Assembly: GCF_023612255.1 (NCBI RefSeq)
Contig: NZ_CP063231.1
Location: 2,090,001-2,154,000 of the forward strand
Direction of reading: 5' to 3'
Length of the DNA stretch: 64,000 bases
From: Luteibacter flocculans
Lineage (GTDB): Bacteria > Pseudomonadota > Gammaproteobacteria > Xanthomonadales > Rhodanobacteraceae
Shown: one piece after another, positions 1-64,000 of the stretch
Position numbering within the stretch: position 1 is the stretch's first letter
Layout: every line of letters begins with the position of its first letter
Made by a program: the position numbers and the translations under genes
Notes under the pieces: model-generated
What the model was told of the DNA's origin: nothing
Database searches by the model: none
The model's input: only the letters and a program-made list of their open reading frames with translations

Positions 1-157
1 ACAAGCGCAGCGATCCATCGACATGCCCATCGGAGAAGATGCCGTCCGCCATGCCAACGCCTGGCAACGCCGACAGGACGATGCCGACGCAGAGCACGCG
101 ACGACGACCGAGTGCATGAAGGCGGTGATGTGAACAGGAGGGGCGTCGAAGATGCAT
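1..157 (-). CDS. OprD-family outer membrane porin, 5' end only
   Basis: Only the first 52 codons are inside the window; the gene runs off the left edge. The reading frame on the minus strand starts at ATG 157 and encodes a basic n-region, a hydrophobic stretch (VLCVGIVLSALPGVGMA) and a probable signal peptidase site, followed by DGIFSDGHVDGSLRL. An Asp-Gly-rich start that turns into a first beta strand directly after the signal peptide is typical of OprD-family porins, which take up small carboxylates or aromatics. No good ribosome binding site precedes ATG 157, so an internal GTG start is possible. It is divergent from the AraC regulator at 351, which may control it. The family call rests on a short segment. 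Confidence 0.5.
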   Translation of the reverse strand, partial: MHLRRPSCSHHRLHALGRRRVLCVGIVLSALPGVGMADGIFSDGHVDGSLRL

Positions 158-350
158 GGGCTGCGGCGCGCTGGGCGCCACAGTATGGGGAAGGGCAAGC
201 GACAGCGATTGGCCTCACGTGCGATGGGTAAGGTCACATTCCTGCCAAAACGTTTCGTCCTAAGAACGTGCCCCCCCATACAGGGGGTCAACCGTCCTGG
301 GTCGACGGATAGCATCCGATGGGTCTTCGAACTGTGGAGATGGTGGCTCC

Positions 351-899
351 ATGCGAATCGATAACTCATCGCCATCGGGCTCATCGGGCGACGACCCGTC
401 GCCGGTCCGGGCCGTGCAACAACTGCTGGATCATGCGTTGCGTCAGATAACGGATGTAGACAAGGTGGATCGCGTCGCCTGTGCGCGTTATCTCGCGCAA
501 GCGTTGCAGATCCACCACGAGCGCATCAGCGCCCATGCGCCACGTCCACACAGTGGGCTGGCCCCATGGCAAATCCGCACCGTCAAGGAAATCGCGCTCG
601 CGCGACTCGACCTGGGCCTTGCGATCAGTGACCTCGCCGCAGCGTGCCGGCTGTCGCGCAGTTATTTCAGCCGCGCGTTCAAGGTCACCTTCGGCGAAAG
701 CCCGCATCGCTGGCGCCACGGCAAGCGCATCGAGGAAGCCTGCCTGCAGCTCTGCAGCACGGGCAGAAGCCTTGCTGACATTGCCATGGCGTGCGGATTC
801 AACGATCAGGCGCACTTTACTCGGTCATTCAAGGCCGCTATCGGTATGACGCCTCACTCGTACCGCAAGTCCCGAAGTGCGGGGAATGTGCGCGACTGA
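351..899 (+). CDS. AraC-family transcriptional regulator
   Basis: 182 aa, shorter than typical AraC regulators (about 290 aa). It consists mainly of the C-terminal AraC DNA-binding domain (about residues 72-172) with two helix-turn-helix units: LAISDLAAACRLSRSYFSRA and SLADIAMACGFNDQAHFTRS, the second followed by the usual Phe-Lys. The N-terminal 70 residues show no cupin-like sensor domain. The start ATG is preceded by a purine-rich GGAG at 334-337. It sits divergently from the porin fragment at the left edge, so local control of that gene is a reasonable inference. The 158-350 gap is about 190 bp and includes a C7/G5 inverted run near 271-288. Confidence 0.85.
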   Translation: MRIDNSSPSGSSGDDPSPVRAVQQLLDHALRQITDVDKVDRVACARYLAQALQIHHERISAHAPRPHSGLAPWQIRTVKEIALARLDLGLAISDLAAACRLSRSYFSRAFKVTFGESPHRWRHGKRIEEACLQLCSTGRSLADIAMACGFNDQAHFTRSFKAAIGMTPHSYRKSRSAGNVRD

Positions 900-960
900 T
901 ATCGCCAACGACGACCGGGCAGGAGGTGCCCCCAGCCCAGGGCAGGGGGCACATTTCCCA

Positions 961-2460
961 TCATGGGATGTTTTCAATCTTGAGGACAGCCGCGGTGGCG
1001 GTGCGGGTGGCATCGCACGCTGCTGCATCCTCGATGAGGTTGATCCCGTACGTCGGAAACACGGTCTTTAGCATTGGCAACCAACCGGTTTCCGTGAGGC
1101 GATCGGGAAAACAGGCCTGCAGTACCTCCACTGCAATCGCTGCCGCGGTGGACGCACCTGGCGATGCCCCGAGCAGGGCCACCAGTGACTTGTCCGCAGC
1201 GACGACGAGTTCGGTGCCGAAAACCAGCGTGCCACCGTGGTCACCCTCATCGGGCTTGATGATCTGTACACGCTGCCCAGCGACTGCTTCCTGCCACTGA
1301 GAACGGTGCGCTGTCGGGTAGAAGTCCTGAAGCAACTGGAACTGGTGATGCGAACTTTGCAGAACCTGTCCTATCAGGTACTCCTCCAGCTCAGCGTTCT
1401 CCTTTGCCACGGACAGTAGCGGAAGGATGTTGCTGGCCGTGACGGACTCAAACAGGTCCGCGTGCAAACCATGCTTCAGGAACTTCGTCGAGAACCCCGC
1501 ATAGGGACCAAAGAGCAGCGACGTCTTGTCATCGATGACGCGCGTATCGAGGTGGGGCACCGACATCGGAGGAGACCCGGAAGACGCCTTGCCGTAGACC
1601 TTGGCGTGGTGTTGCGTGGTGACGTCATCGACGTCGCATTTCAACCAGATGCCGCTGACCGGAAAACCCCCATAGCCTTTCGCCTCGGGAATGCCCGACT
1701 TTTGAAGAAGCGTAATAGCAGCACCACCGGCACCGATGAAGACGAAGCGCGTCGATACCGCCCGCGTCACGCCGGAGACGGTATCCGTGAAGGTCACGGT
1801 CCACCGGGAATCGTCGGATCGCTCCAGTGCGATGACCTCGGCGTTGTACCGAACTTCGATGCCCTCGCCCTGCAGGTGCCCGACGAGAAGGCGGGTCAGC
1901 GCGCCATAGTCGACATCCGTCCCCGTTACCAGGCGCGTTGCAGCGACATGCTGCGCCGGGTTGCGTCCCTTCATGACAAGCGGTGCCCATTCGGCAATCT
2001 TGGCATGATCCTCGCTGTACTCCATGCCCCTGTAGCAGTGGTGGGCACTCATGGCGGCGTGGCGTGCCTTGAGGAAAGCGACGTTCTCCTCGCCCCAGAC
2101 AAAGCTCATGTGCGGACACGGATGGAGGAAGGCCCGTGGATCGGGGATGGCACCCTTCTCAACGAGGTAAGCCCAGAGCTGGCGCGATATGTCGAACTCC
2201 GTGTTGACCTTCAACGCCTCCGAGATATCGACGCTTCCGTCCGGTCGCTGCGGTGTGTAATTCAGTTCGCAGTTTGCTGCATGGCCCGTGCCCGCGTTAT
2301 TCCAGGCCATGGAGCTTTCCAGCGCGCAATCGTGGAGTCGCTCGACGACCATCATCTTCAGACCGGGCTCGAGCGTATGCAGCAAGGTGCCGGTGGTGGC
2401 GCTCATGATGCCAGCGCCGATGAGAAGGACGTCGACGTCCGGCTCGCTTCGTGAACTCAT
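961..2460 (-). CDS. mqo: malate:quinone oxidoreductase
   Basis: 499 aa, the usual length for this FAD-dependent peripheral membrane enzyme, which oxidises malate to oxaloacetate and passes electrons to the quinone pool. The N-terminus has the FAD-binding motif GAGIMSATTG (residues about 16-25), followed by family signatures such as SSMAWNNAGTGHAANCELNY and HPCPHMSFVWG. GGRRAF-type positions and the C-terminal GASPGAST motif are also present. The start ATG at 2460 overlaps the TGA of the upstream cupin gene (ATGA), with GGGAGACGAGGC before it. It is the last gene of a fumC-cupin-mqo operon, so fumarate to malate to oxaloacetate is encoded as a unit. Confidence 0.96.
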   Translation of the reverse strand: MSSRSEPDVDVLLIGAGIMSATTGTLLHTLEPGLKMMVVERLHDCALESSMAWNNAGTGHAANCELNYTPQRPDGSVDISEALKVNTEFDISRQLWAYLVEKGAIPDPRAFLHPCPHMSFVWGEENVAFLKARHAAMSAHHCYRGMEYSEDHAKIAEWAPLVMKGRNPAQHVAATRLVTGTDVDYGALTRLLVGHLQGEGIEVRYNAEVIALERSDDSRWTVTFTDTVSGVTRAVSTRFVFIGAGGAAITLLQKSGIPEAKGYGGFPVSGIWLKCDVDDVTTQHHAKVYGKASSGSPPMSVPHLDTRVIDDKTSLLFGPYAGFSTKFLKHGLHADLFESVTASNILPLLSVAKENAELEEYLIGQVLQSSHHQFQLLQDFYPTAHRSQWQEAVAGQRVQIIKPDEGDHGGTLVFGTELVVAADKSLVALLGASPGASTAAAIAVEVLQACFPDRLTETGWLPMLKTVFPTYGINLIEDAAACDATRTATAAVLKIENIP

Positions 2461-2852
2461 GCCTCGTCTCCCTTCGTTTTGAAGTGCAGGGTTGCGCCTG
2501 GGTCATACACAACGTAAGCGCGTCGCCACGGCTGGTCGCCTATCAGTCGCCAGCGGTGTCCGGTGCCGCTGTCATCCTGGGCTATCAGCACGTCGCCGGG
2601 ATAAATCGTGAAGGTCGCACCGGACTTGACCTCGAACTCCACGGTGCCGGTGAGAGTCAGCACGAATTGGGGTTGCGGATCCTGATGCCATTCGAACGAC
2701 CCACCAGTGGTCGTTTCCTGAAACGACAGCTCATTGACAGCGATGGGCAGACCGGAAGCGCGACCATGTCGTCCGGCGCCTATCTCGAGCTCGCCCTCCT
2801 CAAAGAGCGAGTTGCCGTCGCCAGCCGTCCACATTCGTATGCAGCGAATCAT
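2457..2852 (-). CDS. small cupin-domain protein
   Basis: 131 aa. The start is placed at ATG 2852 because it follows a clear GGAGA ribosome binding site and leaves only 13 bp after the fumC stop; a longer frame back to 2933 would overlap fumC. The sequence shows a single cupin barrel: SFEWHQDPQPQFVLTLTGTV carries the His and Gln of metal-binding motif 1, and YPGDVLIAQD with GTGHRW resembles motif 2. Its stop overlaps the mqo start. The substrate is unknown. Its place between two TCA-cycle genes suggests a housekeeping or regulatory role linked to C4-dicarboxylate metabolism, but this is inference. Confidence 0.8.
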   Translation of the reverse strand: MIRCIRMWTAGDGNSLFEEGELEIGAGRHGRASGLPIAVNELSFQETTTGGSFEWHQDPQPQFVLTLTGTVEFEVKSGATFTIYPGDVLIAQDDSGTGHRWRLIGDQPWRRAYVVYDPGATLHFKTKGDEA

Positions 2853-2865
2853 TGCTTTGTTCTCC

Positions 2866-4320
2866 TCATGCGCCAGCCAAGCCGTGCCCGACCATCTCGA
2901 TGGGGCGAATCGTTTTGTCGAAAAGTGCTTCATCCACGAGACCCGACGCGAGGGCGGCCTCCTTCAGGGTCGTTCCGTCGGCGATCGCTTTCTCGGCGAT
3001 GTGGGCGGCGTTCTGATAGCCGATGACGGGAGAGAGCGCGGTGACAAGCATCACGCTGCCCTCGACGTATTGGCCGATTTTCCCGGGAACGATCTGCGTA
3101 CCCTCCACCGAGAACTCGCGGAAACGGTCGCAGCCGTCCGCGAGGATTCGTATGGAATGAAGCACGTTGTTGATGATGACCGGCCGCATCGCGTTGAGCT
3201 CGAAGTTGCCCTGGCTACCGGCGACGGCAACGGCGCTGTCGTTGCCAAGCACCTGTATGGCGATCATGACCATGGCCTCGCACTGGGTCGGATTCACCTT
3301 TCCCGGCATGATCGACGATCCTGGCTCGTTGGCCGGAAGCGTCAGTTCACCGAGTCCACAGCGTGGCCCGGATGCCAGCCAGCGCATGTCGTTGGCTATC
3401 TTCATGAGCGCAACGGCAAGCCCACGCAACCCAGCCGATGCCCTGACCATCGCGTCGAGTGAGCCCTGTGCCGCAAATTTGTTGGGCGCCGTCACGAAAG
3501 GCTTTCCAGTGAGCTCCGCAATTCTCGACGCCACGTCCGTCGAAAATCCCTTAGGTGCATTCAGGCCCGTACCCACGGCCGTGCCCCCGACAGCGAGTTC
3601 GTAGAGTCCGGCCCGAGTTGCTTTGACATCCTCGAGGCATGCACGCAACTGGCCGGCCCAGCCATGCCATTCCTGACCGACGGTCAGCGGTACGGCGTCT
3701 TCAAGGTGGGTTCGCCCAATCTTGACGACGGTCATCCATTCGTCAGCTTTGCGCTCGATGACCCCGATGAGCCGAGAAACCGCGGGTATGAGCTGATCAT
3801 CTATGGCAAGGACGGTCGCGACATGCATCGCCGTCGGAAAAGTGTCATTCGAAGACTGTCCCATGTTGACGTCGTCGTTGGGACCTACGGGGTGCTGGCT
3901 GCCGAGAGTTCCACCCAGCAGTTGGATGGCACGGTTGGACAGAACCTCGTTGACGTTCATGTTCGACTGCGTGCCCGAACCGGTCTGCCAGACATACAGT
4001 GGGAAATGCATATCCAGCTCGCCCGCGATGGCCTCGTCAGCCGCTTGCACGATAGCGTCGCGCTTCCATTCCGGCAGGCGGCCGGCCGCGGCGTTGACCA
4101 GGGCGCAGGCCTTTTTCACAAAGCCATACGCGTGATACACCTGCGCCGGCATCTTGTCGGTGCCGATATTGAAGTGGTGCAGCGAGCGTTCGGTCTGAGC
4201 GCCCCAGTAGCGGTCCGCCTGTACGCTGACCGTACCCATGCTGTCGAATTCTTCTCGCGTTCCTGTGGCATGGATGCCAATAGGGATGGAACGCAGTGTG
4301 GGGGTATCGCTCACATGCAT
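2866..4320 (-). CDS. fumC: class II fumarate hydratase
   Basis: About 484 aa, close to the 460-470 aa of iron-independent class II fumarases, which interconvert fumarate and malate. Visible motifs are TGSGTQSNMNVNEV (substrate binding), GRTHLEDAVPLTVGQEW with the catalytic His, and the fumarase/aspartase signature GSSIMPGKVN. The ATG at 4320 follows AAAGAGGAC very closely; the in-frame GTG two codons later has better spacing and may be the true start. It heads the operon with the cupin gene and mqo. The 4321-4548 gap should hold its promoter. Confidence 0.96.
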   Translation of the reverse strand: MHVSDTPTLRSIPIGIHATGTREEFDSMGTVSVQADRYWGAQTERSLHHFNIGTDKMPAQVYHAYGFVKKACALVNAAAGRLPEWKRDAIVQAADEAIAGELDMHFPLYVWQTGSGTQSNMNVNEVLSNRAIQLLGGTLGSQHPVGPNDDVNMGQSSNDTFPTAMHVATVLAIDDQLIPAVSRLIGVIERKADEWMTVVKIGRTHLEDAVPLTVGQEWHGWAGQLRACLEDVKATRAGLYELAVGGTAVGTGLNAPKGFSTDVASRIAELTGKPFVTAPNKFAAQGSLDAMVRASAGLRGLAVALMKIANDMRWLASGPRCGLGELTLPANEPGSSIMPGKVNPTQCEAMVMIAIQVLGNDSAVAVAGSQGNFELNAMRPVIINNVLHSIRILADGCDRFREFSVEGTQIVPGKIGQYVEGSVMLVTALSPVIGYQNAAHIAEKAIADGTTLKEAALASGLVDEALFDKTIRPIEMVGHGLAGA

Positions 4321-4548
4321 GTCCTCTTTGGTTCTCGGGGAGGATGGTCCGTGCAACGGACGCTGCGAGTGATGATTTATAACGACGTCTGTGGGGCGTC
4401 GCCTTGCAAGAAGGTGATTTTCGGCAGGTGACAAATGATCTATAAATTCAGCGCGTCATCCATGATGCCCGTCGGGCATCTGTAGAATCGTGGTATCCGC
4501 ATTCGACTCGCAGCGGACATCAACGAAAGCCAGAGCAGGGATGAGACA

Positions 4549-4832
4549 TTGGAACTCTCGCCACAAGACAAAGAACTTCTCCGCAGAGTCGATGAAGTCC
4601 TCCACTACATGTGGGATCCCATCGGCGTAGCGGGCTCCCGCAAGCCAGGGACGAGTATCAAAGCTATGTCTCAGCGGTATTCCGGCTTCTCAAGAGCACG
4701 GCCGACGGAAAGGATGTCGCCGATTATTTGCTTTGGTTGAGCACGGAGCAGATGGGGATGGGGCCTAACCCTAGTCGCGATGCCGAGGTGGTTGACGTGC
4801 TCTTGGCGTGGCGCGATTACCTTGTTGGGTGA
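4549..4832 (+). pseudogene. conserved small protein gene, frameshifted
   Basis: A TTG start at 4549 with AGGG upstream opens a frame reading MELSPQDKELLRRVDEVLHY, then WDPIGVAG. After codon GVAG this frame becomes nonsense. The adjacent frame continues sensibly as LPQARDEYQSY, then VADYLLWLSTEQMGMG and ends VLLAWRDYLVG at 4832. The break is at about 4631-4637, where one extra G in the GGG run would rejoin the two halves into one protein of about 94 aa. The function is unknown; it resembles small conserved bacterial proteins of unknown role. Whether this is a true frameshift or a homopolymer sequencing error cannot be told here. Confidence 0.55.
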
Positions 4833-5344
4833 GTTCGAAAGGTGCGCTTGCGACCCGAGCGGATATCTCGATGATGCCGCCGAGGGAGGGCGATTAGGGT
4901 TGGGTATCGCGGGGGATAGGAATCGCCCCACCGGCTTGTGTGGATGATCTCTCGCTCAAGTCGCGGCATTTGATCGACTGCGCCGACGTGCTGTCGCGCT
5001 TGTGCGCGGGGCGTGTCGCGGCCCGCGTGTCCTCAGCCTACCACCTAGCTCTGGTTGGGTATGGCGGGCTGGTGGGCGGAACCCGATGGGCAACCGAGCG
5101 AACTTCGCTTAATAAAAACAAATACGAACCCGAGCCCGGCCCGGATGCCGAGGTGCCTCCATTCCCGCCGGCACCATCCCTCAGTGCTGCCGATCGTTTG
5201 CGTGCCGAAGGGAAAACCAGTCCGCTGGCCAAGCTCTCTCAGACCCCTGACGTCTGAATGATCCAGCGGAGAACGATCATAAAGGGGCCCTTGAGAGCCC
5301 TTATTTAAGGTATGATAAGAGCTCCCTTAGAAGGGAGACTTCCC
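4833..5344. other. intergenic / eroded accessory DNA
   Basis: About 510 bp without a convincing gene. A frame at 4940-5257 (105 codons, plus strand) is open, but its start lacks a ribosome binding site, it has no recognisable domain and its codon pattern is irregular. I read it as possible remnant coding sequence. The last 70 bp form the promoter and operator of the hipBA locus: AT-rich sequence with a TATGAT hexamer at 5311-5316 and a palindrome at 5322-5337. Confidence 0.5.
5322..5337. promoter_or_regulatory. palindromic operator of hipBA
   Basis: Perfect inverted repeat CTCCCTT-AG-AAGGGAG (7-bp arms) directly downstream of the -10-like TATGAT (5311-5316) and ending 7 bp before the GTG start of hipB. 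HipB-type antitoxins bind such palindromes to autorepress. The right arm (AAGGGAG) also supplies the ribosome binding site, so the same bases could act as operator and as a small RNA hairpin. A related AAGGGGCCCTT element lies at 5282-5292. Confidence 0.6.
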
Positions 5345-5737
5345 GTGAAGCAACTCAGCGATTTCATCGGCAAGCGTCGGGTCAAAACCCCCTCCATGGA
5401 CATTTTCCCGATGGAGGTGGGTCGGCGGCTGCGCCTCCAGCGCATTGCCTTCAGGTGGCGCCAGTCGGATCTGGCCCTGCGTGCCGGTGTCTCGGTGCAA
5501 ACGATCAAGACGGTCGAGAAAGGGGAGGCCATCTCTTCCTGGAACCTCCTGCGCATCCTCCTTGCCCTGAACCAGGGATCCGATTTCTTGAAGATGCTGG
5601 AGGCGCCGAACTTCCCCAGCTTGAAAGCCCACGAGCACTACCTCCAACTCACCAGCGTCAAGGGTCCGAGCCTCCTGGGTCGGCGCGTGCGCACGAAAGC
5701 AGTGACCGCGACCCAGACCCCGGAGAAGAAGGCATGA
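5345..5737 (+). CDS. hipB: HipB-like XRE-family antitoxin
   Basis: 130 aa, starting at GTG 5345, which has an AAGGGAG ribosome binding site; an ATG at 5312 in frame lies inside the promoter region and is less likely. Residues about 20-75 form a Cro/CI-type helix-turn-helix (RRLRLQRIAFRWRQSDLALR, then AGVSVQTIKTVEKGE). It should neutralise HipA and repress its own operon through the upstream palindrome. The stop overlaps the hipA start (ATGA), the usual coupling for this toxin-antitoxin type. The C-terminus is basic and probably disordered. Confidence 0.85.
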   Translation: MKQLSDFIGKRRVKTPSMDIFPMEVGRRLRLQRIAFRWRQSDLALRAGVSVQTIKTVEKGEAISSWNLLRILLALNQGSDFLKMLEAPNFPSLKAHEHYLQLTSVKGPSLLGRRVRTKAVTATQTPEKKA

Positions 5738-7023
5738 CGATCCCCACCGCCTGGCTCAATGCGCCGATCCACCAGGTGGACGTTTGGACTGAGCATCTGG
5801 GTCCAGCCATCCTGGTGGGCCGCCTCAATTATGAACGTGCCACCGGGGTGGCCTACTTCGAGTGGAGCGACGAGGCCCAAGCGCATCATCTGGACCTTTC
5901 ACCGTTGCGCCTGCCATTGGAGGCGGGGGTGTGGGCCAGCAACCGAGAACGCGAGCTGCCGGAGGAATATCGTGGGCTGCCCGGTTTCCTCAACGACGCG
6001 TTGCCCGATGGTTGGGGCCTGTATTTGATGGACAAGGCTTTGGCACGTGCGGGCATTCCGCCGGAGCAGATCACGCCTGCCACGCGCCTGGCGTTTCTGG
6101 GGGACCGCGCGTGGGGTTCGCTTTCCTTCCACCCCGTGATCGGGGAGGACATCGGCGAGCTCATGTCCCTCGATGCGCTGGGACGGGAAATGGAAGCCTC
6201 GATCGAAGGGCACCTGGAAGCGGTGTCGGATGAACTTCTGCAGGCCGGCAGTTCCCCTCAGGGGGCGCGGCCCAAGGTCATGGTCGATTGCGACGGACAC
6301 TTTCGCCACGCCAAGGTGACGCGGGGCTTGCCCGCCGAAGGGTTCCGTTCGTGGATCATCAAGTTTGCTGGCCGCGATGAACCCGAAGATGGACCCCTCT
6401 TGGAACTGGCTTACATGACCACCGCCCGCAACGCGGGATTGCGGGTTATGGACAGCAGGATCCTGACGATCCGGGGCAAGCATGCGTTTGCCACCGAGCG
6501 TTTCGATCGCTCCCCCGCGGGTCGCGTGTTCACCCACACGCTGGGCGGCCTCATGCACTTCTCTCACCGTCGCATCGGTTTGGACTACGGGATCTTGGCG
6601 CAGGTCATGGATGAGTTGCAGGTGCCCCAAGGGGCTTATCGGGAGGCTTACGCCCGCGCCGTGTTCAATGCGGCGATGAGCGTGCGCGATGATCACTCGA
6701 AAAACTTTGCCTTCATCAAGGGGCAGAACAATCAGTGGGACATTTCCCCCGCGTATGACCTGACCTACATGACCGGTCCGGGTGGCTATCACACAATGAC
6801 CTTTGCCGAAGGCGACACGCAGGATCCGACGCAGCAGGATCTGTTGAACCTGGCGCCTCACTACCATCTGTCCGAGGCGCAGGCGCGACCGATCATTCAA
6901 GCCATGGCCGAGGCGGCGCGACAGGTGGTGCCCATGGCCCGCGAGATGGGTGTGAGCAAAGCCACCCTGGATCCGATCGCGGACCGGCTGGGGGCCATCA
7001 ACGCATCGATGCGCCGCGCATGA
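5734..7023 (+). CDS. hipA: HipA-like serine/threonine kinase toxin
   Basis: 429 aa, typical HipA length. The family phosphorylates glutamyl-tRNA synthetase or related targets and induces growth arrest; the target here is unknown. Visible parts are the N-terminal HipA_N-like region (GRLNYERATGVAYFEWS, FLNDALPDGWG), the P-loop region GSSPQGARPKV (about residues 172-182) with serines equivalent to the regulatory autophosphorylation site, catalytic RDDHSKNF near residue 320 and the metal-binding DISPAYDL motif. Nothing suggests inactivation. It is translationally coupled to hipB. The pair stands alone in an eroded region next to the dif site. Confidence 0.9.
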   Translation: MTIPTAWLNAPIHQVDVWTEHLGPAILVGRLNYERATGVAYFEWSDEAQAHHLDLSPLRLPLEAGVWASNRERELPEEYRGLPGFLNDALPDGWGLYLMDKALARAGIPPEQITPATRLAFLGDRAWGSLSFHPVIGEDIGELMSLDALGREMEASIEGHLEAVSDELLQAGSSPQGARPKVMVDCDGHFRHAKVTRGLPAEGFRSWIIKFAGRDEPEDGPLLELAYMTTARNAGLRVMDSRILTIRGKHAFATERFDRSPAGRVFTHTLGGLMHFSHRRIGLDYGILAQVMDELQVPQGAYREAYARAVFNAAMSVRDDHSKNFAFIKGQNNQWDISPAYDLTYMTGPGGYHTMTFAEGDTQDPTQQDLLNLAPHYHLSEAQARPIIQAMAEAARQVVPMAREMGVSKATLDPIADRLGAINASMRRA

Positions 7024-7707
7024 GCCGGAGCAGGGGGAGGTAAAGGGCACGGCCCACGACACCTACACCTGCGTCGAAGCCCAACACATCAACGGCAACC
7101 CGATCAACGCGCTGCGCATGACGTGTGGATAGTGGCGACTGTTGCAGGAGACCTATGGCATGGGCGAGCTGCTGATGCCCTGCTGTAAGGGCGCCGCGGT
7201 GCCAAAGGTCAGCCCCAACGGCCTTCAACACTTTGCCCACGCCTCCGGTGTGTGCAGTGAGTCCGAAGAGAGCCAGCTCCCGGAATTACCGGACCCAGTG
7301 GGGCAGGTGATTGACCCGCGAACGTGACAACTGGGAAGCCGGCCTACAAGCCGCTGAGACCCGCGTGCAAGGCAAGACACCAAGCAATGGCAGCCCAACT
7401 AGAACACGAAGTTGCACGCCAATCGGGTCAAATAACTGCTTTGGAAAAGGCGCTCTCAGAGGCGTACGCTGCGGCACCAAAAAAAGAGCCTCACGACCGA
7501 CGCCTAGGGCGCCCAATACTGGCATAGGTATGAAACCCTCGGCACGCCCCAAGGACAAATAACCCAGCGTCGAACGATGACCAGATAGAGTGCGCGCGAG
7601 GACGTCCTAAAGGCATGGACATTATTAAGCCTGTGAGGACATTTTTAAGCAGGTCCCGACAAGCTGACAACAACAACGGTGCGACGCATCCGGGTAAGGA
7701 AGTGCAA
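7024..7707. other. non-coding / degenerate DNA between hipA and dif
   Basis: About 680 bp with no intact gene. It holds broken coding pieces: a short open stretch ending at 7131 (reading DTYTCVEAQHINGNPINAL) and the coiled-coil remnant at 7311-7526. No terminator with a T-run was seen directly after hipA. The segment ends at the left dif-like site. Confidence 0.5.
7311..7526 (+). pseudogene. coiled-coil protein remnant (possibly KfrA-like)
   Basis: One frame from TTG 7311 reads RERDNWEAGLQAAETRVQGK and then loses sense. The next frame continues from about 7387 as AAQLEHEVARQSGQITALEK and ALSEAYAAAPKKEP before a stop at 7526. Both pieces have the heptad and charge pattern of a coiled coil, and together they resemble the C-terminal half of KfrA-type DNA-binding proteins. 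The assignment is weak because the pieces are short and the N-terminal DNA-binding part is absent. Confidence 0.3.
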
Positions 7708-7735
7708 AGTGCGCATAATGTATATTATGTCCAAT
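7708..7735 (+). other. left dif/att hybrid site (XerCD)
   Basis: The 28-bp layout matches dif: left arm AGTGCGCATAA, central TGTATA, right arm TTATGTCCAAT. The XerC arm differs from E. coli dif only at the first base and the centre is identical; the XerD arm has two changes (CC for TT). The chromosomal-looking XerC arm joined to a divergent XerD arm is what is expected when a dif-using phage has inserted. With the site at 15149-15176 it brackets the inovirus. Confidence 0.85.
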
Positions 7736-7807
7736 TCAAACGGCGCCTTCGCAGGATGTTGAAGGCCCTCGGGAAAGCCTTTGCAGTCCCGCGTCAAGGA
7801 GTCAGAC

Positions 7808-8065
7808 ATGCCGCGCAGGCAGTGGCAGCTTGAAGATGGCGCGCTGGTCCACCCCACTGGCCGGCGCATCCCGCTAGACGATATCGAAGATTGGTTCCGC
7901 GCCGCCTGGGGCGGAAACCAGTCGATCCAGACGGATCGATGGCGAGGCTGGCGGATCGTACAACAGTACCTTGTCCCGCCAGGACGAAGCATCAGGGACG
8001 GCATCCACATCAACTGTCTGCGCGCACTTGCCAACCACCTCGGCGTAGATGGAAAACGAAGCTGA
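7808..8065 (+). CDS. hypothetical inovirus protein, 85 aa
   Basis: 85 aa starting at ATG 7808 with AAGGAG six bases upstream, a strong ribosome binding site. No domain is recognised with confidence; it is tryptophan-rich (DWFRAAWGGN, DRWRGWRIVQQYLVPPG) and looks like a small soluble protein. In the integrated state it has no obvious promoter because dif lies 70 bp upstream. In the circular phage the HTH regulator frame would run through this junction and stop at 7833, overlapping this start by 26 bp, so the two would form an operon. A role in lysogeny or copy control is inference from that arrangement. Confidence 0.7.
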   Translation: MPRRQWQLEDGALVHPTGRRIPLDDIEDWFRAAWGGNQSIQTDRWRGWRIVQQYLVPPGRSIRDGIHINCLRALANHLGVDGKRS

Positions 8066-8098
8066 AAAGCAGGTTTGGCGGGAGAAGGCTCAGGCATG

Positions 8099-8130
8099 AA
8101 AAAAGCCCCGGTCGGTGACGATCGGGGCTT
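8099..8130 (-). terminator. intrinsic terminator at end of phage operon
   Basis: Stem AAGCCCCG (8103-8110) pairs with CGGGGCTT (8123-8130) and extends inward through GTCG/CGAT pairs to a 4-base loop. On the minus strand the stem is followed by six T residues (A6 at 8099-8104 on the plus strand), the standard intrinsic terminator pattern. It ends the long leftward phage transcription unit. Confidence 0.85.
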
Positions 8131-8173
8131 CTCCGTTGGAGAGGTTGAGAGCGTATCCGCAGGGGTTTCACCC

Positions 8174-8500
8174 CTACAACCCCGAGGCCTCCACGCCCGT
8201 GGCGCTAGGGCCATCGCCAACGCACCGAACCCGGCCGGGCCAAGGCTCAATCACATGGTCACTGGTGCGATACACAACCCCTGCGACACACCGCGCACGC
8301 CCAGCAACGATAGCCCTGAACGCTGACACCTCATTCGGCGTCATATAGAAACGACGCGAAACAGACACCGAAGGCGGCGCATCTACGTGAGAAGCCTCCA
8401 AATTCTCCGGTCGAACTGCACGCATGTAGATGTACCGATAAATCGGCAGCGACGCCAAAACAAGCAATCCCGCAATAACGTAGTAGCCGCTCGGCCGCAT
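8174..8500 (-). CDS. small phage membrane protein downstream of zot
   Basis: 108 aa with one N-terminal transmembrane segment (YYVIAGLLVLASLPIYRYIY, about residues 6-25) and a basic soluble tail with two cysteines (RARCVAGVV, GRVRCVGDG). The start ATG 8500 has a strong AGGAGGGAG ribosome binding site. It is the last gene before the terminator at 8099-8130 and follows zot by 44 bp. I do not recognise the family. Its position suggests a morphogenesis or superinfection-exclusion protein, but this is inference. Confidence 0.65.
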   Translation of the reverse strand: MRPSGYYVIAGLLVLASLPIYRYIYMRAVRPENLEASHVDAPPSVSVSRRFYMTPNEVSAFRAIVAGRARCVAGVVYRTSDHVIEPWPGRVRCVGDGPSATGVEASGL

Positions 8501-8544
8501 AAGGCTCCCTCCTGACGACGAAGGGTAGCGTACCTTCCAGCAAT

Positions 8545-9873
8545 TTAGCGATCTGACCCGATAGCAGACACGGTAGTCAGCTCAGGCGGCACGTACGCGA
8601 CATTCGTGGGCCGATCGCCCCACTTCGCTTTCTCAGAAGCCTTGGCGGCGTCGTGTGACGGCTCGCTGACGCTCGGCGTCACAGACGCCGCCACGGACGA
8701 CGACGAACGCATATCAGCCGCGATCGTCCCCGGCATGTCTACCGGCCAACGCGTGGCGACGATCACCTGCTTTTCCCAAGAAATCTTTACACCGTAAGGC
8801 TTGACCTCCACAGCAACACCCATCGATCGCAGCTCGTCAAACGTCATGCGTTCGAGCACATGCGACTGGTCCTCGCGCCACTCGATGATGCCGACAGCAC
8901 CCCTACTCCCCTCAATCACTGCAGCAACACGAGGACGAGCCTGCTGACTCATTTCGAACACGTACGCGACCTCGGCAGGCATCCCCTTCGTATCGAACGA
9001 TCCATGCTGACCCGTGGGCAGCATGGCGCTCTTGACAGATGCCGGAGCATCCGGAGCCACGACCGCAGGCGTCGCAGCCTGCGTGGTAGCCATGTGAGCA
9101 GGCGGCGGGCTTTTGACGAGCTTGACGTCACCGTGCACGAACTTCCAGAGCACCGGCACCGCAAAGAACAACGCAACGCCGGCAACGAGCAACGGTCGCG
9201 CGAGCTTCGACCACACCGACTTGCCACCACCATCGTACACATCGACATTGTTCGCGCCCGCCGCGTAACCGCTGTACAGCGGAAAAATCGAAGCATCGTA
9301 CTTGAAGGTATCGCCACCAACGCGTTCGTATTTATCCGGCGCAATCGTCACGAAATAGCGAACGCGATAGCGGTTTTTGAAGCCAACCGCAGTGAGCTTT
9401 TGGAACTGATTCTTGCGTTCGATTCGCGCCCGAATCACCGCATGAAGTCGTTTGTAGGCTTGGGTCATGATGACGCCATCCATGCCGTTCTGACCGTGCA
9501 AAGCAAAGAATTGCTCCACCGGCTCCGGCAGCGGCGCACGACCCGTAACGTAAAACTCGTGAACCTCATCGATGACAAACAACGCGTTTTGCAGATGAGT
9601 CGGAATGCTCCACGCATCGCTACCCGGCTCGCCATCATTCGCAGCAGGACGAACAGCTTGGAACGTCTCTACGACCTTGCCCGTAGGAACGCAAATCAAC
9701 TTATCTCGAACCGTTTGGACGTCCATCTTCAAGTGAGCCGCGATCTTGTCATGGTCCAAACCATTGAGACGCGCGTACACCGTTCGCCCCTTCTTGAGCG
9801 CAGGGAGGATATGGGACTTCACCGCGTCATAGCTTTTGCCCGAGCGCGGCACACCTTCATTGAAAACGAGCAT
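8545..9873 (-). CDS. zot: Zot-like phage assembly ATPase (pI)
   Basis: 442 aa. Inovirus assembly and export protein of the Zot/pI family, anchored in the inner membrane and driving virion extrusion. Walker A GVPRSGKS is at residues 7-14 and Walker B ALFVIDE at 97-103. A single transmembrane helix (PLLVAGVALFFAVPVLWKF) lies at about 226-244 and is followed by a Pro/Ala-rich periplasmic part of about 200 residues. The start ATG 9873 is 3 bp after the pVI-like gene stop. No phage secretin (pIV) gene is seen in the element, so a host secretin is probably used. Confidence 0.95.
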   Translation of the reverse strand: MLVFNEGVPRSGKSYDAVKSHILPALKKGRTVYARLNGLDHDKIAAHLKMDVQTVRDKLICVPTGKVVETFQAVRPAANDGEPGSDAWSIPTHLQNALFVIDEVHEFYVTGRAPLPEPVEQFFALHGQNGMDGVIMTQAYKRLHAVIRARIERKNQFQKLTAVGFKNRYRVRYFVTIAPDKYERVGGDTFKYDASIFPLYSGYAAGANNVDVYDGGGKSVWSKLARPLLVAGVALFFAVPVLWKFVHGDVKLVKSPPPAHMATTQAATPAVVAPDAPASVKSAMLPTGQHGSFDTKGMPAEVAYVFEMSQQARPRVAAVIEGSRGAVGIIEWREDQSHVLERMTFDELRSMGVAVEVKPYGVKISWEKQVIVATRWPVDMPGTIAADMRSSSSVAASVTPSVSEPSHDAAKASEKAKWGDRPTNVAYVPPELTTVSAIGSDR

Positions 9874-9876
9874 ACG

Positions 9877-10533
9877 TCACCACTGGAAAAGGGTTAGAAG
9901 CTTCCGAAGAAGACGAAACGCGTAGCCGGCGCCGATTACCGTCATGCCCTCCGCCACCTTGAACATATTGAGGAACCATCCGACATCGGGGCCGGCGTGC
10001 GACAACAACGCGCCCAGGCTGTATTGCTTGACGAAATCGGGAACAGGAATGGCCGCAACGGCAGCGGCGAAGACACCGAGCACCGCGCTCACGAACCAGA
10101 CCACCGCATCTTTCACGAGCGCGACGATGGACGAACCGAACGACGAGAACGCACCCGAGGCCCAGCTCGTAATCTTCGTCACGAAACCCGGCTTGCCACC
10201 GCTGCTACCGCCGCCGTTTCCACCCGAGCCACCGTTACCGCCCCCACTACCGTTACCGATGCATACCAGCTCCCCGGTGGGCTTCGTTGTGCACGAATAC
10301 CCGTTCCCGTTGTTCGTTCCAGTACAAACGCGCTCGCCGTTCGATTCGGTATGACACTCATACCCACTGCCGTTACTGGTGCCCGTACACACCTGTTCGC
10401 CGTGCTCGTCGAGGTGACACTCAACACCCGGTGGCGTCCCCGTGGAATTGGACTGCGCATGCGCCCGGCCAGGAGCAACGAGCAAAGCGAGGACGAGGAC
10501 GACGAGGCTAGTAAATAGCGATACGGAACGCAT
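9877..10533 (-). CDS. pVI-like minor coat protein with cysteine repeats
   Basis: 218 aa from ATG 10533, overlapping the end of the adsorption gene by 26 bp. It starts with a signal peptide (SLFTSLVVLVLALLVAPGRA, cleavage near AHA). Next come three imperfect repeats built on CHxxxGExVCTGT (CHLDEHGEQVCTGT, CHTESNGERVCTGT, CTTKPTGELVCIGN), then a Gly/Ser linker. The C-terminal half has two hydrophobic segments (WFVSAVLGVFAAAVAAIPV and FNMFKVAEGMTVIGAGYAF-like), resembling the DUF2523/pVI protein that caps the filament. The repeats with paired cysteines are unusual for pVI and give the protein an exposed, possibly receptor-binding domain. Confidence 0.75.
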   Translation of the reverse strand: MRSVSLFTSLVVLVLALLVAPGRAHAQSNSTGTPPGVECHLDEHGEQVCTGTSNGSGYECHTESNGERVCTGTNNGNGYSCTTKPTGELVCIGNGSGGGNGGSGGNGGGSSGGKPGFVTKITSWASGAFSSFGSSIVALVKDAVVWFVSAVLGVFAAAVAAIPVPDFVKQYSLGALLSHAGPDVGWFLNMFKVAEGMTVIGAGYAFRLLRKLLTLFQW

Positions 10534-11771
10534 GGAACACCGCCAGAGATAGAACGATCCACCCCGCCAGCTCAAAGAACCGAGCAAACGACCCGTCGCA
10601 CAAAAAACCGAAGCGCAGCTCAGGCGTGTACTTCGACGCCGGCACCGTCCAGACCGGACACGAGCCCGTCGCTTCCACCTTGAAAAAGCCACTCGCCGCA
10701 GACAGCAAAGGCGAGGACGACACCTGCGTTTTGTAATCGTTGAAGGCGTCCGCGACCGTCTTGCCGCTCGACGTGTAGAAAGCACCAGGAACACCGGCTG
10801 CATCACCCGCCGTACACGCATCGCCGGCCGTGCACTTATCCTCACTGTCGTCGCCACCGCTCCCGCTGCCGTTACCGCCACCGGTGCCGCCCGTACCATC
10901 ACTGCCGCCCGTGCTCCCGCCTCCGGTGCTGCCACCGCCCGTGCTGCCGCCACCGGTCGAGCCACCGCCGGTAGATCCACCACCCGTGCTGCCACCGCCC
11001 GTGCTGCCCCCTCCGGTCGACCCGCCGCCCGTAGATCCGCCTCCGGTCGAGCCACCGCCGCTATCCCCTCCCCGGTGCTTCCGCCCCCGTGCTGCCCCCG
11101 GTAGAGCCTCCGCCAGTGCTGCCGCCCGTATTGCCGCCCGAACCGCCAGTGTTCGGTGCAGGACCATGCACACACGTCCTACCGGACTCGTCGCAGTAGG
11201 TGCCGCCCTTACTCGGGTCTTGCGGATCGTCCGGCGTGTAGCCGCCCCCAGGCGGCGCAGGAGCCCCGCTCCATGGCGGGGAACCGGACGTACATTGTTG
11301 GCCCGTCTTGTACGTGCCAAACGTGGGATTCGTACCACCAATTTCGATGGTCGTTTTTTGCTCGCAGCTATCGCGGCAGTACACAGCCGACGCATCGCCG
11401 CCGTTCTCCGGCCAACCGGCCGTGAATTCGCCTTGCTTACAGTCTTTCGCGGGCTGAACGTTTGGACACGACGCACCATACCCCTGACCCCACGCTCCAT
11501 CACTACGCACGGCCCGGTAAGAAATACCCTCGATATATTGATGGTAGTAATCCCACGACTCGCTATAGACACACGTGTAGCGCAAAAAGTGTGCAGGGTC
11601 GGCGTCCGCCTGTGCATTCAGATCCGCGATGTCCGCTTCACACTGCTGTTGAAGAACGGTCTTCGACGGCGTGCAATCCTCGGTCGTGCCGGTCGCCGCA
11701 TACACGGTGCGAGGCGTAAAGGCCAGCATCACGACCAGCACGAACACGAACGAGATAACGCCCGACCTCAC
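10508..11771 (-). pseudogene. pIII-like adsorption protein, frameshifted in its linker
   Basis: Starts at GTG 11771, overlapping the stop of a 24-aa frame (GTGA). The N-terminal part has a signal peptide (VISFVFVLVVMLAFTPRTVYA) and a cysteine-rich domain of about 170 residues (for example CVYSESWDYYHQYIEG, AVYCRDSCEQ). It enters a Gly-Ser-Thr linker and stops at TAG 11061. The continuing frame carries about ten more GGGST units, then a C-terminal domain (CTAGDACTAGDAAG, GSCPVWTVPASKY) and a final membrane anchor (WIVLSLAVFHAFRIAIY), ending at 10508. One added G in each of two G-runs (about 11067-11070 and 11084-11088) would restore a 421-aa protein with unbroken linker periodicity. Confidence 0.75.
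10902..11060 (-). repeat. 15-bp tandem repeat encoding GGGST linker units
   Basis: About ten tandem copies of a 15-bp unit that reads Gly-Gly-Gly-Ser-Thr on the minus strand, with third-position variation between copies. It is the flexible linker between the N-terminal receptor-binding and C-terminal anchoring parts of the pIII-like protein, equivalent to the glycine-rich linkers of M13 pIII. Such repeats expand, contract and frameshift easily. Confidence 0.85.
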
Positions 11772-11842
11772 GACCGCAGCCCCGCAACGACACCGTACGC
11801 GCTGACAGTTCCGAGCATCGCAAAAACGAAACAGATGAGCAT
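11768..11842 (-). CDS. 24-aa hydrophobic peptide coupled to pIII
   Basis: ATG 11842 preceded by AAGGGGAAAGCC opens a 24-codon frame (MLICFVFAMLGTVSAYGVVA, then GLRS) whose TGA overlaps the GTG start of the adsorption gene. It is a single membrane-spanning peptide of the size of the filamentous-phage minor coat proteins pVII/pIX. It lies just after the terminator hairpin downstream of the major coat gene. It could instead be a leader peptide that couples translation to pIII. Confidence 0.5.
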   Translation of the reverse strand: MLICFVFAMLGTVSAYGVVAGLRS

Positions 11843-11855
11843 GGCTTTCCCCTTG

Positions 11856-11882
11856 AAAAAACGAGGGGGCCGAAGCCCCCTC
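11856..11882 (-). terminator. central terminator after the major coat gene
   Basis: Perfect 8-bp stem GAGGGGGC/GCCCCCTC around CGAA (plus strand 11863-11882). On the minus strand it reads as a GC-rich stem with a UUCG-type loop followed, after one C... G step, by six T residues (A6 at 11856-11861). It lies 37 bp after the major coat stop. Filamentous phages commonly put a leaky terminator here to keep coat protein mRNA far above that of the minor proteins. Confidence 0.85.
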
Positions 11883-11919
11883 CCCTTGCCTCGCACGTGA
11901 CGTGACGTCTCTCGCCGTA

Positions 11920-12159
11920 TCAGCCGAAGAAGGTCGCAACCTTCTTGGTCGCCCACTTGGCAAAGCCCGGACCAACCACGATGACACCCATGGCGACAAT
12001 CGCCGTGATGGCGGTGGAGCTGTCCACACCGGCACCGATCGACGAGAAGTCCGTACCGGCCGCCATCGCCGAACCGGACACCACGGCACCAGCGACAGCA
12101 CCGGCCGACGCCAGCTTCTTGGCATTGCGGGCAACGAGTTCGCGAATGTTCTTGCTCAT
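11920..12159 (-). CDS. major coat protein (pVIII-like)
   Basis: 79-aa precursor. The signal sequence ends SGSAMA, giving a mature protein of about 45 residues beginning AGTDFSSIGAGVD. The mature part has the classic layout: an acidic/polar N-terminus, a hydrophobic core (AITAIVAMGVIVVGPGF) and a basic C-terminus (AKWATKKVATFFG) that faces the DNA. The start ATG 12159 has AAGGAAAAAAGAC upstream. A strong terminator follows. It is the structural subunit of the filament, inserted in the inner membrane before assembly. Confidence 0.93.
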   Translation of the reverse strand: MSKNIRELVARNAKKLASAGAVAGAVVSGSAMAAGTDFSSIGAGVDSSTAITAIVAMGVIVVGPGFAKWATKKVATFFG

Positions 12160-12204
12160 GTCTTTTTTCCTTTGTCTGTAGTCGTCGAAATGACGTTTTC
12201 GTGG

Positions 12205-12456
12205 CTATTGGTGGTCAAAGAACGACGCGACAGCTCCGACGTTCCGGGCGACCAAGTGCAGCGTGAGCACGAGGACGAACGGACCGGCAAACCATCCCGC
12301 CGCAACTTCCGGCGTCGGTGCAGACAACGCGTCCTGCACGACCTGATAAACGCCGTATTCCGTGCCGCTGACGAGCACGTAACCCGAACACTCCGAGACC
12401 GCCTGACCTGTCGTCGCGAGCGTGCCGTCAGTGTTGAGAGTTACGCAGACCGCCAT
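12205..12456 (-). CDS. small inovirus membrane protein
   Basis: 83 aa with one hydrophobic segment in the C-terminal half (GWFAGPFVLVLTLHLVARNVG, about residues 54-74) and two N-terminal cysteines (VCVTLN, SECSGYVLV). It lies between the ssDNA-binding protein and the major coat gene, where Pseudomonas and Xanthomonas filamentous phages encode small membrane proteins of similar length, probably minor coat proteins of the pVII/pIX type. The role is inferred from position and topology. Confidence 0.7.
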   Translation of the reverse strand: MAVCVTLNTDGTLATTGQAVSECSGYVLVSGTEYGVYQVVQDALSAPTPEVAAGWFAGPFVLVLTLHLVARNVGAVASFFDHQ

Positions 12457-12468
12457 GGCACGAATTCC

Positions 12469-12756
12469 TTATGCCGACGCGACGCGCGCAGCGGACTTGA
12501 CGGGCACGAGGCCGAGATTGCGACCCAGCTCGGGACGATTGAAACGACCCACGCTCAACGGGGTTTCCATGACGTACTCACCGACCGGATACGCATCCAC
12601 GTCGTCCGGCAGCGTGAGATTGATTTCCACGGGGTACTTTGCGAGGCCGACCAAATACGCCTTTTGCTCGCGCATGGAATACGCCTTGCCAGTACGTGCG
12701 CTCGTGCCCGATCGCGTCTCAACCTTCGTGTCTTCGATTCGGATTGTCTGTGCCAT
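12469..12756 (-). CDS. phage ssDNA-binding protein (pV-like)
   Basis: 95 aa. The pattern KVETRSGTSARTGKAYSMRE followed by QKAYLVGLAKYPVEINLTLP and YPVGEYVMETPLSVGRF matches helix-destabilising proteins of filamentous phages. These coat new single strands and shift replication to virion production. It lies between the replication protein (44 bp upstream) and the small membrane protein, the usual order. Confidence 0.88.
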   Translation of the reverse strand: MAQTIRIEDTKVETRSGTSARTGKAYSMREQKAYLVGLAKYPVEINLTLPDDVDAYPVGEYVMETPLSVGRFNRPELGRNLGLVPVKSAARVASA

Positions 12757-12799
12757 TTTCGTTTTCTCTGTTTGGACGTCTAAACGCCTTGGGATGCCG

Positions 12800-13993
12800 T
12801 CAGAACGGCGCTACGAACGCGTACCCCATTTCTTCACGGAGCAGCGTCAACAACGATTCGCGATCACCGCCCTTGCCCTTGAAACGAGCGGGAACGGTGT
12901 TGCGAAACACGTTTTCTTTGAACCAGTCTTCGGCACCAGGGCCAAGCGCCGCCCAAAGCAGATGGAGCAAAGGCCCGCATTGCTGCTTGAGAAAACGCTT
13001 CGCACCCTGGACGGTGGCGTCCACCTCGCGCCGCGTGTACTCGGGCCTAGCAGCCTCGGGTGAAGCCACGATCGGCAACCGCTCGTCCAACACCTTGTAG
13101 GCTCCACGCAGGAACCGCTCAGGGAACGTAATCGCCTCCATTGGGATAACGCAGTTGCGCGACCACAGGCGAAGCTCTACGCGAACCCAAGGCGATTCAG
13201 GATCACCAAGTTGCTTGCCTTTCTCGTAGATGCACAGTTCCTTTCGACCTTTGCCGCCAACGTAGACGGTGCATCCCGTATTCGAACCATGGTCATCAAT
13301 GAAGCGCGTGCGAGGCGGCTGCCCGTTGCCCGCAAACGCGCCAGACCTCGCCATGGCATCGACACCACGGATGTCGAAAACCGCACCGGCATAGTCGTCA
13401 AACGCAACATCAATACGGCTGATGTGCGCGCGCAAAGCCGCAGCCTGACCGACGACACGCGCCCAATCGCTCACCAAGCGACAGCCCGCACCGCTCAACG
13501 ACACACACCACGTATCGCCGTTTCCACCCCGCCCGATCCGGCCAACGGTGTTGCCTTCCTCGTCGTGGATGAAGGAGCTGAGGCGGTAGAACTGCCAGGA
13601 CTTAGACCGAAGCTCGGTTGCCATGAGCCTCGACGTGCCGAACAAGAACGACAGGATCGTGCGAGTGGCCTGCCCTTGATCCTTCGCCCCGTCATCGGGA
13701 AACACGAGGGTTAGATAGTCAATTGAGACAGCAAAGGCGCTTTCGCCCTTCCCTTCCCCGAGGTGACCTGTTAGGCCCGTATTACTAACCGGGCCTGCCG
13801 CGCACAGCGCGGCCTGCGGATCGATGTGTATCGACCCATCCAGTACAAAGGTCCCCGACCACGCAGAAGCCTCCACAGGGGGCAGAGCGACGTCCACGTG
13901 GGCGGGGGTAAAAACGATGGAAGACGACAACGCGCGACGCATGTAGCACGACGAGTGCGGGACGTAAGCTTCCGGAAGACCACGGCGGATCAT
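12800..13993 (-). CDS. phage replication initiation protein (Rep_trans / RstA-like)
   Basis: 397 aa. Central and C-terminal motifs match the Rep_trans family of rolling-circle initiators found in CTX-like inoviruses: VSIDYLTLVFPDDG, LRAHISRIDVAFDDYAG, CTVYVGGKGRKELCIYEKGK and SPWVRVELRLWSRN. It should nick the double-stranded replicative form to start rolling-circle synthesis. The start ATG 13993 overlaps the stop of the upstream 67-aa gene (ATGA). Its nick site and origin were not identified. Confidence 0.92.
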   Translation of the reverse strand: MIRRGLPEAYVPHSSCYMRRALSSSIVFTPAHVDVALPPVEASAWSGTFVLDGSIHIDPQAALCAAGPVSNTGLTGHLGEGKGESAFAVSIDYLTLVFPDDGAKDQGQATRTILSFLFGTSRLMATELRSKSWQFYRLSSFIHDEEGNTVGRIGRGGNGDTWCVSLSGAGCRLVSDWARVVGQAAALRAHISRIDVAFDDYAGAVFDIRGVDAMARSGAFAGNGQPPRTRFIDDHGSNTGCTVYVGGKGRKELCIYEKGKQLGDPESPWVRVELRLWSRNCVIPMEAITFPERFLRGAYKVLDERLPIVASPEAARPEYTRREVDATVQGAKRFLKQQCGPLLHLLWAALGPGAEDWFKENVFRNTVPARFKGKGGDRESLLTLLREEMGYAFVAPF

Positions 13994-14193
13994 GCGGCCA
14001 CCTCGGCGGTAGCCCAGGTGAACGCGCCTTGGGAGTACAAAGCCGCATCAGCACGATGGAGAGCCATCAACGTATAACGCTGACGCAACGTTCCAGACCG
14101 ACCAGCAGCATCCGAACGGATCAACGCCAACTCGCAGTCTTCGGCGCAACGAACGATGTACGAACGACGCTGATCTTCGGTAAGCGGGCTCAT
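13990..14193 (-). CDS. small inovirus protein, 67 aa
   Basis: 67 aa, starting at ATG 14193. A soluble, helical, charged protein (LTEDQRRSYIVRCAEDCELA, then RQRYTLMALHRADAALYSQG). Both ends overlap its neighbours by ATGA, so it is translated as part of the early operon together with rep. No family is recognised. Small proteins at this place in inoviruses often regulate replication, but nothing in the sequence proves it. Confidence 0.7.
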   Translation of the reverse strand: MSPLTEDQRRSYIVRCAEDCELALIRSDAAGRSGTLRQRYTLMALHRADAALYSQGAFTWATAEVAA

Positions 14194-14402
14194 GCTCGAC
14201 CCCCGCGAAGACGATCGAGCGCGCGGTCTCGAAGCGCGAGCCGGTCCGTCCAAATGTCCGCCGTGCAGCGGGCGATGCCGTACACGATCGCGGCGAGAAC
14301 GACACCGAGAATGAAGTAGGCACCGAACGCACAAAGCCAACGTATGCCCTCCGAAGACGCGCCGAGCGAATGCAAGCATTCGATCGAAGGAATACGGTTC
14401 AT
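14190..14402 (-). CDS. small inovirus membrane protein, 70 aa
   Basis: 70 aa with one transmembrane helix (WLCAFGAYFILGVVLAAIVY, about residues 22-41) and a basic, arginine-rich tail. It overlaps both neighbours by ATGA. The family is not recognised. Confidence 0.7.
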   Translation of the reverse strand: MNRIPSIECLHSLGASSEGIRWLCAFGAYFILGVVLAAIVYGIARCTADIWTDRLALRDRALDRLRGGRA

Positions 14403-14584
14403 TGTTCAGCCCCGCAGTGCGGGCAGTAGGCGAAATCACCGCCGACGTCCTCGCGGCACTCGATGCAGACGTCGTCATCGACGAGTTCGACGACCTCAAG
14501 GCATTCGCCGCAAAAACCGTCAGCGCCACCCCAATCGACGTCCTCATCCACGTTGTCACTGCCGCACTGACCACACCGGCTCAT
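14399..14584 (-). CDS. small zinc-ribbon phage protein
   Basis: 61 aa from ATG 14584, whose ATGA overlaps the stop of the upstream 40-aa gene. It contains several CxxC knuckles: CGQCGSDN, FCGECLEV, DVCIECREDV and YCPHCGAEQ. These should bind two zinc ions in a double zinc-ribbon fold. It is acidic, so binding to protein is as likely as binding to DNA. A role as a small regulator in the early operon is inferred. Confidence 0.72.
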   Translation of the reverse strand: MSRCGQCGSDNVDEDVDWGGADGFCGECLEVVELVDDDVCIECREDVGGDFAYCPHCGAEQ

Positions 14585-14703
14585 ACGAGCCACCCTGCCC
14601 GCTTGAGCGAGCGCGTGTGCACGACGATGACCAGCGCACGGTGGACCATCAGGTAACCCAGCGCCGAGGCGCAGAACACCATTGAGAAGCCGAGAGCAAG
14701 CAT
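14581..14703 (-). CDS. 40-aa membrane peptide, first gene of early operon
   Basis: ATG 14703 follows CAGGGGTCTATCA and opens a 40-codon frame, mostly one hydrophobic helix (LALGFSMVFCASALGYLMVH) with a basic end (HTRSLKRAGWLV). Its TGA overlaps the ATG of the zinc-ribbon gene. The ribosome binding site and the ATGA chain shared with four downstream genes support it as a real gene despite its size. It lies 20 bp from the operator region. Confidence 0.6.
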   Translation of the reverse strand: MLALGFSMVFCASALGYLMVHRALVIVVHTRSLKRAGWLV

Positions 14704-14722
14704 TGATAGACCCCTGTTGATT

Positions 14723-14781
14723 GCGTCAAGGTGCTTGACGCGCGGGGAGAGTAAAGTACCTTGACGCCATCTCCGTCAAGG
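14723..14781. promoter_or_regulatory. paired inverted-repeat operators in divergent phage promoter
   Basis: Site 1 (14723-14741): GCGTCAAG-GTG-CTTGACGC, perfect 8-bp arms. Site 2 (14759-14781): CCTTGACG, 7-bp spacer, CGTCAAGG, also perfect 8-bp arms. Both use the same CGTCAAG half-site, but with opposite polarity relative to the spacer. They sit between the early operon (minus) and the HTH regulator (plus), 10 bp before the regulator start, and are the obvious binding sites for that repressor. TTGACG elements could also serve as -35 boxes. Confidence 0.75.
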
Positions 14782-14791
14782 GCCTTTACGC

Positions 14792-15247
14792 GTGAACACG
14801 ACAAATAAATTGCTTGACATGTACATGGAAGCTGTGCAAGCGAGCACACTTACAGCGGCAGCAGCAAAGCTAGGAGTGAGCCGCCCTGCACTGTCGAACT
14901 GGCGCGCAGGAACGTCACACGCGGAGCCAGAGCTTGTGGAGAAGATGGCGAAGGCGTGCAAGCTAGACGCCGAGGAATGGGTGCTACTCGTGCAGGCTGA
15001 CCGGGAAATACTACCGGCCAGAAAACAGGTGTGGCTTCGGGCTGCTCAACGTCTGGCGGCGACGGCCGCGATTGTCGCGCTCACGCTCGGTTTAGACGTC
15101 CAAACGGCTAAAGCGGATTTCACGAAGAATGGACAGAATTTCGCAGAAGTCCCGGCGAGTGTATATTATGTAAAATTAAATCCGGGGAGCTATGGGTCAC
15201 GAGCAGTCAAAACCTCGATAGCACATCGGACCATGTGCCAACGGTGA
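14792..15247 (+). CDS. inovirus HTH regulator with membrane segment, 3' end crosses att
   Basis: 151 aa in the integrated form, starting at GTG 14792. An N-terminal helix-turn-helix (AAAAKLGVSRPALSNWRAGT, about residues 22-41) is followed by an acidic helix and a hydrophobic segment (LAATAAIVALTLGLDV, about 88-103). The HTH-plus-hydrophobic layout resembles DUF3693-type phage regulators. Codons 123-128 read through the right att centre (SVYYVK); the last 24 residues come from host DNA. Rejoined to the left end at 7719, the frame would run to the stop at 7833, giving about 160 aa with a basic tail (QFKRRLRRMLKALGKAF). It likely represses the divergent early operon. Confidence 0.8.
   Translation: MNTTNKLLDMYMEAVQASTLTAAAAKLGVSRPALSNWRAGTSHAEPELVEKMAKACKLDAEEWVLLVQADREILPARKQVWLRAAQRLAATAAIVALTLGLDVQTAKADFTKNGQNFAEVPASVYYVKLNPGSYGSRAVKTSIAHRTMCQR
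15149..15176 (+). other. right dif/att hybrid site (XerCD)
   Basis: Left arm GTCCCGGCGAG is a poor match to the XerC arm, the centre TGTATA is identical to dif, and the right arm TTATGTAAAAT is close to the consensus XerD arm. Joining the good XerC arm of 7708-7718 with this XerD arm recreates an almost perfect dif. This identifies the empty chromosomal site and shows that the degenerate arms came from the phage. Confidence 0.82.
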
Positions 15248-15626
15248 ACCCGAGAATGCTGCACGCACTCGCCAATATGGCTAGCGTTGGATCCTGCGCA
15301 ATCATTGCCCAAACACTCTTGGACCCAGGCTCGCCCGTCTGTCGGCCCTCGGCCACGATGAAAACGATAACACCGACGCAAGGACCAGCAATTCGCCCCA
15401 GGTTTGCGTAGTGGAATTCAGTATGCAACGGACGACCGAAAATCCAGTCGGCGAAGGCGGGGTGCAGAATATCGAACGCCCCACCCAGCACGGCAATTAC
15501 CGCTCCATAGAAAACAGCGTACAACGCCAGCGTTAGTCTTCCGAAGGGAGACATAGGTAGTGTGACCAAGAATGAAATCGCTGCCAGGAGGCTTTCAAGT
15601 AAGCGGGCCGTCCAATAAACGGTCAA
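15207..15626 (-). CDS. hypothetical membrane protein beside dif
   Basis: 139 aa with about four hydrophobic segments (LLESLLAAISFLVTLP, LALYAVFYGAVIAVLGG, GPCVGVIVFIVAEG, LAILASACSILGFTVG). No family is recognised. It starts at 15626 inside the fn3 remnant on the other strand and ends 30 bp from the right att site. Its lower GC than the surroundings and its position next to an Rhs locus fit an accessory gene, perhaps an orphan immunity protein, but this is inference. Confidence 0.5.
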   Translation of the reverse strand: MTVYWTARLLESLLAAISFLVTLPMSPFGRLTLALYAVFYGAVIAVLGGAFDILHPAFADWIFGRPLHTEFHYANLGRIAGPCVGVIVFIVAEGRQTGEPGSKSVWAMIAQDPTLAILASACSILGFTVGTWSDVLSRF

Positions 15627-15853
15627 CGACGGTCACGTGGGCAGCGGTTGCGAACGCCACGAGCTACCAGCTGCAGGAAACGGTCACCCCGGTCGGTGGT
15701 ACGTCGGTTGTCTACAACGGCAGCGGTACCTCTTACATCGAGCGCGCGTTGGGTGTCTCGGGAACCCTGACCTTCCATGTCATGGCATGCAATGCAAACG
15801 GGTGCTCTGCATATGGCCCTTCCAGCTCGATACAGGTGCTCAATGGAAATTAA
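15572..15853 (+). pseudogene. fibronectin type III-like fragment of an Rhs gene
   Basis: A 93-codon frame with a fibronectin III-like strand pattern (TTVTWAAVANATSYQLQETV, GSGTSYIERALGVSGTLTFH, ACNANGCSAYGPSS). Rhs proteins of Xanthomonadales often carry such domains ahead of the Rhs core. There is no signal peptide and stops lie directly upstream in frame, so it looks like the remnant of a larger gene. Its end overlaps the start of the short Rhs gene by 11 bp. Confidence 0.5.
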
Positions 15854-16817
15854 GCTGAGAACGATCGCGCATGCCGCGCTGTGGTTGGTGGCCGCCATAT
15901 CTCTCCGTGTGTCCGCAGCTGACGTGCATTATCTTTACACTGACGTGGCTAATTCGGTCTTGGCCACGACAGACGCCAGTGGCGCGATCATTGCTTCTAC
16001 GCAGTACAAGCCTTACGGGCAAGCTCTGCTTGACAAACCGCTTGATGGCGTCGGATTCGCTGATCATCAGATGGATGATGAGTCCGGCCTGGAGTATATG
16101 AACGCGCGATATTACGATCCTATCGCCGGGCGTTTTGTAAGTCCCGATCCCGTACCGGCTGGAGGCGGGAAGTTCCTGGCCATCAATCGTTACGCTTACG
16201 GAAACGACAACCCTACTACGTTTATTGACCCCACGGGCATGGAATCCTGTGGGGTCTGGGCCTGCGAGACGTATGACTCCGGCTACAGCGACGGAGGCGC
16301 CGGGTCAGGAGACTCGCCATCAGCGCACATGCATATCAATCAATCGATCGTGATATTTGTCAGACAGCACTTGGCGGATGCGATGGAGGTGGCTCAACAG
16401 TACGGCCTTACCGCGGAAGAGGTGCTTGGCCTGGCCGGCCTTGAATCTGGGTGGGGATTTAGCCGCTTCGCGATGTTCAACAACTATTTTGGATTGCACG
16501 CACCCGTTAGTGGCGAGACGGGAGAGGTTCTCTCCAACGAAAGGTCGAGACAGGCAAACGGAAAAGTGGACTATACACGGGTGGCGACATTCAGCTCGTT
16601 CAAAGCGGGCCTTTCGGCCATGCTTGATCGACATACTGATCTGCAGAACATTACCGACCCCAAAGTGTTCGCTCGGCAGGCTCAGATGGGCTCGGGCCAT
16701 TGGGGATGGGATCCCGCCATGAAGGGGGCGCCGAGCGCGCCGCGGTCTAGCTACCAGCATAATCTTGTTCAGGTGATAACCGAAATTCAGCAGCTCATTG
16801 GTGAGGGGCGGAAATGA
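15843..16817 (+). CDS. short Rhs-core protein with glucosaminidase-like C-terminus
   Basis: 324 aa from ATG 15843. Residues 1-25 form a Sec-type signal peptide (TIAHAALWLVAAISLRVSA). Residues about 28-130 are the conserved Rhs-associated core (YLYTDVANSVLATTDASG, DESGLEYMNARYYDPIAGRF, NRYAYGNDNPTTFIDPTG). The C-terminal part resembles FlgJ/glucosaminidase-type peptidoglycan hydrolases: LTAEEVLGLAGLESGWGFSR with a candidate catalytic Glu, then NNYFGLHAP and VATFSSFKAGLSAML. Full Rhs proteins exceed 1,000 residues, so this lacks the cocoon. The stop overlaps the next gene (ATGA). A peptidoglycan-degrading toxin role is inferred. Confidence 0.75.
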   Translation: MEIKLRTIAHAALWLVAAISLRVSAADVHYLYTDVANSVLATTDASGAIIASTQYKPYGQALLDKPLDGVGFADHQMDDESGLEYMNARYYDPIAGRFVSPDPVPAGGGKFLAINRYAYGNDNPTTFIDPTGMESCGVWACETYDSGYSDGGAGSGDSPSAHMHINQSIVIFVRQHLADAMEVAQQYGLTAEEVLGLAGLESGWGFSRFAMFNNYFGLHAPVSGETGEVLSNERSRQANGKVDYTRVATFSSFKAGLSAMLDRHTDLQNITDPKVFARQAQMGSGHWGWDPAMKGAPSAPRSSYQHNLVQVITEIQQLIGEGRK

Positions 16818-17194
16818 AATTTTATTCGGCGTTTTTCGGATTGCTATTAGTCTTGGCGATCATGAATTCAAGCCTCTGGGCGGCGGACCACCGCATTGGA
16901 CTCACAGAAGCTCAGGCGAAGGCAAGAGCAGCAGAGCTGACGCATACCGCCTTTCCCGGCACACACGTGTATCCCGATCTGGAAAGGCCTATGTCGCCTG
17001 GATTCTATGGTGTCGAGTTGCACTGGGATCAGTTGGTCGAAGGTAATCAGGTAGCTGCCTTCTTACAGATCGATAGGCTAAACGGCAACGTCTTCCAGTT
17101 TGAAGGCGTGACTTGCTATCAATACGGGCCTGACAAGAAGATGCATGAGGTTCATCCGAACGGCAAGCTTCGCATGCCGGACGTGTGCGAGTAA
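16814..17194 (+). CDS. candidate periplasmic immunity protein for the Rhs effector
   Basis: 126 aa, coupled to the Rhs gene by ATGA. A clear signal peptide (FYSAFFGLLLVLAIMNSSLWA) is followed by a small mature domain of about 100 residues with two cysteines (GVTCYQYGP, MPDVCE) that could form a disulfide. A small secreted protein encoded directly after a toxin that acts on peptidoglycan fits a periplasmic immunity protein. No family is recognised, so function rests on context. Confidence 0.6.
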   Translation: MKFYSAFFGLLLVLAIMNSSLWAADHRIGLTEAQAKARAAELTHTAFPGTHVYPDLERPMSPGFYGVELHWDQLVEGNQVAAFLQIDRLNGNVFQFEGVTCYQYGPDKKMHEVHPNGKLRMPDVCE

Positions 17195-17727
17195 CTGCTC
17201 GCAAATGGCATCGGTTTTGACCGACGCTAAGAACTCTCCATTATATCGCTGAATGAGTGCACCTCGGCGGGAGGTTGGTGTCTGCGCTCAAGCACGTATC
17301 GTCCAACGGCCTAGTTATTCTCCATGCCTCGGCGCGCGCTTTCCCGTCTAAGTAAGCAACGCATGCGAGAGTTCGAAGGCAAAGTGTGACTGCAAGGATG
17401 CAGCGCCATCCGGACAGGCGCTGCATCACGGTTCCGGAGCTTTTCGCGCGACAGGCGGAAATAGGATCGGGCCACCGAATTGCGTCAATCTTACCCTCCT
17501 AGCCCTGTATGCGCCTCTCGAAGGCGTACGAAGAGTTAGTCTAAGTATTGATCAACGGCTGATGTGGAAAGCGGAACGCACCGGATGCTCCGGGTCGGGT
17601 TTCTGCCAACGCCATGTCTCAGCACGAGATGGTGTCGCGAACGGCGAATCGAGCTGCTGATCATGTCGAGAATCTAAAGATTGCCGGCGCAGATCGCGAT
17701 CTGAGGCTGGATATTTCATTGATATAT
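17195..17727. other. intergenic region, no gene seen
   Basis: About 530 bp between the immunity-like gene and the SDR gene. No frame with both a ribosome binding site and sensible composition was found. At its right edge a perfect 7-bp inverted repeat, TCATTGA-TATAT-TCAATGA (17716-17734), overlaps the SDR stop and may act as a weak terminator. Confidence 0.5.
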
Positions 17728-18522
17728 TCAATGAGATAGATCGTAGATGCGGTTTGCGACGTATTTAGGGGGCTGCCGACACCGCGTCGACGCCAGCGCA
17801 ACAGCGTCGGCACCCGCCGGGAAATGCAGCCGGCCGGTGGTGTCGTTGGCGGCATCCCAGATGCCTTCGGCGACATCTGTCGCAGCTGTCACGGCAGACA
17901 GGTGGCCGAATCCCGTAAGCACTTCACGGGCGAAAGACTCGTAGGGCTTCGTGAGCAGCCCCTGCATGCGCTGCTGGCCATTGGCGGCGAAGCTCGTGGA
18001 AGGTCCGTAGCCGGGTTCGACCAACTTGACCCGCACACCCACTGCTTTGAGTTCATGCTCCAGCGACGCCGTGAAGCCTTCGATGGCGGTCTTGCTAGCG
18101 GTGTAAGCGGCCACCAGTGGAAACGAAGCAAGGGTCGCGCTGGACGTGACATTGACGATCACGCCGTCTCCGCGTTCACGGAACTGCGGGATCACTGCCT
18201 GGCACATCGTCATCACACCGAACGTGTTGGTCTCGAAGATCTCTCGCACGGTGGACATAGGCGTAGCTTCGAATGCACCGAAGAGTCCGATGCCGGCGTT
18301 GTTCACCAGAACATCGATGGGGCCAGCGGCCTTCAGGGCCCGGCCGATGCTATCGGGCTGGGTGACGTCCAGGGGCAGGATACGTAGGTTGTCCGAGGCT
18401 GGAAGAAGGTCCGACCGCGGCGTCCGCATGGTAGCGATGACATTCCATCCTTTTGCGAGGAAGTGTCGTGCGGTTTCCAGGCCGTAACCGGATGAACAGC
18501 CAGTAATCAGTACAGTGTTCAA
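17728..18522 (-). CDS. short-chain dehydrogenase/reductase
   Basis: 264 aa from a TTG start at 18522 with GGAG-aacgaa upstream. Classical SDR: nucleotide-binding GCSSGYG (about residues 8-14), NNAGIGLFG, the catalytic Ser in VTSSATLASFP and the Tyr-Lys pair in YTASKTAIEGF. The substrate is unknown. It is divergent from the AraC regulator at 18624, which probably controls it. The arrangement resembles the pair at 29875-31768. Confidence 0.9.
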   Translation of the reverse strand: MNTVLITGCSSGYGLETARHFLAKGWNVIATMRTPRSDLLPASDNLRILPLDVTQPDSIGRALKAAGPIDVLVNNAGIGLFGAFEATPMSTVREIFETNTFGVMTMCQAVIPQFRERGDGVIVNVTSSATLASFPLVAAYTASKTAIEGFTASLEHELKAVGVRVKLVEPGYGPSTSFAANGQQRMQGLLTKPYESFAREVLTGFGHLSAVTAATDVAEGIWDAANDTTGRLHFPAGADAVALASTRCRQPPKYVANRIYDLSH

Positions 18523-18591
18523 TTCGTTCTCCGAGTGGTGTAGTTGACTCGAAGAAAACGATAGAGGACGCTATTCGGATCGTCGATACTA

Positions 18592-18607
18592 AATAATCCG
18601 TATTATT
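18592..18607. promoter_or_regulatory. inverted repeat between SDR and AraC genes
   Basis: AATAAT-CCGT-ATTATT, 6-bp perfect arms in an AT-rich stretch of the 100-bp divergent promoter region, 16 bp before the regulator start. It is a plausible operator or overlapping -10 element. Confidence 0.4.
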
Positions 18608-18623
18608 CCAGTGATCGTCTAGC

Positions 18624-19517
18624 GTGAGTGACCCTCTCTCAGAAATCGTTCGGTTGCTGCGCCCGCAGGCCGTGTTCGCCAATCTGATCAGTGGCAAGGG
18701 CAATTGGGCGGTGCGCTACTCCGAGTTCGGCAAACCCAGCTTTTGCATCATGCTGGAAGGCGGCTGTCGGCTGGCGGTGGATGGTCACGAGCCGACGACG
18801 CTAAGCGCCGGGGATTTTGTGCTGCTTCCTACGACACCCGGCTTCACGCTATCCAGCTTCCTCCCCTCGCCCCCCGTCCACCTGGACCCCACCAAAGTGC
18901 CGAAGGGACTGGAGCTACGCTATGGCGAGCAAACAGGCCAACCCGACATGCGTTCATTGGGAGGCGCGTTCCTGTTCGATTGCGTCGATCCCGGTTTGCT
19001 GGTGTCGCTGCTGCCTGGAGTGGTGCACGTGCAAGGTTCGTTGCGGCTGTCACAGCTCGTGCAGATGGTGGGTGAGGAGACTGCGGACGAGAAACCAGGC
19101 AACGAGTTCATGCGTTCTCGGCTGGCCGACATGCTGCTCGTCGAGGCCATGCGTTCGACAACCTCTGGCAGCGCCCCGCCGGGCCTCCTCCGTGGATTGG
19201 GCGATGAGCGATTAGCCGCCGCACTGAAGCAGATGCACGCCCATATCGGCCGGAGGTGGTCGGTTGCGCAACTTGCAAAGATCGCTGCGCTATCTCGGTC
19301 CAGTTTCTTCGAACGATTCACGCGGACGGTCGGGGTTGCGCCGATGGAGTATCTTCTCGCCTGGCGAATGGAAATCGCGAAAGAGTTCTTGCGTCGCGGT
19401 GAGTTGTCCGTGTCGGAGATCGCCGAACACGTCGGCTACGGGTCGACCAGCGCGTTCAGCGCGGCATTCACCAGGCATGTCGGACAGCCACCCAGCCACT
19501 ATGCGCGCGCAGCGTAA
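18624..19517 (+). CDS. AraC-family regulator with cupin sensor domain
   Basis: 297 aa from GTG 18624. N-terminal cupin-type sensor (SFCIMLEGGCRLAVDGHEP, LSAGDFVLLPTTPGF) of the Cupin_6 type, followed by an AraC DNA-binding domain (about residues 195-295): WSVAQLAKIAALSRSSFFER and LSVSEIAEHVGYGSTSAFSA, then GQPPSHYAR. Regulators of this type typically activate an adjacent oxidoreductase gene; here that is the divergent SDR. Confidence 0.9.
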   Translation: MSDPLSEIVRLLRPQAVFANLISGKGNWAVRYSEFGKPSFCIMLEGGCRLAVDGHEPTTLSAGDFVLLPTTPGFTLSSFLPSPPVHLDPTKVPKGLELRYGEQTGQPDMRSLGGAFLFDCVDPGLLVSLLPGVVHVQGSLRLSQLVQMVGEETADEKPGNEFMRSRLADMLLVEAMRSTTSGSAPPGLLRGLGDERLAAALKQMHAHIGRRWSVAQLAKIAALSRSSFFERFTRTVGVAPMEYLLAWRMEIAKEFLRRGELSVSEIAEHVGYGSTSAFSAAFTRHVGQPPSHYARAA

Positions 19518-19608
19518 ACGCGTCTGGATATTAGCGACACAACTCAATGCCCTGCCCCTCGCACGTCATGCGTCGGCTAAACTCACTTACGAGGCTTAGG
19601 GAAGTCAC

Positions 19609-20049
19609 ATGGAACGCGAATTCAAGGTCGGCTCGGCCCGTTTTGTGGTGGACGATCCCCGAGGTTTGCTGGGCGTCGCCGAGGCAACGCCTTTGAAAGC
19701 GGAGCAGCTTGGCATCGAGACAGCGCGGACTCGCGACGAAGAAGCATGGCCGTTCAGCCCGTTAGGCCATCCCAACCCGAATGACCCGATTGGAAATATC
19801 GGCGCACGAGTCGCAGTGCTCGATGGCATCGTTCAAGGGCGCACGAGCCCGTGGACGCTCGGGTTCGCTTGGTTTTTCAGCGCGATCGATGCATTCGCCT
19901 TTGCCGCCCTGATCTGGATGTCCAGCACAAGCATCGTCGCCAGGGGTCTCGCAATCGGCGCTGTGATCTGCCACACGGTGTTCTTCTTGAGAGCCAAGGC
20001 CACTATGCTGGGGCGCCGCGCAGGAAAGAAGGCCTACTTCAGTCGTTAA
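19609..20049 (+). CDS. hypothetical membrane protein, 146 aa
   Basis: 146 aa, ATG 19609 with AGGGAAGTCAC upstream. The N-terminal 80 residues are soluble; two hydrophobic segments follow (WTLGFAWFFSAIDAFAFAAL and GLAIGAVICHTVFFL), and the end is basic (GRRAGKKAYFSR). The family is not recognised. Confidence 0.7.
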   Translation: MEREFKVGSARFVVDDPRGLLGVAEATPLKAEQLGIETARTRDEEAWPFSPLGHPNPNDPIGNIGARVAVLDGIVQGRTSPWTLGFAWFFSAIDAFAFAALIWMSSTSIVARGLAIGAVICHTVFFLRAKATMLGRRAGKKAYFSR

Positions 20050-20201
20050 CCGGTACGGGTGCGGTTTACCCGAGCTTGAGTTAGGGGGAAAGGCCATAAC
20101 GCACCCGCTTCAACATAGGCACATCGGCACTAGTCACGCATGGCCCCCACTGCAATATTCGAAGCACTGACGGGGGCTGGGCCACGCTTAGCGGAGGATC
20201 G

Positions 20202-20786
20202 GTGGAAACGGAAGAACTTCTGAAAAGGGGTATCAGTGTCTGTTGGTACTTCCTGCTTGCCTGGTGGCTCTGGAGCGCCCGTGGAAATAAAGTCGTTGCG
20301 CGTGGCGAGCCATGGACGACCCGGCTTCTCCTGTACTGGCTGCCATTGACACTGGCTTTCGTCTTGCTGGGACCGGGCGATTGGTACGGGCACACGTGGC
20401 TGCGCGAAGGGATCGTGCCGCACACCCTTCCCTTCTTCACCGCGGCTCTCGTGATCGTCGCTGCTGGCGTCGCTCTCGCTTGTTGGTCGCGCTACCTCTT
20501 GGGTCGCAACTGGAGCAGCGTCGTGCAGATCAAGAAGGATCATGAACTGATCGAAGCCGGTCCCTACCGTTTTATCCGGCATCCCATTTACAGCGGGCTC
20601 CTCCTGGCATTCATCGGCACGGCGATCAGAGAGGGCGATGTGCGCGGCATCGTTGCGGTGCTGATCGTGTTGGCTTCGTTCTGGCGCAAGCTACGGATGG
20701 AGGAACGCATGCTCGGCGAAACCTTCGGCGGTGCATATGCCGCCTATAAAGCCAGAACTGCAGCGCTGATACCCGGCGTCCTCTAG
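20202..20786 (+). CDS. isoprenylcysteine carboxyl methyltransferase-family protein
   Basis: 194 aa from GTG 20202. Multi-pass membrane protein with the ICMT/NnrU-type C-terminal signature: LLGRNWSSVVQIKKDHELIE, GPYRFIRHPIYSG, and EERMLGETFGGAYAAYKART. Bacterial members are thought to be SAM-dependent methyltransferases acting on lipids or small molecules; the substrate is unknown. Confidence 0.85.
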   Translation: METEELLKRGISVCWYFLLAWWLWSARGNKVVARGEPWTTRLLLYWLPLTLAFVLLGPGDWYGHTWLREGIVPHTLPFFTAALVIVAAGVALACWSRYLLGRNWSSVVQIKKDHELIEAGPYRFIRHPIYSGLLLAFIGTAIREGDVRGIVAVLIVLASFWRKLRMEERMLGETFGGAYAAYKARTAALIPGVL

Positions 20787-20992
20787 TCAGCAAGGGATTT
20801 GCGAAGCCTGCACCTCAGGCCGGCGGGTGGCCGCGTGTTAGCGCAGGCCCGCGATTCAACGTTTCGACTCGAGAACGGCTTTGCCGGGTCCTGCCGTTTG
20901 CAAAGCGCACCCGATTTCGCCCTACCCTGGGCAACTAAACCTTTGCGACGCGGACCGCATCCATGCCGTAGTCGTCGGCGCGGGGTGTATCG

Positions 20993-22105
20993 ATGAATGG
21001 ATTTCCAGGACTGCGTGAGCGGGCATGCCGGCGTGCGCTACGAGGGTTCGCGCTATGTCTGATGAGCCTGCCGGTTGCCTTTCCGGCGTGGGCCGACTGC
21101 GGTAGCTGTGCCGCCATCGTTCGCCCTTTCGTCGTCGATCAAGGCTTCAACGGCGTGGTGATGGTGGGCCACGGTTCGCACATCGACTACTCCGCGAGCT
21201 TCGGTCTGGCGGATGCCGCCACGGGGCGAGCTCTGACGGCCGACACGCCGTTCGAGTCCGGCTCGATATCGAAATGGATTGCGGCAATGCTGGTCCTACG
21301 ACTGGTTCAACAGGGGCAGCTCGCACTGGACGAGCCCATTTCGATGTATCTGCCGGATTATCGAGCTGATAATGGTGCCAAGCTGACGCTGCGTCTCTTG
21401 ATGTCCCATGCCAGTGGGCTTCCCAATGCCATCGATGAGGCGATCAAGCGCGATCCGGCCACGCGGAACCTGTCGATCGACCAGGCGGAAGCCGTGCGAC
21501 GCTTTGCGAGCGGCGACTTACACTTCGAGCCAGGGACGGATTGGGAGTACTCGCACTCCAACTGGCTTCTGGTCAAGGCCATCGTGGAGCGGGTTACGAA
21601 GCGGGACTACGCCTCGCTGGTCGACGGTTACATCGTCCAGCCGCTCGCCATGCGCCATAGCGGAACGTTCGCTGGGAGTTCTCTTGCGGTACCGGGTATG
21701 GCGCACGGCTACCTCAAACTGGCTCCTTCGGCGGAACCGCTGGACAAGCCTTCGCCGGACTTCATGATGCTCGCCGGTGGGTTCTACGCCAGTGCCAACG
21801 ACTTGTTCATCCTCGTCGATGGCCTTTTCTCAGGAAGAATGTTGTCGCCCGAACTAACGCGCATTTTGATGAGCGTCGAACGCCCTGCCCAGCACTACGC
21901 CCTGGGTGGACGTACCAAGACACTCTCCTTTGGCGGCAAGGATCACCCCGTCGCCTGGGAATACGGATCCAACGGTGCATACCGGGTACTCGTGTGGCGC
22001 ACGCTCGACGACGGACACACCGTCATCCTGATGAACAACACGAGTTTCGATCATATGAAAATGGGCGATCTGGGCGCCGCGCTCATGGAAGCGAGCTATC
22101 GTTAG
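20993..22105 (+). CDS. serine hydrolase of the beta-lactamase (class C-like) family
   Basis: 370 aa. A signal peptide (LCLMSLPVAFPAWA) places it in the periplasm. The active-site S91-x-x-K94 is in ESGSISKWI, the Y-x-N motif in EYSHSNW, and LMSHASGLPN is the usual family motif. It is more likely an esterase or D-aminopeptidase-like protein than a true beta-lactamase, as most such stand-alone proteins are. Convergent with the S41 peptidase. Confidence 0.85.
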   Translation: MNGFPGLRERACRRALRGFALCLMSLPVAFPAWADCGSCAAIVRPFVVDQGFNGVVMVGHGSHIDYSASFGLADAATGRALTADTPFESGSISKWIAAMLVLRLVQQGQLALDEPISMYLPDYRADNGAKLTLRLLMSHASGLPNAIDEAIKRDPATRNLSIDQAEAVRRFASGDLHFEPGTDWEYSHSNWLLVKAIVERVTKRDYASLVDGYIVQPLAMRHSGTFAGSSLAVPGMAHGYLKLAPSAEPLDKPSPDFMMLAGGFYASANDLFILVDGLFSGRMLSPELTRILMSVERPAQHYALGGRTKTLSFGGKDHPVAWEYGSNGAYRVLVWRTLDDGHTVILMNNTSFDHMKMGDLGAALMEASYR

Positions 22106-22127
22106 ACGTCACGCACTGCGACCGTCC

Positions 22128-23573
22128 TCAGCGTAAGCCAGCGATCCAACGTTCCAGTGCGGCGTTGTCGGTCAGGTCGGCTTGGTAGACGTAGCGCGGC
22201 ACGAGCGGCACGTTGCTGCCACGCTGACGACCCCGGTACACCTTCATGGGTACGACCAGCGCCATGTGTCCGCTCGGCAGCATGGTACGGCGAATGTCCA
22301 TATACGCCGTGTCTGCACTGGTTACCTGGCCGACGTGGATGGCGCCCAGGGCCAAGAATAGATCTGCGGCATCGAGGCAGGCCGACGCGCAGCCGCTATC
22401 GGTCACCATGAAAATGCGGGCGTGAGTCTTCGGCGGCTTCGGCGTAGGACGCTTTGCCTCACCCGGCTCCATGTAGAACGGTTCGCCCTTCGCCATCGCC
22501 GCCTGCATGCCTGCAACGGTACTTTTTCCCCAAGCAAGGTTCTCAGGGGGCGCGTCCGCATGGGCGGACCACATGCGCACATAGGATTGCATCTGCGCCA
22601 TGTTGTCCTGGGAGGCGCGCCAGTCGACGCGGGTTGGAGCCAGGTTGACGGCATCCACAGCGTGCTTGCCCCAGAGTGCTTCGGCCACACGGTGGCTCCA
22701 TCCGGAGTCGCCGCCATTGTTTCCGCGCAGATCGAGCACGACGCGCGGCGCAGCGAGTATCGTTTCCCGCTGCGCTTGCACCTTTGCAATCAAAGGCTCC
22801 AGCGCCTTGGCTGCAGGATGATCGGGGTCGCCGTCGAAATCGCTGAGCGCGATCCAGACGGTGCCGTCGGAAAGCGTCCGCATGCCGATCGGTTCGGCCT
22901 TGCGTCGAAAGGCTTCGGCAAAACGGCGGTCCAATTCCTTATCGTCAATCGGACGCCATGCCAGATCCACCGTGCGGCGCGTGCCGTCCACGTCGAACGT
23001 GCACCGGACGGGGCGCTTGATCCAGGGATTGCCCACATCGGTGAAAAGGCGCTTGCCACGCATGACGCGTGACACATGAAGATTCCACCGGCCGCTTCCT
23101 CCCATGCCGCCGACATTGTCACGCGCGAGTGCTGCGGCGTCCTTTCCGTCGCAGGCGATGAGGCGTGCACCGAGGGGCACGGGTGCGTCCGCAGCACGGG
23201 TCACGACCCGTTGATCGTCTTTCGTGTCGAACGTCGTGAGAAATCCGGGCCACCGGGTGACGAGCGGCGGCTGTATGACACCTTCGGGCACGAAGGCGGC
23301 AAGGTGTCCGTCGTCAAATGTAGCGGCGTACGCGATGAGGGCATAAAGGTACCCCGCATACGTCGTAGTGCTGCCCGCGCGCTGCAGTGCCAGTGCCAGG
23401 GCCTGATCGTTTTTTGCGGCGAACCCGGGGTTTTCAGGATCGACTGGCCCCGGATGGTTGCGAGCGATGTCATCGTGCATCGCCTTGGCGTCCATGCGCA
23501 GGCTGGCAGCCCAGTCCTGTGCCGATGCAATAGGCGCCGTGAGCAGCAGCGCAGTGGCGAGCAGCGACTTCAT
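22128..23573 (-). CDS. S41-family peptidase
   Basis: 481 aa from ATG 23573, chosen because of GGGGGAAGGT directly upstream. Signal peptide LLATALLLTAPIASAQ. The C-terminal region has tail-specific-protease features: VVLDLRGNNGGDSGW, then FMVTDSGCASACLDAADLFL with the candidate nucleophile Ser and LGAIHVGQVTSADTAYMD. Probably a periplasmic serine protease; the substrate is unknown. Confidence 0.82.
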   Translation of the reverse strand: MKSLLATALLLTAPIASAQDWAASLRMDAKAMHDDIARNHPGPVDPENPGFAAKNDQALALALQRAGSTTTYAGYLYALIAYAATFDDGHLAAFVPEGVIQPPLVTRWPGFLTTFDTKDDQRVVTRAADAPVPLGARLIACDGKDAAALARDNVGGMGGSGRWNLHVSRVMRGKRLFTDVGNPWIKRPVRCTFDVDGTRRTVDLAWRPIDDKELDRRFAEAFRRKAEPIGMRTLSDGTVWIALSDFDGDPDHPAAKALEPLIAKVQAQRETILAAPRVVLDLRGNNGGDSGWSHRVAEALWGKHAVDAVNLAPTRVDWRASQDNMAQMQSYVRMWSAHADAPPENLAWGKSTVAGMQAAMAKGEPFYMEPGEAKRPTPKPPKTHARIFMVTDSGCASACLDAADLFLALGAIHVGQVTSADTAYMDIRRTMLPSGHMALVVPMKVYRGRQRGSNVPLVPRYVYQADLTDNAALERWIAGLR

Positions 23574-23892
23574 ACCTTCCCCCTCAGGTGTCGTCACGCA
23601 TGCTCAAGGATGCGAGCAGGGAACGGCAAGCGACGAAAGTCATACCTTAAAGATGCTTCGTCAGTACGGCCCAAGGGAGACGGTCCAGGTCGAAGGGCCA
23701 GCGAAAAGGTTGATTGGCATACGCGCAAGAAAATGCGGAGGCCGTATCCCTTCGCGAAGCCACATGGCGTTCATGTACTCCGATGAAAATGACACCGGAA
23801 ACGCCCAAACTATGAACCCGTGCCAACACCTCCAGTAAACCCGATGAGCCCTCCGCCGTTTGAGGGTCATCCTGCCTCGAACGGAGAACCGG

Positions 23893-25416
23893 ATGCGTTC
23901 GATATTCACGACCAGCCTGACCGCACTGCTCTGCCTGGCCGCTGCCGCCCCGCCCGCCTTCGCTGCCGATAAGCCGCTTTCGCAGGAAGACACGGAGTGG
24001 CTCGATCGCGTGACCTTCGGCCTCGATACCGCCACCGTGGCCAGCTACCGCGATCTTGGCCGACGCCGCTTTCTCGAAGCGCAGTTGCATCCGAAGACCG
24101 ATGCCCTGCCCCAACCGATCGCCGCACAGATCGCCGGTTTCGATGTCATGAAGACGCCGCCGGAAACTTTGCTGGCCACTGTGCGAGACCAGTATCGCGA
24201 CATCAACGCCATGCCCGATGGCGATGCGAAGCAAGAGGCGCGAAAAGCACTGCAGAAACAGGGCAACGATTACGCGCAGCAGGCGCAGGCAGCCGAGCTG
24301 CTGCGTGCCATCTACGACGAAAACCAACTGCGCGAACAATTGGTGTGGTTCTGGCTGAACCATTTCAGCGTGTTCAAGGACAAGGGTCGCGTGCGCTGGC
24401 TCGTCGCGGACTATGCGCAGAACACGATACGGCCGCACGCATTGGGCAAGTTCCGCGACCTTGTCATGGCAACGCTGAAAAGCCCCGCCATGCTGGAATA
24501 CCTCGACAACGCGCAAAACGCACGCGACAAGATCAATGAGAACTACGCCCGCGAGCTCATGGAACTGCACACGCTCGGCGTAAACAGCGGTTACACGCAG
24601 ACCGACGTGCAGAGCCTCGCTCACATCCTCACGGGCGTCGGTGTGAACTTCGATGGACAGCCGCGCAAGTTACGCCCGGATCTCAGGCCTTACTACGTGC
24701 AGGAGGGCGTCTTCGAGTTCAATCCGAATCGCCACGACTTCGGCGATCAGGTACTCCTCGGCAAGACCATCAAGGGCGGTGGCTTCGACGAAGTCGAAAA
24801 GGCCGTCGATCTGATCGTCAGCCAGCCGGCGTGTGCCACGTTCATTTCGACCAAGCTGGCAAAGTACTTCGTGTCGGATAACCCCCCGCCGTCTCTGATC
24901 GCTGCCATGGCGAAGACCTTCCGCCGCAGCGATGGCGACATTGCCAAGGTGATGGAGACGATGCTCACGTCTAAGGAATTCACCGCGTCGCTTGGCAAGC
25001 GCTACAAGGACCCCACTCAGTTCCTCGTGTCGACCATGCGGCTTGCCTACGATGGCAAGCCCGTGGAAAACCCGCGTCCGCTGGTGAACTGGATCAACCA
25101 GCTCGGCCAGGCGCCGTTCGGCCGAATAACGCCCGACGGCTGGCCAGTGACCGATTCGGAATGGTCGAGCTCCGGCCAGGTGGCGAAACGTTTCGAGATC
25201 GCGCGCTCGATCGGCAGCGGTGCCAATCATCTGTTCGACTTGGACGATACCGGTAAGCGTAGCGTAGGTGGTTTCCCGCAGCTCACCACGCCGACCTACT
25301 ACGCCACGATCGAGCCTACGCTCGGCGCCAAGACGCGTGCCGCGCTGTCGCAGGCCACGTCGCAGCAGGAGTGGAATACGTTCCTGCTCGCCTCACCCGA
25401 ATTCAACTACCGCTGA
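23893..25416 (+). CDS. DUF1800-family protein
   Basis: 507 aa from ATG 23893 (GGAG upstream). Signal peptide TSLTALLCLAAAAPPAFA. Family signatures are LVWFWLNHFSVFKDKGRVRW, NYARELMELHTLGV, GYTQTDVQSLAHILTG and the C-terminal SPEFNYR. DUF1800 proteins are nearly always encoded before a DUF1501 protein, as here (9-bp gap). They are exported and of unknown function. Confidence 0.92.
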   Translation: MRSIFTTSLTALLCLAAAAPPAFAADKPLSQEDTEWLDRVTFGLDTATVASYRDLGRRRFLEAQLHPKTDALPQPIAAQIAGFDVMKTPPETLLATVRDQYRDINAMPDGDAKQEARKALQKQGNDYAQQAQAAELLRAIYDENQLREQLVWFWLNHFSVFKDKGRVRWLVADYAQNTIRPHALGKFRDLVMATLKSPAMLEYLDNAQNARDKINENYARELMELHTLGVNSGYTQTDVQSLAHILTGVGVNFDGQPRKLRPDLRPYYVQEGVFEFNPNRHDFGDQVLLGKTIKGGGFDEVEKAVDLIVSQPACATFISTKLAKYFVSDNPPPSLIAAMAKTFRRSDGDIAKVMETMLTSKEFTASLGKRYKDPTQFLVSTMRLAYDGKPVENPRPLVNWINQLGQAPFGRITPDGWPVTDSEWSSSGQVAKRFEIARSIGSGANHLFDLDDTGKRSVGGFPQLTTPTYYATIEPTLGAKTRAALSQATSQQEWNTFLLASPEFNYR

Positions 25417-25425
25417 GGTTCCGCC

Positions 25426-26616
25426 ATGGACCGTCGCCAATTCCTCTTCACGCTCGCCGCGACCGTACCCGCCCTGACGCTGGGCGGCAAAGTGTTCGCC
25501 GCGCCCGCCAGCTCGCCGCGTTTCCTGCTCGTGTTTCTTCGTGGCGGCTACGATGCCAATAACCTGCTTGTGCCGTACGCGAGCGACTTCTACTACGAGT
25601 CGCGCCCGAGCATTGCGCTAGCGAAGCCCACGGACGGCGATCCGAAGTCAGTGCGCGCGCTGGACGCACACTGGGGGCTCACGCCGGCTGTCGCGCAGAC
25701 CATGGGTCCGCTGTGGGACAAGAAGCAGCTTGCGTTTATTCCGTTCGCTGGGACCGACGATCTCTCGCGCAGCCATTTCGAAACGCAAGACAACATCGAG
25801 GCGGGCGAACCCAGTGACTCGCGCCAGTACGGCTCGGGATTCATGGGCCGTCTGAGCGGCGTGCTGCGTGGCGTGCCACCGATCGCCTTCACCGATGCCC
25901 TGCCCCTGTCCTTCCGCGGCACGGGCGATGTGCCAAACATCTCGTTGAAGGGCGACGGCAAGGCCGTGTTCGACGATCGCCAGTCGAAGATCCTCGCCAG
26001 CATGTACGAGGGCACGCCGCTGCAAGCGGCCGCCACCGAAGGCCTGCAATTGCGCCAGCAGGTCGCTCAGGATCTGCAGACGGAAATGGTCGCCGCCAGC
26101 CGCGGCGCAGTGAATGCGCGTGGCTTCGCCCAGCAGGGCCAGCGTATGGCTACCCTGATGAAAGACCGTTTCCGCCTCGGCTTTGTCGACGTGGGTGGTT
26201 GGGACACGCACGTGAACCAGGGCGGCGCGGACGGTCAGCTCGCCAACAACCTGGACAACCTTTCGCAAGGCCTCAGCGCCTTTGCCGATGAGCTGGGTCC
26301 AACGGAATGGAACAACACCGTCGTTGTCGTGGTTTCCGAGTTCGGCCGCACCTTCCGAGAGAACGGCAACAAGGGCACGGACCACGGTCATGGCACCACG
26401 TACTGGGTGCTGGGTGGCAAGGTACGTGGCGGGCGCGTCGTTGGCGAGCAAGTCGCCATCAATGCAGGAAGTCTGCTGCAGAATCGGGACTATCCGGTAC
26501 TCAATAACTATCGCGACGTGCTTGGCGGGCTGATGAAGCGCATGTACGGGCTATCGGATGCGGATCTCGGCACGGTGTTCCCCCGTGCCAAGCCGCGCGA
26601 TTTGCAGCTCGTGTGA
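25426..26616 (+). CDS. DUF1501-family exported protein
   Basis: 396 aa. N-terminus MDRRQFLFTLAATVPALTL has a twin-arginine-like signal. Family motifs are FLRGGYDANNLLVPY, FVDVGGWDTHVNQGG and VVVSEFGRTFRENGNKGTDH, which resemble sulfatase/alkaline-phosphatase-fold metal sites. It forms an operon with the DUF1800 gene. The pair's function is unknown; a periplasmic hydrolase or polymer-related role is often assumed. Confidence 0.92.
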   Translation: MDRRQFLFTLAATVPALTLGGKVFAAPASSPRFLLVFLRGGYDANNLLVPYASDFYYESRPSIALAKPTDGDPKSVRALDAHWGLTPAVAQTMGPLWDKKQLAFIPFAGTDDLSRSHFETQDNIEAGEPSDSRQYGSGFMGRLSGVLRGVPPIAFTDALPLSFRGTGDVPNISLKGDGKAVFDDRQSKILASMYEGTPLQAAATEGLQLRQQVAQDLQTEMVAASRGAVNARGFAQQGQRMATLMKDRFRLGFVDVGGWDTHVNQGGADGQLANNLDNLSQGLSAFADELGPTEWNNTVVVVVSEFGRTFRENGNKGTDHGHGTTYWVLGGKVRGGRVVGEQVAINAGSLLQNRDYPVLNNYRDVLGGLMKRMYGLSDADLGTVFPRAKPRDLQLV

Positions 26617-26641
26617 AGGTGCCGGCGTGAAGCCGGCACCT
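26617..26641. terminator. bidirectional terminator hairpin
   Basis: Perfect 10-bp stem AGGTGCCGGC/GCCGGCACCT with a GTGAA loop, lying between two convergent stop codons (DUF1501 at 26616, TonB receptor at 26653). There is no T-run, so termination strength is uncertain. Confidence 0.65.
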
Positions 26642-26652
26642 CCCCGCTTGCC

Positions 26653-29600
26653 TCAGAAGTCGTAGCTGACCGAAAGCCGCGCATAACGCGGTTGCTGCCG
26701 GATCGTCGCTGTGCGGTACAGCGGATTGATCAACTGCGGGCTCAGTTCGCTGTAGGGCGACAGTTGGAGTGGACGCTGCTCGTTCAGCAGGTTGAAGATG
26801 TTCGCGCTGAAGCTGAGCTTGTGGTCCGCGAAGGCGGGGCTGTACGTCGCACCGATGTCCAATTGGCGCGTCCATGGCAGGTGGCCCTGCTTGCCTGGAC
26901 GCGACGGCTCGCCGTTGCAGAAGTGATAGAGGCTGCCGTACGACAACGGGTCCGTGCCATCGGCACCATAGAAACCGAGGCAATGCCGCGGGCTTCCCGA
27001 GATGACGGCCAGGTTGGCCGAGACCAGCCACTGCGGATCGATCTGGTAGTAGCCGTACAGTTTGATCTGGTGCGTGTGGTCGTTGTTTTGCGGGCCGTTG
27101 GCGAACTGCATGATCGATGCGCCATCCCAGTCGTAGCTGGTGGACGCGTTGGCCTGGCTGACGTCGGAACGGAGCTGGCCCTCGGTGTTGCCATAGCTGC
27201 GCGAGAACACGTAGTCGAACTTGGCGTACCAACGCCCGTTGAAGGGGTGCTCGAGCAGCGTTTCGAGGCTGTAATACTGGCGCTTGAGCTTGGGGAAGCC
27301 GAGTTCGGCGTTGCTCATCGGCACTTCGACGTAATTGCCACTCGCGTCTACCAGCGTGAAGGTGTTCGCCCGACCCGAATTGATCAGGAAGCAACTGTTG
27401 CTGGTGGAGGCGTCGTAACCCAGCTGCGCCGACTTGGCCAGCACGGCATCGCGGTCGCAATAGTCATCGATGGCGTTGCGCAGGTTGCGGTACATCAGCT
27501 TCGCGCCATAGACCCACGCGGGGCCGGCGGTCTTGGTAAAGCCGAGGATGTACTCGTCCTGCTTTTCCGCCGTCAGCCCTTTGGCCGTGGTTACCTTCGG
27601 GTCGGGTTGCTGCCCGTAGAGGTTCAGGCCGGACACGGGCCCAGACATGGCGGTCAGGCCCGTGGGCGTGCCGTCCGCGGCAATACCGCCATAGGTGTAG
27701 TACTGCACGGTGTTGGTCGTGGCGGCCGCGGAATTGAGCGCGGGGTTGAGCGGCAAGCCGAGGTAATAGCGGCCGGCATTGCCGTAGACCTTGAAGCTGG
27801 CGTCGCCCATCACGTCCCAACTGAAGCCCAGTCGCGGCGCCCACTGCGGCTTCGTCTGGGTGATATAGGCCTGGCTGGCGGAGTCGTAGTTGGTGAATTG
27901 GTCGTTGCGCAGCCCCAGCTGCAGCAGCAGCCGGTCGTTGACCTGCCACTTGTCCTCGACGTACTGCGCGCGCTGCGTCGAGCGCACCGTCGCCACTTGG
28001 CTATAGGTGTTCTTCTGGACGAAATAGCCGTCCGCGCCGTTGGGAAAATCCTCCGTCGCGCCGACGCCCAGATCGGAGTTGATCGGCACATTGGGCAGCG
28101 ACTGGCTGTACGACCACGTATAGCCCGGGCCCGAGGATTCGCTGCCCTGGTTGGCCGCCTTGGCCGTCAGGTTGTCGATACCCACGCTGATGGTGTGCTC
28201 CCCGATCGCATACGCCAGGTCCAAGCGCGTGTTGGTGGTGAAGTTGCCACGCTTGGGGTCGCTCAGGCCATCGGTCGTCTGCGCGTTACCGATCGGAACG
28301 CCGCCGTTGAACGCGGGGTTCTGGTTCACCTCACCGTCGACGTAGGTCAGGCTACCGTCGTAATTGGCCGGTGCCTGATAGGCCTGCGTATGCATCTTGC
28401 CGTACTCGGCCGTGAGCGTCAGCGCGTCGGTGATATAGCTGGTGAACTTGCCGCTCCACAGGTCGCCGCCGTTTTTCTGCCGGTCCGCATCGTTGACGAA
28501 CGCACCACGACGCTTAGCCACGTAGTCGTAGTCGTAGTAGCTGCCCTGCGTCTCCGTCTTGTCCGAGGCGCCAGTCAGTTCCAGGATGTTGCTGTCGGTG
28601 ATGTTCCAGTCGAGTTTGGTGTACCAGCGCGGCATGGTGCTACGCGACTTCTCGAACGAATTGCTGGCTTCTTCGTTGGCCACCGTCTGAGTATCGCGAC
28701 GTTCCACCTCGGCGGCGGCGAACACGTACAGCTTGTCCTTGATCAGCGGACCCCCGGCATAGATGGACGCCGTGCTGTCGACGTCGCGGTTGGCGCGGTT
28801 GTACGCATACAGGTTGCCGGCCTTGGCCGACTGCGGCACGCCGCTGGCGTAGTAGTCGTTGGCGCCTTTGGCGCGCGCGAACTGTGGCTCCCAAAGGAAC
28901 TGCACGCCGTAATGCCAGGTGTCGGTACCACGCTTGCCCACCGCGTTGATGACGCCGCCGTCAGAGCGCCCGTACTGCGCGCTGTAACCGCCGGTGTATA
29001 CCTCTTCCTGATCGATCGCGCCGTACGGCAGCGTGATACCGCCGAGCGCCTGAAGCGGATCGGTCGTGTTGAAGCCGTTGATGTAATAGGCATTCGCATT
29101 GGCTGACGATCCGCCGAAGCTCACCAGCGACTTGCCGGTGTCACTGGTAAAACCGCCACTGTTCGGCACCACGCCCGGCGCTAGCTGGGCGATTTGCTCG
29201 GCCGTGCGCCCCAAGGGCAACTTCGCCAGCTGCTGCGCATCGATCACGGTACGGGAATCGACGCTGGCGACATCGATCGGCGGCGTGGCATTGGCCGATA
29301 CCTGTACGCCATCCAGGGCCGTGGCCTGCGCCGTGGCCGCGGTGAACGACACCTCGCTGGCGTTGCCGACCCGCACGGCCACGTCGTGGCGGCTGTCGAG
29401 CACCTTGCCGTCGCGTAGCAACGTGACAGTGTAGGTACCGATCGGCAGCGCCGGCGACTTGTAATGCCCGTTCGCGTCGACTGGTAGATCGCGGCTCACA
29501 CCGCTCTGGTTTTCCACGCGCACCGTCGTCCCGGCCGCGACCGGCACCTCACCGAAGAGGCTGCCCGTGGTCGATTGAGCGAAGCTCATAGGGGCACAAG

Positions 29601-29688
29601 CGGCGCCGACAGCAAGACACAGCGCCTGTAACGGGAGATGACGAAAAGAACGCGGAAGCGACATGGAAAGGCCCGGTGGCGGCACCAT
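26653..29688 (-). CDS. Oar-like TonB-dependent receptor
   Basis: About 1011 aa from ATG 29688; a GTG two codons upstream (GGGAGGT ribosome binding site) and an ATG at 29664 are alternatives. Signal peptide LQALCLAVGAACAPMSFAQ. Then a carboxypeptidase-regulatory-like beta domain (LPIGTYTVTLLRDGKVLDSR), a plug (QLAKLPLGRTAEQIAQLAPG, GGYSAQYGRSDGGVINAVGK) and a long barrel ending RYARLSVSYDF with the C-terminal aromatic residue. It imports an unknown large substrate, perhaps a carbohydrate, given the LacI-type palindrome upstream. Confidence 0.92.
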   Translation of the reverse strand: MVPPPGLSMSLPRSFRHLPLQALCLAVGAACAPMSFAQSTTGSLFGEVPVAAGTTVRVENQSGVSRDLPVDANGHYKSPALPIGTYTVTLLRDGKVLDSRHDVAVRVGNASEVSFTAATAQATALDGVQVSANATPPIDVASVDSRTVIDAQQLAKLPLGRTAEQIAQLAPGVVPNSGGFTSDTGKSLVSFGGSSANANAYYINGFNTTDPLQALGGITLPYGAIDQEEVYTGGYSAQYGRSDGGVINAVGKRGTDTWHYGVQFLWEPQFARAKGANDYYASGVPQSAKAGNLYAYNRANRDVDSTASIYAGGPLIKDKLYVFAAAEVERRDTQTVANEEASNSFEKSRSTMPRWYTKLDWNITDSNILELTGASDKTETQGSYYDYDYVAKRRGAFVNDADRQKNGGDLWSGKFTSYITDALTLTAEYGKMHTQAYQAPANYDGSLTYVDGEVNQNPAFNGGVPIGNAQTTDGLSDPKRGNFTTNTRLDLAYAIGEHTISVGIDNLTAKAANQGSESSGPGYTWSYSQSLPNVPINSDLGVGATEDFPNGADGYFVQKNTYSQVATVRSTQRAQYVEDKWQVNDRLLLQLGLRNDQFTNYDSASQAYITQTKPQWAPRLGFSWDVMGDASFKVYGNAGRYYLGLPLNPALNSAAATTNTVQYYTYGGIAADGTPTGLTAMSGPVSGLNLYGQQPDPKVTTAKGLTAEKQDEYILGFTKTAGPAWVYGAKLMYRNLRNAIDDYCDRDAVLAKSAQLGYDASTSNSCFLINSGRANTFTLVDASGNYVEVPMSNAELGFPKLKRQYYSLETLLEHPFNGRWYAKFDYVFSRSYGNTEGQLRSDVSQANASTSYDWDGASIMQFANGPQNNDHTHQIKLYGYYQIDPQWLVSANLAVISGSPRHCLGFYGADGTDPLSYGSLYHFCNGEPSRPGKQGHLPWTRQLDIGATYSPAFADHKLSFSANIFNLLNEQRPLQLSPYSELSPQLINPLYRTATIRQQPRYARLSVSYDF

Positions 29689-29776
29689 CGTGTGCACGGG
29701 TACCTCCCGTGGACGAGATGCGGAATGGATAGGAATATCCGTCCCCGAAGGCGGACGCCTCACCTTCTAGCACCAC

Positions 29777-29788
29777 GTAAACGTTTAC
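29777..29788. promoter_or_regulatory. LacI-type palindrome upstream of TonB receptor
   Basis: GTAAACGTTTAC is a perfect 12-bp palindrome with central CG, the form of LacI/GalR-family operators, 89 bp before the receptor start. Further AT-rich sequence with GGTTACATAA and TTACGTAA follows at 29793-29814. No lacI-like gene is in the window. Confidence 0.6.
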
Positions 29789-29874
29789 ACAACGGTTACA
29801 TAAGCATTACGTAAAAGTCGCAAGTTATTGCGACGCTTATCTTTTTTTGGTGGCTTCGCCGATCGCCATTTAGC

Positions 29875-30828
29875 TCAATGCGAGGACACGTAGTCGGATG
29901 CGGCAAGTGCCGGCGGAACCGCAAACTGTTCTTTCATGCGCTTGAGTTCCGCCATGGGCGGACGGCCGAAGAGGCGCTTGAACTCGCGATTGAACTGCGA
30001 GGCGCTGGCGTATCCCACCGCATAGGCAGCGGCTTCCGCCGTCATGCCCTCGCGTACCATCAGTAAGCGGGCTTGGTGAAGACGCGTGGACTTCACGTAT
30101 TGCATGGGCGACGTCTGGGTGATCGCCTTGAAGTGCGTATGAAACGTGGGAACGCTCATGTTGGCGTCCTTCGCCAACGCCGCGAGATTGATGGGTTCGG
30201 CGTAGCTGGCGTGTATCCGCTGCAGAGCTTTTCCTATCTTGCCGAAAGGGCCTTGCATCGCCAGGGCCGAACGGATCGCCCTGCCCTGCGGCCCGGTCAG
30301 TACGCGGAAATAGAGTTCGCGTACGAGGTTCGGTCCGAGGATGGGCGCTTCCAAGGGGCTTTGCATGGCCTCCAGTAAACGGAGCACCGACGCTATCAAC
30401 GAGGCATCCATCGGACTGGACACCATACTGGCCGGCTCGTCTCGATTCACCGGCGAGTGCAGGCGATCGATCTGGATGGCCAGCTCGGCGGCCATCTGAA
30501 AGTCCAGGTGCATGTAGATCGCCAGCAGAGGGCGATCCGGTGAGCCATCCGATGTCATGGTGAAAGGGACAGGTACCGCTACGGCCAGGTAGTGCTGCTC
30601 GTCGTACACATAGATCTGCTTACCGAAATAGCCGCGCTTGCACCCTTGGCACACGATCACGATGCCTGGGTCGTACAGAACCGGTGTATGAGATAGCACC
30701 CGGTCGGAGCGCAGGATGCGTACACCGGGCAACGCCGTGAGGTTGTAACCCTCCTGTGGCGCCAGCGCGCGAATGAGCGCGACCATGCGGCGTTGTTCCT
30801 CCATCGTAGACTTCTCGTCGGACAGCAT
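29875..30828 (-). CDS. AraC-family regulator (AraC_N type)
   Basis: About 317 aa from ATG 30828. N-terminal AraC_N-type sensor (YDPGIVIVCQGCKRGYFG, YLAVAVPVPFTMTSDG, PLLAIYMHLDF). The C-terminal DNA-binding domain has INLAALAKDANMSVPTFHTH and MTAEAAAYAVGYASASQFNR, then RLFGRPPMAE. Divergent from the SDR at 30935, its likely target. Confidence 0.88.
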   Translation of the reverse strand: MLSDEKSTMEEQRRMVALIRALAPQEGYNLTALPGVRILRSDRVLSHTPVLYDPGIVIVCQGCKRGYFGKQIYVYDEQHYLAVAVPVPFTMTSDGSPDRPLLAIYMHLDFQMAAELAIQIDRLHSPVNRDEPASMVSSPMDASLIASVLRLLEAMQSPLEAPILGPNLVRELYFRVLTGPQGRAIRSALAMQGPFGKIGKALQRIHASYAEPINLAALAKDANMSVPTFHTHFKAITQTSPMQYVKSTRLHQARLLMVREGMTAEAAAYAVGYASASQFNREFKRLFGRPPMAELKRMKEQFAVPPALAASDYVSSH

Positions 30829-30934
30829 TACAAGGCGCTCATAAGAATAGGCAATAAAGGCGATTGATTCGGCATAAAAGTGGCGGCGTAACGACAGTAT
30901 TGTGCATGCATCGTCGTTAGTTGGGAGTGACCCC

Positions 30935-31768
30935 ATGGTAGCCAGCAAGACCTTGTTTATTACCGGCGTCAGCAGCGGTTTCGGCCGAGCCTTGGCCGAA
31001 GAAGCACTCCATGCCGGTTATCGCGTCGTCGGCACAGTGAGAAACGCGCAGGCCCGGGTTGAATTCGAACGGCTCTCTCCCGGGCGCGCCCTGGGCCGCA
31101 TTCTCGATGTGACGCACTTCGACGCGATCGACGCGATCGTGAGCGATGTCGAAACCGACGTCGGCCCTATCGACGTGCTGATCAACAACGCCGGATATGG
31201 TCATGAGGGCGTCATGGAGGAATCGCCCCTCGCGGACATGCGCCGCCAGTTCGACGTGAACGTATTTGGCGCCGTGGCGATGATGAAGGCTGTGGTGCCT
31301 TACATGCGTGCTCGTCGCAGAGGACACATCGTCAACATCACTTCCATGGGCGGTTACATCACCCTGCCCGGCATTTCGTATTACTGCGGCAGCAAGTTCG
31401 CGTTGGAAGGTATTTCCGAGGTGGCCGGCAAGGAATTGAAGGCGCTCGGTATTGCCGTCACCGCGGTGGCGCCCGGTTCATTCCGCACGGATTGGGCGGG
31501 ACGCTCGATGGTCAGGACACCGCGTTCCATCCCGGACTACGACGCGTTGTTCGACCCGATCCGAGAAGCCCGCATCGAAAAGAGCGGCAAGCAACTCGGC
31601 GATCCCGCGAAGGCGGCGCAGGCGATATTGAAGGTGATCGACAGTGACTCGCCACCGGCGCATCTGCTGCTGGGAAGCGATGCACTTGCCCTGGTCAGGC
31701 AGAAGCTGGCCGATCTCACCGCCGAGATCGACCAGTGGGAGGCGCTGACGCGTTCGACGGATGGTTGA
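30935..31768 (+). CDS. short-chain dehydrogenase/reductase
   Basis: 277 aa from ATG 30935 with TTGGGAGTGACCCC upstream. Nucleotide-binding GVSSGFG, NNAGYGHEG, catalytic Ser in ITSMGGYITLP and Tyr-Lys in YYCGSKFALEG. The length and C-terminal extension fit SDRs that act on small alcohols or aldehydes. The substrate is unknown. Probably under control of the divergent AraC regulator. Confidence 0.9.
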   Translation: MVASKTLFITGVSSGFGRALAEEALHAGYRVVGTVRNAQARVEFERLSPGRALGRILDVTHFDAIDAIVSDVETDVGPIDVLINNAGYGHEGVMEESPLADMRRQFDVNVFGAVAMMKAVVPYMRARRRGHIVNITSMGGYITLPGISYYCGSKFALEGISEVAGKELKALGIAVTAVAPGSFRTDWAGRSMVRTPRSIPDYDALFDPIREARIEKSGKQLGDPAKAAQAILKVIDSDSPPAHLLLGSDALALVRQKLADLTAEIDQWEALTRSTDG

Positions 31769-31967
31769 GTGGGTGCCATGGCACTGAAGCCTAGGAGTTA
31801 TGAGAGCCCGATCCGGCGTCTAGGCAGCGCCGCGGGCTCGCCGTATCCTGCGTGCAAAGGATGGCCCCGGTGCTGATACGGGTTAATCTCTTGCGTGCGT
31901 CCCGCAACGGATGCGCGCTTGCTCCAGGGCCGGAGTGGTCGTTGTCATGCTCCCTATATGAGGCCCG

Positions 31968-33436
<1,469 letters not shown>

Positions 33437-33440
<4 letters not shown>

Positions 33441-33952
33441 GCGCCTTCCCGCAGGCTGCCCTGGTCGAGCATCGCATCCAACTGCGCGAACTGCTCGGGC
33501 AGGCCTTCCGCCGAACCCTTGAGCGCCTCGTCGCGAGCCGCCTGCGTGGGATAGAGCTCGTGGAGAGTGACGAGCGTCTTGTCGCCGTGCGCCTCGAACG
33601 TCACCGTGGTCAGGGCGCCCTCCTCGCTTTCCTCATTCGTCCACACGATGCGCTCGAGCGGCGTCACTTCCTTGTACGTGCCGAAGAATGCCATGGGCTG
33701 GTCGAATGCCGGGTGGCGGAACACGAGCTTGTACGTACCACCCGTGCGAATGTCCATGCGGCATTCTTCCAGTGACATGCCGGCCGACTTCGGCACCCAC
33801 CACTGTTTGAAGAGGTCCGGCGTGCTCCACGCTTCGAACACGATATGTACCGGTGCGTCGAAGGTTCGCCTGACGACGAGTTCCCGGTCCGACCTGGCTT
33901 CCACTACCGTGCGGTTCGCGGTGGTGGCGTTACTTTCGTTTGTGGCGGCCAT
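33437..33952 (-). CDS. SRPBCC/AHSA1-family protein
   Basis: 171 aa. START-like/AHSA1 fold: VVRRTFDAPVHIVFEAWSTP, FKQWWVPKSAGMSLEECRMD, GGTYKLVFRHP, and GKTLVTLHELYPTQ-like ending. Such proteins bind hydrophobic ligands or act as stress co-chaperones. It is co-transcribed with the ArsR gene, which overlaps its start by 23 bp, a very common pairing. Confidence 0.9.
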
Positions 33953-34292
33953 TTGCGTTCTCCTCGCGTTTCATGTGCTGGACGAGCGCGTCCAGTGCGT
34001 CGAAGCGTGCGTTCCAAAGGCGGCGCTGCTGCTCGATCCAGGCAGCCTCCTCTTCCAGGCGGCGCGGACCTAGCCTGCAGGTGCGCACCCGCCCGACCTT
34101 CTCCGTGCTCACCAGGCCGGCCTGCTCCAGCACGCTCACGTGTTTCTTCATGCCCGTGAGTGTCATCTGAAACTTTTGCGCCAGGTCGCTGATCGAGGCG
34201 TCTGAGGCCCCGAGTTGCGCGAGCACGCCACGCCGCGTGATATCCGAAAGCGCGGCAAACGTTGCGTCGAGGGAAGCTTCATAGTGAACCAT
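33930..34292 (-). CDS. ArsR-family transcriptional regulator
   Basis: 120 aa from ATG 34292 (M-V-H-Y). Winged helix-turn-helix: FAALSDITRRGVLAQLGASD, ISDLAQKFQMTLTGMKKHVS, VLEQAGLVSTEKVGRVRTC. It lacks the ArsR metal-binding CxC motif, so it probably does not sense metal. It is the first gene of the pair with the SRPBCC gene and is likely autoregulatory. Confidence 0.9.
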   Translation of the reverse strand: MVHYEASLDATFAALSDITRRGVLAQLGASDASISDLAQKFQMTLTGMKKHVSVLEQAGLVSTEKVGRVRTCRLGPRRLEEEAAWIEQQRRLWNARFDALDALVQHMKREENANGRHKRK

Positions 34293-34563
34293 GTGGTTCA
34301 GTGTATGCCTGTCCTGGCGCGGAGTGCAAGCGGTGCCCGGGGGCGGCACGTTGATCGGGTACTGAGTCCAAAACGCTCGGTGCTACGTATAGGACGGTAA
34401 GCAAGTCGCACACTGACCGGGGCCTGCCGCTTAGGCCTTCATCCTGGAGAACCACCGTGAAGACGTTCCTACCGACGGCAGCGGCCACTGCGAAGGTTCC
34501 CTTTGCGGCCGCTCCCGCGCGTACCAGCGACGGCGCGGCGCCTGATGTCGGGTATCGCGTCTG

Positions 34564-35148
34564 ATGCGCATGCGGAGCATGCGAGTGCCGACGAACGCTT
34601 CGCTTCGCCGCAGCTTGGGCTTCTGGGCCAATCTTCTTGGCTATCAGGGGGTGTGGTTCCTGCTCGTCAGTGGCGCCGCACGCTCCAGCTTGGTCGTGCC
34701 GATCGCCGCTGCGGTCGCGTTTGTGGTGGTTCAACTGATCATGACGGCAGAGCCACGCAGCGAAGGCCGCCTTGTGGTGGCCGCGTTGCTGTTGGGGTCG
34801 ATCACGGATGGCGTAGCGGCGGCGTTGGATTGGCTGCGCTATGCGTCCCCTGCTCCCGCACTACCGCCGCAGGGTGCGCCGTTATGGATATTGATGCTCT
34901 GGGCCAGCTTCGCGACAACGATCAATCGCTCGCTTACGGTCGTCCGTGGGCGCCCTTGGCTTGCTGCTGTGTTGGGCGGTCTCGGTGCGCCGTTGGCCTA
35001 TTCGGCCGCTGCCAGTGGCTGGCATGCGGTCGAATGGACCTCCCCCTGGGCATGGGTATGGATAGGTGCCTGCTGGGCCTTTGCACTGCCGATACTCGTG
35101 TGGGTTAACGCATCCTCGACTCAAGGCCAGATTCCGCGATCTGAATGA
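34564..35148 (+). CDS. DUF2878-like membrane protein
   Basis: 194 aa with about six hydrophobic segments; the FWANLLGYQGVWFLLV start and repeated Trp-rich segments resemble DUF2878 proteins. Function unknown. A 35-codon frame from GTG 34457 with GGAG upstream ends on the base pair of this ATG and might be a leader or part of the same gene. Confidence 0.65.
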   Translation: MRMRSMRVPTNASLRRSLGFWANLLGYQGVWFLLVSGAARSSLVVPIAAAVAFVVVQLIMTAEPRSEGRLVVAALLLGSITDGVAAALDWLRYASPAPALPPQGAPLWILMLWASFATTINRSLTVVRGRPWLAAVLGGLGAPLAYSAAASGWHAVEWTSPWAWVWIGACWAFALPILVWVNASSTQGQIPRSE

Positions 35149-35241
35149 GCAACTTGCGCTGCGGATGAAAAACACCGTCACACATGAACGATCTTTCGCA
35201 CGCTATGTTTTGTAGATCACCACGGCGCGGGAAATGGGGAC

Positions 35242-36462
35242 ATGAAGAAACTGGCTAACGGGGTTTTGTTCGCGGCTTGCATCACGGGCGCGGTCCACGC
35301 GCAGGCGAATGCCGGCGACCAGAAGCCGGACTCCGACCTCCCGTTTACCATCACCAAGGTAGCCAGCCTCGACCTGCCCTGGCGCATCGCCTTCCTGCCC
35401 GACGGACGCATGCTGGTGACGGAGAAGGTGGGACGCGTGGCACTGGTCACTCCACAAGGTGACAAGACCGATGTCGGAGGCGTGCCGGCGAGCTACTTCG
35501 AAGGCCAGAACGGCATGTTGGGCGTGTTCCTCTCGCCGCATTACGCCGCCGATCACAGCGTGTACCTGACCTACGTCGAGCCGGGCGACTACGGTGGCGG
35601 CGTGGCCCTGGGCCGAGGACGCCTCGTGCTGGACGACAAGCAACCCCGGCTGGAAGGCTTTCAGGTGTTGTGGCGCCAGGTGCCCACCGGCAAGGGCGGT
35701 CAACCGGGCGGCCAGATCGCGTTCTCGCCGGACGGCAAGTACCTGTTCCTCACGCTCGGTGACCGCCAGCGCTTCACCCCGGCGCAGGATCCGAGTCAGC
35801 CGCTCGGCAAGATCCTCAGGCTCACGCTCGACGGCAAGCCGGCGCCCGGCAATCCGTGGGCAGGAAAAGTCGGCGCGCGAACCATTCCCTTGATCGATCC
35901 GCCCGCCGATACCGAAAAGGCCAAAACGGCGCCGATCGTCAGCACGTACACCTTCACCGGACCCAACCTCACGCCTGCAGAAACCTGGAGCGTCGGTTTC
36001 CGCACGCCCTATGGCCTGGCCTTTGGTCCGGACGGCCGCTTATGGGAACTTGAGCATGGTCCCAAGGGCGGTGACGAGTTGAACCTCGTCCAGCGCGGTA
36101 AGAATTACGGCTGGCCCTTGGTCTCGTATGGCATAAACTACAACGGCGTGCCCATTCCCAACCCGGATACGCGCCCCGATCTGGTCAAGCCAGTCATCTA
36201 TTGGGACCCGGTCATCGCGCCGGGAAACATCATGTTCTACAAGGGCACGCTGTTCCCGCAATGGAATGGGAGCGCCCTGCTCAGCGGTCTCACCGCTCTG
36301 GGCATCGTGCGCGTGACGTTCGACGAAAAGGGCGGCGCGACCGCCGTCCAACGGTGGAGCGTCGGCAAGCGTGTACGCGATATCGAGGAAGCCCCGGACG
36401 GTTCGCTGTGGATGCTCGAGGATGCTTCGCCCGGAGGGCTGTATCACCTGATGCCGAAGTGA
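35242..36462 (+). CDS. PQQ-dependent sugar dehydrogenase
   Basis: 406 aa with a signal peptide (LANGVLFAACITGAVHAQA). Six-bladed beta-propeller of the GSDH/Asd family: LPWRIAFLPDGRMLVTEKVG, GGQPGGQIAFSPDGKYLF, LWELEHGPKGGDELNLVQ, GKNYGWPLVSYG. It oxidises aldose sugars in the periplasm using PQQ. No PQQ biosynthesis genes are in the window. Confidence 0.9.
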   Translation: MKKLANGVLFAACITGAVHAQANAGDQKPDSDLPFTITKVASLDLPWRIAFLPDGRMLVTEKVGRVALVTPQGDKTDVGGVPASYFEGQNGMLGVFLSPHYAADHSVYLTYVEPGDYGGGVALGRGRLVLDDKQPRLEGFQVLWRQVPTGKGGQPGGQIAFSPDGKYLFLTLGDRQRFTPAQDPSQPLGKILRLTLDGKPAPGNPWAGKVGARTIPLIDPPADTEKAKTAPIVSTYTFTGPNLTPAETWSVGFRTPYGLAFGPDGRLWELEHGPKGGDELNLVQRGKNYGWPLVSYGINYNGVPIPNPDTRPDLVKPVIYWDPVIAPGNIMFYKGTLFPQWNGSALLSGLTALGIVRVTFDEKGGATAVQRWSVGKRVRDIEEAPDGSLWMLEDASPGGLYHLMPK

Positions 36463-36491
36463 TCGTTGAGGGCTGTGCCTGCACCGACGAG

Positions 36492-37238
36492 CTAGCGTGC
36501 GGTATAGCCCCCGTCGACCACGAACTCCGCGCCGGTGATGAACGACGCTTCGTCCGAGGCGAGAAACACGGCGCACCAGGCCACTTCGTCAGGCGTCCCC
36601 AGGCGGCCCAGCGGATGTAACGCTGCGATCGCCTGGAAGCCTGCCGTCTCTTCCACCTCCATGCCCGCCACGTAACCCTCCACCATCGGCGTGTGGATGA
36701 ATCCGGGATGGATGGAGTTCACCCGTATCCTGTCCTTTGCGTAGAGCAGCGCATCCGTTTTGGTCATGAGACGAACCGCGCCTTTCGATGCGTGATAGGG
36801 CGGTACGTCGGCAGCGCCGACCAGTCCGTAAATCGACGACAGGTTGATGATGCTGCCGCCGCCAGCAGACCTCATGGGAGCGACGGCATGTTTGACGCCG
36901 AAGAACACGCTCTTGACGTTGATGCGCTGGACGCGGTCCCACTCCTCTTCGGTCAGCTCATGGGTCGGCTTGTCGGCGCCTACGATGCCAGCGTTGTTGA
37001 CGAGGATGTCGAGCCGTCCGAATCGCGCATGCGCGTGCTGGATCGCACCGGCCACGTCCGCTTCGTTACCCACATCGGCATGAATGAAATCGACGCCGGG
37101 GCCTAAGGCTCGCTCGGGGCGGCAGATGTCCGCGATGACCACGTCGGCGCCCTCCTCCGCCATGCGCTGCGCGCAGGCCGCGCCGATACCCATGGTGCCG
37201 CCCGTAATCAGCGCGACCTTTCCTTTCAATCGGTTCAT
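36492..37238 (-). CDS. short-chain dehydrogenase (glucose 1-dehydrogenase-like)
   Basis: 248 aa. Classical SDR: GGTMGIGAACAQRM, NNAGIVGAD, SSIYGLVGAADVPPYHASKG with the Ser-Tyr-Lys triad and VDGGYTAR at the end. The FNR-type box at 37294-37307 is 56 bp upstream, consistent with activation under low oxygen. Substrate unknown. Confidence 0.92.
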   Translation of the reverse strand: MNRLKGKVALITGGTMGIGAACAQRMAEEGADVVIADICRPERALGPGVDFIHADVGNEADVAGAIQHAHARFGRLDILVNNAGIVGADKPTHELTEEEWDRVQRINVKSVFFGVKHAVAPMRSAGGGSIINLSSIYGLVGAADVPPYHASKGAVRLMTKTDALLYAKDRIRVNSIHPGFIHTPMVEGYVAGMEVEETAGFQAIAALHPLGRLGTPDEVAWCAVFLASDEASFITGAEFVVDGGYTAR

Positions 37239-37293
37239 GGCGCACCTCCCGAAGTCGGTAGCTCGAGCATGCGTGCGGTGCCCGCCTCACGCC

Positions 37294-37307
37294 TTGATCT
37301 GAATCAA
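37294..37307. promoter_or_regulatory. FNR/Anr box upstream of the SDR gene
   Basis: TTGATCTGAATCAA is a perfect match to TTGAT-N4-ATCAA, 56 bp before the SDR start at 37238. It is the first of six similar sites between 37.3 and 45.2 kb. Confidence 0.8.
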
Positions 37308-37324
37308 GCGCCTCTCCGTCCGGA

Positions 37325-37338
37325 TTGATCTACGTCAA
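37325..37338. promoter_or_regulatory. FNR/Anr box upstream of the Hat-like gene
   Basis: TTGATCTACGTCAA matches the FNR/Anr consensus with one change in the second half-site. It lies 82 bp before the Hat-like gene start at 37420. Confidence 0.75.
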
Positions 37339-37419
37339 CGTCGGCAGCGGTGCCCCCGTCTACAACGTTGTTGACGTCATTGTTTCGACACCCTTGCCGC
37401 ACAGACGGAGGTGGTTACC

Positions 37420-37896
37420 ATGGCTCTGACCTGGATCTTGGTGTGCGACGCTGCGCGGGCGCGCCTATTCGAAAGCGCGGACAGGCATACGGCATGGTGC
37501 GAAGTAGCCTGTTATGCCAATCCCGAACTGAGGGGGCCCCCTGCGGATCGCGGCACGGGCCGTACGGTGCCCCGTTCGCAGGAAAGCGTCGGTGCCGCAA
37601 GGCATGTGATCGAGCCTCGCGAGAGCAGAAAGGATCACAGCGCGCGTATTTTTGCTCACAGCCTTGCCGAAACGCTGCGTGAGGCTCATGCACACCGCCG
37701 TTACGAGCGACTCTTCATCGTCGCGCCGCCGCGCTTCCTGGGTGTGCTCTCCGACCAGTTCGGCGATGAAACGGCGATGATCGCCGGCTCACTGGGCAAG
37801 GACGTGGTCGGTTTGTCGGCCGAGGACATGGAGCGACATGTCCGGGCCGCGTTTCCTCACGACTTCGCCGCTGAAGCGAAACGTCCGGCCGCCTGA
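37420..37896 (+). CDS. host-attachment (Hat)-family protein
   Basis: 158 aa from ATG 37420 with GGAGGTGGTTACC upstream. Matches the family annotated as required for attachment to host cells (Hat): WILVCDAARARLFESADR at the start, SLAETLREAHAHRRYERLFI and VAPPRFLGVLSDQFG. The fold is related to eRF1 domain 1 and the true role is unclear. FNR-type box upstream. Confidence 0.85.
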   Translation: MALTWILVCDAARARLFESADRHTAWCEVACYANPELRGPPADRGTGRTVPRSQESVGAARHVIEPRESRKDHSARIFAHSLAETLREAHAHRRYERLFIVAPPRFLGVLSDQFGDETAMIAGSLGKDVVGLSAEDMERHVRAAFPHDFAAEAKRPAA

Positions 37897-37913
37897 CACG
37901 GGCGGCCAGCCCC

Positions 37914-40397
37914 TCACCGCTGCCACGTCACAAGAGGCAGCTCGGCCGGGAGGAAGGCGTCCTGATGCCAAGGCCGCAGTCGCACCGTGTAGTCGCTTGC
38001 GGGGCGGGTGGCAGGGAGTGACGCTTTGAACATGTAACCGCCGATCGCGCCACTGATCGCATCCCCCTGGCTCATCGGAATGGACTGCCGCGGAAACCCG
38101 TCGCGTTCCTCGGCATAAAGTTCTACTTTTACCCACTCGACGTTCAATCCACCGAGGTACGCTTGCGCGTGAAAGCGCCAGTGGGCGTCGTCGAGCGTCA
38201 CGTCCACGTCGCCGAGTCGCACTTCGTGCCAATGCGACGACATGGCATCGCTCCATGCGACAAGTTCACCCGGGTTGCGCTTCGTCAACGCGCGAAGGGC
38301 CGGACGATAGAAACCGTCCACGTACTCAAGCAGCATCCGATTGCTGCTGAATGCAGGTGTGAGCCGCGACATGCTCGCGCGCATTCGCTCCACCCAGCGC
38401 TGCGGCACGCCGTGATCATTGCGCTCGTAGAAGCACGGTGCAATTTCGTCTTGCAGCAGACGATAGAGACAGTCCGCGTCTTCCGGGTTGCCCCCGTGTC
38501 CGTCGATCGCCCACCCGCAGGCCGCGTCATAAGCTTCCGCCCACCAGCCGTCCAGCGTGGAGACGTTGAGTCCACCATTCACCAGCGTCTTCATGCCGCT
38601 GGTACCGCAGGCTTCCCACGGTCGGCGCGGCGTGTTGAGCCATACATCCACGCCCTGCACCAGCCGTTGTGCGAGAGCAAGGTCATAGTCTTCCAGGAAC
38701 ACCGCCCTGCCCTGGACGTCCGGACGTTGCGTGAATTCCACCCAGGCACGCACCTGTTGTTTGCCTTCCTCGTCGGCGGGATGTGCTTTCCCGGCGATGA
38801 TGAGCTGGACCGGCCGCTTCGCATCGGCGAGGATATCGATGAGCCGCTGCGGGTCGTGCAGCAACAGGTTCATACGCTTGTATTCGGTAAAGCGGCGCGC
38901 GAGGCCCACGGTCAGAACGTTGGGATCGAGAACGCGGCGCGCCATGGCGATGCTTGCTGGCGTTTCACCTCGAAGGCCGAGCTGCATCGCCAGCCTGTCA
39001 CGTGCGTATTGCACCAAGTCGCGTCGCTGGCGGCCCGCCAGATCCCAAAGCACGATGTCATCGCAGGCGGCTATGGATGCTTCGAGGCAGCCGACGTCGC
39101 CGAGCCAGCGTCGTTTGCCGCACGTCTGGGTCCAGAGTTCATCGGCCGGTGCGGAATCCCATGACGGCACGTGAACGCCGTTGGTGACGTGGCGAACCGG
39201 TACCTCGTCAAACGGCCAGCGCGGATAGAGCGGCGCGAAGAGCTTTCGACTCACCTGGCCGTGGAGCTTGCTTACCGCACTGGTTTGCGCGCAACCGCGC
39301 AACGCGAGATAGGTCATGTTGAACGGTTCGTCTTCGTCTGCCGGGTCGATACGACCCAGGGCGAGGAAGTCGCGTAACGAAAGCTGGCAGTCGTTGAGCA
39401 GATCCTGCGCGTATTTTCGGATCAGCGAGGGCGCGAACGCGTCGAACCCGGCGGGGACGGGCGTGTGCGTCGTGAATACGTTGCCCGCCCGGGTCTCCCA
39501 CCATGCTTCCTGGAACGTGACGTTGCGACGATGCATGCATCGCCGTGCCCGCTCCAGTACGGCAAACGCGGCATGTCCCTCGTTAAGGTGGCATACCTCG
39601 ACGGGCAAGCCGAGAGCGTCCACGAGGCACCAGCCACCAATGCCGAGCACCACCTCCTGCAGCAGGCGCATTTCGGAACCGCCGGCATAGAGCTTGGCGG
39701 TAATGCCGCGGTCAACGGCGCCATTGAGTACATGGTTGCTGTCGAGCAAGTAGAGCCGGGTGCGCCCCACGTCGGCCTGCCACACGCGAAGCCGCAACGT
39801 CCGTCCGGGAAGCGGCAGCGCGAGTTCCAGCCACGCACCATCGGGACCGACCGACGGTTGGATGGGCAGGCTGGTCGGATCGTTCGACGGGAAAGCTTCC
39901 TGTTGGTTGCCTGCGCTGTCGATCGTCTGACGGAAGTAGCCTTCCCGATAGAGAAGTCCCACGCCGATCAGCGGCACGCCGAGATCGCTGGCTGTTTTCA
40001 GGTAGTCGCCAGCCAATACGCCCAAGCCTCCGGCATACAGGGGCAGCGCTTCGCTGAGCCCGAACTCCATGCTGAAGTAGGCAATACCGTTAGGCATGTC
40101 GCCCGACGAATGGCCGGCAAGCATCCCTGGGGTTTCCAGGTAATGACGGCGTTGGTCGACAGCCGTTTTCAGTCGCTCCAGGAAAGCCTCGTCGCGTTCG
40201 AGTTGATCGAGCTGCGCCTGCGACGCGTTTTGCAGCACCACCCATGGGTTATGCGTGAAATCCCATAGCTCTCCGTCTACCTGTCGCCAGAGTGCATCGA
40301 CCGCGTGGTTCCATGTCCAGCGGAGATCGAGCGCGAGGTCGTTCAATGGCTCGAGGCCCGATGGAAGCGAGCGCGGAAGAATCCGGTGCATGTGCAT
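37914..40397 (-). CDS. glgP: alpha-glucan (glycogen) phosphorylase
   Basis: 827 aa. N-terminal DUF3417-like region (LALDLRWTWNHAVDALWR), followed by the GT35 phosphorylase core. Near residue 610 the motif EACGTSGMKTLVNGGLN is the PLP-binding region. This is the shorter archaeal/bacterial type that releases glucose-1-phosphate from glucans. Divergent from the debranching enzyme across a shared FNR-type box. Confidence 0.92.
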   Translation of the reverse strand: MHMHRILPRSLPSGLEPLNDLALDLRWTWNHAVDALWRQVDGELWDFTHNPWVVLQNASQAQLDQLERDEAFLERLKTAVDQRRHYLETPGMLAGHSSGDMPNGIAYFSMEFGLSEALPLYAGGLGVLAGDYLKTASDLGVPLIGVGLLYREGYFRQTIDSAGNQQEAFPSNDPTSLPIQPSVGPDGAWLELALPLPGRTLRLRVWQADVGRTRLYLLDSNHVLNGAVDRGITAKLYAGGSEMRLLQEVVLGIGGWCLVDALGLPVEVCHLNEGHAAFAVLERARRCMHRRNVTFQEAWWETRAGNVFTTHTPVPAGFDAFAPSLIRKYAQDLLNDCQLSLRDFLALGRIDPADEDEPFNMTYLALRGCAQTSAVSKLHGQVSRKLFAPLYPRWPFDEVPVRHVTNGVHVPSWDSAPADELWTQTCGKRRWLGDVGCLEASIAACDDIVLWDLAGRQRRDLVQYARDRLAMQLGLRGETPASIAMARRVLDPNVLTVGLARRFTEYKRMNLLLHDPQRLIDILADAKRPVQLIIAGKAHPADEEGKQQVRAWVEFTQRPDVQGRAVFLEDYDLALAQRLVQGVDVWLNTPRRPWEACGTSGMKTLVNGGLNVSTLDGWWAEAYDAACGWAIDGHGGNPEDADCLYRLLQDEIAPCFYERNDHGVPQRWVERMRASMSRLTPAFSSNRMLLEYVDGFYRPALRALTKRNPGELVAWSDAMSSHWHEVRLGDVDVTLDDAHWRFHAQAYLGGLNVEWVKVELYAEERDGFPRQSIPMSQGDAISGAIGGYMFKASLPATRPASDYTVRLRPWHQDAFLPAELPLVTWQR

Positions 40398-40451
40398 TGG
40401 CGACCTCCTGGGCGGCAGCCGTTACGTTCTCGCCAGCGAGACGCTGAGGTA

Positions 40452-40465
40452 TTGACGAGGATCAA
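40452..40465. promoter_or_regulatory. FNR/Anr box between glgP and the debranching gene
   Basis: TTGACGAGGATCAA (one change from TTGAT-N4-ATCAA) is 55 bp upstream of glgP and 89 bp upstream of the debranching enzyme gene. The same 14-mer recurs at 44067-44080. Confidence 0.75.
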
Positions 40466-40553
40466 CGAGCGGCTTCGTGGCGAAGGTCACAGTGCCTGCA
40501 ACCTCGGCAGATATGTGAAGAGTCGTCATGCCCCCAAACCCTGCACAGGCCGC

Positions 40554-42698
40554 ATGAACGGGCCTTTTGTCCTCGCAGCAGGGGCACCGGAGCCTTTAGG
40601 TGCTCACTGGGACGGCCACGGCGTGAACTTGTCCGTGGTGTCGCGGCACGCCCAATCCATCGAATGGTGCGTATTCGACGAGACGGGCGAGCGTGAACTC
40701 GCTCGCCTTCCCCTGCCCGTGCGTGACGGCGACATCTGGCACGGCTACCTCGAAGGCGCAGGCCCCTGTCTCGTCTATGGGCTTCGGGTGCATGGCCCTT
40801 ACGATCCATGCCGTGGGCACCGATTCAACCCCCACAAGCTGCTCATCGACCCCTGTGCCCGGGCGTTGCTCGGCACGTTCACCTGGGGCGATGCGGTATT
40901 CGGGTACGCAGGTGGAACGCCCGACGTCGCCTCCGCCATGGATGAACGCGACAGCGCACCGTTTGTACCGAAATGCGTCGTTACGGCGCCGCTGCCGCCG
41001 CTTTCGGAGCGGCCGGCCCGGCCACGTACGCCATGGAACGACACGGTCATCTACGAACTGCACGTCAAGGGATTCACCCAATCCCATCCGGCCGTGCCGG
41101 AGGCCATACGAGGCACCGTCGCCGCGCTCGCGGCGCCTTCTGTCATCGCGTACCTGCAGCAGCTTGGCGTCACGGCCATCGAGTGCATGCCGATGGCGGC
41201 CTTCATCGACGAACGGCATCTCGTCAGGCACGGGCTGACCAACTACTGGGGCTACAACCCGATCGCTCCGATGGCCGTCCATGCGCCCTACCTTGGCGGC
41301 GGAGACGCACGTGCCATGGCGGACGCCGTCGATCGACTGCATGACGCCGGTATCGAGGTGATTATCGACATCGTCCTGAATCACACCGCTGAAGGCGGTG
41401 CCGACGGGCCGACGCTGACGTTGCGCGGTCTGGACAACGCCGTGTACTACCGTTTGCAGGAGCAGCATCCGGAACGCTATGTGGATGCCTCCGGTTGCGG
41501 CAACACCCTCGATCCGTCCGAGGCCGCCGTCATCGCACTTTTCCACGCCACGCTGCGCTACTGGGCTTGCGAGATTGGGGTCGACGGGTTTCGCTTCGAT
41601 CTGGCGACGCTCCTGGGACGCTCCGAGACCGGCGCGTTCGACGCGGATGCGCCTTTGTGGCGCACCATTGCCGCCGATCCGGATCTCCGCGACCTGAAGT
41701 TGATCGCCGAGCCGTGGGATGCCTCGACGTCAGGAGCCCTCGGGTCGTTTCCGCCGCCCATCCGCGAATGGAACGGCCGCTATCGCGATGACATCAGACG
41801 GTTCTGGCGTGGCGACGCTTGCGCCCGCGGCGCGATGGCGACGCGACTGGCGGGTTCCAGCGATGTGTTCGACCACGGCGGCCGCGGCCCGCTGCACGGG
41901 GTCAACTACGTCACCTGCCACGATGGCTTCACGTTGGCAGATGTCACCTCGTACGCCGCCAGGCACAACGAGGCAAATCCCTATGACAACCATGACGGCA
42001 GTCCGGAGAACTGGAGCAGCAATGGCGGTGAGGAAGGCGATACCCAGGACAAAGCCCTGCGCCTGCTCCGTCGTCGCCGACGCTGCGCCATGCTGGCGAC
42101 GCTGGCGTTGTCTCGCGGCGTGCCGATGGTGCTCGCTGGGGACGAGCTATCGCGTACGCAGCACGGCAACAACAATGCCTTTTGCCAGGACAACGCCCTG
42201 AGCTGGCTCGACTGGACCGCCATCGAGGACCCCATGCGCGATCTGCGGCCATGGCTCGCCCGCGCGTTGCAGTTGCGGCGACGGTTCCGCTTTCCGCGTG
42301 TCGACGCGTTCTTCCGTGGGGCCACGGCGATACACGTCGACGACCGGGACATCCGCTGGTCCGAGCCCGATGGATCCGAACTCGACTCGGCAGGATGGGC
42401 AGACACTGCAGAGCGCGCTCTCGGTATTCTCGTCACCGGTCCCGGCGAAGGCGAAGCGGTCAACGAACGCATCTTTCTCGCTCTCAATCCAGGGGAACAC
42501 GAGCGGACCTTCCGCTTGCCTGCGCCACCGGGGACCGAGGCATGGTTCGTCGTGCTCGATGCGGACCGCCCGCCCACCGCGGCTGCCGTCCTCGCATGCG
42601 GCAGCGAGGTATCGATTCCGCCCACGGGCATGCTCGTGCTGTCGGATTCGGACCCTGCAAGGCCGTCGCTCGCCGCAACGCGTGTGGCCACGCCTTGA
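40554..42698 (+). CDS. glgX: glycogen debranching enzyme (isoamylase type)
   Basis: 714 aa from ATG 40554. N-terminal CBM48-like domain (LGAHWDGHGVNLSVVSRHAQ), then a GH13 barrel: ELHVKGFTQSHP, DIVLNHTAEGG, nucleophile Asp in VDGFRFDLATLLGR, acid/base Glu in LIAEPWD and Asp in CHDGFTLAD. It hydrolyses alpha-1,6 branches left by phosphorylase. glgX and treX are equivalent names for this type. Under the shared FNR-type box. Confidence 0.92.
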   Translation: MNGPFVLAAGAPEPLGAHWDGHGVNLSVVSRHAQSIEWCVFDETGERELARLPLPVRDGDIWHGYLEGAGPCLVYGLRVHGPYDPCRGHRFNPHKLLIDPCARALLGTFTWGDAVFGYAGGTPDVASAMDERDSAPFVPKCVVTAPLPPLSERPARPRTPWNDTVIYELHVKGFTQSHPAVPEAIRGTVAALAAPSVIAYLQQLGVTAIECMPMAAFIDERHLVRHGLTNYWGYNPIAPMAVHAPYLGGGDARAMADAVDRLHDAGIEVIIDIVLNHTAEGGADGPTLTLRGLDNAVYYRLQEQHPERYVDASGCGNTLDPSEAAVIALFHATLRYWACEIGVDGFRFDLATLLGRSETGAFDADAPLWRTIAADPDLRDLKLIAEPWDASTSGALGSFPPPIREWNGRYRDDIRRFWRGDACARGAMATRLAGSSDVFDHGGRGPLHGVNYVTCHDGFTLADVTSYAARHNEANPYDNHDGSPENWSSNGGEEGDTQDKALRLLRRRRRCAMLATLALSRGVPMVLAGDELSRTQHGNNNAFCQDNALSWLDWTAIEDPMRDLRPWLARALQLRRRFRFPRVDAFFRGATAIHVDDRDIRWSEPDGSELDSAGWADTAERALGILVTGPGEGEAVNERIFLALNPGEHERTFRLPAPPGTEAWFVVLDADRPPTAAAVLACGSEVSIPPTGMLVLSDSDPARPSLAATRVATP

Positions 42699-42720
42699 GC
42701 CAGGGCGAGCTGATGTTCTC

Positions 42721-42734
42721 TTGATGCGTATCAA
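42721..42734. promoter_or_regulatory. FNR/Anr box upstream of the Nramp-like gene
   Basis: TTGATGCGTATCAA is a perfect FNR/Anr consensus site, 38 bp before ATG 42772. It argues against the in-frame ATG at 42724, which lies within the box. Confidence 0.75.
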
Positions 42735-42771
42735 CTCCGGGGGACGCCGGTTTTGCTGCACTGCCCTCGTC

Positions 42772-44046
42772 ATGAACAGTCCTGCGTCCCCACGCCGTAC
42801 CCGGACCTCCGCAGTGAAGGCGGGATGGCGGCGACTCGGGGCTGGCCTGGTGACAGGCGCGGCTGACGACGACCCCAGTGGCATTGCCACCTATTCACAG
42901 GTAGGCACGCAGTTCGGCTACAGCATGCTCTGGACGACGGTCGCGACCGTCCCGTTGATGATCGGCATCCAGACGATCTGCGCCCACATCGCCCGGGTCA
43001 CGGGAATGGGGCTGGCTGCCAACCTCACCCGCATCCTGCCGCGCGGGGTGGTCGCCGGGCTGGTCGGGCTGCTGGTCATCAACAACGTGGTGAATCTCGC
43101 CGCCGACATCGGCGCCATGGGCGATGCGCTGGCCATGCTCACCGGCGGCCACGCGCGCTATCTTGCCTTGCTCTGTGCAGCGGTCTCGTTGCTGCTGGAG
43201 GTCTTCATACCGTTTCGGCACTACGCACCCATCCTCAAGGTACTCACAGCGAGCCTCCTCGCCTATGTACTGACGGCGTGCGTCGTCGGTATTCCGTGGC
43301 GCGAGATGGTTGCGCATTGGCATCCGGAACGATGGGACCATCGCACGCTGGTGGCGTTGACCGCCGTCTTCGGTACGACCGTGAGTCCCTATCTCTTTTT
43401 CTGGCAGGCGGCAGAGGAAGTCGAACAGGAACGCGGTAAGCCGGGTGCGCAGGCCCTGCTTGCCGCACCGGAAGACGCGCCAGAAGAATTCCGTCGCATC
43501 CGCATCGACACGAATCTCGGCATGACCTACTCGAACGTCGTTGCGTTCTTCATCATGCTGACGGCTGCCGTCGTACTGCATGGGGCCGGGCTGCCGTCGA
43601 TCGATACCTCGGCAGACGCGGCGCGCGCATTGGAGCCTCTTGCCGGTCGCCTGGCGTCGATGTTGTTCACCCTGGGTATCGTCGGTACCGGCATGCTCGC
43701 CGTGCCGGTGCTGGCGGGTTCCGCGGCATACGCCGTGTCCGAAGCCCTGGGGCAGAAAGGCGGCCTGGAGAACACGGTCGCCGAGGCCAGGACCTTCTAC
43801 GTCATTCTGGCGATTGCCACGGCGCTGGGTACCTTGCTCACGTTCCTTCCCGTATCGCCACTGCGTTTACTGTTCTGGTCTGCGGTGATCAACGGTGTGA
43901 TCGCCGTGCCGCTCATGGGGGCGATCATGGTCGCGGCGTGCAGCCGATCGCTGATGGGACCCTTCGTCCTCAAAGGCACGCTTCGCCTTCTGGGTTGGGT
44001 GGCCACGGTCGTGATGGGACTGGTGGCTCTTGGGCTGCTCTTGTGA
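42772..44046 (+). CDS. Nramp-like divalent metal transporter (non-canonical)
   Basis: 424 aa with about eleven membrane segments and the overall pattern of Nramp/MntH. Key metal-site residues differ from MntH: the first membrane segment reads AADDDPSGIATYSQVG instead of DPGN, and the sixth reads TTVSPYLFFWQAAEEVEQE instead of the Met-Pro-His motif. This is typical of Nramp-related carriers whose substrate may be magnesium or be unclear. The N-terminus has a basic lead-in without a strong ribosome binding site. Confidence 0.85.
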   Translation: MNSPASPRRTRTSAVKAGWRRLGAGLVTGAADDDPSGIATYSQVGTQFGYSMLWTTVATVPLMIGIQTICAHIARVTGMGLAANLTRILPRGVVAGLVGLLVINNVVNLAADIGAMGDALAMLTGGHARYLALLCAAVSLLLEVFIPFRHYAPILKVLTASLLAYVLTACVVGIPWREMVAHWHPERWDHRTLVALTAVFGTTVSPYLFFWQAAEEVEQERGKPGAQALLAAPEDAPEEFRRIRIDTNLGMTYSNVVAFFIMLTAAVVLHGAGLPSIDTSADAARALEPLAGRLASMLFTLGIVGTGMLAVPVLAGSAAYAVSEALGQKGGLENTVAEARTFYVILAIATALGTLLTFLPVSPLRLLFWSAVINGVIAVPLMGAIMVAACSRSLMGPFVLKGTLRLLGWVATVVMGLVALGLLL

Positions 44047-44066
44047 CTTGAACCCGATCCATCGTC

Positions 44067-44080
44067 TTGACGAGGATCAA
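44067..44080. promoter_or_regulatory. FNR/Anr box upstream of the phosphotransacetylase-like gene
   Basis: TTGACGAGGATCAA, identical to the site at 40452, is 132 bp upstream of ATG 44212. Confidence 0.7.
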
Positions 44081-44211
44081 TAAGCCGGCTGTGACGGGAT
44101 CCAGAATGGAGGCATGCTTCGCGACGTTGACGCGTTGATGCCGGATGTCGGTAGCCAAGGCATCGCGTCGCCGAGCCCGCCCCTCTTCGTGATGTACGCG
44201 CTGGAGTCGCC

Positions 44212-45168
44212 ATGTCGCTGCCAAGCACCGATACGATCGCCGATGCCGACCTTCGCCATCCGCGTTTCCGCTTTCTGCTATCGCGTTGTCGCAATCGTCC
44301 GAAACTTCCGATGGGTGTGGTCCATCCCTGTAGCGCCGTTTCCCTCGAGGGCGCGCTCGATGCTGCCTCGCACGGCCTGATCGAACCTTGGTTGTTCGGG
44401 CCGGAAACGCATATCCGTCGCCTGGCCGACACGCTGGGGCGTGGTCTCGAAGGCGTGATCATCCATGACGCGCCCGATGCTCACACCGCGGCTCAGTTCG
44501 CCGTCATGGCAGGGCGCCGCGGCGATGTCGCCGCACTGATGAAAGGCGACATGCACACGTCCGATCTGCTGCATGTGCTGCTCGACCGCGATACAGGTCT
44601 TCGCGGTCCGGGGCGCATGACCCATGCCTTCGCCATCGACACACCCGCTTATGCGCATCCCTTGATCGTGAGCGACGCCGCCATCCACATACGGCCGAAT
44701 CTCGATGAAAAGCGCGACATCTGCCAGAACGCCATCGACCTGGCGAAGGCCATCGGCATCGAGCGCCGGCACGTGGCGATTCTCGCCGCGGTGGAGACGC
44801 TTCACGAGGACATGCCGGCGACACTCCATGCCGCCGCGCTGTCCAAGATGGCAGCGCGCGGCCAGATCGCGGATGCCGACGTCGACGGCCCGCTCGCGTT
44901 GGACAATGCCCTAAGCCCTGCGGCCGCGCGCCTGAAACATATCGACTCGCACGTGGCGGGGCGCGCCAACATCCTCATCGCGCCGGATCTCGAGTCCGGC
45001 AATCTGCTGACGAAGGCGCTGGTATTGCTCGCGGACGGCATTGCGGCGGGTATGGTCCTGGGCGCCGCCCTGCCCGTCGCCCTCACCAGCCGATCCGATA
45101 CGTCGGCCGCGCGCGTGGCATCGGCGGCCATGGCGGTACTCCTCGCCGCGCAAGAACGGGCGGCTTGA
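44212..45168 (+). CDS. phosphate acetyl/butyryltransferase-family protein
   Basis: 318 aa from ATG 44212 (GGAG upstream). PTA_PTB fold: SLEGALDAASHGLIEPWLFG, MKGDMHTSDLLHVLLDRDTG, TPAYAHPLIVSDAAIHIRPN and the C-terminal GRANILIAPDLESGN. It would exchange acyl-CoA and acyl phosphate. The length matches the PTB-like members; no acetate kinase gene is adjacent. Confidence 0.85.
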   Translation: MSLPSTDTIADADLRHPRFRFLLSRCRNRPKLPMGVVHPCSAVSLEGALDAASHGLIEPWLFGPETHIRRLADTLGRGLEGVIIHDAPDAHTAAQFAVMAGRRGDVAALMKGDMHTSDLLHVLLDRDTGLRGPGRMTHAFAIDTPAYAHPLIVSDAAIHIRPNLDEKRDICQNAIDLAKAIGIERRHVAILAAVETLHEDMPATLHAAALSKMAARGQIADADVDGPLALDNALSPAAARLKHIDSHVAGRANILIAPDLESGNLLTKALVLLADGIAAGMVLGAALPVALTSRSDTSAARVASAAMAVLLAAQERAA

Positions 45169-45178
45169 CGCAGGTCAA
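45165..45178. promoter_or_regulatory. FNR/Anr box upstream of the universal stress protein gene
   Basis: TTGACGCAGGTCAA is a symmetric TTGAC-N4-GTCAA variant, overlapping the stop of the phosphotransacetylase gene and 59 bp before ATG 45237. Confidence 0.65.
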
Positions 45179-45236
45179 GGACGCACCCCGCCATTGCGCT
45201 AGCGTGCAGACGTAGCCATTTCAGAGCGGGGCTTTC

Positions 45237-46124
45237 ATGAATACGACAGCACGTTCCCAGCGCACCGTGGCTCAGATGCCTGCCTCCTGCCTTCCGGCCG
45301 TAGGCGATGTTCTGGCCGTTGTCGCCGGACCGGTGGATGGCGCGGCCTATGTCGCGAGTCGTCTCGCCGCGCGAGACGATGGATCCGTCACGGGTTGCGC
45401 GATCTCGCCGGCGTTCCTGGGCGTCCCGTCTGCTGAAGCCGGCACGCGTTCCACGTCGCTGCGGGAACCCATCACTCACTCGTCTCAGAGCGAAGGTCGG
45501 GAAGCCGTTGCCGGTCGCGATACCTTTCTCCGTTTGGCCCTTGCTGCGGGTGCGCAGAGGCCGCAGTGGGCCTGGGCGGGAAATGATCCGGGTCATACGC
45601 TGGCCATGCTCGCCGCGTGGCACGACTTGATCGTGGTCCAGCGGCCTGCCGATCCGCACGCCAATTCCCTGGACGGCCTGGAAAGCCTGCTGATGGGAAC
45701 AGGCCTGCCTTGCCTCGTACTGCCTTCCGTCTGCGCCCCCTCCGGCGTGTTCGATCGGGTCGTGGTCGCATGGGACGGCAGCCTTCCTGCCGTCCGCGCG
45801 ATCCGTGCGGCCTTGCCGCTGATCGCAGCGGCCCAGGATGTGCTTCTGCTCGATGGATGTCCCACGCACCAGAGTGACAACGAAACACCAGGATTCGATC
45901 CTGCGGGTTTCCTGGCACGCCACGGTATCGAGGCGACGCACCGGCGCGTGCGGACCACACCGGGGGAAGCGGGCGCGACGATCCTGAAAAAAGCTCACCA
46001 GTTCAAGGCCGATCTGTTGGTCATGGGCGCCTACGGGCATACGCGGCTGCGGGAACGCCTGTTCGGTGGCGCTACGCGGCAGGTCCTCGCGCATAACGAG
46101 CTGGCGACGTTGCTCTACCACTGA
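45237..46124 (+). CDS. universal stress protein, tandem UspA domains
   Basis: 295 aa, the length of two UspA domains. The C-terminal half has the ATP-binding motif GAYGHTRLRERLFGGATR near the end; the N-terminal half is degenerate. Such proteins accumulate under low oxygen or starvation in Pseudomonas and Mycobacterium. Its FNR-type box supports this. Confidence 0.9.
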   Translation: MNTTARSQRTVAQMPASCLPAVGDVLAVVAGPVDGAAYVASRLAARDDGSVTGCAISPAFLGVPSAEAGTRSTSLREPITHSSQSEGREAVAGRDTFLRLALAAGAQRPQWAWAGNDPGHTLAMLAAWHDLIVVQRPADPHANSLDGLESLLMGTGLPCLVLPSVCAPSGVFDRVVVAWDGSLPAVRAIRAALPLIAAAQDVLLLDGCPTHQSDNETPGFDPAGFLARHGIEATHRRVRTTPGEAGATILKKAHQFKADLLVMGAYGHTRLRERLFGGATRQVLAHNELATLLYH

Positions 46125-46220
46125 ATCACGCAGTCGCTTGCCGGGCGAGGAGCGATAATCCACGCCGACATGTTCGGCGCGGTCGGTTTATCAGCCGTCG
46201 CAGCATCCGGAGGTTACGCC

Positions 46221-46661
46221 ATGAAAGCCATCGAGATCGGCCGGCAACGCGTTCCCACCGTCGAGAGCGGCACGCCCGTGGCCGAAGTCGCGCGGTTGAT
46301 GCAGAAGCATCAGGCGTCGTGTCTCGTCGTTGTCGCAGAAGCGAGCATGAAACCGCTCGGCGTGATTTCCGAGCGCGACCTGGTCTTGCGGGCGCTGGCC
46401 CCGGGAGCGGACTTTGTCCATATGACCGCTGCCAGCATCATGTCCACGCCCGCCATCGTCTGCCATGCAGACGCGTCGCTGGCGGACATCGTGCAAGCGA
46501 TGGCCGGTGGCGGCGTGGCGCACCTGCCGCTGGTGGACGACGAACGCCGTCTCGTAGGCATCGTGTCGGCAACGGACGTAACGGCCGCTGTCACCGAGTT
46601 GCTAGGGCAGTTGGCGAAAGCCCTCGCCACCGATGCGTTGAGCGATCGTCCTTACGCATGA
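46221..46661 (+). CDS. CBS-domain protein
   Basis: 146 aa from ATG 46221, with a CCGGAGG ribosome binding site. Two CBS motifs: VPTVESGTPVAEVARLMQ ... PLGVISERDLVLRAL and ADASLADIVQAMAGGGVAHL ... LVGIVSATDVTAAV. It binds adenosine-type ligands and senses energy state. It probably belongs to the same stress cluster as the universal stress protein. Confidence 0.9.
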   Translation: MKAIEIGRQRVPTVESGTPVAEVARLMQKHQASCLVVVAEASMKPLGVISERDLVLRALAPGADFVHMTAASIMSTPAIVCHADASLADIVQAMAGGGVAHLPLVDDERRLVGIVSATDVTAAVTELLGQLAKALATDALSDRPYA

Positions 46662-46691
46662 CCTCCGCGCGCTGGCGGCGTGCTCCTGGGT

Positions 46692-47327
46692 TCAATCGCC
46701 TCCCGGCCGAGCGCGTCGCATGGCCTCGGCAAGCTCACGGTGACCGTGCTCATCGAGGGCTTTCAGCGTGCTGTCGAAGTCCCTCGGCTCACGATTCTGG
46801 CTGAGCTTGCGCTTGCCCTCCAGACGGGAGATTTCGATCTCCAAACCGACGATATGAGCCAGATGTTCTGTCAGGTAATCGGCGGGCGCATCGCTCATCT
46901 TCCAGGGAGCGGGCAAGCTCGCCTCCTGCTGACGCGTGAGTCGCGCCACCATGCCGCGTACAAACGACTCATCGTCGTGGATGCTGATCCGTCCGTGCGC
47001 ATGCACGATCTCGTAATTCCAGGTGGGCACGTGGCGATGCGTTTCCTGCTTGCTCGCGTACCAGCTCGGGGAGATGTAACCCTGCGCGCCACGAAACACC
47101 ACCAGGACGGGATCGCCGTTCCGAACCTCTTGCCAGATCGGATTCGCGCGGGCGACGTGGGCGAGCAGCACTCCGAACGCACCGCGGCTCTCGTCCAAGA
47201 CGAACGGCAGGTGGTTGGCCTCCAATCCAGCGGCCGTGTTAGTGACCATCATTCCGAGCGGATGCGCTTGAATGATGCGCCGGAGTTCCTCGGGCCTGGA
47301 TTCGGTAAACAGCGGTGGAACGTACAT
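46692..47327 (-). CDS. PaiB-family FMN-binding protein
   Basis: 211 aa from ATG 47327. Starts MYVPPLFTESRPEELRRII, then ANHLPFVLD, HVARANPIWQE, PVLVVFRGAQGYISPSWY and VPTWNYEIVHAHG, all typical of PaiB/negative transcriptional regulator proteins. The split-barrel fold binds FMN; regulation is reported only for some members. Confidence 0.88.
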   Translation of the reverse strand: MYVPPLFTESRPEELRRIIQAHPLGMMVTNTAAGLEANHLPFVLDESRGAFGVLLAHVARANPIWQEVRNGDPVLVVFRGAQGYISPSWYASKQETHRHVPTWNYEIVHAHGRISIHDDESFVRGMVARLTRQQEASLPAPWKMSDAPADYLTEHLAHIVGLEIEISRLEGKRKLSQNREPRDFDSTLKALDEHGHRELAEAMRRARPGGD

Positions 47328-47511
47328 GCGGGCTCCGAGCAGGCCGTATGACTGGCGATCATACAGCGGGCCTGGCGTCGCGCGCGTGGCGACACCGTCG
47401 TCGCAGGAGCCGCCATGGCGGCGAGAAACATGCACCTCACAGCTACCGCTCCGTCGGCTTCCGGCCTGATCTGCCAAGGGAGCGCCACCCAGGCGCCCCC
47501 TCCCAGGCTCC

Positions 47512-48069
47512 TCACTCGACCGCTTCGAGCGGCCTCCCCGCGCGAGCCAGATGATCGGCGTGGATGACGACGCCGTGGGGCGATTCGTGCCAGGTGCCTT
47601 CCACTTCGATCTCGCGACCGACCTTCAGGACATTGGCGAAGCGTTTCGCCGCATGGGGCGGGAAACGAAGATGCACGCCGTCGTCGAGGATCACGCCGTG
47701 GACGTCGCCCTTGGGGCCATGGACGAGGTATTCGATGACGCCGCTGTATCCCCACCGTTCTGCCTTGGTCGGTGTGTGACGTTCGACGGTCTTTTCGGCC
47801 TGCGGTCCGTTGTCCACGACCGCCGCGCCATGCGCGGGCTCGACGGCAACCGCGACGATAAGAGGCTTGCCGCGCACGCGAACGCCGCGTACCACGATGC
47901 TGTCGCCGATCTTCATGCGTGGCAGAAGCTTGCCGGACAGATGCGGCGGGATGTGCACCTCGGTCCCGTCCTTCAGCAATACACCGTCGAGATGGCCGTG
48001 GGGATTAAGCAACAGGCGCGCGATCTTGCCGCGCGTGATCGGGAGATGGTCGGGATCAATCCAATGCAT
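47512..48069 (-). CDS. hypothetical protein with two OB-like repeats
   Basis: 185 aa from ATG 48069, overlapping the end of the MFS gene by 14 bp. Two homologous halves: GVLLKDGTEVHIPPHLSGKL ... GDSIVVRG and GVILDDGVHLRFPPHAAKRF ... GREIEVEG. These look like duplicated OB-fold-like small barrels. Function unknown. Confidence 0.65.
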   Translation of the reverse strand: MHWIDPDHLPITRGKIARLLLNPHGHLDGVLLKDGTEVHIPPHLSGKLLPRMKIGDSIVVRGVRVRGKPLIVAVAVEPAHGAAVVDNGPQAEKTVERHTPTKAERWGYSGVIEYLVHGPKGDVHGVILDDGVHLRFPPHAAKRFANVLKVGREIEVEGTWHESPHGVVIHADHLARAGRPLEAVE

Positions 48070-49315
48070 GGTGTGCTTCCTGTGGCATACGAGATGAGTG
48101 GGGAGTCGTGTGGGGGAAGGCGGCGCGGCCCAAGGACCAGATAACGATGGCGAACGCCGCGAGCGCGCCAAGGCAGAGAAACGCGGGGGCGAAGCCGTAC
48201 CACTGCGCTACCCAGCCACCCAACGCGGGACTGAGTGCCGCGCCGATGCCCTGTACGGCCAATACCGCGCCCTGGGCGACATTGACGCGTCCGGTGCCGT
48301 TCATCAGATGGGCGACCAGCGCCGGTACCGCGACGCTCTGCAGGCCCGCGCCGATGCCATCGAGCGCCTGCACCGGAATGACGCCCCAGGTGTCCATCCA
48401 GAGTGCGGCGATCACGCCACGGATCGGCAGGGCGACGAGGGTCAGCATGACGACCCACCAATGCCCGCGGGTGCGCATCCAACGCATGGCAACGAGCGAC
48501 GCCACGATCATGACGAGCTGGGCGATCACGATGGTGGCGGAGGTGAACAGTGCCGGGTCGGCCTGTCCTCGCCCCACGACAGCGAGACCGAACAGCGGCA
48601 GCATCGCCGCGTTGCCGAGGTGAAAGAGGCAGAGTGTCGCCGCGAGGATCAACAGTGCACGGTTCTGCCAGACGAGGCGGAAGCCGCCGGGTGTACCCGC
48701 GTCCCCGCCCTGCGCCCCCTCGCCCATGCCGCGCGCGCGTCGGTCGTCGATGTCCGTCCGTCGGATGGTGTAGGTAGCACCGATGGCGAACGCGCCGAAC
48801 GCCGCTGCAAGCAAGAAGATAGCGGGAAAACCGAAACGCCAGCCCAGATAACCGGACAATGCGGCGGCCACGACGTTGCCGGCATGGTTGGCCACCTGCA
48901 CACGACCGAACTGCCGATCGAAGCCGCTCTGTCCCACCAGGCCCAGCGTGAGGCCGGCAAGCGCCGGACCGAACACGGCGCCCGTAAGTGCCGTGAGGAC
49001 CTGCGACGTCACCACGGCGGGCGATGCGGTCGAGTACAGCAGCAGGAGCGTCGCGAGTACGGTCCCGACGCTCGCCAGAGCCACCAGCCCTCGCTTGTGT
49101 GTGGTGCCGTCTACCAGCGCACCCGCCGGAGCCGTCGCGGCAAGTGCCACGAGGCCGCCGATCGTCATCGCCGTTCCGATCTGCCCGGGCGCCCAGTGGT
49201 GCGCCTGGAGATACACGCCCAGGAACGGGCCCACACCCGCCTGCACATCGGCAAGAAAGAAACTGGCCGCTTCGAGCGCACGTGGCGAGCGTTGCGATGC
49301 GGTGTTCATGGGCAC
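48056..49315 (-). CDS. MFS transporter
   Basis: 419 aa with about twelve hydrophobic segments and MFS features: LQAHHWAPGQIGTAMTIGGL, LVDGTTHKRGLVAL in the loop between segments 2 and 3, and a second half starting GGFRLVWQNRALLILAATLC. Substrate unknown. It overlaps the downstream OB-like gene, suggesting co-translation. Confidence 0.85.
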   Translation of the reverse strand: MPMNTASQRSPRALEAASFFLADVQAGVGPFLGVYLQAHHWAPGQIGTAMTIGGLVALAATAPAGALVDGTTHKRGLVALASVGTVLATLLLLYSTASPAVVTSQVLTALTGAVFGPALAGLTLGLVGQSGFDRQFGRVQVANHAGNVVAAALSGYLGWRFGFPAIFLLAAAFGAFAIGATYTIRRTDIDDRRARGMGEGAQGGDAGTPGGFRLVWQNRALLILAATLCLFHLGNAAMLPLFGLAVVGRGQADPALFTSATIVIAQLVMIVASLVAMRWMRTRGHWWVVMLTLVALPIRGVIAALWMDTWGVIPVQALDGIGAGLQSVAVPALVAHLMNGTGRVNVAQGAVLAVQGIGAALSPALGGWVAQWYGFAPAFLCLGALAAFAIVIWSLGRAAFPHTTPHSSRMPQEAHHALD

Positions 49316-49430
49316 TCATTCGGGGATCGGTGGGGCAACGATAGGCAAGCGATGTCTACGTCTTCGTGAAGACGCGAACGCAAGTTCTTTCGATGCCCGG
49401 TATCCCGTCCGAACGCGGTGCTCAGTGCCG

Positions 49431-51104
49431 CTAACCCACGCGATGATCCGCAGACTGGTCGCCCGCCGCGTAGGCGACCCCCGGGTCACGACGTCGCGTA
49501 TCGGACACGATGCGTCCCGATTCCAGCTTCACCACGCGATCGGCGAGCGCGAAATAGCGGTCGTCATGGGTAATCGCGACCACGGTCTTGCCCTGAGCTT
49601 TCAGGTCCGGCAGCAAGGTTCGGTAGAAGTAATCGCGGAAGTGCGTGTCCTGATCGGCGGCCCATTCGTCGAAAAAGAAAATGTCCCTGTCCTCGGCATA
49701 GCACTGCAACAGCGCCAGGCGCTTGCGCTGTCCGGTGGACAGCGTGAGCTTGGACAATTCCCCCTGCTCCACCTGCACCAGCGAGCCGAGGCCCAGTGAG
49801 GTCAGCAAGGTCCGGATGCGCTCATCGGAGAGCGGTCGCCCGCTCGCGTCGAGTACGTGGGGGAAGAGAAAGAAGTCGCCGAACACCCCGGTGAAGCGTT
49901 GCCGGTGCGGTTGCGTATCTCGACCGAGCGGCACGTCATCGATGAGCAGTTCCCCGGTGCGGGGCGTGAGCAACGAGGCAAGCAGCAGCAACAAGGTCGA
50001 CTTGCCGCTGCCATTGCCGCCCACGATGAAGAGCAACTCGCCACGCTGGATGTCGAGGTCGATGGGGCCTAGCGCCACGCGTCCTTCTTCTTCGCCGGCA
50101 TAGGCATAGGTCACGCCGCGGAGCGCGATGCGCTGCCACGCGCCGCCCTTCCCCTGCACAGCGGACCGTCTCGATGAGCCGTCACCATCGAGGTCCAGGC
50201 CGACACGTTGAAGATGCCGAAGGCTCGCCGTGCCGACACCTACCTGCCGCGCAGCGCTCACGATGAACGCCACGGGGCCGCTGAGAAACAAGGCGCCGAT
50301 CACGAACCGCATGATCGTCGTCTGCGGCAAGGCCAGACTCGCATAGCCGATGTAGACGATGACGAAGACCGATGCGTAGATCACGGTCGATGTCCATGCC
50401 TCGTTGAAGCCCAGGCCCGTGTGTACCTGCACCATCAGGCGGCGGGAGCGGCCGATGGCCGGGCGGATGAGTTCGTCGGCGACGTGCTTTGCGCGGGCGG
50501 CATTGAGCGCCAGTTCCTTTTTTCCTTCGCTCAAGTAACGGAAATACTCGAAGACCTTTTCGTTCGCATCGCGCAAGGCATCGAAGCGACGACGAAGAAA
50601 ACGTTCCAATGCCATCGACGCAACCACGGTGACGCCGAGAAAGCCCGCGAGAATAGCGAGCAGCGGCGGCGACACGCTGGCGAGATAGCTCACATACAGG
50701 ACGACAAGCAGCACGTTGTACGCCAGCAAGGGTGCGACGAGGACCAGCGGCGCGATACTCGCCACGTCTTCGATGAGCGATCCGAAGATCGTGTGCTTCT
50801 CGTTGGCGAGCGTTTCGTACTCGAGGTCGACGAATCGGCGCGAGAGGTCGATGCGCAGCTGCGCGACGAGATCGCCACCCAGACGGGCGAGAATGAATTG
50901 CGACGCGGCTCCTGTCGCGAGGACCGCAACCAACCAGCCCGCGCCTTCCCATAGCGGTGCGGTGTCACCGGCATGCACGCCATGCGTTGCCATGGCGTTG
51001 ATGTGCGATAGCAGCGCCATGGTGGACAGCGCGCTTGCGGCAGACAATGCCACGGCGCTCGCCACGAGCATGCGATGCTGAAGGATGAAGCGCTTGAGGA
51101 TCAT
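49431..51104 (-). CDS. cyclic-peptide-type ABC exporter (SyrD/PvdE-like)
   Basis: 557 aa from ATG 51104 (AAGGATG upstream). An N-terminal six-helix membrane domain (residues 1-310) is fused to an ATPase with Walker A GGNGSGKST, signature LSTGQRKRLALL and Walker B IFFFDEWAADQD, with a switch His in ITHDDRY. It lacks the C39 peptidase domain of LanT transporters. Divergent from the lanthipeptide precursor by 212 bp and likely exports the modified peptide. Confidence 0.88.
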   Translation of the reverse strand: MILKRFILQHRMLVASAVALSAASALSTMALLSHINAMATHGVHAGDTAPLWEGAGWLVAVLATGAASQFILARLGGDLVAQLRIDLSRRFVDLEYETLANEKHTIFGSLIEDVASIAPLVLVAPLLAYNVLLVVLYVSYLASVSPPLLAILAGFLGVTVVASMALERFLRRRFDALRDANEKVFEYFRYLSEGKKELALNAARAKHVADELIRPAIGRSRRLMVQVHTGLGFNEAWTSTVIYASVFVIVYIGYASLALPQTTIMRFVIGALFLSGPVAFIVSAARQVGVGTASLRHLQRVGLDLDGDGSSRRSAVQGKGGAWQRIALRGVTYAYAGEEEGRVALGPIDLDIQRGELLFIVGGNGSGKSTLLLLLASLLTPRTGELLIDDVPLGRDTQPHRQRFTGVFGDFFLFPHVLDASGRPLSDERIRTLLTSLGLGSLVQVEQGELSKLTLSTGQRKRLALLQCYAEDRDIFFFDEWAADQDTHFRDYFYRTLLPDLKAQGKTVVAITHDDRYFALADRVVKLESGRIVSDTRRRDPGVAYAAGDQSADHRVG

Positions 51105-51316
51105 CGACGCATCCTTACACCATTGTCGCGTCTGCGCATGGTGCCAGACATGCATAGTCGGCATGAAAAGCCTATTGCGTGCGGAATCGGCAAATCGCAC
51201 AAAATCACGCTGCGAACTCCTCAGAATGCCTGAGCGGTGTCGTCGTGGACGCGCCCGCCGCGACGCGATTCCTATACCGTCCGGGCGCACACCCGTAACA
51301 CGTAAGGAGTACTCGT

Positions 51317-51505
51317 ATGCAGACCGACAAGATCCTCGCGGGATGGTTGAGTGGCGCCGACAACGTAGGTGGGTATGACAACCCGGCTGGGCCGCTTTAC
51401 ACCGAAGGTCACAACCAGACCCTCATGGCCATGACCAGTACGGATATCGCACTGATTTCCAATTGCAGTTCGTGTACGGCTTCCCGGCCGGGCGTCTGCT
51501 GCTGA
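51317..51505 (+). CDS. class II lanthipeptide precursor (LanA)
   Basis: 62 aa from ATG 51317 with AAGGAG seven bases upstream. The leader (about residues 1-39) holds LAGWLSGADNVGGYDNPAG and the core end is ISNCSSCTASRPGVCC with cysteines at 50, 53, 61 and 62. Ser/Thr at 40-42, 48, 51, 52, 54 and 56 could form up to four (methyl)lanthionine rings. It has no GG/GA double-glycine cleavage site near the core. It lies directly before lanM. I know no named peptide with this core. Confidence 0.85.
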   Translation: MQTDKILAGWLSGADNVGGYDNPAGPLYTEGHNQTLMAMTSTDIALISNCSSCTASRPGVCC

Positions 51506-51519
51506 CAGGCAGTAGTCGC

Positions 51520-51547
51520 GATAGCCGTGGCAACCACCACGGCTATC
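51520..51547 (+). terminator. hairpin between lanA and lanM
   Basis: Perfect 11-bp stem GATAGCCGTGG/CCACGGCTATC with a CAACCA loop, 15 bp after lanA, followed by TCTTCCG with no full T-run. This is likely a partial terminator or mRNA-stabilising stem that sets a high precursor-to-enzyme ratio. Confidence 0.65.
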
Positions 51548-51593
51548 TCTTCCGTCGCTCCTCCCGCTTGCAACGGTCATGCAGGGACCGCCC

Positions 51594-54464
51594 ATGGATG
51601 CATCCGCATCGCCTAACGCCTTTGCTCCCCTCATTGCTTATCTGACGGATGACGTACGACGACGTCTCGCCAGTGACATCGCCGCCCAGGCCGGGCTCGA
51701 CGCCGCCGAAAGAGAGCTGGTCGCAGCGACCGCAGAGCGCGCCCTACGCGACAACGCAGAACGCAAGCTCAACCGCGTGCTTCTGCTCGAACTGCACGCA
51801 GCGAAGCTGTCCGGCGAACTGCCTGAAGGCTCTGACGCATCGCGTTTCGCCGCCTTTATCGCCCGCTCGATGACGACCGAGTTCATCGCAGCCATCGATC
51901 GACGTTACCCCGTGCTGAGGCCTCGCCTCGCTCGCGCCCTCGATCAGCAACGCCGGGCCATCGTCGCCATGGTGTCCCGACTGGAGGCCGACCGCGATGC
52001 CTTGTCTGCCTTCCTCGGTGCCGATCTGGGCGCGCTGCGCGCATTGCACCTCGGCGAAGGCGACGTTCACGAGGGCGGGCAATCCGTAGCGCGCCTCACA
52101 TTCGTCGGCGGCACGGTCATGTACAAGCCGAGGTCGCTGCATGTCGATGCGGCGCTGGATCGCTTTCTCGCCACGGTGCTTCGCGACGCTCCATCGCGCA
52201 TACGCGTTCCCGCGGTGCTCGACCGAGGCGATTACGGGTGGAGCCGGCACGTCGACCACGTGTACTGCGTCGACGATGCCGAGCTTGCTGTGTTCTATCG
52301 GAACATCGGCCATTGGCTCGCGGTCATGCGACTCCTGGGCGGTACCGACATCCACTACGAGAACCTGATCGCCTCGTCCACGGTGCCCTATGTGGTCGAT
52401 GTCGAAAGCCTGTTCGTCACCGAGATCCCCCTGCCGCCCTCGCAAAAGGGCGAAGCCGTCGATCTTGCGCAGGCGCTCATCCGCTCGTCGGTCCTGCGGA
52501 CGGGTCTTGTCCCCTTTCGCGCACCCGTTCTCGGGCTGGACGGCGTGGACATATCCGCCATCGGTGCGCTGCAGGGGGAGCAGCCGAAGATCCGCGTGCC
52601 TGAGATCGTCGATCCCGGAACGACCGACGCCCGCGTCGGCCTGGTCAGCGTCGATATCGATACCGGCAAGAACCATCCCTGCCTCAACCCTGACATCTCG
52701 CGCTTCTGGGAGGACATCGTCGTCGGCTTCCGCACGATGACCGAGACCTTGAACGAGCGGCACCGCAAGGGGGAGCTCGCGCCGCTGCTCGATGCCTTCG
52801 TCGGGTGCCGGATCCGACGCATCCGGCGGCCGACGCAGGCGTACGTCGAGGTCATGCGCATGCTCTGGCACCCCGCATCGCTGCATGACGAAGCCGCCGC
52901 TGTCGAGCGTGCTCGCGACCTGCTCGCGAAGAACGCCGCCGTATCTCCGGTGGCCCCGTCCGAGCCGGCGCTCATCGCCAGCGAGATCGACGACATGCTT
53001 TACGGGGATGTGCCCGTCTTCGCCAACGTGCTCGACGCGTCGCAGCGTGACGAGGTGTTTCGAGCCTGGCTGGACATGCGCGTCGAACTGGAGGAGCTGA
53101 CCATCCGCGGCGCCCTCGTGACCGCTCACCTCAACGTTCGACTCAACGACGACAAGCGATCTCCCTACGACCTATCTGCGCACCATCCGCATGCGAACGA
53201 TCTGGATCGACGGCGGCGATCCATGGCTCGGCAGACGCTCGAACAGCTGTTGCGTCTCTCCGTGCGTGGCGACGATCGCACCATGACCTGGATCAGCCCG
53301 GTGCTGGGCCGCGGCGGTTGGCAGATGCGTACACTCCAATCCAATCTCTACGTCGGCCTTGGCGGCATCGTGCTGGCATTGGCGACCTATGCTGAAGAGA
53401 TGCGCCAAGGACGCCTCGATGAGGTGGCGGGCATCGGCGATGCGCTGGAGGGGGTGCTTCGGATTCTGCGCGCGGCGGAAGACGTCGATGAACCCGAGGC
53501 GATCGGCGGCTTCATTGGGCTCGGTTCGCAGGTGCAGACGTGGCTCGTGCTCGATGGGCTGATGCCTGGGCGTGGCTACGTGTCCCGTGCTGTGGCACAG
53601 GCCGCACGTATGGAACAGTGGAACATCGAGAACGAGCGCGTGCTCGACGTTCTCGAAGGCGTCGGCGGTGCGATCGTTCCCCTGCTCAATCTGGCCGAGG
53701 CTACCGGCGATTCACGTTGGCTGTCACTCGCCGAGCGTGCCGGCAGGCACCTCGAAGCCACGGCCATCGTCGACGAACGCGGCGCGTGCTGGCCCGCGTC
53801 GATCTTCGACGAGCCCATCGGTGGCTTTGCGCATGGCGCCACCGGTACAGGCTGGGCGTTGACGCGTCTTGCGCTCAGTAACGCCGGGACGGCCACCGAT
53901 CGACAGCGTTGGCTCGCGCTCGCCGAGCGGGCGTTCGACTTCGAGGAATCGCTGTACGACACGGAGGCGGGCAATTGGATCGACGTTCGCAAGCCGGATA
54001 GCCGGGACTTCGCGAACACCTGGTGTCATGGCAGCGTCGGCATTGGCCTGGCGGCCTGCGATCTCTACGAACGTACGGGACACCCGCGTCACCTGGACAC
54101 GCTACGCCGCGCGGTGCGCGTCGCGGCCGAGGGTGGCTGGGGCCACAGTCACACGCTTTGCCATGGCGATCTCAGCAACTGGGAGCTGTTGAACCGCGCG
54201 TCGCGCATCGCCGCGTCCCAGGTGCCCGATAGCGGCATGCCGCCAGCGGCGATCGTGTTGTCGAGCATTGAGGAGCACGGCATCGTCGGCGGCCTGGCAC
54301 GCGATGCGTTCAACCCGGGGCTGATGAGCGGCGTGTCGGGGTCGATCCTGCAACTGGCGCGCATGCACCCCGCGTGCCCGGTGCCGTCGGCACTGCTGAT
54401 GGAGTATCGCGTGGCGAAAGCGCCACGCGATGCGGCGCAGCAACCTGCGGTGGCCGCGATCTAG
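51594..54464 (+). CDS. lanM: class II lanthipeptide synthetase LanM
   Basis: 956 aa from ATG 51594 (AGGGA upstream; ATG 51579 is an alternative). The N-terminal dehydratase domain has TVMYKPRSLHVD near residue 180, GGTDIHYENLIA near 250 and VVDVESLF near 270, the kinase-like catalytic motifs. The C-terminal LanC-like cyclase has zinc ligands Cys811 in TWCHGSVGIG and Cys856-His857 in LCHGDLSNW. It dehydrates Ser/Thr with ATP and closes thioether rings in the LanA peptide. Both halves appear complete. Confidence 0.94.
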   Translation: MDASASPNAFAPLIAYLTDDVRRRLASDIAAQAGLDAAERELVAATAERALRDNAERKLNRVLLLELHAAKLSGELPEGSDASRFAAFIARSMTTEFIAAIDRRYPVLRPRLARALDQQRRAIVAMVSRLEADRDALSAFLGADLGALRALHLGEGDVHEGGQSVARLTFVGGTVMYKPRSLHVDAALDRFLATVLRDAPSRIRVPAVLDRGDYGWSRHVDHVYCVDDAELAVFYRNIGHWLAVMRLLGGTDIHYENLIASSTVPYVVDVESLFVTEIPLPPSQKGEAVDLAQALIRSSVLRTGLVPFRAPVLGLDGVDISAIGALQGEQPKIRVPEIVDPGTTDARVGLVSVDIDTGKNHPCLNPDISRFWEDIVVGFRTMTETLNERHRKGELAPLLDAFVGCRIRRIRRPTQAYVEVMRMLWHPASLHDEAAAVERARDLLAKNAAVSPVAPSEPALIASEIDDMLYGDVPVFANVLDASQRDEVFRAWLDMRVELEELTIRGALVTAHLNVRLNDDKRSPYDLSAHHPHANDLDRRRRSMARQTLEQLLRLSVRGDDRTMTWISPVLGRGGWQMRTLQSNLYVGLGGIVLALATYAEEMRQGRLDEVAGIGDALEGVLRILRAAEDVDEPEAIGGFIGLGSQVQTWLVLDGLMPGRGYVSRAVAQAARMEQWNIENERVLDVLEGVGGAIVPLLNLAEATGDSRWLSLAERAGRHLEATAIVDERGACWPASIFDEPIGGFAHGATGTGWALTRLALSNAGTATDRQRWLALAERAFDFEESLYDTEAGNWIDVRKPDSRDFANTWCHGSVGIGLAACDLYERTGHPRHLDTLRRAVRVAAEGGWGHSHTLCHGDLSNWELLNRASRIAASQVPDSGMPPAAIVLSSIEEHGIVGGLARDAFNPGLMSGVSGSILQLARMHPACPVPSALLMEYRVAKAPRDAAQQPAVAAI

Positions 54465-54561
54465 TGTGACGGTCCACGCCGTTGGCATGCCGAAAGTCAT
54501 GCCAACGCTTCCGCCGTGGCGCGCATCCCATCGGCTCGTAGACCATCCGATGGGGTTCACC

Positions 54562-55386
54562 ATGTGTCGTTGGGTATCCGCTGCCTTCCTGGCTGTCGTC
54601 TCTCTGTGCGCGGGCGCCCAGGAGGCTCCGCAGATGATGTTCCTGGGCTCCGGCCACCTGGCCAATCACAATCGCGACGTCGCCAACACACATGTGGAAG
54701 ACGTGCGTACTCCCGCGCGGCAGGCCGAGATCGAGACGATGGTCGCGCGGCTGGCGGCCTGGAAACCCACACACGTCGCGATCGAATATCCCTATGCGAA
54801 GCAAGCGGAACTGGACAAGCGCTATGCCGATTACCGGGCGGGCCGCTATACCTTGACGGCAGACGAGACCGACCAGATCGGTCTGCGCCTAGCGAAACAG
54901 CTGGGTCTGCCACGTGTCGATGCCGTGGACTGGAATGACAACGCTCCCGGCAAGGACGCCGACTACGATTGGATGGCGTGGGCCAAGGCGCATGGCAAGG
55001 CCGATCTGCTGGAGGCTAGGGTCGCCCCATGGAAAGCTCAGGCGGCGAAGGAAACCGAGTACCTGAAAAGCCACAGCGTGACGGAGTGGTATCTCATGTG
55101 GAACGATCCGAAGCGTATGGCCGAGGACCAGAAGGGGTACTTCGATCTGCCGCTGTTCGGCGACGACAGCAACAACCCCGGCGCCGCATGGGTCGGTCAA
55201 TGGTATGCACGCAACCTGCGCATCTTCACACACATCCGCGCGCTCGCCACCAAGCCCGACGATCGCGTGCTGGTCATCTATGGTGCAGGCCACGGCCCCC
55301 ACTTGCGCAAGGACGCCGTGGAGTCCAACGTATTCCGACTGGTCGAGCCGCAACCATGGCTCACGGGGCAAGCCTCGGCGCGATAG
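54562..55386 (+). CDS. DUF5694-like exported protein
   Basis: 274 aa from ATG 54562. Signal peptide (VSAAFLAVVSLCAGAQ), then MMFLGSGHLANHNRDVANTH, WKPTHVAIEYPY and VLVIYGAGHGPHLRKDAVES. The pattern is that of DUF5694/TraB-like proteins with His/Glu positions that may bind metal. Its relation to the lanthipeptide cluster, if any, is unknown. Confidence 0.78.
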   Translation: MCRWVSAAFLAVVSLCAGAQEAPQMMFLGSGHLANHNRDVANTHVEDVRTPARQAEIETMVARLAAWKPTHVAIEYPYAKQAELDKRYADYRAGRYTLTADETDQIGLRLAKQLGLPRVDAVDWNDNAPGKDADYDWMAWAKAHGKADLLEARVAPWKAQAAKETEYLKSHSVTEWYLMWNDPKRMAEDQKGYFDLPLFGDDSNNPGAAWVGQWYARNLRIFTHIRALATKPDDRVLVIYGAGHGPHLRKDAVESNVFRLVEPQPWLTGQASAR

Positions 55387-55405
55387 CCTGCACGGGAATA
55401 TCTGG

Positions 55406-56164
55406 ATGAGCGGTATCGTCGATCTCCACGTCTCCCAATACCGCCCTGGCGGCCACATGGCGGGACATCGCCACGACGAGGCCTGGTTCTGTCTCGTCGT
55501 GGAAGGCGGTTACGAAGAAACCATTCTTGGCATGCGCAACGTCCATGAGCCGGGCGATCTTCTGTTCTGCCCCGCTCATGCAAAACACGAGCAGCGCTTC
55601 GGCCACCGCGGCGCGCGCAAGGTCATCTTCCATCCCGACGATACGCTGGCCGGCCTGCTGGCCGAGCACCACGCGCGACTGGACGGGCGCCCATTGATAC
55701 GTCGGTCGGCCACGCTGCATGCGCTGGGATGGCGCATTGTTCAGGCCATGGCGGTCGAGGACGCATGCGCGCCGCTATGTGCCGAAGGCCTGGCCCTGGA
55801 CGTCCTGGCGGAAACCGGTCGCGGCATGGCAGAGCTGAGCATGATGGAGCCAGCTTGGCTGCGCAGGGTCCGCCAGTGCCTGCATGACGATCGAGCCCGC
55901 GACTGGTCGCTGGCCGATCTGGCGGCCGTGGCAGAACGCCACCCCGTCCATCTCGCCCGGAGCTTCCGGCTCTTTCACCACTGCACGCCCGGCGACTACC
56001 TGCGCCGGCTGCGCGTGGAGCGCGCAGCGCATCTGCTGCGCGCCACTCGGCGGCCGTTGCTGGACATCGCCCTCGAATGCGGTTTCGCGGGTGCGGCGCA
56101 GTTTTCCCGCTCGTTCCGCGCAGTGCACGCCATGACGCCGTCGGCGTGGCGCAGGTCGCGCTAA
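55406..56164 (+). CDS. AraC-family transcriptional regulator
   Basis: 252 aa from ATG 55406. N-terminal cupin part (GHMAGHRHDEAWFCLVVEG, GDLLFCPAHAKHEQRFG). C-terminal HTH domain: WSLADLAAVAERHPVHLARS and RPLLDIALECGFAGAAQFSR, then AMTPSAWRR. Target unknown; it could control the DUF5694 gene or the downstream peptidase. Confidence 0.88.
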   Translation: MSGIVDLHVSQYRPGGHMAGHRHDEAWFCLVVEGGYEETILGMRNVHEPGDLLFCPAHAKHEQRFGHRGARKVIFHPDDTLAGLLAEHHARLDGRPLIRRSATLHALGWRIVQAMAVEDACAPLCAEGLALDVLAETGRGMAELSMMEPAWLRRVRQCLHDDRARDWSLADLAAVAERHPVHLARSFRLFHHCTPGDYLRRLRVERAAHLLRATRRPLLDIALECGFAGAAQFSRSFRAVHAMTPSAWRRSR

Positions 56165-56207
56165 TCCGGGTAAAGCGTTGCCTTCACGCGCCTGCTAGCG
56201 TGGGCCA

Positions 56208-58064
56208 ATGAAGACCTTCATCCCATTCGTTCTGCTGGCGGTGCTCGTTGCCCCCGTTCACGCCGAAGACCGGCGCATCGATCCCCGCCTGTGGTTTGCG
56301 AGCCCCGCCGCCGAGGAGACGGATCGCACGACGTTGTTGACGGACGTCGCGGCGCTACCCGTCCTCGACGACCCCACTCCCGGTGCCCTGCTCGATTATT
56401 TGCACCGGGCCGAACGCCTGCTGGAGCGCACCCAACGCCACGCGGCATGGCTGCACCTGCGCACGGCCCAGGACATCGACGACCATGCCGCTGCCGAGTC
56501 CCGACGTGCGGTGGGCGATGCGGGGGATACTGTCGTGGAACGCACCCGCCAGACCTTGCGCAAGATCGGTGGCGATGGGTTTGCGAAGGACGTGGCTGCC
56601 CTGCCCGCGCTCGCGCGCTACCACTGGCTGCTGGAACGCGCCGTGCGCGCGCTGCCGCACGAACTTCCCGATGCGCAACAATCCATCCTCGATACGCTGA
56701 CCGACCAGGACAGCCAGACGTTCTGGAACATCTACCAGAAGACGCGCCGCGCCACGGCCTATGGCCATGTCCATACATCGCACGGCGACCTCGATGTCGG
56801 GAAGGATGCCGACAAGCTTGCTTCCGATCCCGACCGCCGCGTGCGCGAACAGGCGTGGAAGCTGCGCCAGGATGCCTTGGCCGCGCAGGAGGAAACCTAT
56901 GCGTCGATCCTGGTGGGGATCGTCCGCCTCAACGACCGCGTCGCCAAGCTGCAGCACTTCAACGATGCGCCGGAGGCCGCGTACTTCGCGCGTCTTTTTA
57001 CCCGGGCCGACGTAGATGCCACGGCGAAGGCCGTGGAAGCCCATGCGCCCTTGCTACAAGCGTACCAACGCCTGCGCGCAGAGCATGTCGCACACGCGCT
57101 CGGCATCGAGCAAGCGCATAGCTGGGATCTCGCGATGCCGACGTCGGGGTTCGAGCCACCTGCTTTCGACGACGCACAGATGCGCCGCGTGATTCCCGAG
57201 TCACTGGCGCCGCTTGGTCGTGACTACGTAGCCCATTTTCGCGCCCTTCTCGACCCTGCGAACAAGCGCACCGACCTCGCCACCGTGCGGGGCACGCGCG
57301 AAGATGATGCTTTCTCCCTTGCAGCCCCTGGATCTCCCGGCGCGCTTTTTCTCGGCGTATGGAAGCCGACGGTCAAGGAAGCCAGCGTCGTGGCACACGA
57401 GGGCGGTCACGCGATCCACAGCCAGTTGATGGACGAGCGCGGGGTATCACCCTTCCTCAACCACGGCCCGAGCTGGATGCATGAAGCCATCGCCATCCTC
57501 AACGAGATGCTGTTCTACGAGTACCTCTATCGGCATACCGACGATCCCGCGGCGAAGGCGTATTACCTGCAGGCGCAACTGGACGAGATGACCTTCGAGA
57601 TCTTCACCTCAGCCGAAGAGGCGCAATGGGAGGAAGGCATCTATGACGGCGTCGTTGCCGGCAAGATCCGCGGCGCCGGGGACATGGATGCGTTGACGCT
57701 GGACATCACCCGGCGGTTCGAGATCTGGCCTTCCATCGACCCGTCACTGGCGCACGCGTGGATCGGCAAGCGCCTGATGTTCGAGGATCCGCTGTATCTC
57801 GCCAATTATCTTTACGCGGGCTTGTGGGCAACGCGCATGTTCGACATGGCCCGAAAAGATCCGGCCGACTTTCAGAAGCGATACGCCGCGCTGATGGCCG
57901 AAGGATTCGACGCCGCACCTGACCAGCTTCTCGCCCGGTTCTTCGGCAAGCCTCTGACGCCTCCCGATCTGGTGGACGCGGACATGGTCGTTATCCAGGA
58001 GAAGGTGGATGCACTGGCACAGCTATATCGAAGGTTGCCTGGCCCGCCCTCCTCCCAACGTTGA
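56208..58064 (+). CDS. M3-family (oligoendopeptidase F-like) metallopeptidase
   Basis: 618 aa with a signal peptide (IPFVLLAVLVAPVHA). The zinc site VVAHEGGHAIHSQ carries HExxH, followed by MHEAIAILNEMLFYEYL with the third ligand Glu. It degrades oligopeptides in the periplasm. Its location 1.7 kb after lanM makes it a possible but unproven leader-processing enzyme. Confidence 0.88.
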   Translation: MKTFIPFVLLAVLVAPVHAEDRRIDPRLWFASPAAEETDRTTLLTDVAALPVLDDPTPGALLDYLHRAERLLERTQRHAAWLHLRTAQDIDDHAAAESRRAVGDAGDTVVERTRQTLRKIGGDGFAKDVAALPALARYHWLLERAVRALPHELPDAQQSILDTLTDQDSQTFWNIYQKTRRATAYGHVHTSHGDLDVGKDADKLASDPDRRVREQAWKLRQDALAAQEETYASILVGIVRLNDRVAKLQHFNDAPEAAYFARLFTRADVDATAKAVEAHAPLLQAYQRLRAEHVAHALGIEQAHSWDLAMPTSGFEPPAFDDAQMRRVIPESLAPLGRDYVAHFRALLDPANKRTDLATVRGTREDDAFSLAAPGSPGALFLGVWKPTVKEASVVAHEGGHAIHSQLMDERGVSPFLNHGPSWMHEAIAILNEMLFYEYLYRHTDDPAAKAYYLQAQLDEMTFEIFTSAEEAQWEEGIYDGVVAGKIRGAGDMDALTLDITRRFEIWPSIDPSLAHAWIGKRLMFEDPLYLANYLYAGLWATRMFDMARKDPADFQKRYAALMAEGFDAAPDQLLARFFGKPLTPPDLVDADMVVIQEKVDALAQLYRRLPGPPSSQR

Positions 58065-58178
58065 AGGTCGCGTTTCAACCTTTTTCCACACCCGCGCATC
58101 CTTCCCGCTAACGAATCCGCTCTCAGCCTTTACCGCCGAGTACGGCGTTTGCCACCCCATCGTCTACGGGAAAACACG

Positions 58179-59657
58179 ATGCCGTTTCGCAAGCTCATCC
58201 TCTTGCTGATTTGCAGCGCGTCCATGGCTGCCTCCATTGCCATGGCACAAACGACCGCCGAGCCTGAGCAGGCGCGAATGGACCGCGTATTCCAGCGGCT
58301 CGGCACCCAGTTCGTTGCTGACGGCCGCGCCGACGGCGTGTCGATCGCCGTGGTCAAGAATGGTCAGCCGCATTTCTACAACTTCGGTACAACCACGCGT
58401 GGCAAGGACAGCCCGCCGACCGAGAACTCGGTCTACGAGATCGGTTCAGTCAGCAAGGTCTTCAATGCGCTGATCCTTGCGCATGCCGTGATCGAAGGAA
58501 AGATCCACTTGCAGGACGACATTCGACGTTATCTGCCCGGCGACTACCCCAACCTGCAATGGGAAGGCACGCCGGTACGCATCGTCGATCTGGTCACGAC
58601 GACCTCGGCCTTGCCCGACAACCTGCCTAACCCGTTCCCCGATGGGGTCGATCCGGACAAGGCGCCCTTCCTCGCGACGGAGGCGATGAGCCGCATCACG
58701 CCGGAACAGGTCTATGCCGAACTCAAGACGGCCAGACTCAGTCGCAGGCCGGGCACGGAGACGCAGCACTCGAACCTCGCACCCGTGCTCATGGGCCGCA
58801 TTCTCGAGAAGGTCTATGACGAGCCGTACCAAAGCCTCGTGGCGCGCTATATCGAGAAGCCCTTCGGCATGCAGTCGGGATTTGGCAAGGGTAGGCAAGC
58901 GCTCGAGGTGGACGGCTATAACAAGCGGCACGTCGCGATGCCGCGGATGTACGAGGATGCCTTTCTGATGGCCGGCGGCCTGCGCTACAGCACGCGCGAT
59001 ATGGCGAAGTTCCTGACCGCAGAACTGGCAGCCACCGATCCCGCCATTCGCCTTACCCAGCAAACGGCGTGGGGCGATCCCGAAAAAACGTCCGCGATGG
59101 GCCTCAACTGGGTGCTCAGCCGAACTGTGGACAACAAGCCGCGCCTGCGCATGTCCGGCAGTACGTTTGGCTGTGCGAGCTACATCGAAATCTATCCGGC
59201 GCTCGGCTACGGGATCGTTCTCCTCGCCAACCGGCCCGGTGAAGCGCAGAACGAGCTGCAGAACCTCGCGAACCAGGCGCTGGAAGAGATTTGGGGAAAG
59301 CCTCCGGCGTTGGGCGCGCTCGAACGCGCCTTGCAGGACGATCGTTCCGGCGATGCTTCGCGCGTGATCGCGATGGTGAAGCGCAAGTATCCGGAGCTGC
59401 ATCTCACGGAAGACTTCGTGAACACTTGGGCCTACCGCCTATTGCGCGAAGGCAAAGGTACTCAGGCGATCGGACTGTTTCGCTACAACACGGAGCAGTG
59501 GTCGACCAGTTGGAACGCCTTCGACAGTCTGGCCGAAGGCTACGAGACGCTGGGCGACAAGCCCAACGCCATCGCCAACTACCGCAAGTCGCTCGCCCTC
59601 AATCCTTCCAACACTCACGGCGCCGACCATCTGAAGAAGCTGCAGACCGGGCAGTAG
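58179..59657 (+). CDS. serine hydrolase (beta-lactamase family) with TPR-like end
   Basis: 492 aa from ATG 58179. Signal peptide LILLLICSASMAASIAMA. S90-x-x-K93 is in EIGSVSKVF; the second motif is less clear (TQHSNLAPVL). The C-terminal 100 residues carry TPR-like helices (AFDSLAEGYETLGDKPNAIA, NYRKSLALNPSN). Probable D-aminopeptidase or esterase; substrate unknown. Confidence 0.82.
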   Translation: MPFRKLILLLICSASMAASIAMAQTTAEPEQARMDRVFQRLGTQFVADGRADGVSIAVVKNGQPHFYNFGTTTRGKDSPPTENSVYEIGSVSKVFNALILAHAVIEGKIHLQDDIRRYLPGDYPNLQWEGTPVRIVDLVTTTSALPDNLPNPFPDGVDPDKAPFLATEAMSRITPEQVYAELKTARLSRRPGTETQHSNLAPVLMGRILEKVYDEPYQSLVARYIEKPFGMQSGFGKGRQALEVDGYNKRHVAMPRMYEDAFLMAGGLRYSTRDMAKFLTAELAATDPAIRLTQQTAWGDPEKTSAMGLNWVLSRTVDNKPRLRMSGSTFGCASYIEIYPALGYGIVLLANRPGEAQNELQNLANQALEEIWGKPPALGALERALQDDRSGDASRVIAMVKRKYPELHLTEDFVNTWAYRLLREGKGTQAIGLFRYNTEQWSTSWNAFDSLAEGYETLGDKPNAIANYRKSLALNPSNTHGADHLKKLQTGQ

Positions 59658-59670
59658 GCGAGTTCGTTAA

Positions 59671-59837
59671 TCGCCAGCAGGCTGGCTCCCACCGGTCATT
59701 TGCAGGCTCCCGCTGTCTCCTTTCGCCAGCAGGCTGGCTCCCACCGGTCATTAGCAGGCTCCCGCTGTCTCCTATCGCCAGCAGGCTGGCTCCCACCGGC
59801 AACCTCGACAACTCGGTGGGAGCCAGCCTGCTGGCGA
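59671..59837. repeat. REP-like array with inverted copy
   Basis: A 23-bp element (TCGCCAGCAGGCTGGCTCCC plus ACC) occurs at 59671, 59723 and 59775, an exact 52-bp period. An inverted copy is at 59815-59837. It resembles Pseudomonas REP sequences (TGGGAGCCAGCCTGCTGGCG) arranged as a BIME. The inverted pair could fold into a long hairpin after the serine hydrolase gene. No REP-associated tyrosine transposase is in the window. Confidence 0.82.
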
Positions 59838-59940
59838 TCGAAGGTAACTCGAAGAACAGCGTCGCGGCCTCGCCGTGACTGACTTTTCAACGGGAGGTCA
59901 GCCAACATGCAACGAGCCATCAAGACAGCGACCGATCCCT

Positions 59941-61536
59941 TCAGGCTGAGGCTCGGACCACGCCGGATTCACGAGATAGCTCACGCCGCGCATGCTCACC
60001 ACACATCTGCTCGACCAGCGCCCGATGATCCGGTAGATCATCGAGGGCGCGAATGGCCGCTTGCTGGATCATGGCGAACTCGTGACGTGCAGCGGCCACA
60101 TGCGGATACGCACTGCGCATGGGCTCGAGATCGGTCTTGAACTCCATGCCGTAGAGGATGTACTGCCAGCTGCATGGCATGAACATCTCCAGGTCGGTCA
60201 CGAAGTCCAGTCGATGCGGCGGCCGGTGTTTCCACCGGGCCAGCTTTTCCTGCAGTGTGGTTGGAATCGTGGCGGGGTCGGCATTGTCGATCCAGAACGC
60301 CGAGTCGCGTCGCTGGCTCAGGCAATAGTGCATCTTGATGAAATCGATGATGCGGTCGTAGCGCGCAACCATCATGTCGTTGAAGTGGCGCGAGGCGCTT
60401 TCCATGCCATCCGTGTCGCTGGGCAGCAGATGGGAAAGCAGGTACGTCGCCAGTTCGATCAGCGCGATGCCGGTGGATTCCAGCGGTTCGACAAAGCCGC
60501 CCGCCAGCCCCACCGCCACGCAGTTCTTGCGCCAATGCTCGGGCCGATATCCCGTCTCGAACCGGATATGCATGGCCTTGAGGTTTTCGCCGGCCTGGCC
60601 GAGGTAACGTCGGAAAACGTCTTCGGCACGGTCGTCGCTGGTGTGGCGCGACGAATACACGTAACCCACACCGCGCCGCTTCTGCAGGCCAATGTCCCAG
60701 ATCCACCCGGCCTCCTGGGCCGTGGAGATGGTGTATGAGGGAATCGGTGTATCCGGTGTGTCGTACGGCACCTGCATGGCGACGGCGCGGTCGGCGAACA
60801 GCACGTCCGCCCGGCTGCGAAACGGCGATTGCATCACGTTGCCGATCAGCATGCCGCGCAGGCCAGTGCAATCCACGTAGAGGTCTGCAGTGAGGTCGCC
60901 CTCCTCCTTCGTCACCACGCGTGCGATGGCGCCCGTCTCATCCAGCTCCGTGCGCTCCACCGTCGCCACGTGCCGGACAACGCCGAGCGACTGTTGGCCG
61001 TGCTCCGCGAGCACGCGCGCAAAGCACGCCGCATCGAAGTGGAACGCGTGGTTCATCGGGCCTTGATAATCGCTGTCACGCGCACGTTTGGGTGCGCGCG
61101 AGTGGTCGACCAGCGTGCTCTGCATCGACACGGCATCGGCAAACGGCATGCCCTCCGGTGCTGCACCCAGTAGCCAGTACGGCAGCAAATCAGGGCCGCC
61201 CGGGCGTTGGCTGGGTGCATTGAACGGATGAAAAAAATGGTCAGCACCGGGCGTGCCCGGTGGGCGCACCCAATGGCGATAGTGAATGCCTTGCTTGTAC
61301 GTCGCAGTAGCGCCCACCAGGAAACGACGCTCGTCGAGTCCGATGGCCGCCAGCGTGCCGCGAATGGAAGGAAACGTCGCCTCGCCGACGCCGAGCAGGC
61401 CGATGTCGGGCGACTCCACCAGATGCACCTGCACGCTACGCGGATCAAGGGCGTTCACTGCTTTGGCGAGGTAACACGCCGTCAGCCACCCGGCGGTGCC
61501 GCCGCCCACGATCAACACGTTCTTGAGGCGCGCCAT
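59941..61536 (-). CDS. tryptophan halogenase-family flavoprotein
   Basis: 531 aa. FAD-binding GGGTAGW at residues 11-17, IGLLGVGEATFPSIRG and FVEPLESTGIALIE with the conserved Glu. The Lys in TYKQGIHYRHW matches the catalytic Lys. The signature WxWxIP reads WIWDIGLQ, so the Pro is missing. The family halogenates indoles or other electron-rich substrates with FADH2. Next to a TonB-dependent receptor, a common pairing in Xanthomonadales and Caulobacterales. Confidence 0.88.
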   Translation of the reverse strand: MARLKNVLIVGGGTAGWLTACYLAKAVNALDPRSVQVHLVESPDIGLLGVGEATFPSIRGTLAAIGLDERRFLVGATATYKQGIHYRHWVRPPGTPGADHFFHPFNAPSQRPGGPDLLPYWLLGAAPEGMPFADAVSMQSTLVDHSRAPKRARDSDYQGPMNHAFHFDAACFARVLAEHGQQSLGVVRHVATVERTELDETGAIARVVTKEEGDLTADLYVDCTGLRGMLIGNVMQSPFRSRADVLFADRAVAMQVPYDTPDTPIPSYTISTAQEAGWIWDIGLQKRRGVGYVYSSRHTSDDRAEDVFRRYLGQAGENLKAMHIRFETGYRPEHWRKNCVAVGLAGGFVEPLESTGIALIELATYLLSHLLPSDTDGMESASRHFNDMMVARYDRIIDFIKMHYCLSQRRDSAFWIDNADPATIPTTLQEKLARWKHRPPHRLDFVTDLEMFMPCSWQYILYGMEFKTDLEPMRSAYPHVAAARHEFAMIQQAAIRALDDLPDHRALVEQMCGEHARRELSRESGVVRASA

Positions 61537-61669
61537 GATCTGCTCCCGCGGGTTGCTAGCGATGGATCAAAGAACGGCCGGGCCGCATCATGCGGGCCCG
61601 GCAAAGAAGCCATTCACGGGGAGAGGGGTGAGCGCTCGCCGAAGCGGCCCCAACGGAACGGCAAACGTC

Positions 61670-61693
61670 GGGCGTCCCGAACACGGGACGCCC
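61670..61693. terminator. hairpin after the TonB receptor gene
   Basis: Perfect 9-bp stem GGGCGTCCC/GGGACGCCC with a 6-bp loop, starting 9 bp after the receptor stop (minus strand). No T-run follows. A second GC-rich stem lies at 61577-61602, before the halogenase start. Confidence 0.6.
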
Positions 61694-61702
61694 TGGATGA
61701 CG

Positions 61703-64000
61703 TCAGAACCACACACCGAGTTGCACACCGTAGGTGCGCGGTGCGAGGTACTGCGATACGTATTCCAATGAGCCGTCGGACATGAGGAAGCGCCCGGCGC
61801 TCGTACGGACCTTTCCGTCGGACACGTTCTGCACGTACGCGTTGACCCACCACTTGTCGCCTGGCTCGCTGTAGCGCAGCGACACGTCGCCACGCGTGTA
61901 CGCCTTCTGCCGGTCACCAGCGCCCAGGTTGAAGTAGCTCAGCCACTGCGAGCTCTGGTACTGCGCGCTGACGCGGGGCGTGAGGCGTCCTCCGTTGGCA
62001 AGGTGGAACGTGTGCTCGTAGATACCCGTAAGCGACACGTTGGGTGCATGAGGCAGATCGTTGCCGGTCACGTTCGCGCAGTTGGCAAGGTTTGACTGCG
62101 GCGGGCATGCCGGCAGGCCCTGATAGTCGTTGGAGCCGGCGTAGATCAGACGACCCAGTTCCTTCTTCGGGATCGCCGAGAAGATGAGGTTGAAGCGGTC
62201 GTTGGTCTGCTGGTAAGCCAGCTCCGTTTCGAAGCCGAGCACCTTGGTGCTGCCGCCGACGTTGGAGAAGCCCAGGCCGTGATTGCCGTCCGGATAAACG
62301 ATGGGCGCGGAGAGCTGGAAGTTCTTGAAGTTCTCGTAATAGACGGCCGAGTTCCAGGTCATGTGGCCATCGAGGAACGTGAACTTGCTGCCGACTTCGT
62401 AGTTGGTCAGCGTCTCGGGCTTGTACAGCGTGCCCGCATCCTGCGTGCCGCCCGACTTGTAGCCGGTGGACACGCTGGCGTAGAGCAGGCCGTTCTCGCT
62501 GACGTCGGTATCCAGGCGCAGCAGCCAGGTCGGCTTACCCTTGCTGTACTTGGCCGTATTGCGCTGCGAAATGGAGAAGCCGTTCGACGGGTCCGGATAC
62601 ACGTCCGGCGAGATCGGCACCTGGGGCACGGTCGGATCGTAAGCCCAGCCCCAGTTGATACCGCCCTCGTTCTTCTTGGTGTCATGCGACCAGCGCGCAC
62701 CACCGGTGAGGCGCCAGTGGTCGCTCAGGTGCCAGGTCGCCTGGCCGAACAGTGCATACGACTCCACCGTCTCCTTGGGCTGGATGAACGAGCCCTGCCA
62801 GTTCACGGTGCCGTAGCGCGTACCGTTCATGATGGGGATGTCGAAGCGGATGCTGTTGTCTTCGTAGCCGTAATAGGCACCGAGGATCCAGTCGACCGTC
62901 TGCGGACCGACGGACTTCAGGTTCAGTTCCTGGCTCCAGTTCTTGTAGCGGGAGTCGTTGGTGCGATCGTCCTGGTAGACGCCGTTGGTGGTGAAGCTGG
63001 TTGGCACGCTGACGCCCACGTCCTGGTCGAAATCGCTTCGACCCGTGTAGTGGTTGTAGCCAGCGATGTAGCTGAGCTGCATGCTGTCGTTGATGTTCCA
63101 GTCCATGCGGCTACGCAGCGTCTTGGACGTGCGGTCCAGGTACGGCGCGGTGTCGATCAGTGCCGACCAGAAATCCTGCCCCTCGCGCGGCTTCTGCATG
63201 AGGCTCATGCTCGGCGTGCCGCGGTCGACGAAGTACTCGTACGAAAGGTTCCACTTGAACGCGTCGCTGGGCTGCCACAGCGCGCTGACGCGCGCGGCGG
63301 ACTGGTCTTGCGAGTTGTATTTGTCGCCGCGCTGCACGTACTGGCCGGGATCGATCGGTTTGAAGTTGGCTAGCGTGCCGCCGGAAGCCGACGACGCAAG
63401 ATACGCCTGCTGTTGCTGCGCGATGCTGGGCAACTGGCCCGACGGGTTCTGGTAATCGACGTAGCCATCGTGCTGCTCGTGCACCACCGCAACACGCATG
63501 GCGAACGTGTTGCTGATGGGCAGGTTGAACGCAGCGCGCGCACCCACCTGGTTGTAGTTGCCCGCGCCCACCTGCGCGTTGCCGTAGAAGCCCGCACCGA
63601 TATCCGGCTTGGCCGTCTGAAAGCTGATGGCGCCGGCGGTGGAGTTGCGACCCCACAGCGTGCCCTGCGGGCCACGCAGCGTCTCGACGCCGTCCATGTC
63701 GAGCAGCAGGCCCGATGCCGCTTCGGCACGCGGTGCATAGACGCCATCGACGAAGGTCGCCACTTCCGGATCGGCGTATTCGGTCTTGGCGCTGTCGTTA
63801 CCGATGCCGCGCAAGGTCAGCGTCACGACACCGTGGTCACCCTGCGACGTACCCTGCAAGCCCGGTACCAGTTTGGTCAGGTCCTGCACGGTCATGACCC
63901 GCTCTCGGTCGAGGGTATCGACGGAGATGGCGGTCACCGCCACGGGCGTCTTCTGCAGCGGCGTTTCGCGCTTGGTCGCGGTCACGGAGACCGCGTCCAG
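61703..64000 (-). CDS. TonB-dependent receptor, 5' end beyond window
   Basis: At least 765 codons; the frame is open to the right edge, so the signal peptide and TonB box are outside. The visible N-terminus has the plug (VSVTATKRETPLQKTPVAVT, LRGPQGTLWGRNSTAGAISF) and the barrel ends with RTYGVQLGVWF, a C-terminal Phe. A typical iron/siderophore or aromatic-type receptor; it probably imports the substrate or inducer linked to the adjacent halogenase. Confidence 0.93.
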   Translation of the reverse strand: MDAVSVTATKRETPLQKTPVAVTAISVDTLDRERVMTVQDLTKLVPGLQGTSQGDHGVVTLTLRGIGNDSAKTEYADPEVATFVDGVYAPRAEAASGLLLDMDGVETLRGPQGTLWGRNSTAGAISFQTAKPDIGAGFYGNAQVGAGNYNQVGARAAFNLPISNTFAMRVAVVHEQHDGYVDYQNPSGQLPSIAQQQQAYLASSASGGTLANFKPIDPGQYVQRGDKYNSQDQSAARVSALWQPSDAFKWNLSYEYFVDRGTPSMSLMQKPREGQDFWSALIDTAPYLDRTSKTLRSRMDWNINDSMQLSYIAGYNHYTGRSDFDQDVGVSVPTSFTTNGVYQDDRTNDSRYKNWSQELNLKSVGPQTVDWILGAYYGYEDNSIRFDIPIMNGTRYGTVNWQGSFIQPKETVESYALFGQATWHLSDHWRLTGGARWSHDTKKNEGGINWGWAYDPTVPQVPISPDVYPDPSNGFSISQRNTAKYSKGKPTWLLRLDTDVSENGLLYASVSTGYKSGGTQDAGTLYKPETLTNYEVGSKFTFLDGHMTWNSAVYYENFKNFQLSAPIVYPDGNHGLGFSNVGGSTKVLGFETELAYQQTNDRFNLIFSAIPKKELGRLIYAGSNDYQGLPACPPQSNLANCANVTGNDLPHAPNVSLTGIYEHTFHLANGGRLTPRVSAQYQSSQWLSYFNLGAGDRQKAYTRGDVSLRYSEPGDKWWVNAYVQNVSDGKVRTSAGRFLMSDGSLEYVSQYLAPRTYGVQLGVWF

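What the first reader, a model, noticed from the sequence alone, without database searches (positions are those of the whole stretch)
49431..54464. Class II lanthipeptide cluster with non-LanT exporter in a gammaproteobacterium
Seen: a 62-aa precursor with a strong ribosome binding site and a Ser/Thr/Cys-rich end ISNCSSCTASRPGVCC; a complete LanM with kinase-like dehydratase motifs and zinc ligands; and a divergent ABC exporter of the SyrD/PvdE type. Known: class II clusters normally use LanT with a C39 peptidase that removes a double-glycine leader. Here there is no C39 domain and no GG/GA site near the core. Inference: leader removal and export follow a different route, and the product is probably new. 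LanM clusters are rare in this bacterial group.
Basis: partly seen in the sequence, partly recalled or inferred. Interest (0 to 1): 0.82.

Follow-up and report, generated by a model that had tools for sequence, protein, structure and literature searches.

The report
Luteibacter lanthipeptide cluster, rhodanocin relative
A bacterium of the genus Luteibacter carries a three-gene set that should make and export a small ring-bearing peptide; it belongs to a peptide family described in 2022, but with an extra cysteine and its own kind of export pump.

Summary
A 62-aa precursor (51317-51505 +), a complete LanM (best start 51594) and a divergent ABC exporter (best start 51104) are present. The exporter passes the TIGR01194 "cyclic peptide export" cut-off and shows no C39 domain. 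The precursor is a member of Pfam DUF6229 (3e-22), which a 2022 paper showed to be lanthipeptide precursors ("rhodanocins"); that producer strain is now listed among Luteibacter strains, the window's genus. LanM is not rare here: 36 of 147 sampled family genomes pass the cut-off.

What is additional: this core forms its own clade. In 14 of 14 genomes it has four invariant Cys and four constant Ser/Thr positions, and it keeps the (S/T)xCxxCTxS template of the NMR-solved rhodanocin. I predict the same interlocked rings plus a fourth. The exporter is adjacent in all 14, in two gene arrangements, and is absent from the 30 sampled regions with other DUF6229 cores. There is no double-glycine site near the core and no C39 gene nearby, so leader removal by an unlinked protease is inferred. 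Nothing was tested chemically. A new variant of a known kind.

The parts
51317..51505 (+). lanA: DUF6229 precursor, 62 aa; leader about residues 1-42 (51317-51442), core region about 43-62 (51443-51502)
   Evidence: PF19740 78.7 bits; RBS AAGGAG 51304-51309; 13 orthologues with the same core, pN/pS 0.26 over the 14. The leader/core border is inferred from homology, not shown.
51458..51502 (+). ring-forming part S48-C62 (SNCSSCTASRPGVCC): four constant Ser/Thr positions and four invariant Cys (50, 53, 61, 62)
   Evidence: Conservation in 14 of 14 genomes; (S/T)xCxxCTxS fits the NMR ring numbering of rhodanocin. The rings are predicted, not observed.
51594..54464 (+). lanM: class II lanthipeptide synthetase (dehydratase plus cyclase)
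   Evidence: TIGR03897, PF13575 and PF05147 over cut-off; aligns to LicM2 and CylM; a LanM lies downstream of the precursor in 40 of 40 sampled DUF6229 regions. Start from relatives.
49431..51104 (-). ABC exporter of the cyclic-peptide export family (TIGR01194; YojI/PvdE/SyrD-like), no C39 peptidase domain
   Evidence: start supported by where homology begins and by TAAGGA upstream; beside this core in 10 of 10 sampled regions, 0 of 30 for other cores
51105..51316 (.). divergent intergenic region between exporter and precursor, presumed promoters for both
   Evidence: Position only; the consensus scan found no sigma-70-type site (0 found, 0.3 expected)

Best explanation
This is a compact class II lanthipeptide cluster of the DUF6229 family in a Luteibacter. 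LanM binds the leader of the 62-aa precursor, dehydrates Ser/Thr in the C-terminal SxCSxCTASRPxxCC region and closes thioether rings. By homology with rhodanocin (T6-C11, C8-S14, T12-C23) I expect S48-C53, C50-S56 and T54 to one of C61/C62; the extra Cys and the constant S51 predict a fourth ring. The dedicated TIGR01194-type ABC exporter moves the product across the inner membrane, as YojI does for the lasso peptide microcin J25, probably as cyclised peptide without leader. The leader is removed by a protease encoded elsewhere, since the cluster holds no C39 and no other conserved fourth gene, and the precursor has no double-glycine site. Shown: gene content, family membership, conservation, exporter-core linkage. 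Inferred: ring pattern, leader removal, transport substrate, antibacterial use.
For: PF19740 and TIGR03897 over cut-off. A DUF6229 precursor expressed from its refactored cluster gave a peptide with four dehydrations and three rings in E. coli in PMC9576775, ring numbering given. LanM follows in 40 of 40 DUF6229 regions. Of the 14 genomes with this core, 14 have an exporter of 63-100% identity adjacent: upstream and divergent in the 10 Luteibacter-genus genomes, downstream and codirectional in the 4 others, three of which are named Dyella. In the genus, 10 of 23 genomes have the precursor type and the same 10 have an exporter of 69% identity or more. The LanMs of this core form one clade (SH-aLRT 100). 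Four Cys and four Ser/Thr positions are constant. In 11 regions with this core, every ORF family found in four or more lay within the span of the three genes, apart from a second ABC protein of one region that joined the exporter family.
Against: No compound, mass or phenotype. The ring pattern is transferred from a peptide whose LanM probably lies in the other deep clade (that of G133/G143, which carry the rhodanocin-like core); I did not see the published precursor sequence. Exporter-core linkage is within one clade, so the counts are not independent events. LahT150 did not cut rhodanocin at its possible GG site, so leader processing in the family is unsolved.
Confidence: 0.77

Rival explanations
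1. The ABC protein is mainly a self-protection pump (immunity) that expels peptide re-entering the cell, rather than the route of first export.
For: YojI, the best-matching named model (PRK10522, 361 bits but under its cut-off of 604), is described as a microcin J25 efflux pump of E. coli (PMC13082787, passages). No other gene that could give immunity is conserved in the cluster. The 30 sampled regions with other DUF6229 cores have precursor and LanM without this exporter.
Against: Both roles may be one: in Gram-negative RiPP clusters one exporter often exports and protects (recalled).
Confidence: 0.3
2. A C39 peptidase encoded elsewhere in the genome removes the leader in trans, as a normal LanT would.
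For: The window genome holds 3 C39 places, two in open frames of 740 and 722 aa, the size of C39-ABC exporters.
Against: They lie 0.94-1.6 Mb away. Of the 11 genomes with this core, four (G049, G053, G089, G101) show a single C39 match, in an open frame of 243-418 aa. No G[GAS] pair at residues 31-50 in any of ten relatives.
Confidence: 0.12
3. The exporter is an unrelated neighbour and the cluster is only precursor plus LanM.
For: Divergent orientation in the window; other DUF6229 branches, Corallococcus included, lack it beside the cluster.
Against: It keeps company with this core in 14 of 14 genomes and in two gene arrangements, while the window's flanking MFS gene and downstream peptidase gene are not beside the cluster in the genus relatives that have them.
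Confidence: 0.04
4. The peptide is not an antibiotic but a signal or a metal- or surface-active peptide.
For: The solved rhodanocin had only weak activity (MIC 126 uM, K. pneumoniae, on a probably non-native fragment). The core is strongly conserved rather than diversified (14 of 14).
Against: Class II lanthipeptides with known function are mostly antibacterial (recalled).
Confidence: 0.25

Closest known systems
Rhodanocin (LanII of Dyella sp. 333MFSha; PMC9576775)
   Same: DUF6229 precursor with LanM; core template (S/T)xCxxCTxS in the same register with a C-terminal Cys; strain 333MFSha is listed among proposed Luteibacter mycovicinus strains, the window's genus
   Different: Window core has four Cys, not three; RPGVCC tail instead of a longer tail with Thr18 and Cys23; Ser 51 after the first Cys where the rhodanocin-like genus relatives have Ala, Val or Leu; dedicated exporter; its LanM is in another deep clade than those of G133/G143, which carry the rhodanocin-like core
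Lysobacter and other DUF6229 lanthipeptides (PMC11451712)
   Same: Same leader family, LanM directly downstream
   Different: Other Cys/Ser/Thr spacing; exporter not found in the six Lysobacter loci
Corallococcus DUF6229 precursors (L088, L091, L094, L095, L099)
   Same: PF19740 at 78-90 bits, 5 of 5; cores such as TGCSSCTASTTAWCC; LanM 48-50% identical
   Different: Myxococcota; no such exporter in the DNA held beside them; tails TTxxCC (3 of 5) or CADxxCC (2 of 5) instead of RPxxCC
Microcin J25 efflux pump YojI / TIGR01194 exporters (SyrD, PvdE)
   Same: Exporter family of this cluster; YojI handles a mature ribosomal cyclic peptide
   Different: YojI equivalog cut-off not reached; here it sits in a LanM cluster

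Membership tests
Class II lanthipeptide cluster | LanM with dehydratase (PF13575) and LanC-like cyclase (PF05147) domains | tested here: met
Class II lanthipeptide cluster | Adjacent precursor with leader and Ser/Thr/Cys core | tested here: met
Class II lanthipeptide cluster | Thioether rings formed by the LanM | not testable with these tools
   needs co-expression and mass spectrometry
DUF6229 (PF19740) | Score over the curated cut-off across the family length | tested here: met
   78.7 bits against 25, positions 3-62 of 62
Rhodanocin, strict sense | Core (T/S)xCxxCTxS | tested here: met
   SNCSSCTAS; numbering, sequence
Rhodanocin, strict sense | Three Cys with Thr18 and Cys23 in the tail | tested here: not met
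   four Cys, RPGVCC tail
Rhodanocin, strict sense | LanM of the same clade as the rhodanocin-like loci | tested here: not met
   G133/G143 LanMs lie in the other deep clade; these two stand in for strain 333MFSha, which I could not fetch
Cyclic peptide exporter TIGR01194 | Score over cut-off | tested here: met
   303.6-303.8 against 286.2
YojI equivalog PRK10522 | Score over cut-off | tested here: not met
   361 against 604
LanT-type class II export | C39 peptidase fused to the exporter, GG/GA/GS site before the core | tested here: not met
Mersacidin/lichenicidin lantibiotics | Match to a mersacidin-type family in Pfam or NCBIfam | tested here: not met
   No such family listed at E up to 1; the NPAG leader resemblance is recalled only

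The most novel reading that the evidence does not exclude
A four-ring lanthipeptide subfamily built on an interlocked rhodanocin core, exported as a mature cyclic peptide by a dedicated pump of the siderophore/lasso-peptide exporter family. The leader would be removed inside the cell by an unlinked housekeeping protease: a LanT-free route for class II lanthipeptides in Gram-negative bacteria.
Probability: 0.3. Interest if true: 0.55.

Novelty: new variant of a known kind. Interest (0 to 1): 0.36.

Why it matters
Leader removal in DUF6229 lanthipeptides is a gap: the 2022 study used AspN, and its authors say this probably does not give the native peptide. A branch with a dedicated, genetically linked exporter gives a clean system in which to find the native product and its protease. 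The matched set of four Cys and four Ser/Thr gives a concrete ring prediction that one mass-spectrometry experiment can test.

Tried and rejected
Promoter and terminator consensus scan between the genes: nothing found. Conserved accessory genes, including a protease: a first pass over 40 regions plus window used an overlap filter that lost some real genes (for example the exporters of L041 and L042). A second pass without the filter, over the 11 regions with this core, found no family in four or more regions outside the span of precursor, LanM and exporter, except a second ABC protein of L034 that joined the exporter family; flanking genes recur only in sets of three regions. ORFs under 60 aa were not looked at. 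Corallococcus neighbours searched for a processing gene: of the ORFs scanned only a DEAD-box helicase and a GFO/IDH oxidoreductase were named. Common flanks in the genus: the MFS and peptidase neighbours are found elsewhere or not at all. Other exporters: L047 and L049 (CGTACTGS cores) have an ABC protein that scores best with MsbA models, none over a cut-off among the 25 shown. Papers: searches for DUF6229 (2 papers), rhodanocin, Luteibacter with lanthipeptide, lanthipeptide/SyrD/PvdE/cyclic peptide export by any two terms (11, seen as a listing only), and broader ones; the library lacks most subscription papers. No structure prediction was run.

Full report
What is there. The 62-aa precursor at 51317-51505 (+) follows AAGGAG at a 7-nt spacing and matches Pfam PF19740 (DUF6229) with 78.7 bits over residues 2-62. 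The LanM matches PF13575, PF05147 and TIGR03897, all over cut-off. A profile of 11 LanMs finds LicM2 and CylM in the PDB; the alignments keep the kinase-type motifs, and the zinc-site motifs align with LicM2 and, in a weak second stretch, with CylM. Which residues are catalytic is recalled, not from a call. The exporter passes TIGR01194 and shows no C39 domain; all 11 exporters compared match TIGR01194 and PRK10522 at E below 1e-40, with the cut-off shown only for the window's. Likely starts are 51104 for the exporter and 51594 for LanM. The genus is Luteibacter: contigs of named Luteibacter records have the same lengths as contigs of 'same genus' handles, and the nearest LanMs in the tree are Luteibacter. 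The strain is not named.

What it is. DUF6229 was shown to be a lanthipeptide precursor family in PMC9576775, of which I read sections 9 and 15 and passages of others. The precursor of Dyella sp. 333MFSha was modified in E. coli with four dehydrations and three rings (6-11, 12-23, 8-14, Dhb at 18). The product was weakly active against K. pneumoniae and was named rhodanocin. LahT150 did not cleave it, and AspN was used instead. PMC11165876 (passages) lists strain 333MFSha among proposed Luteibacter mycovicinus strains and reports uncharacterised lanthipeptide clusters there, class II in all five strains. PMC11451712 (passages) reports 21 of 27 unique Lysobacter class II precursors as DUF6229. 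So the cluster type is known.

How common. In a sample of 147 genomes of the family, 34 have DUF6229 over cut-off (38 at E up to 0.01) and 36 have LanM over cut-off (39 at E up to 1e-20). In a sample of 398 genomes of the phylum only 3, all in this order and one of them the window's own, have DUF6229; in some genomes only 15 first-look candidates were scored. DUF6229 also occurs in Corallococcus (Myxococcota): LanMs of 48-50% identity, with a precursor upstream in 5 of 9 Myxococcaceae loci, all 5 over the PF19740 cut-off. The other four matches begin within 175 bases of the start of the DNA held.

What is special here. I fetched all 44 other DUF6229 places over cut-off, in 40 regions of 13-19.5 kb. 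A LanM lies downstream in 40 of 40. Ten regions hold the core (S/T)xCSxCTASRPxxCC; all ten have the exporter (63-85% identity). None of the other 30 has it at over 400 bits (Fisher p 1e-9; the ten are one clade, so this overstates independence). Genome-wide, the exporter at 63% identity or more occurs in exactly the 11 genomes of the sample with this core; two weaker matches (49%, 46%) are in other genomes. That search scored only 9 first-look candidates in the genomes listed. In the genus set the same 10 of 23 genomes have both, two further matches being only 31-34% identical. The exporter is upstream and divergent in the Luteibacter genomes but downstream and codirectional in the other four, so gene order alone does not explain the linkage. 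LanMs of this core are one clade in a quick LG+G4 tree of 62 rows.

Core anatomy. Over 14 genomes, Cys 50, 53, 61, 62, Ser 51, Thr 54 and Ser 56 are invariant and residue 48 is always Ser or Thr, whereas residue 52 is Ser or Gly and residues 40-42 vary. Four donors therefore match four Cys. The stretch S48-S56 has the register of rhodanocin T6-S14. The rhodanocin-like precursors that I read in the genus (G133, G143, and L118-L120) have Ala, Val or Leu where this core has Ser 51, and only one C-terminal Cys; one of the two G545 precursors was not read. I infer that Ser 51 and the extra Cys form a fourth ring. The same template occurs in 13 of 44 fetched precursors and with LanMs of both deep clades, so it is either old or has arisen more than once.

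Leader removal. None of the ten sampled precursors of this core has G[GAS] at residues 31-50, while 14 of the other 34 do. All 34 genomes searched have C39 genes somewhere, 79 places in all. The nearest to a precursor on the same contig is 28 kb away, in G036, which has another core. Four of the 11 genomes with this core have one C39 match only, in a short frame. A trans-acting C39 is thus unlikely but not excluded. The true protease is unknown, as for rhodanocin.

Verdict. Real, complete, under purifying selection (pN/pS 0.26, 0.17 in the ring part, uncorrected). A new variant of a known kind: a four-Cys DUF6229 lanthipeptide with a dedicated cyclic-peptide exporter.

Noticed in passing
L118, L120 (and G133, L070): Rhodanocin-like loci in Luteibacter carry two precursors about 0.5 kb apart with different tails (for example ending in HIQCGA and ITQCA), which might be a two-peptide system; not noted in the passages I read of PMC9576775.
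   Followed up: partly
L088, L091, L094, L095, L099 upstream of LanM: Corallococcus precursors pass PF19740 and have cores such as TGCSSCTASTTAWCC, close to the window core although in another phylum.
   Followed up: partly
L055 (G084:C2:220583-223359): A LanM next to a DUF6229 precursor is split over two frames, possibly a frameshift or sequencing error.
   Followed up: no
L047, L049: DUF6229 loci with CGTACTGS cores have an ABC protein resembling MsbA directly downstream of LanM, so different branches may have recruited different exporters.
   Followed up: partly
window 54553-55386 (+): A DUF5694 protein follows LanM here and in G010 (88% identity), but was not found in the other 39 regions; probably not part of the cluster.
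   Followed up: partly
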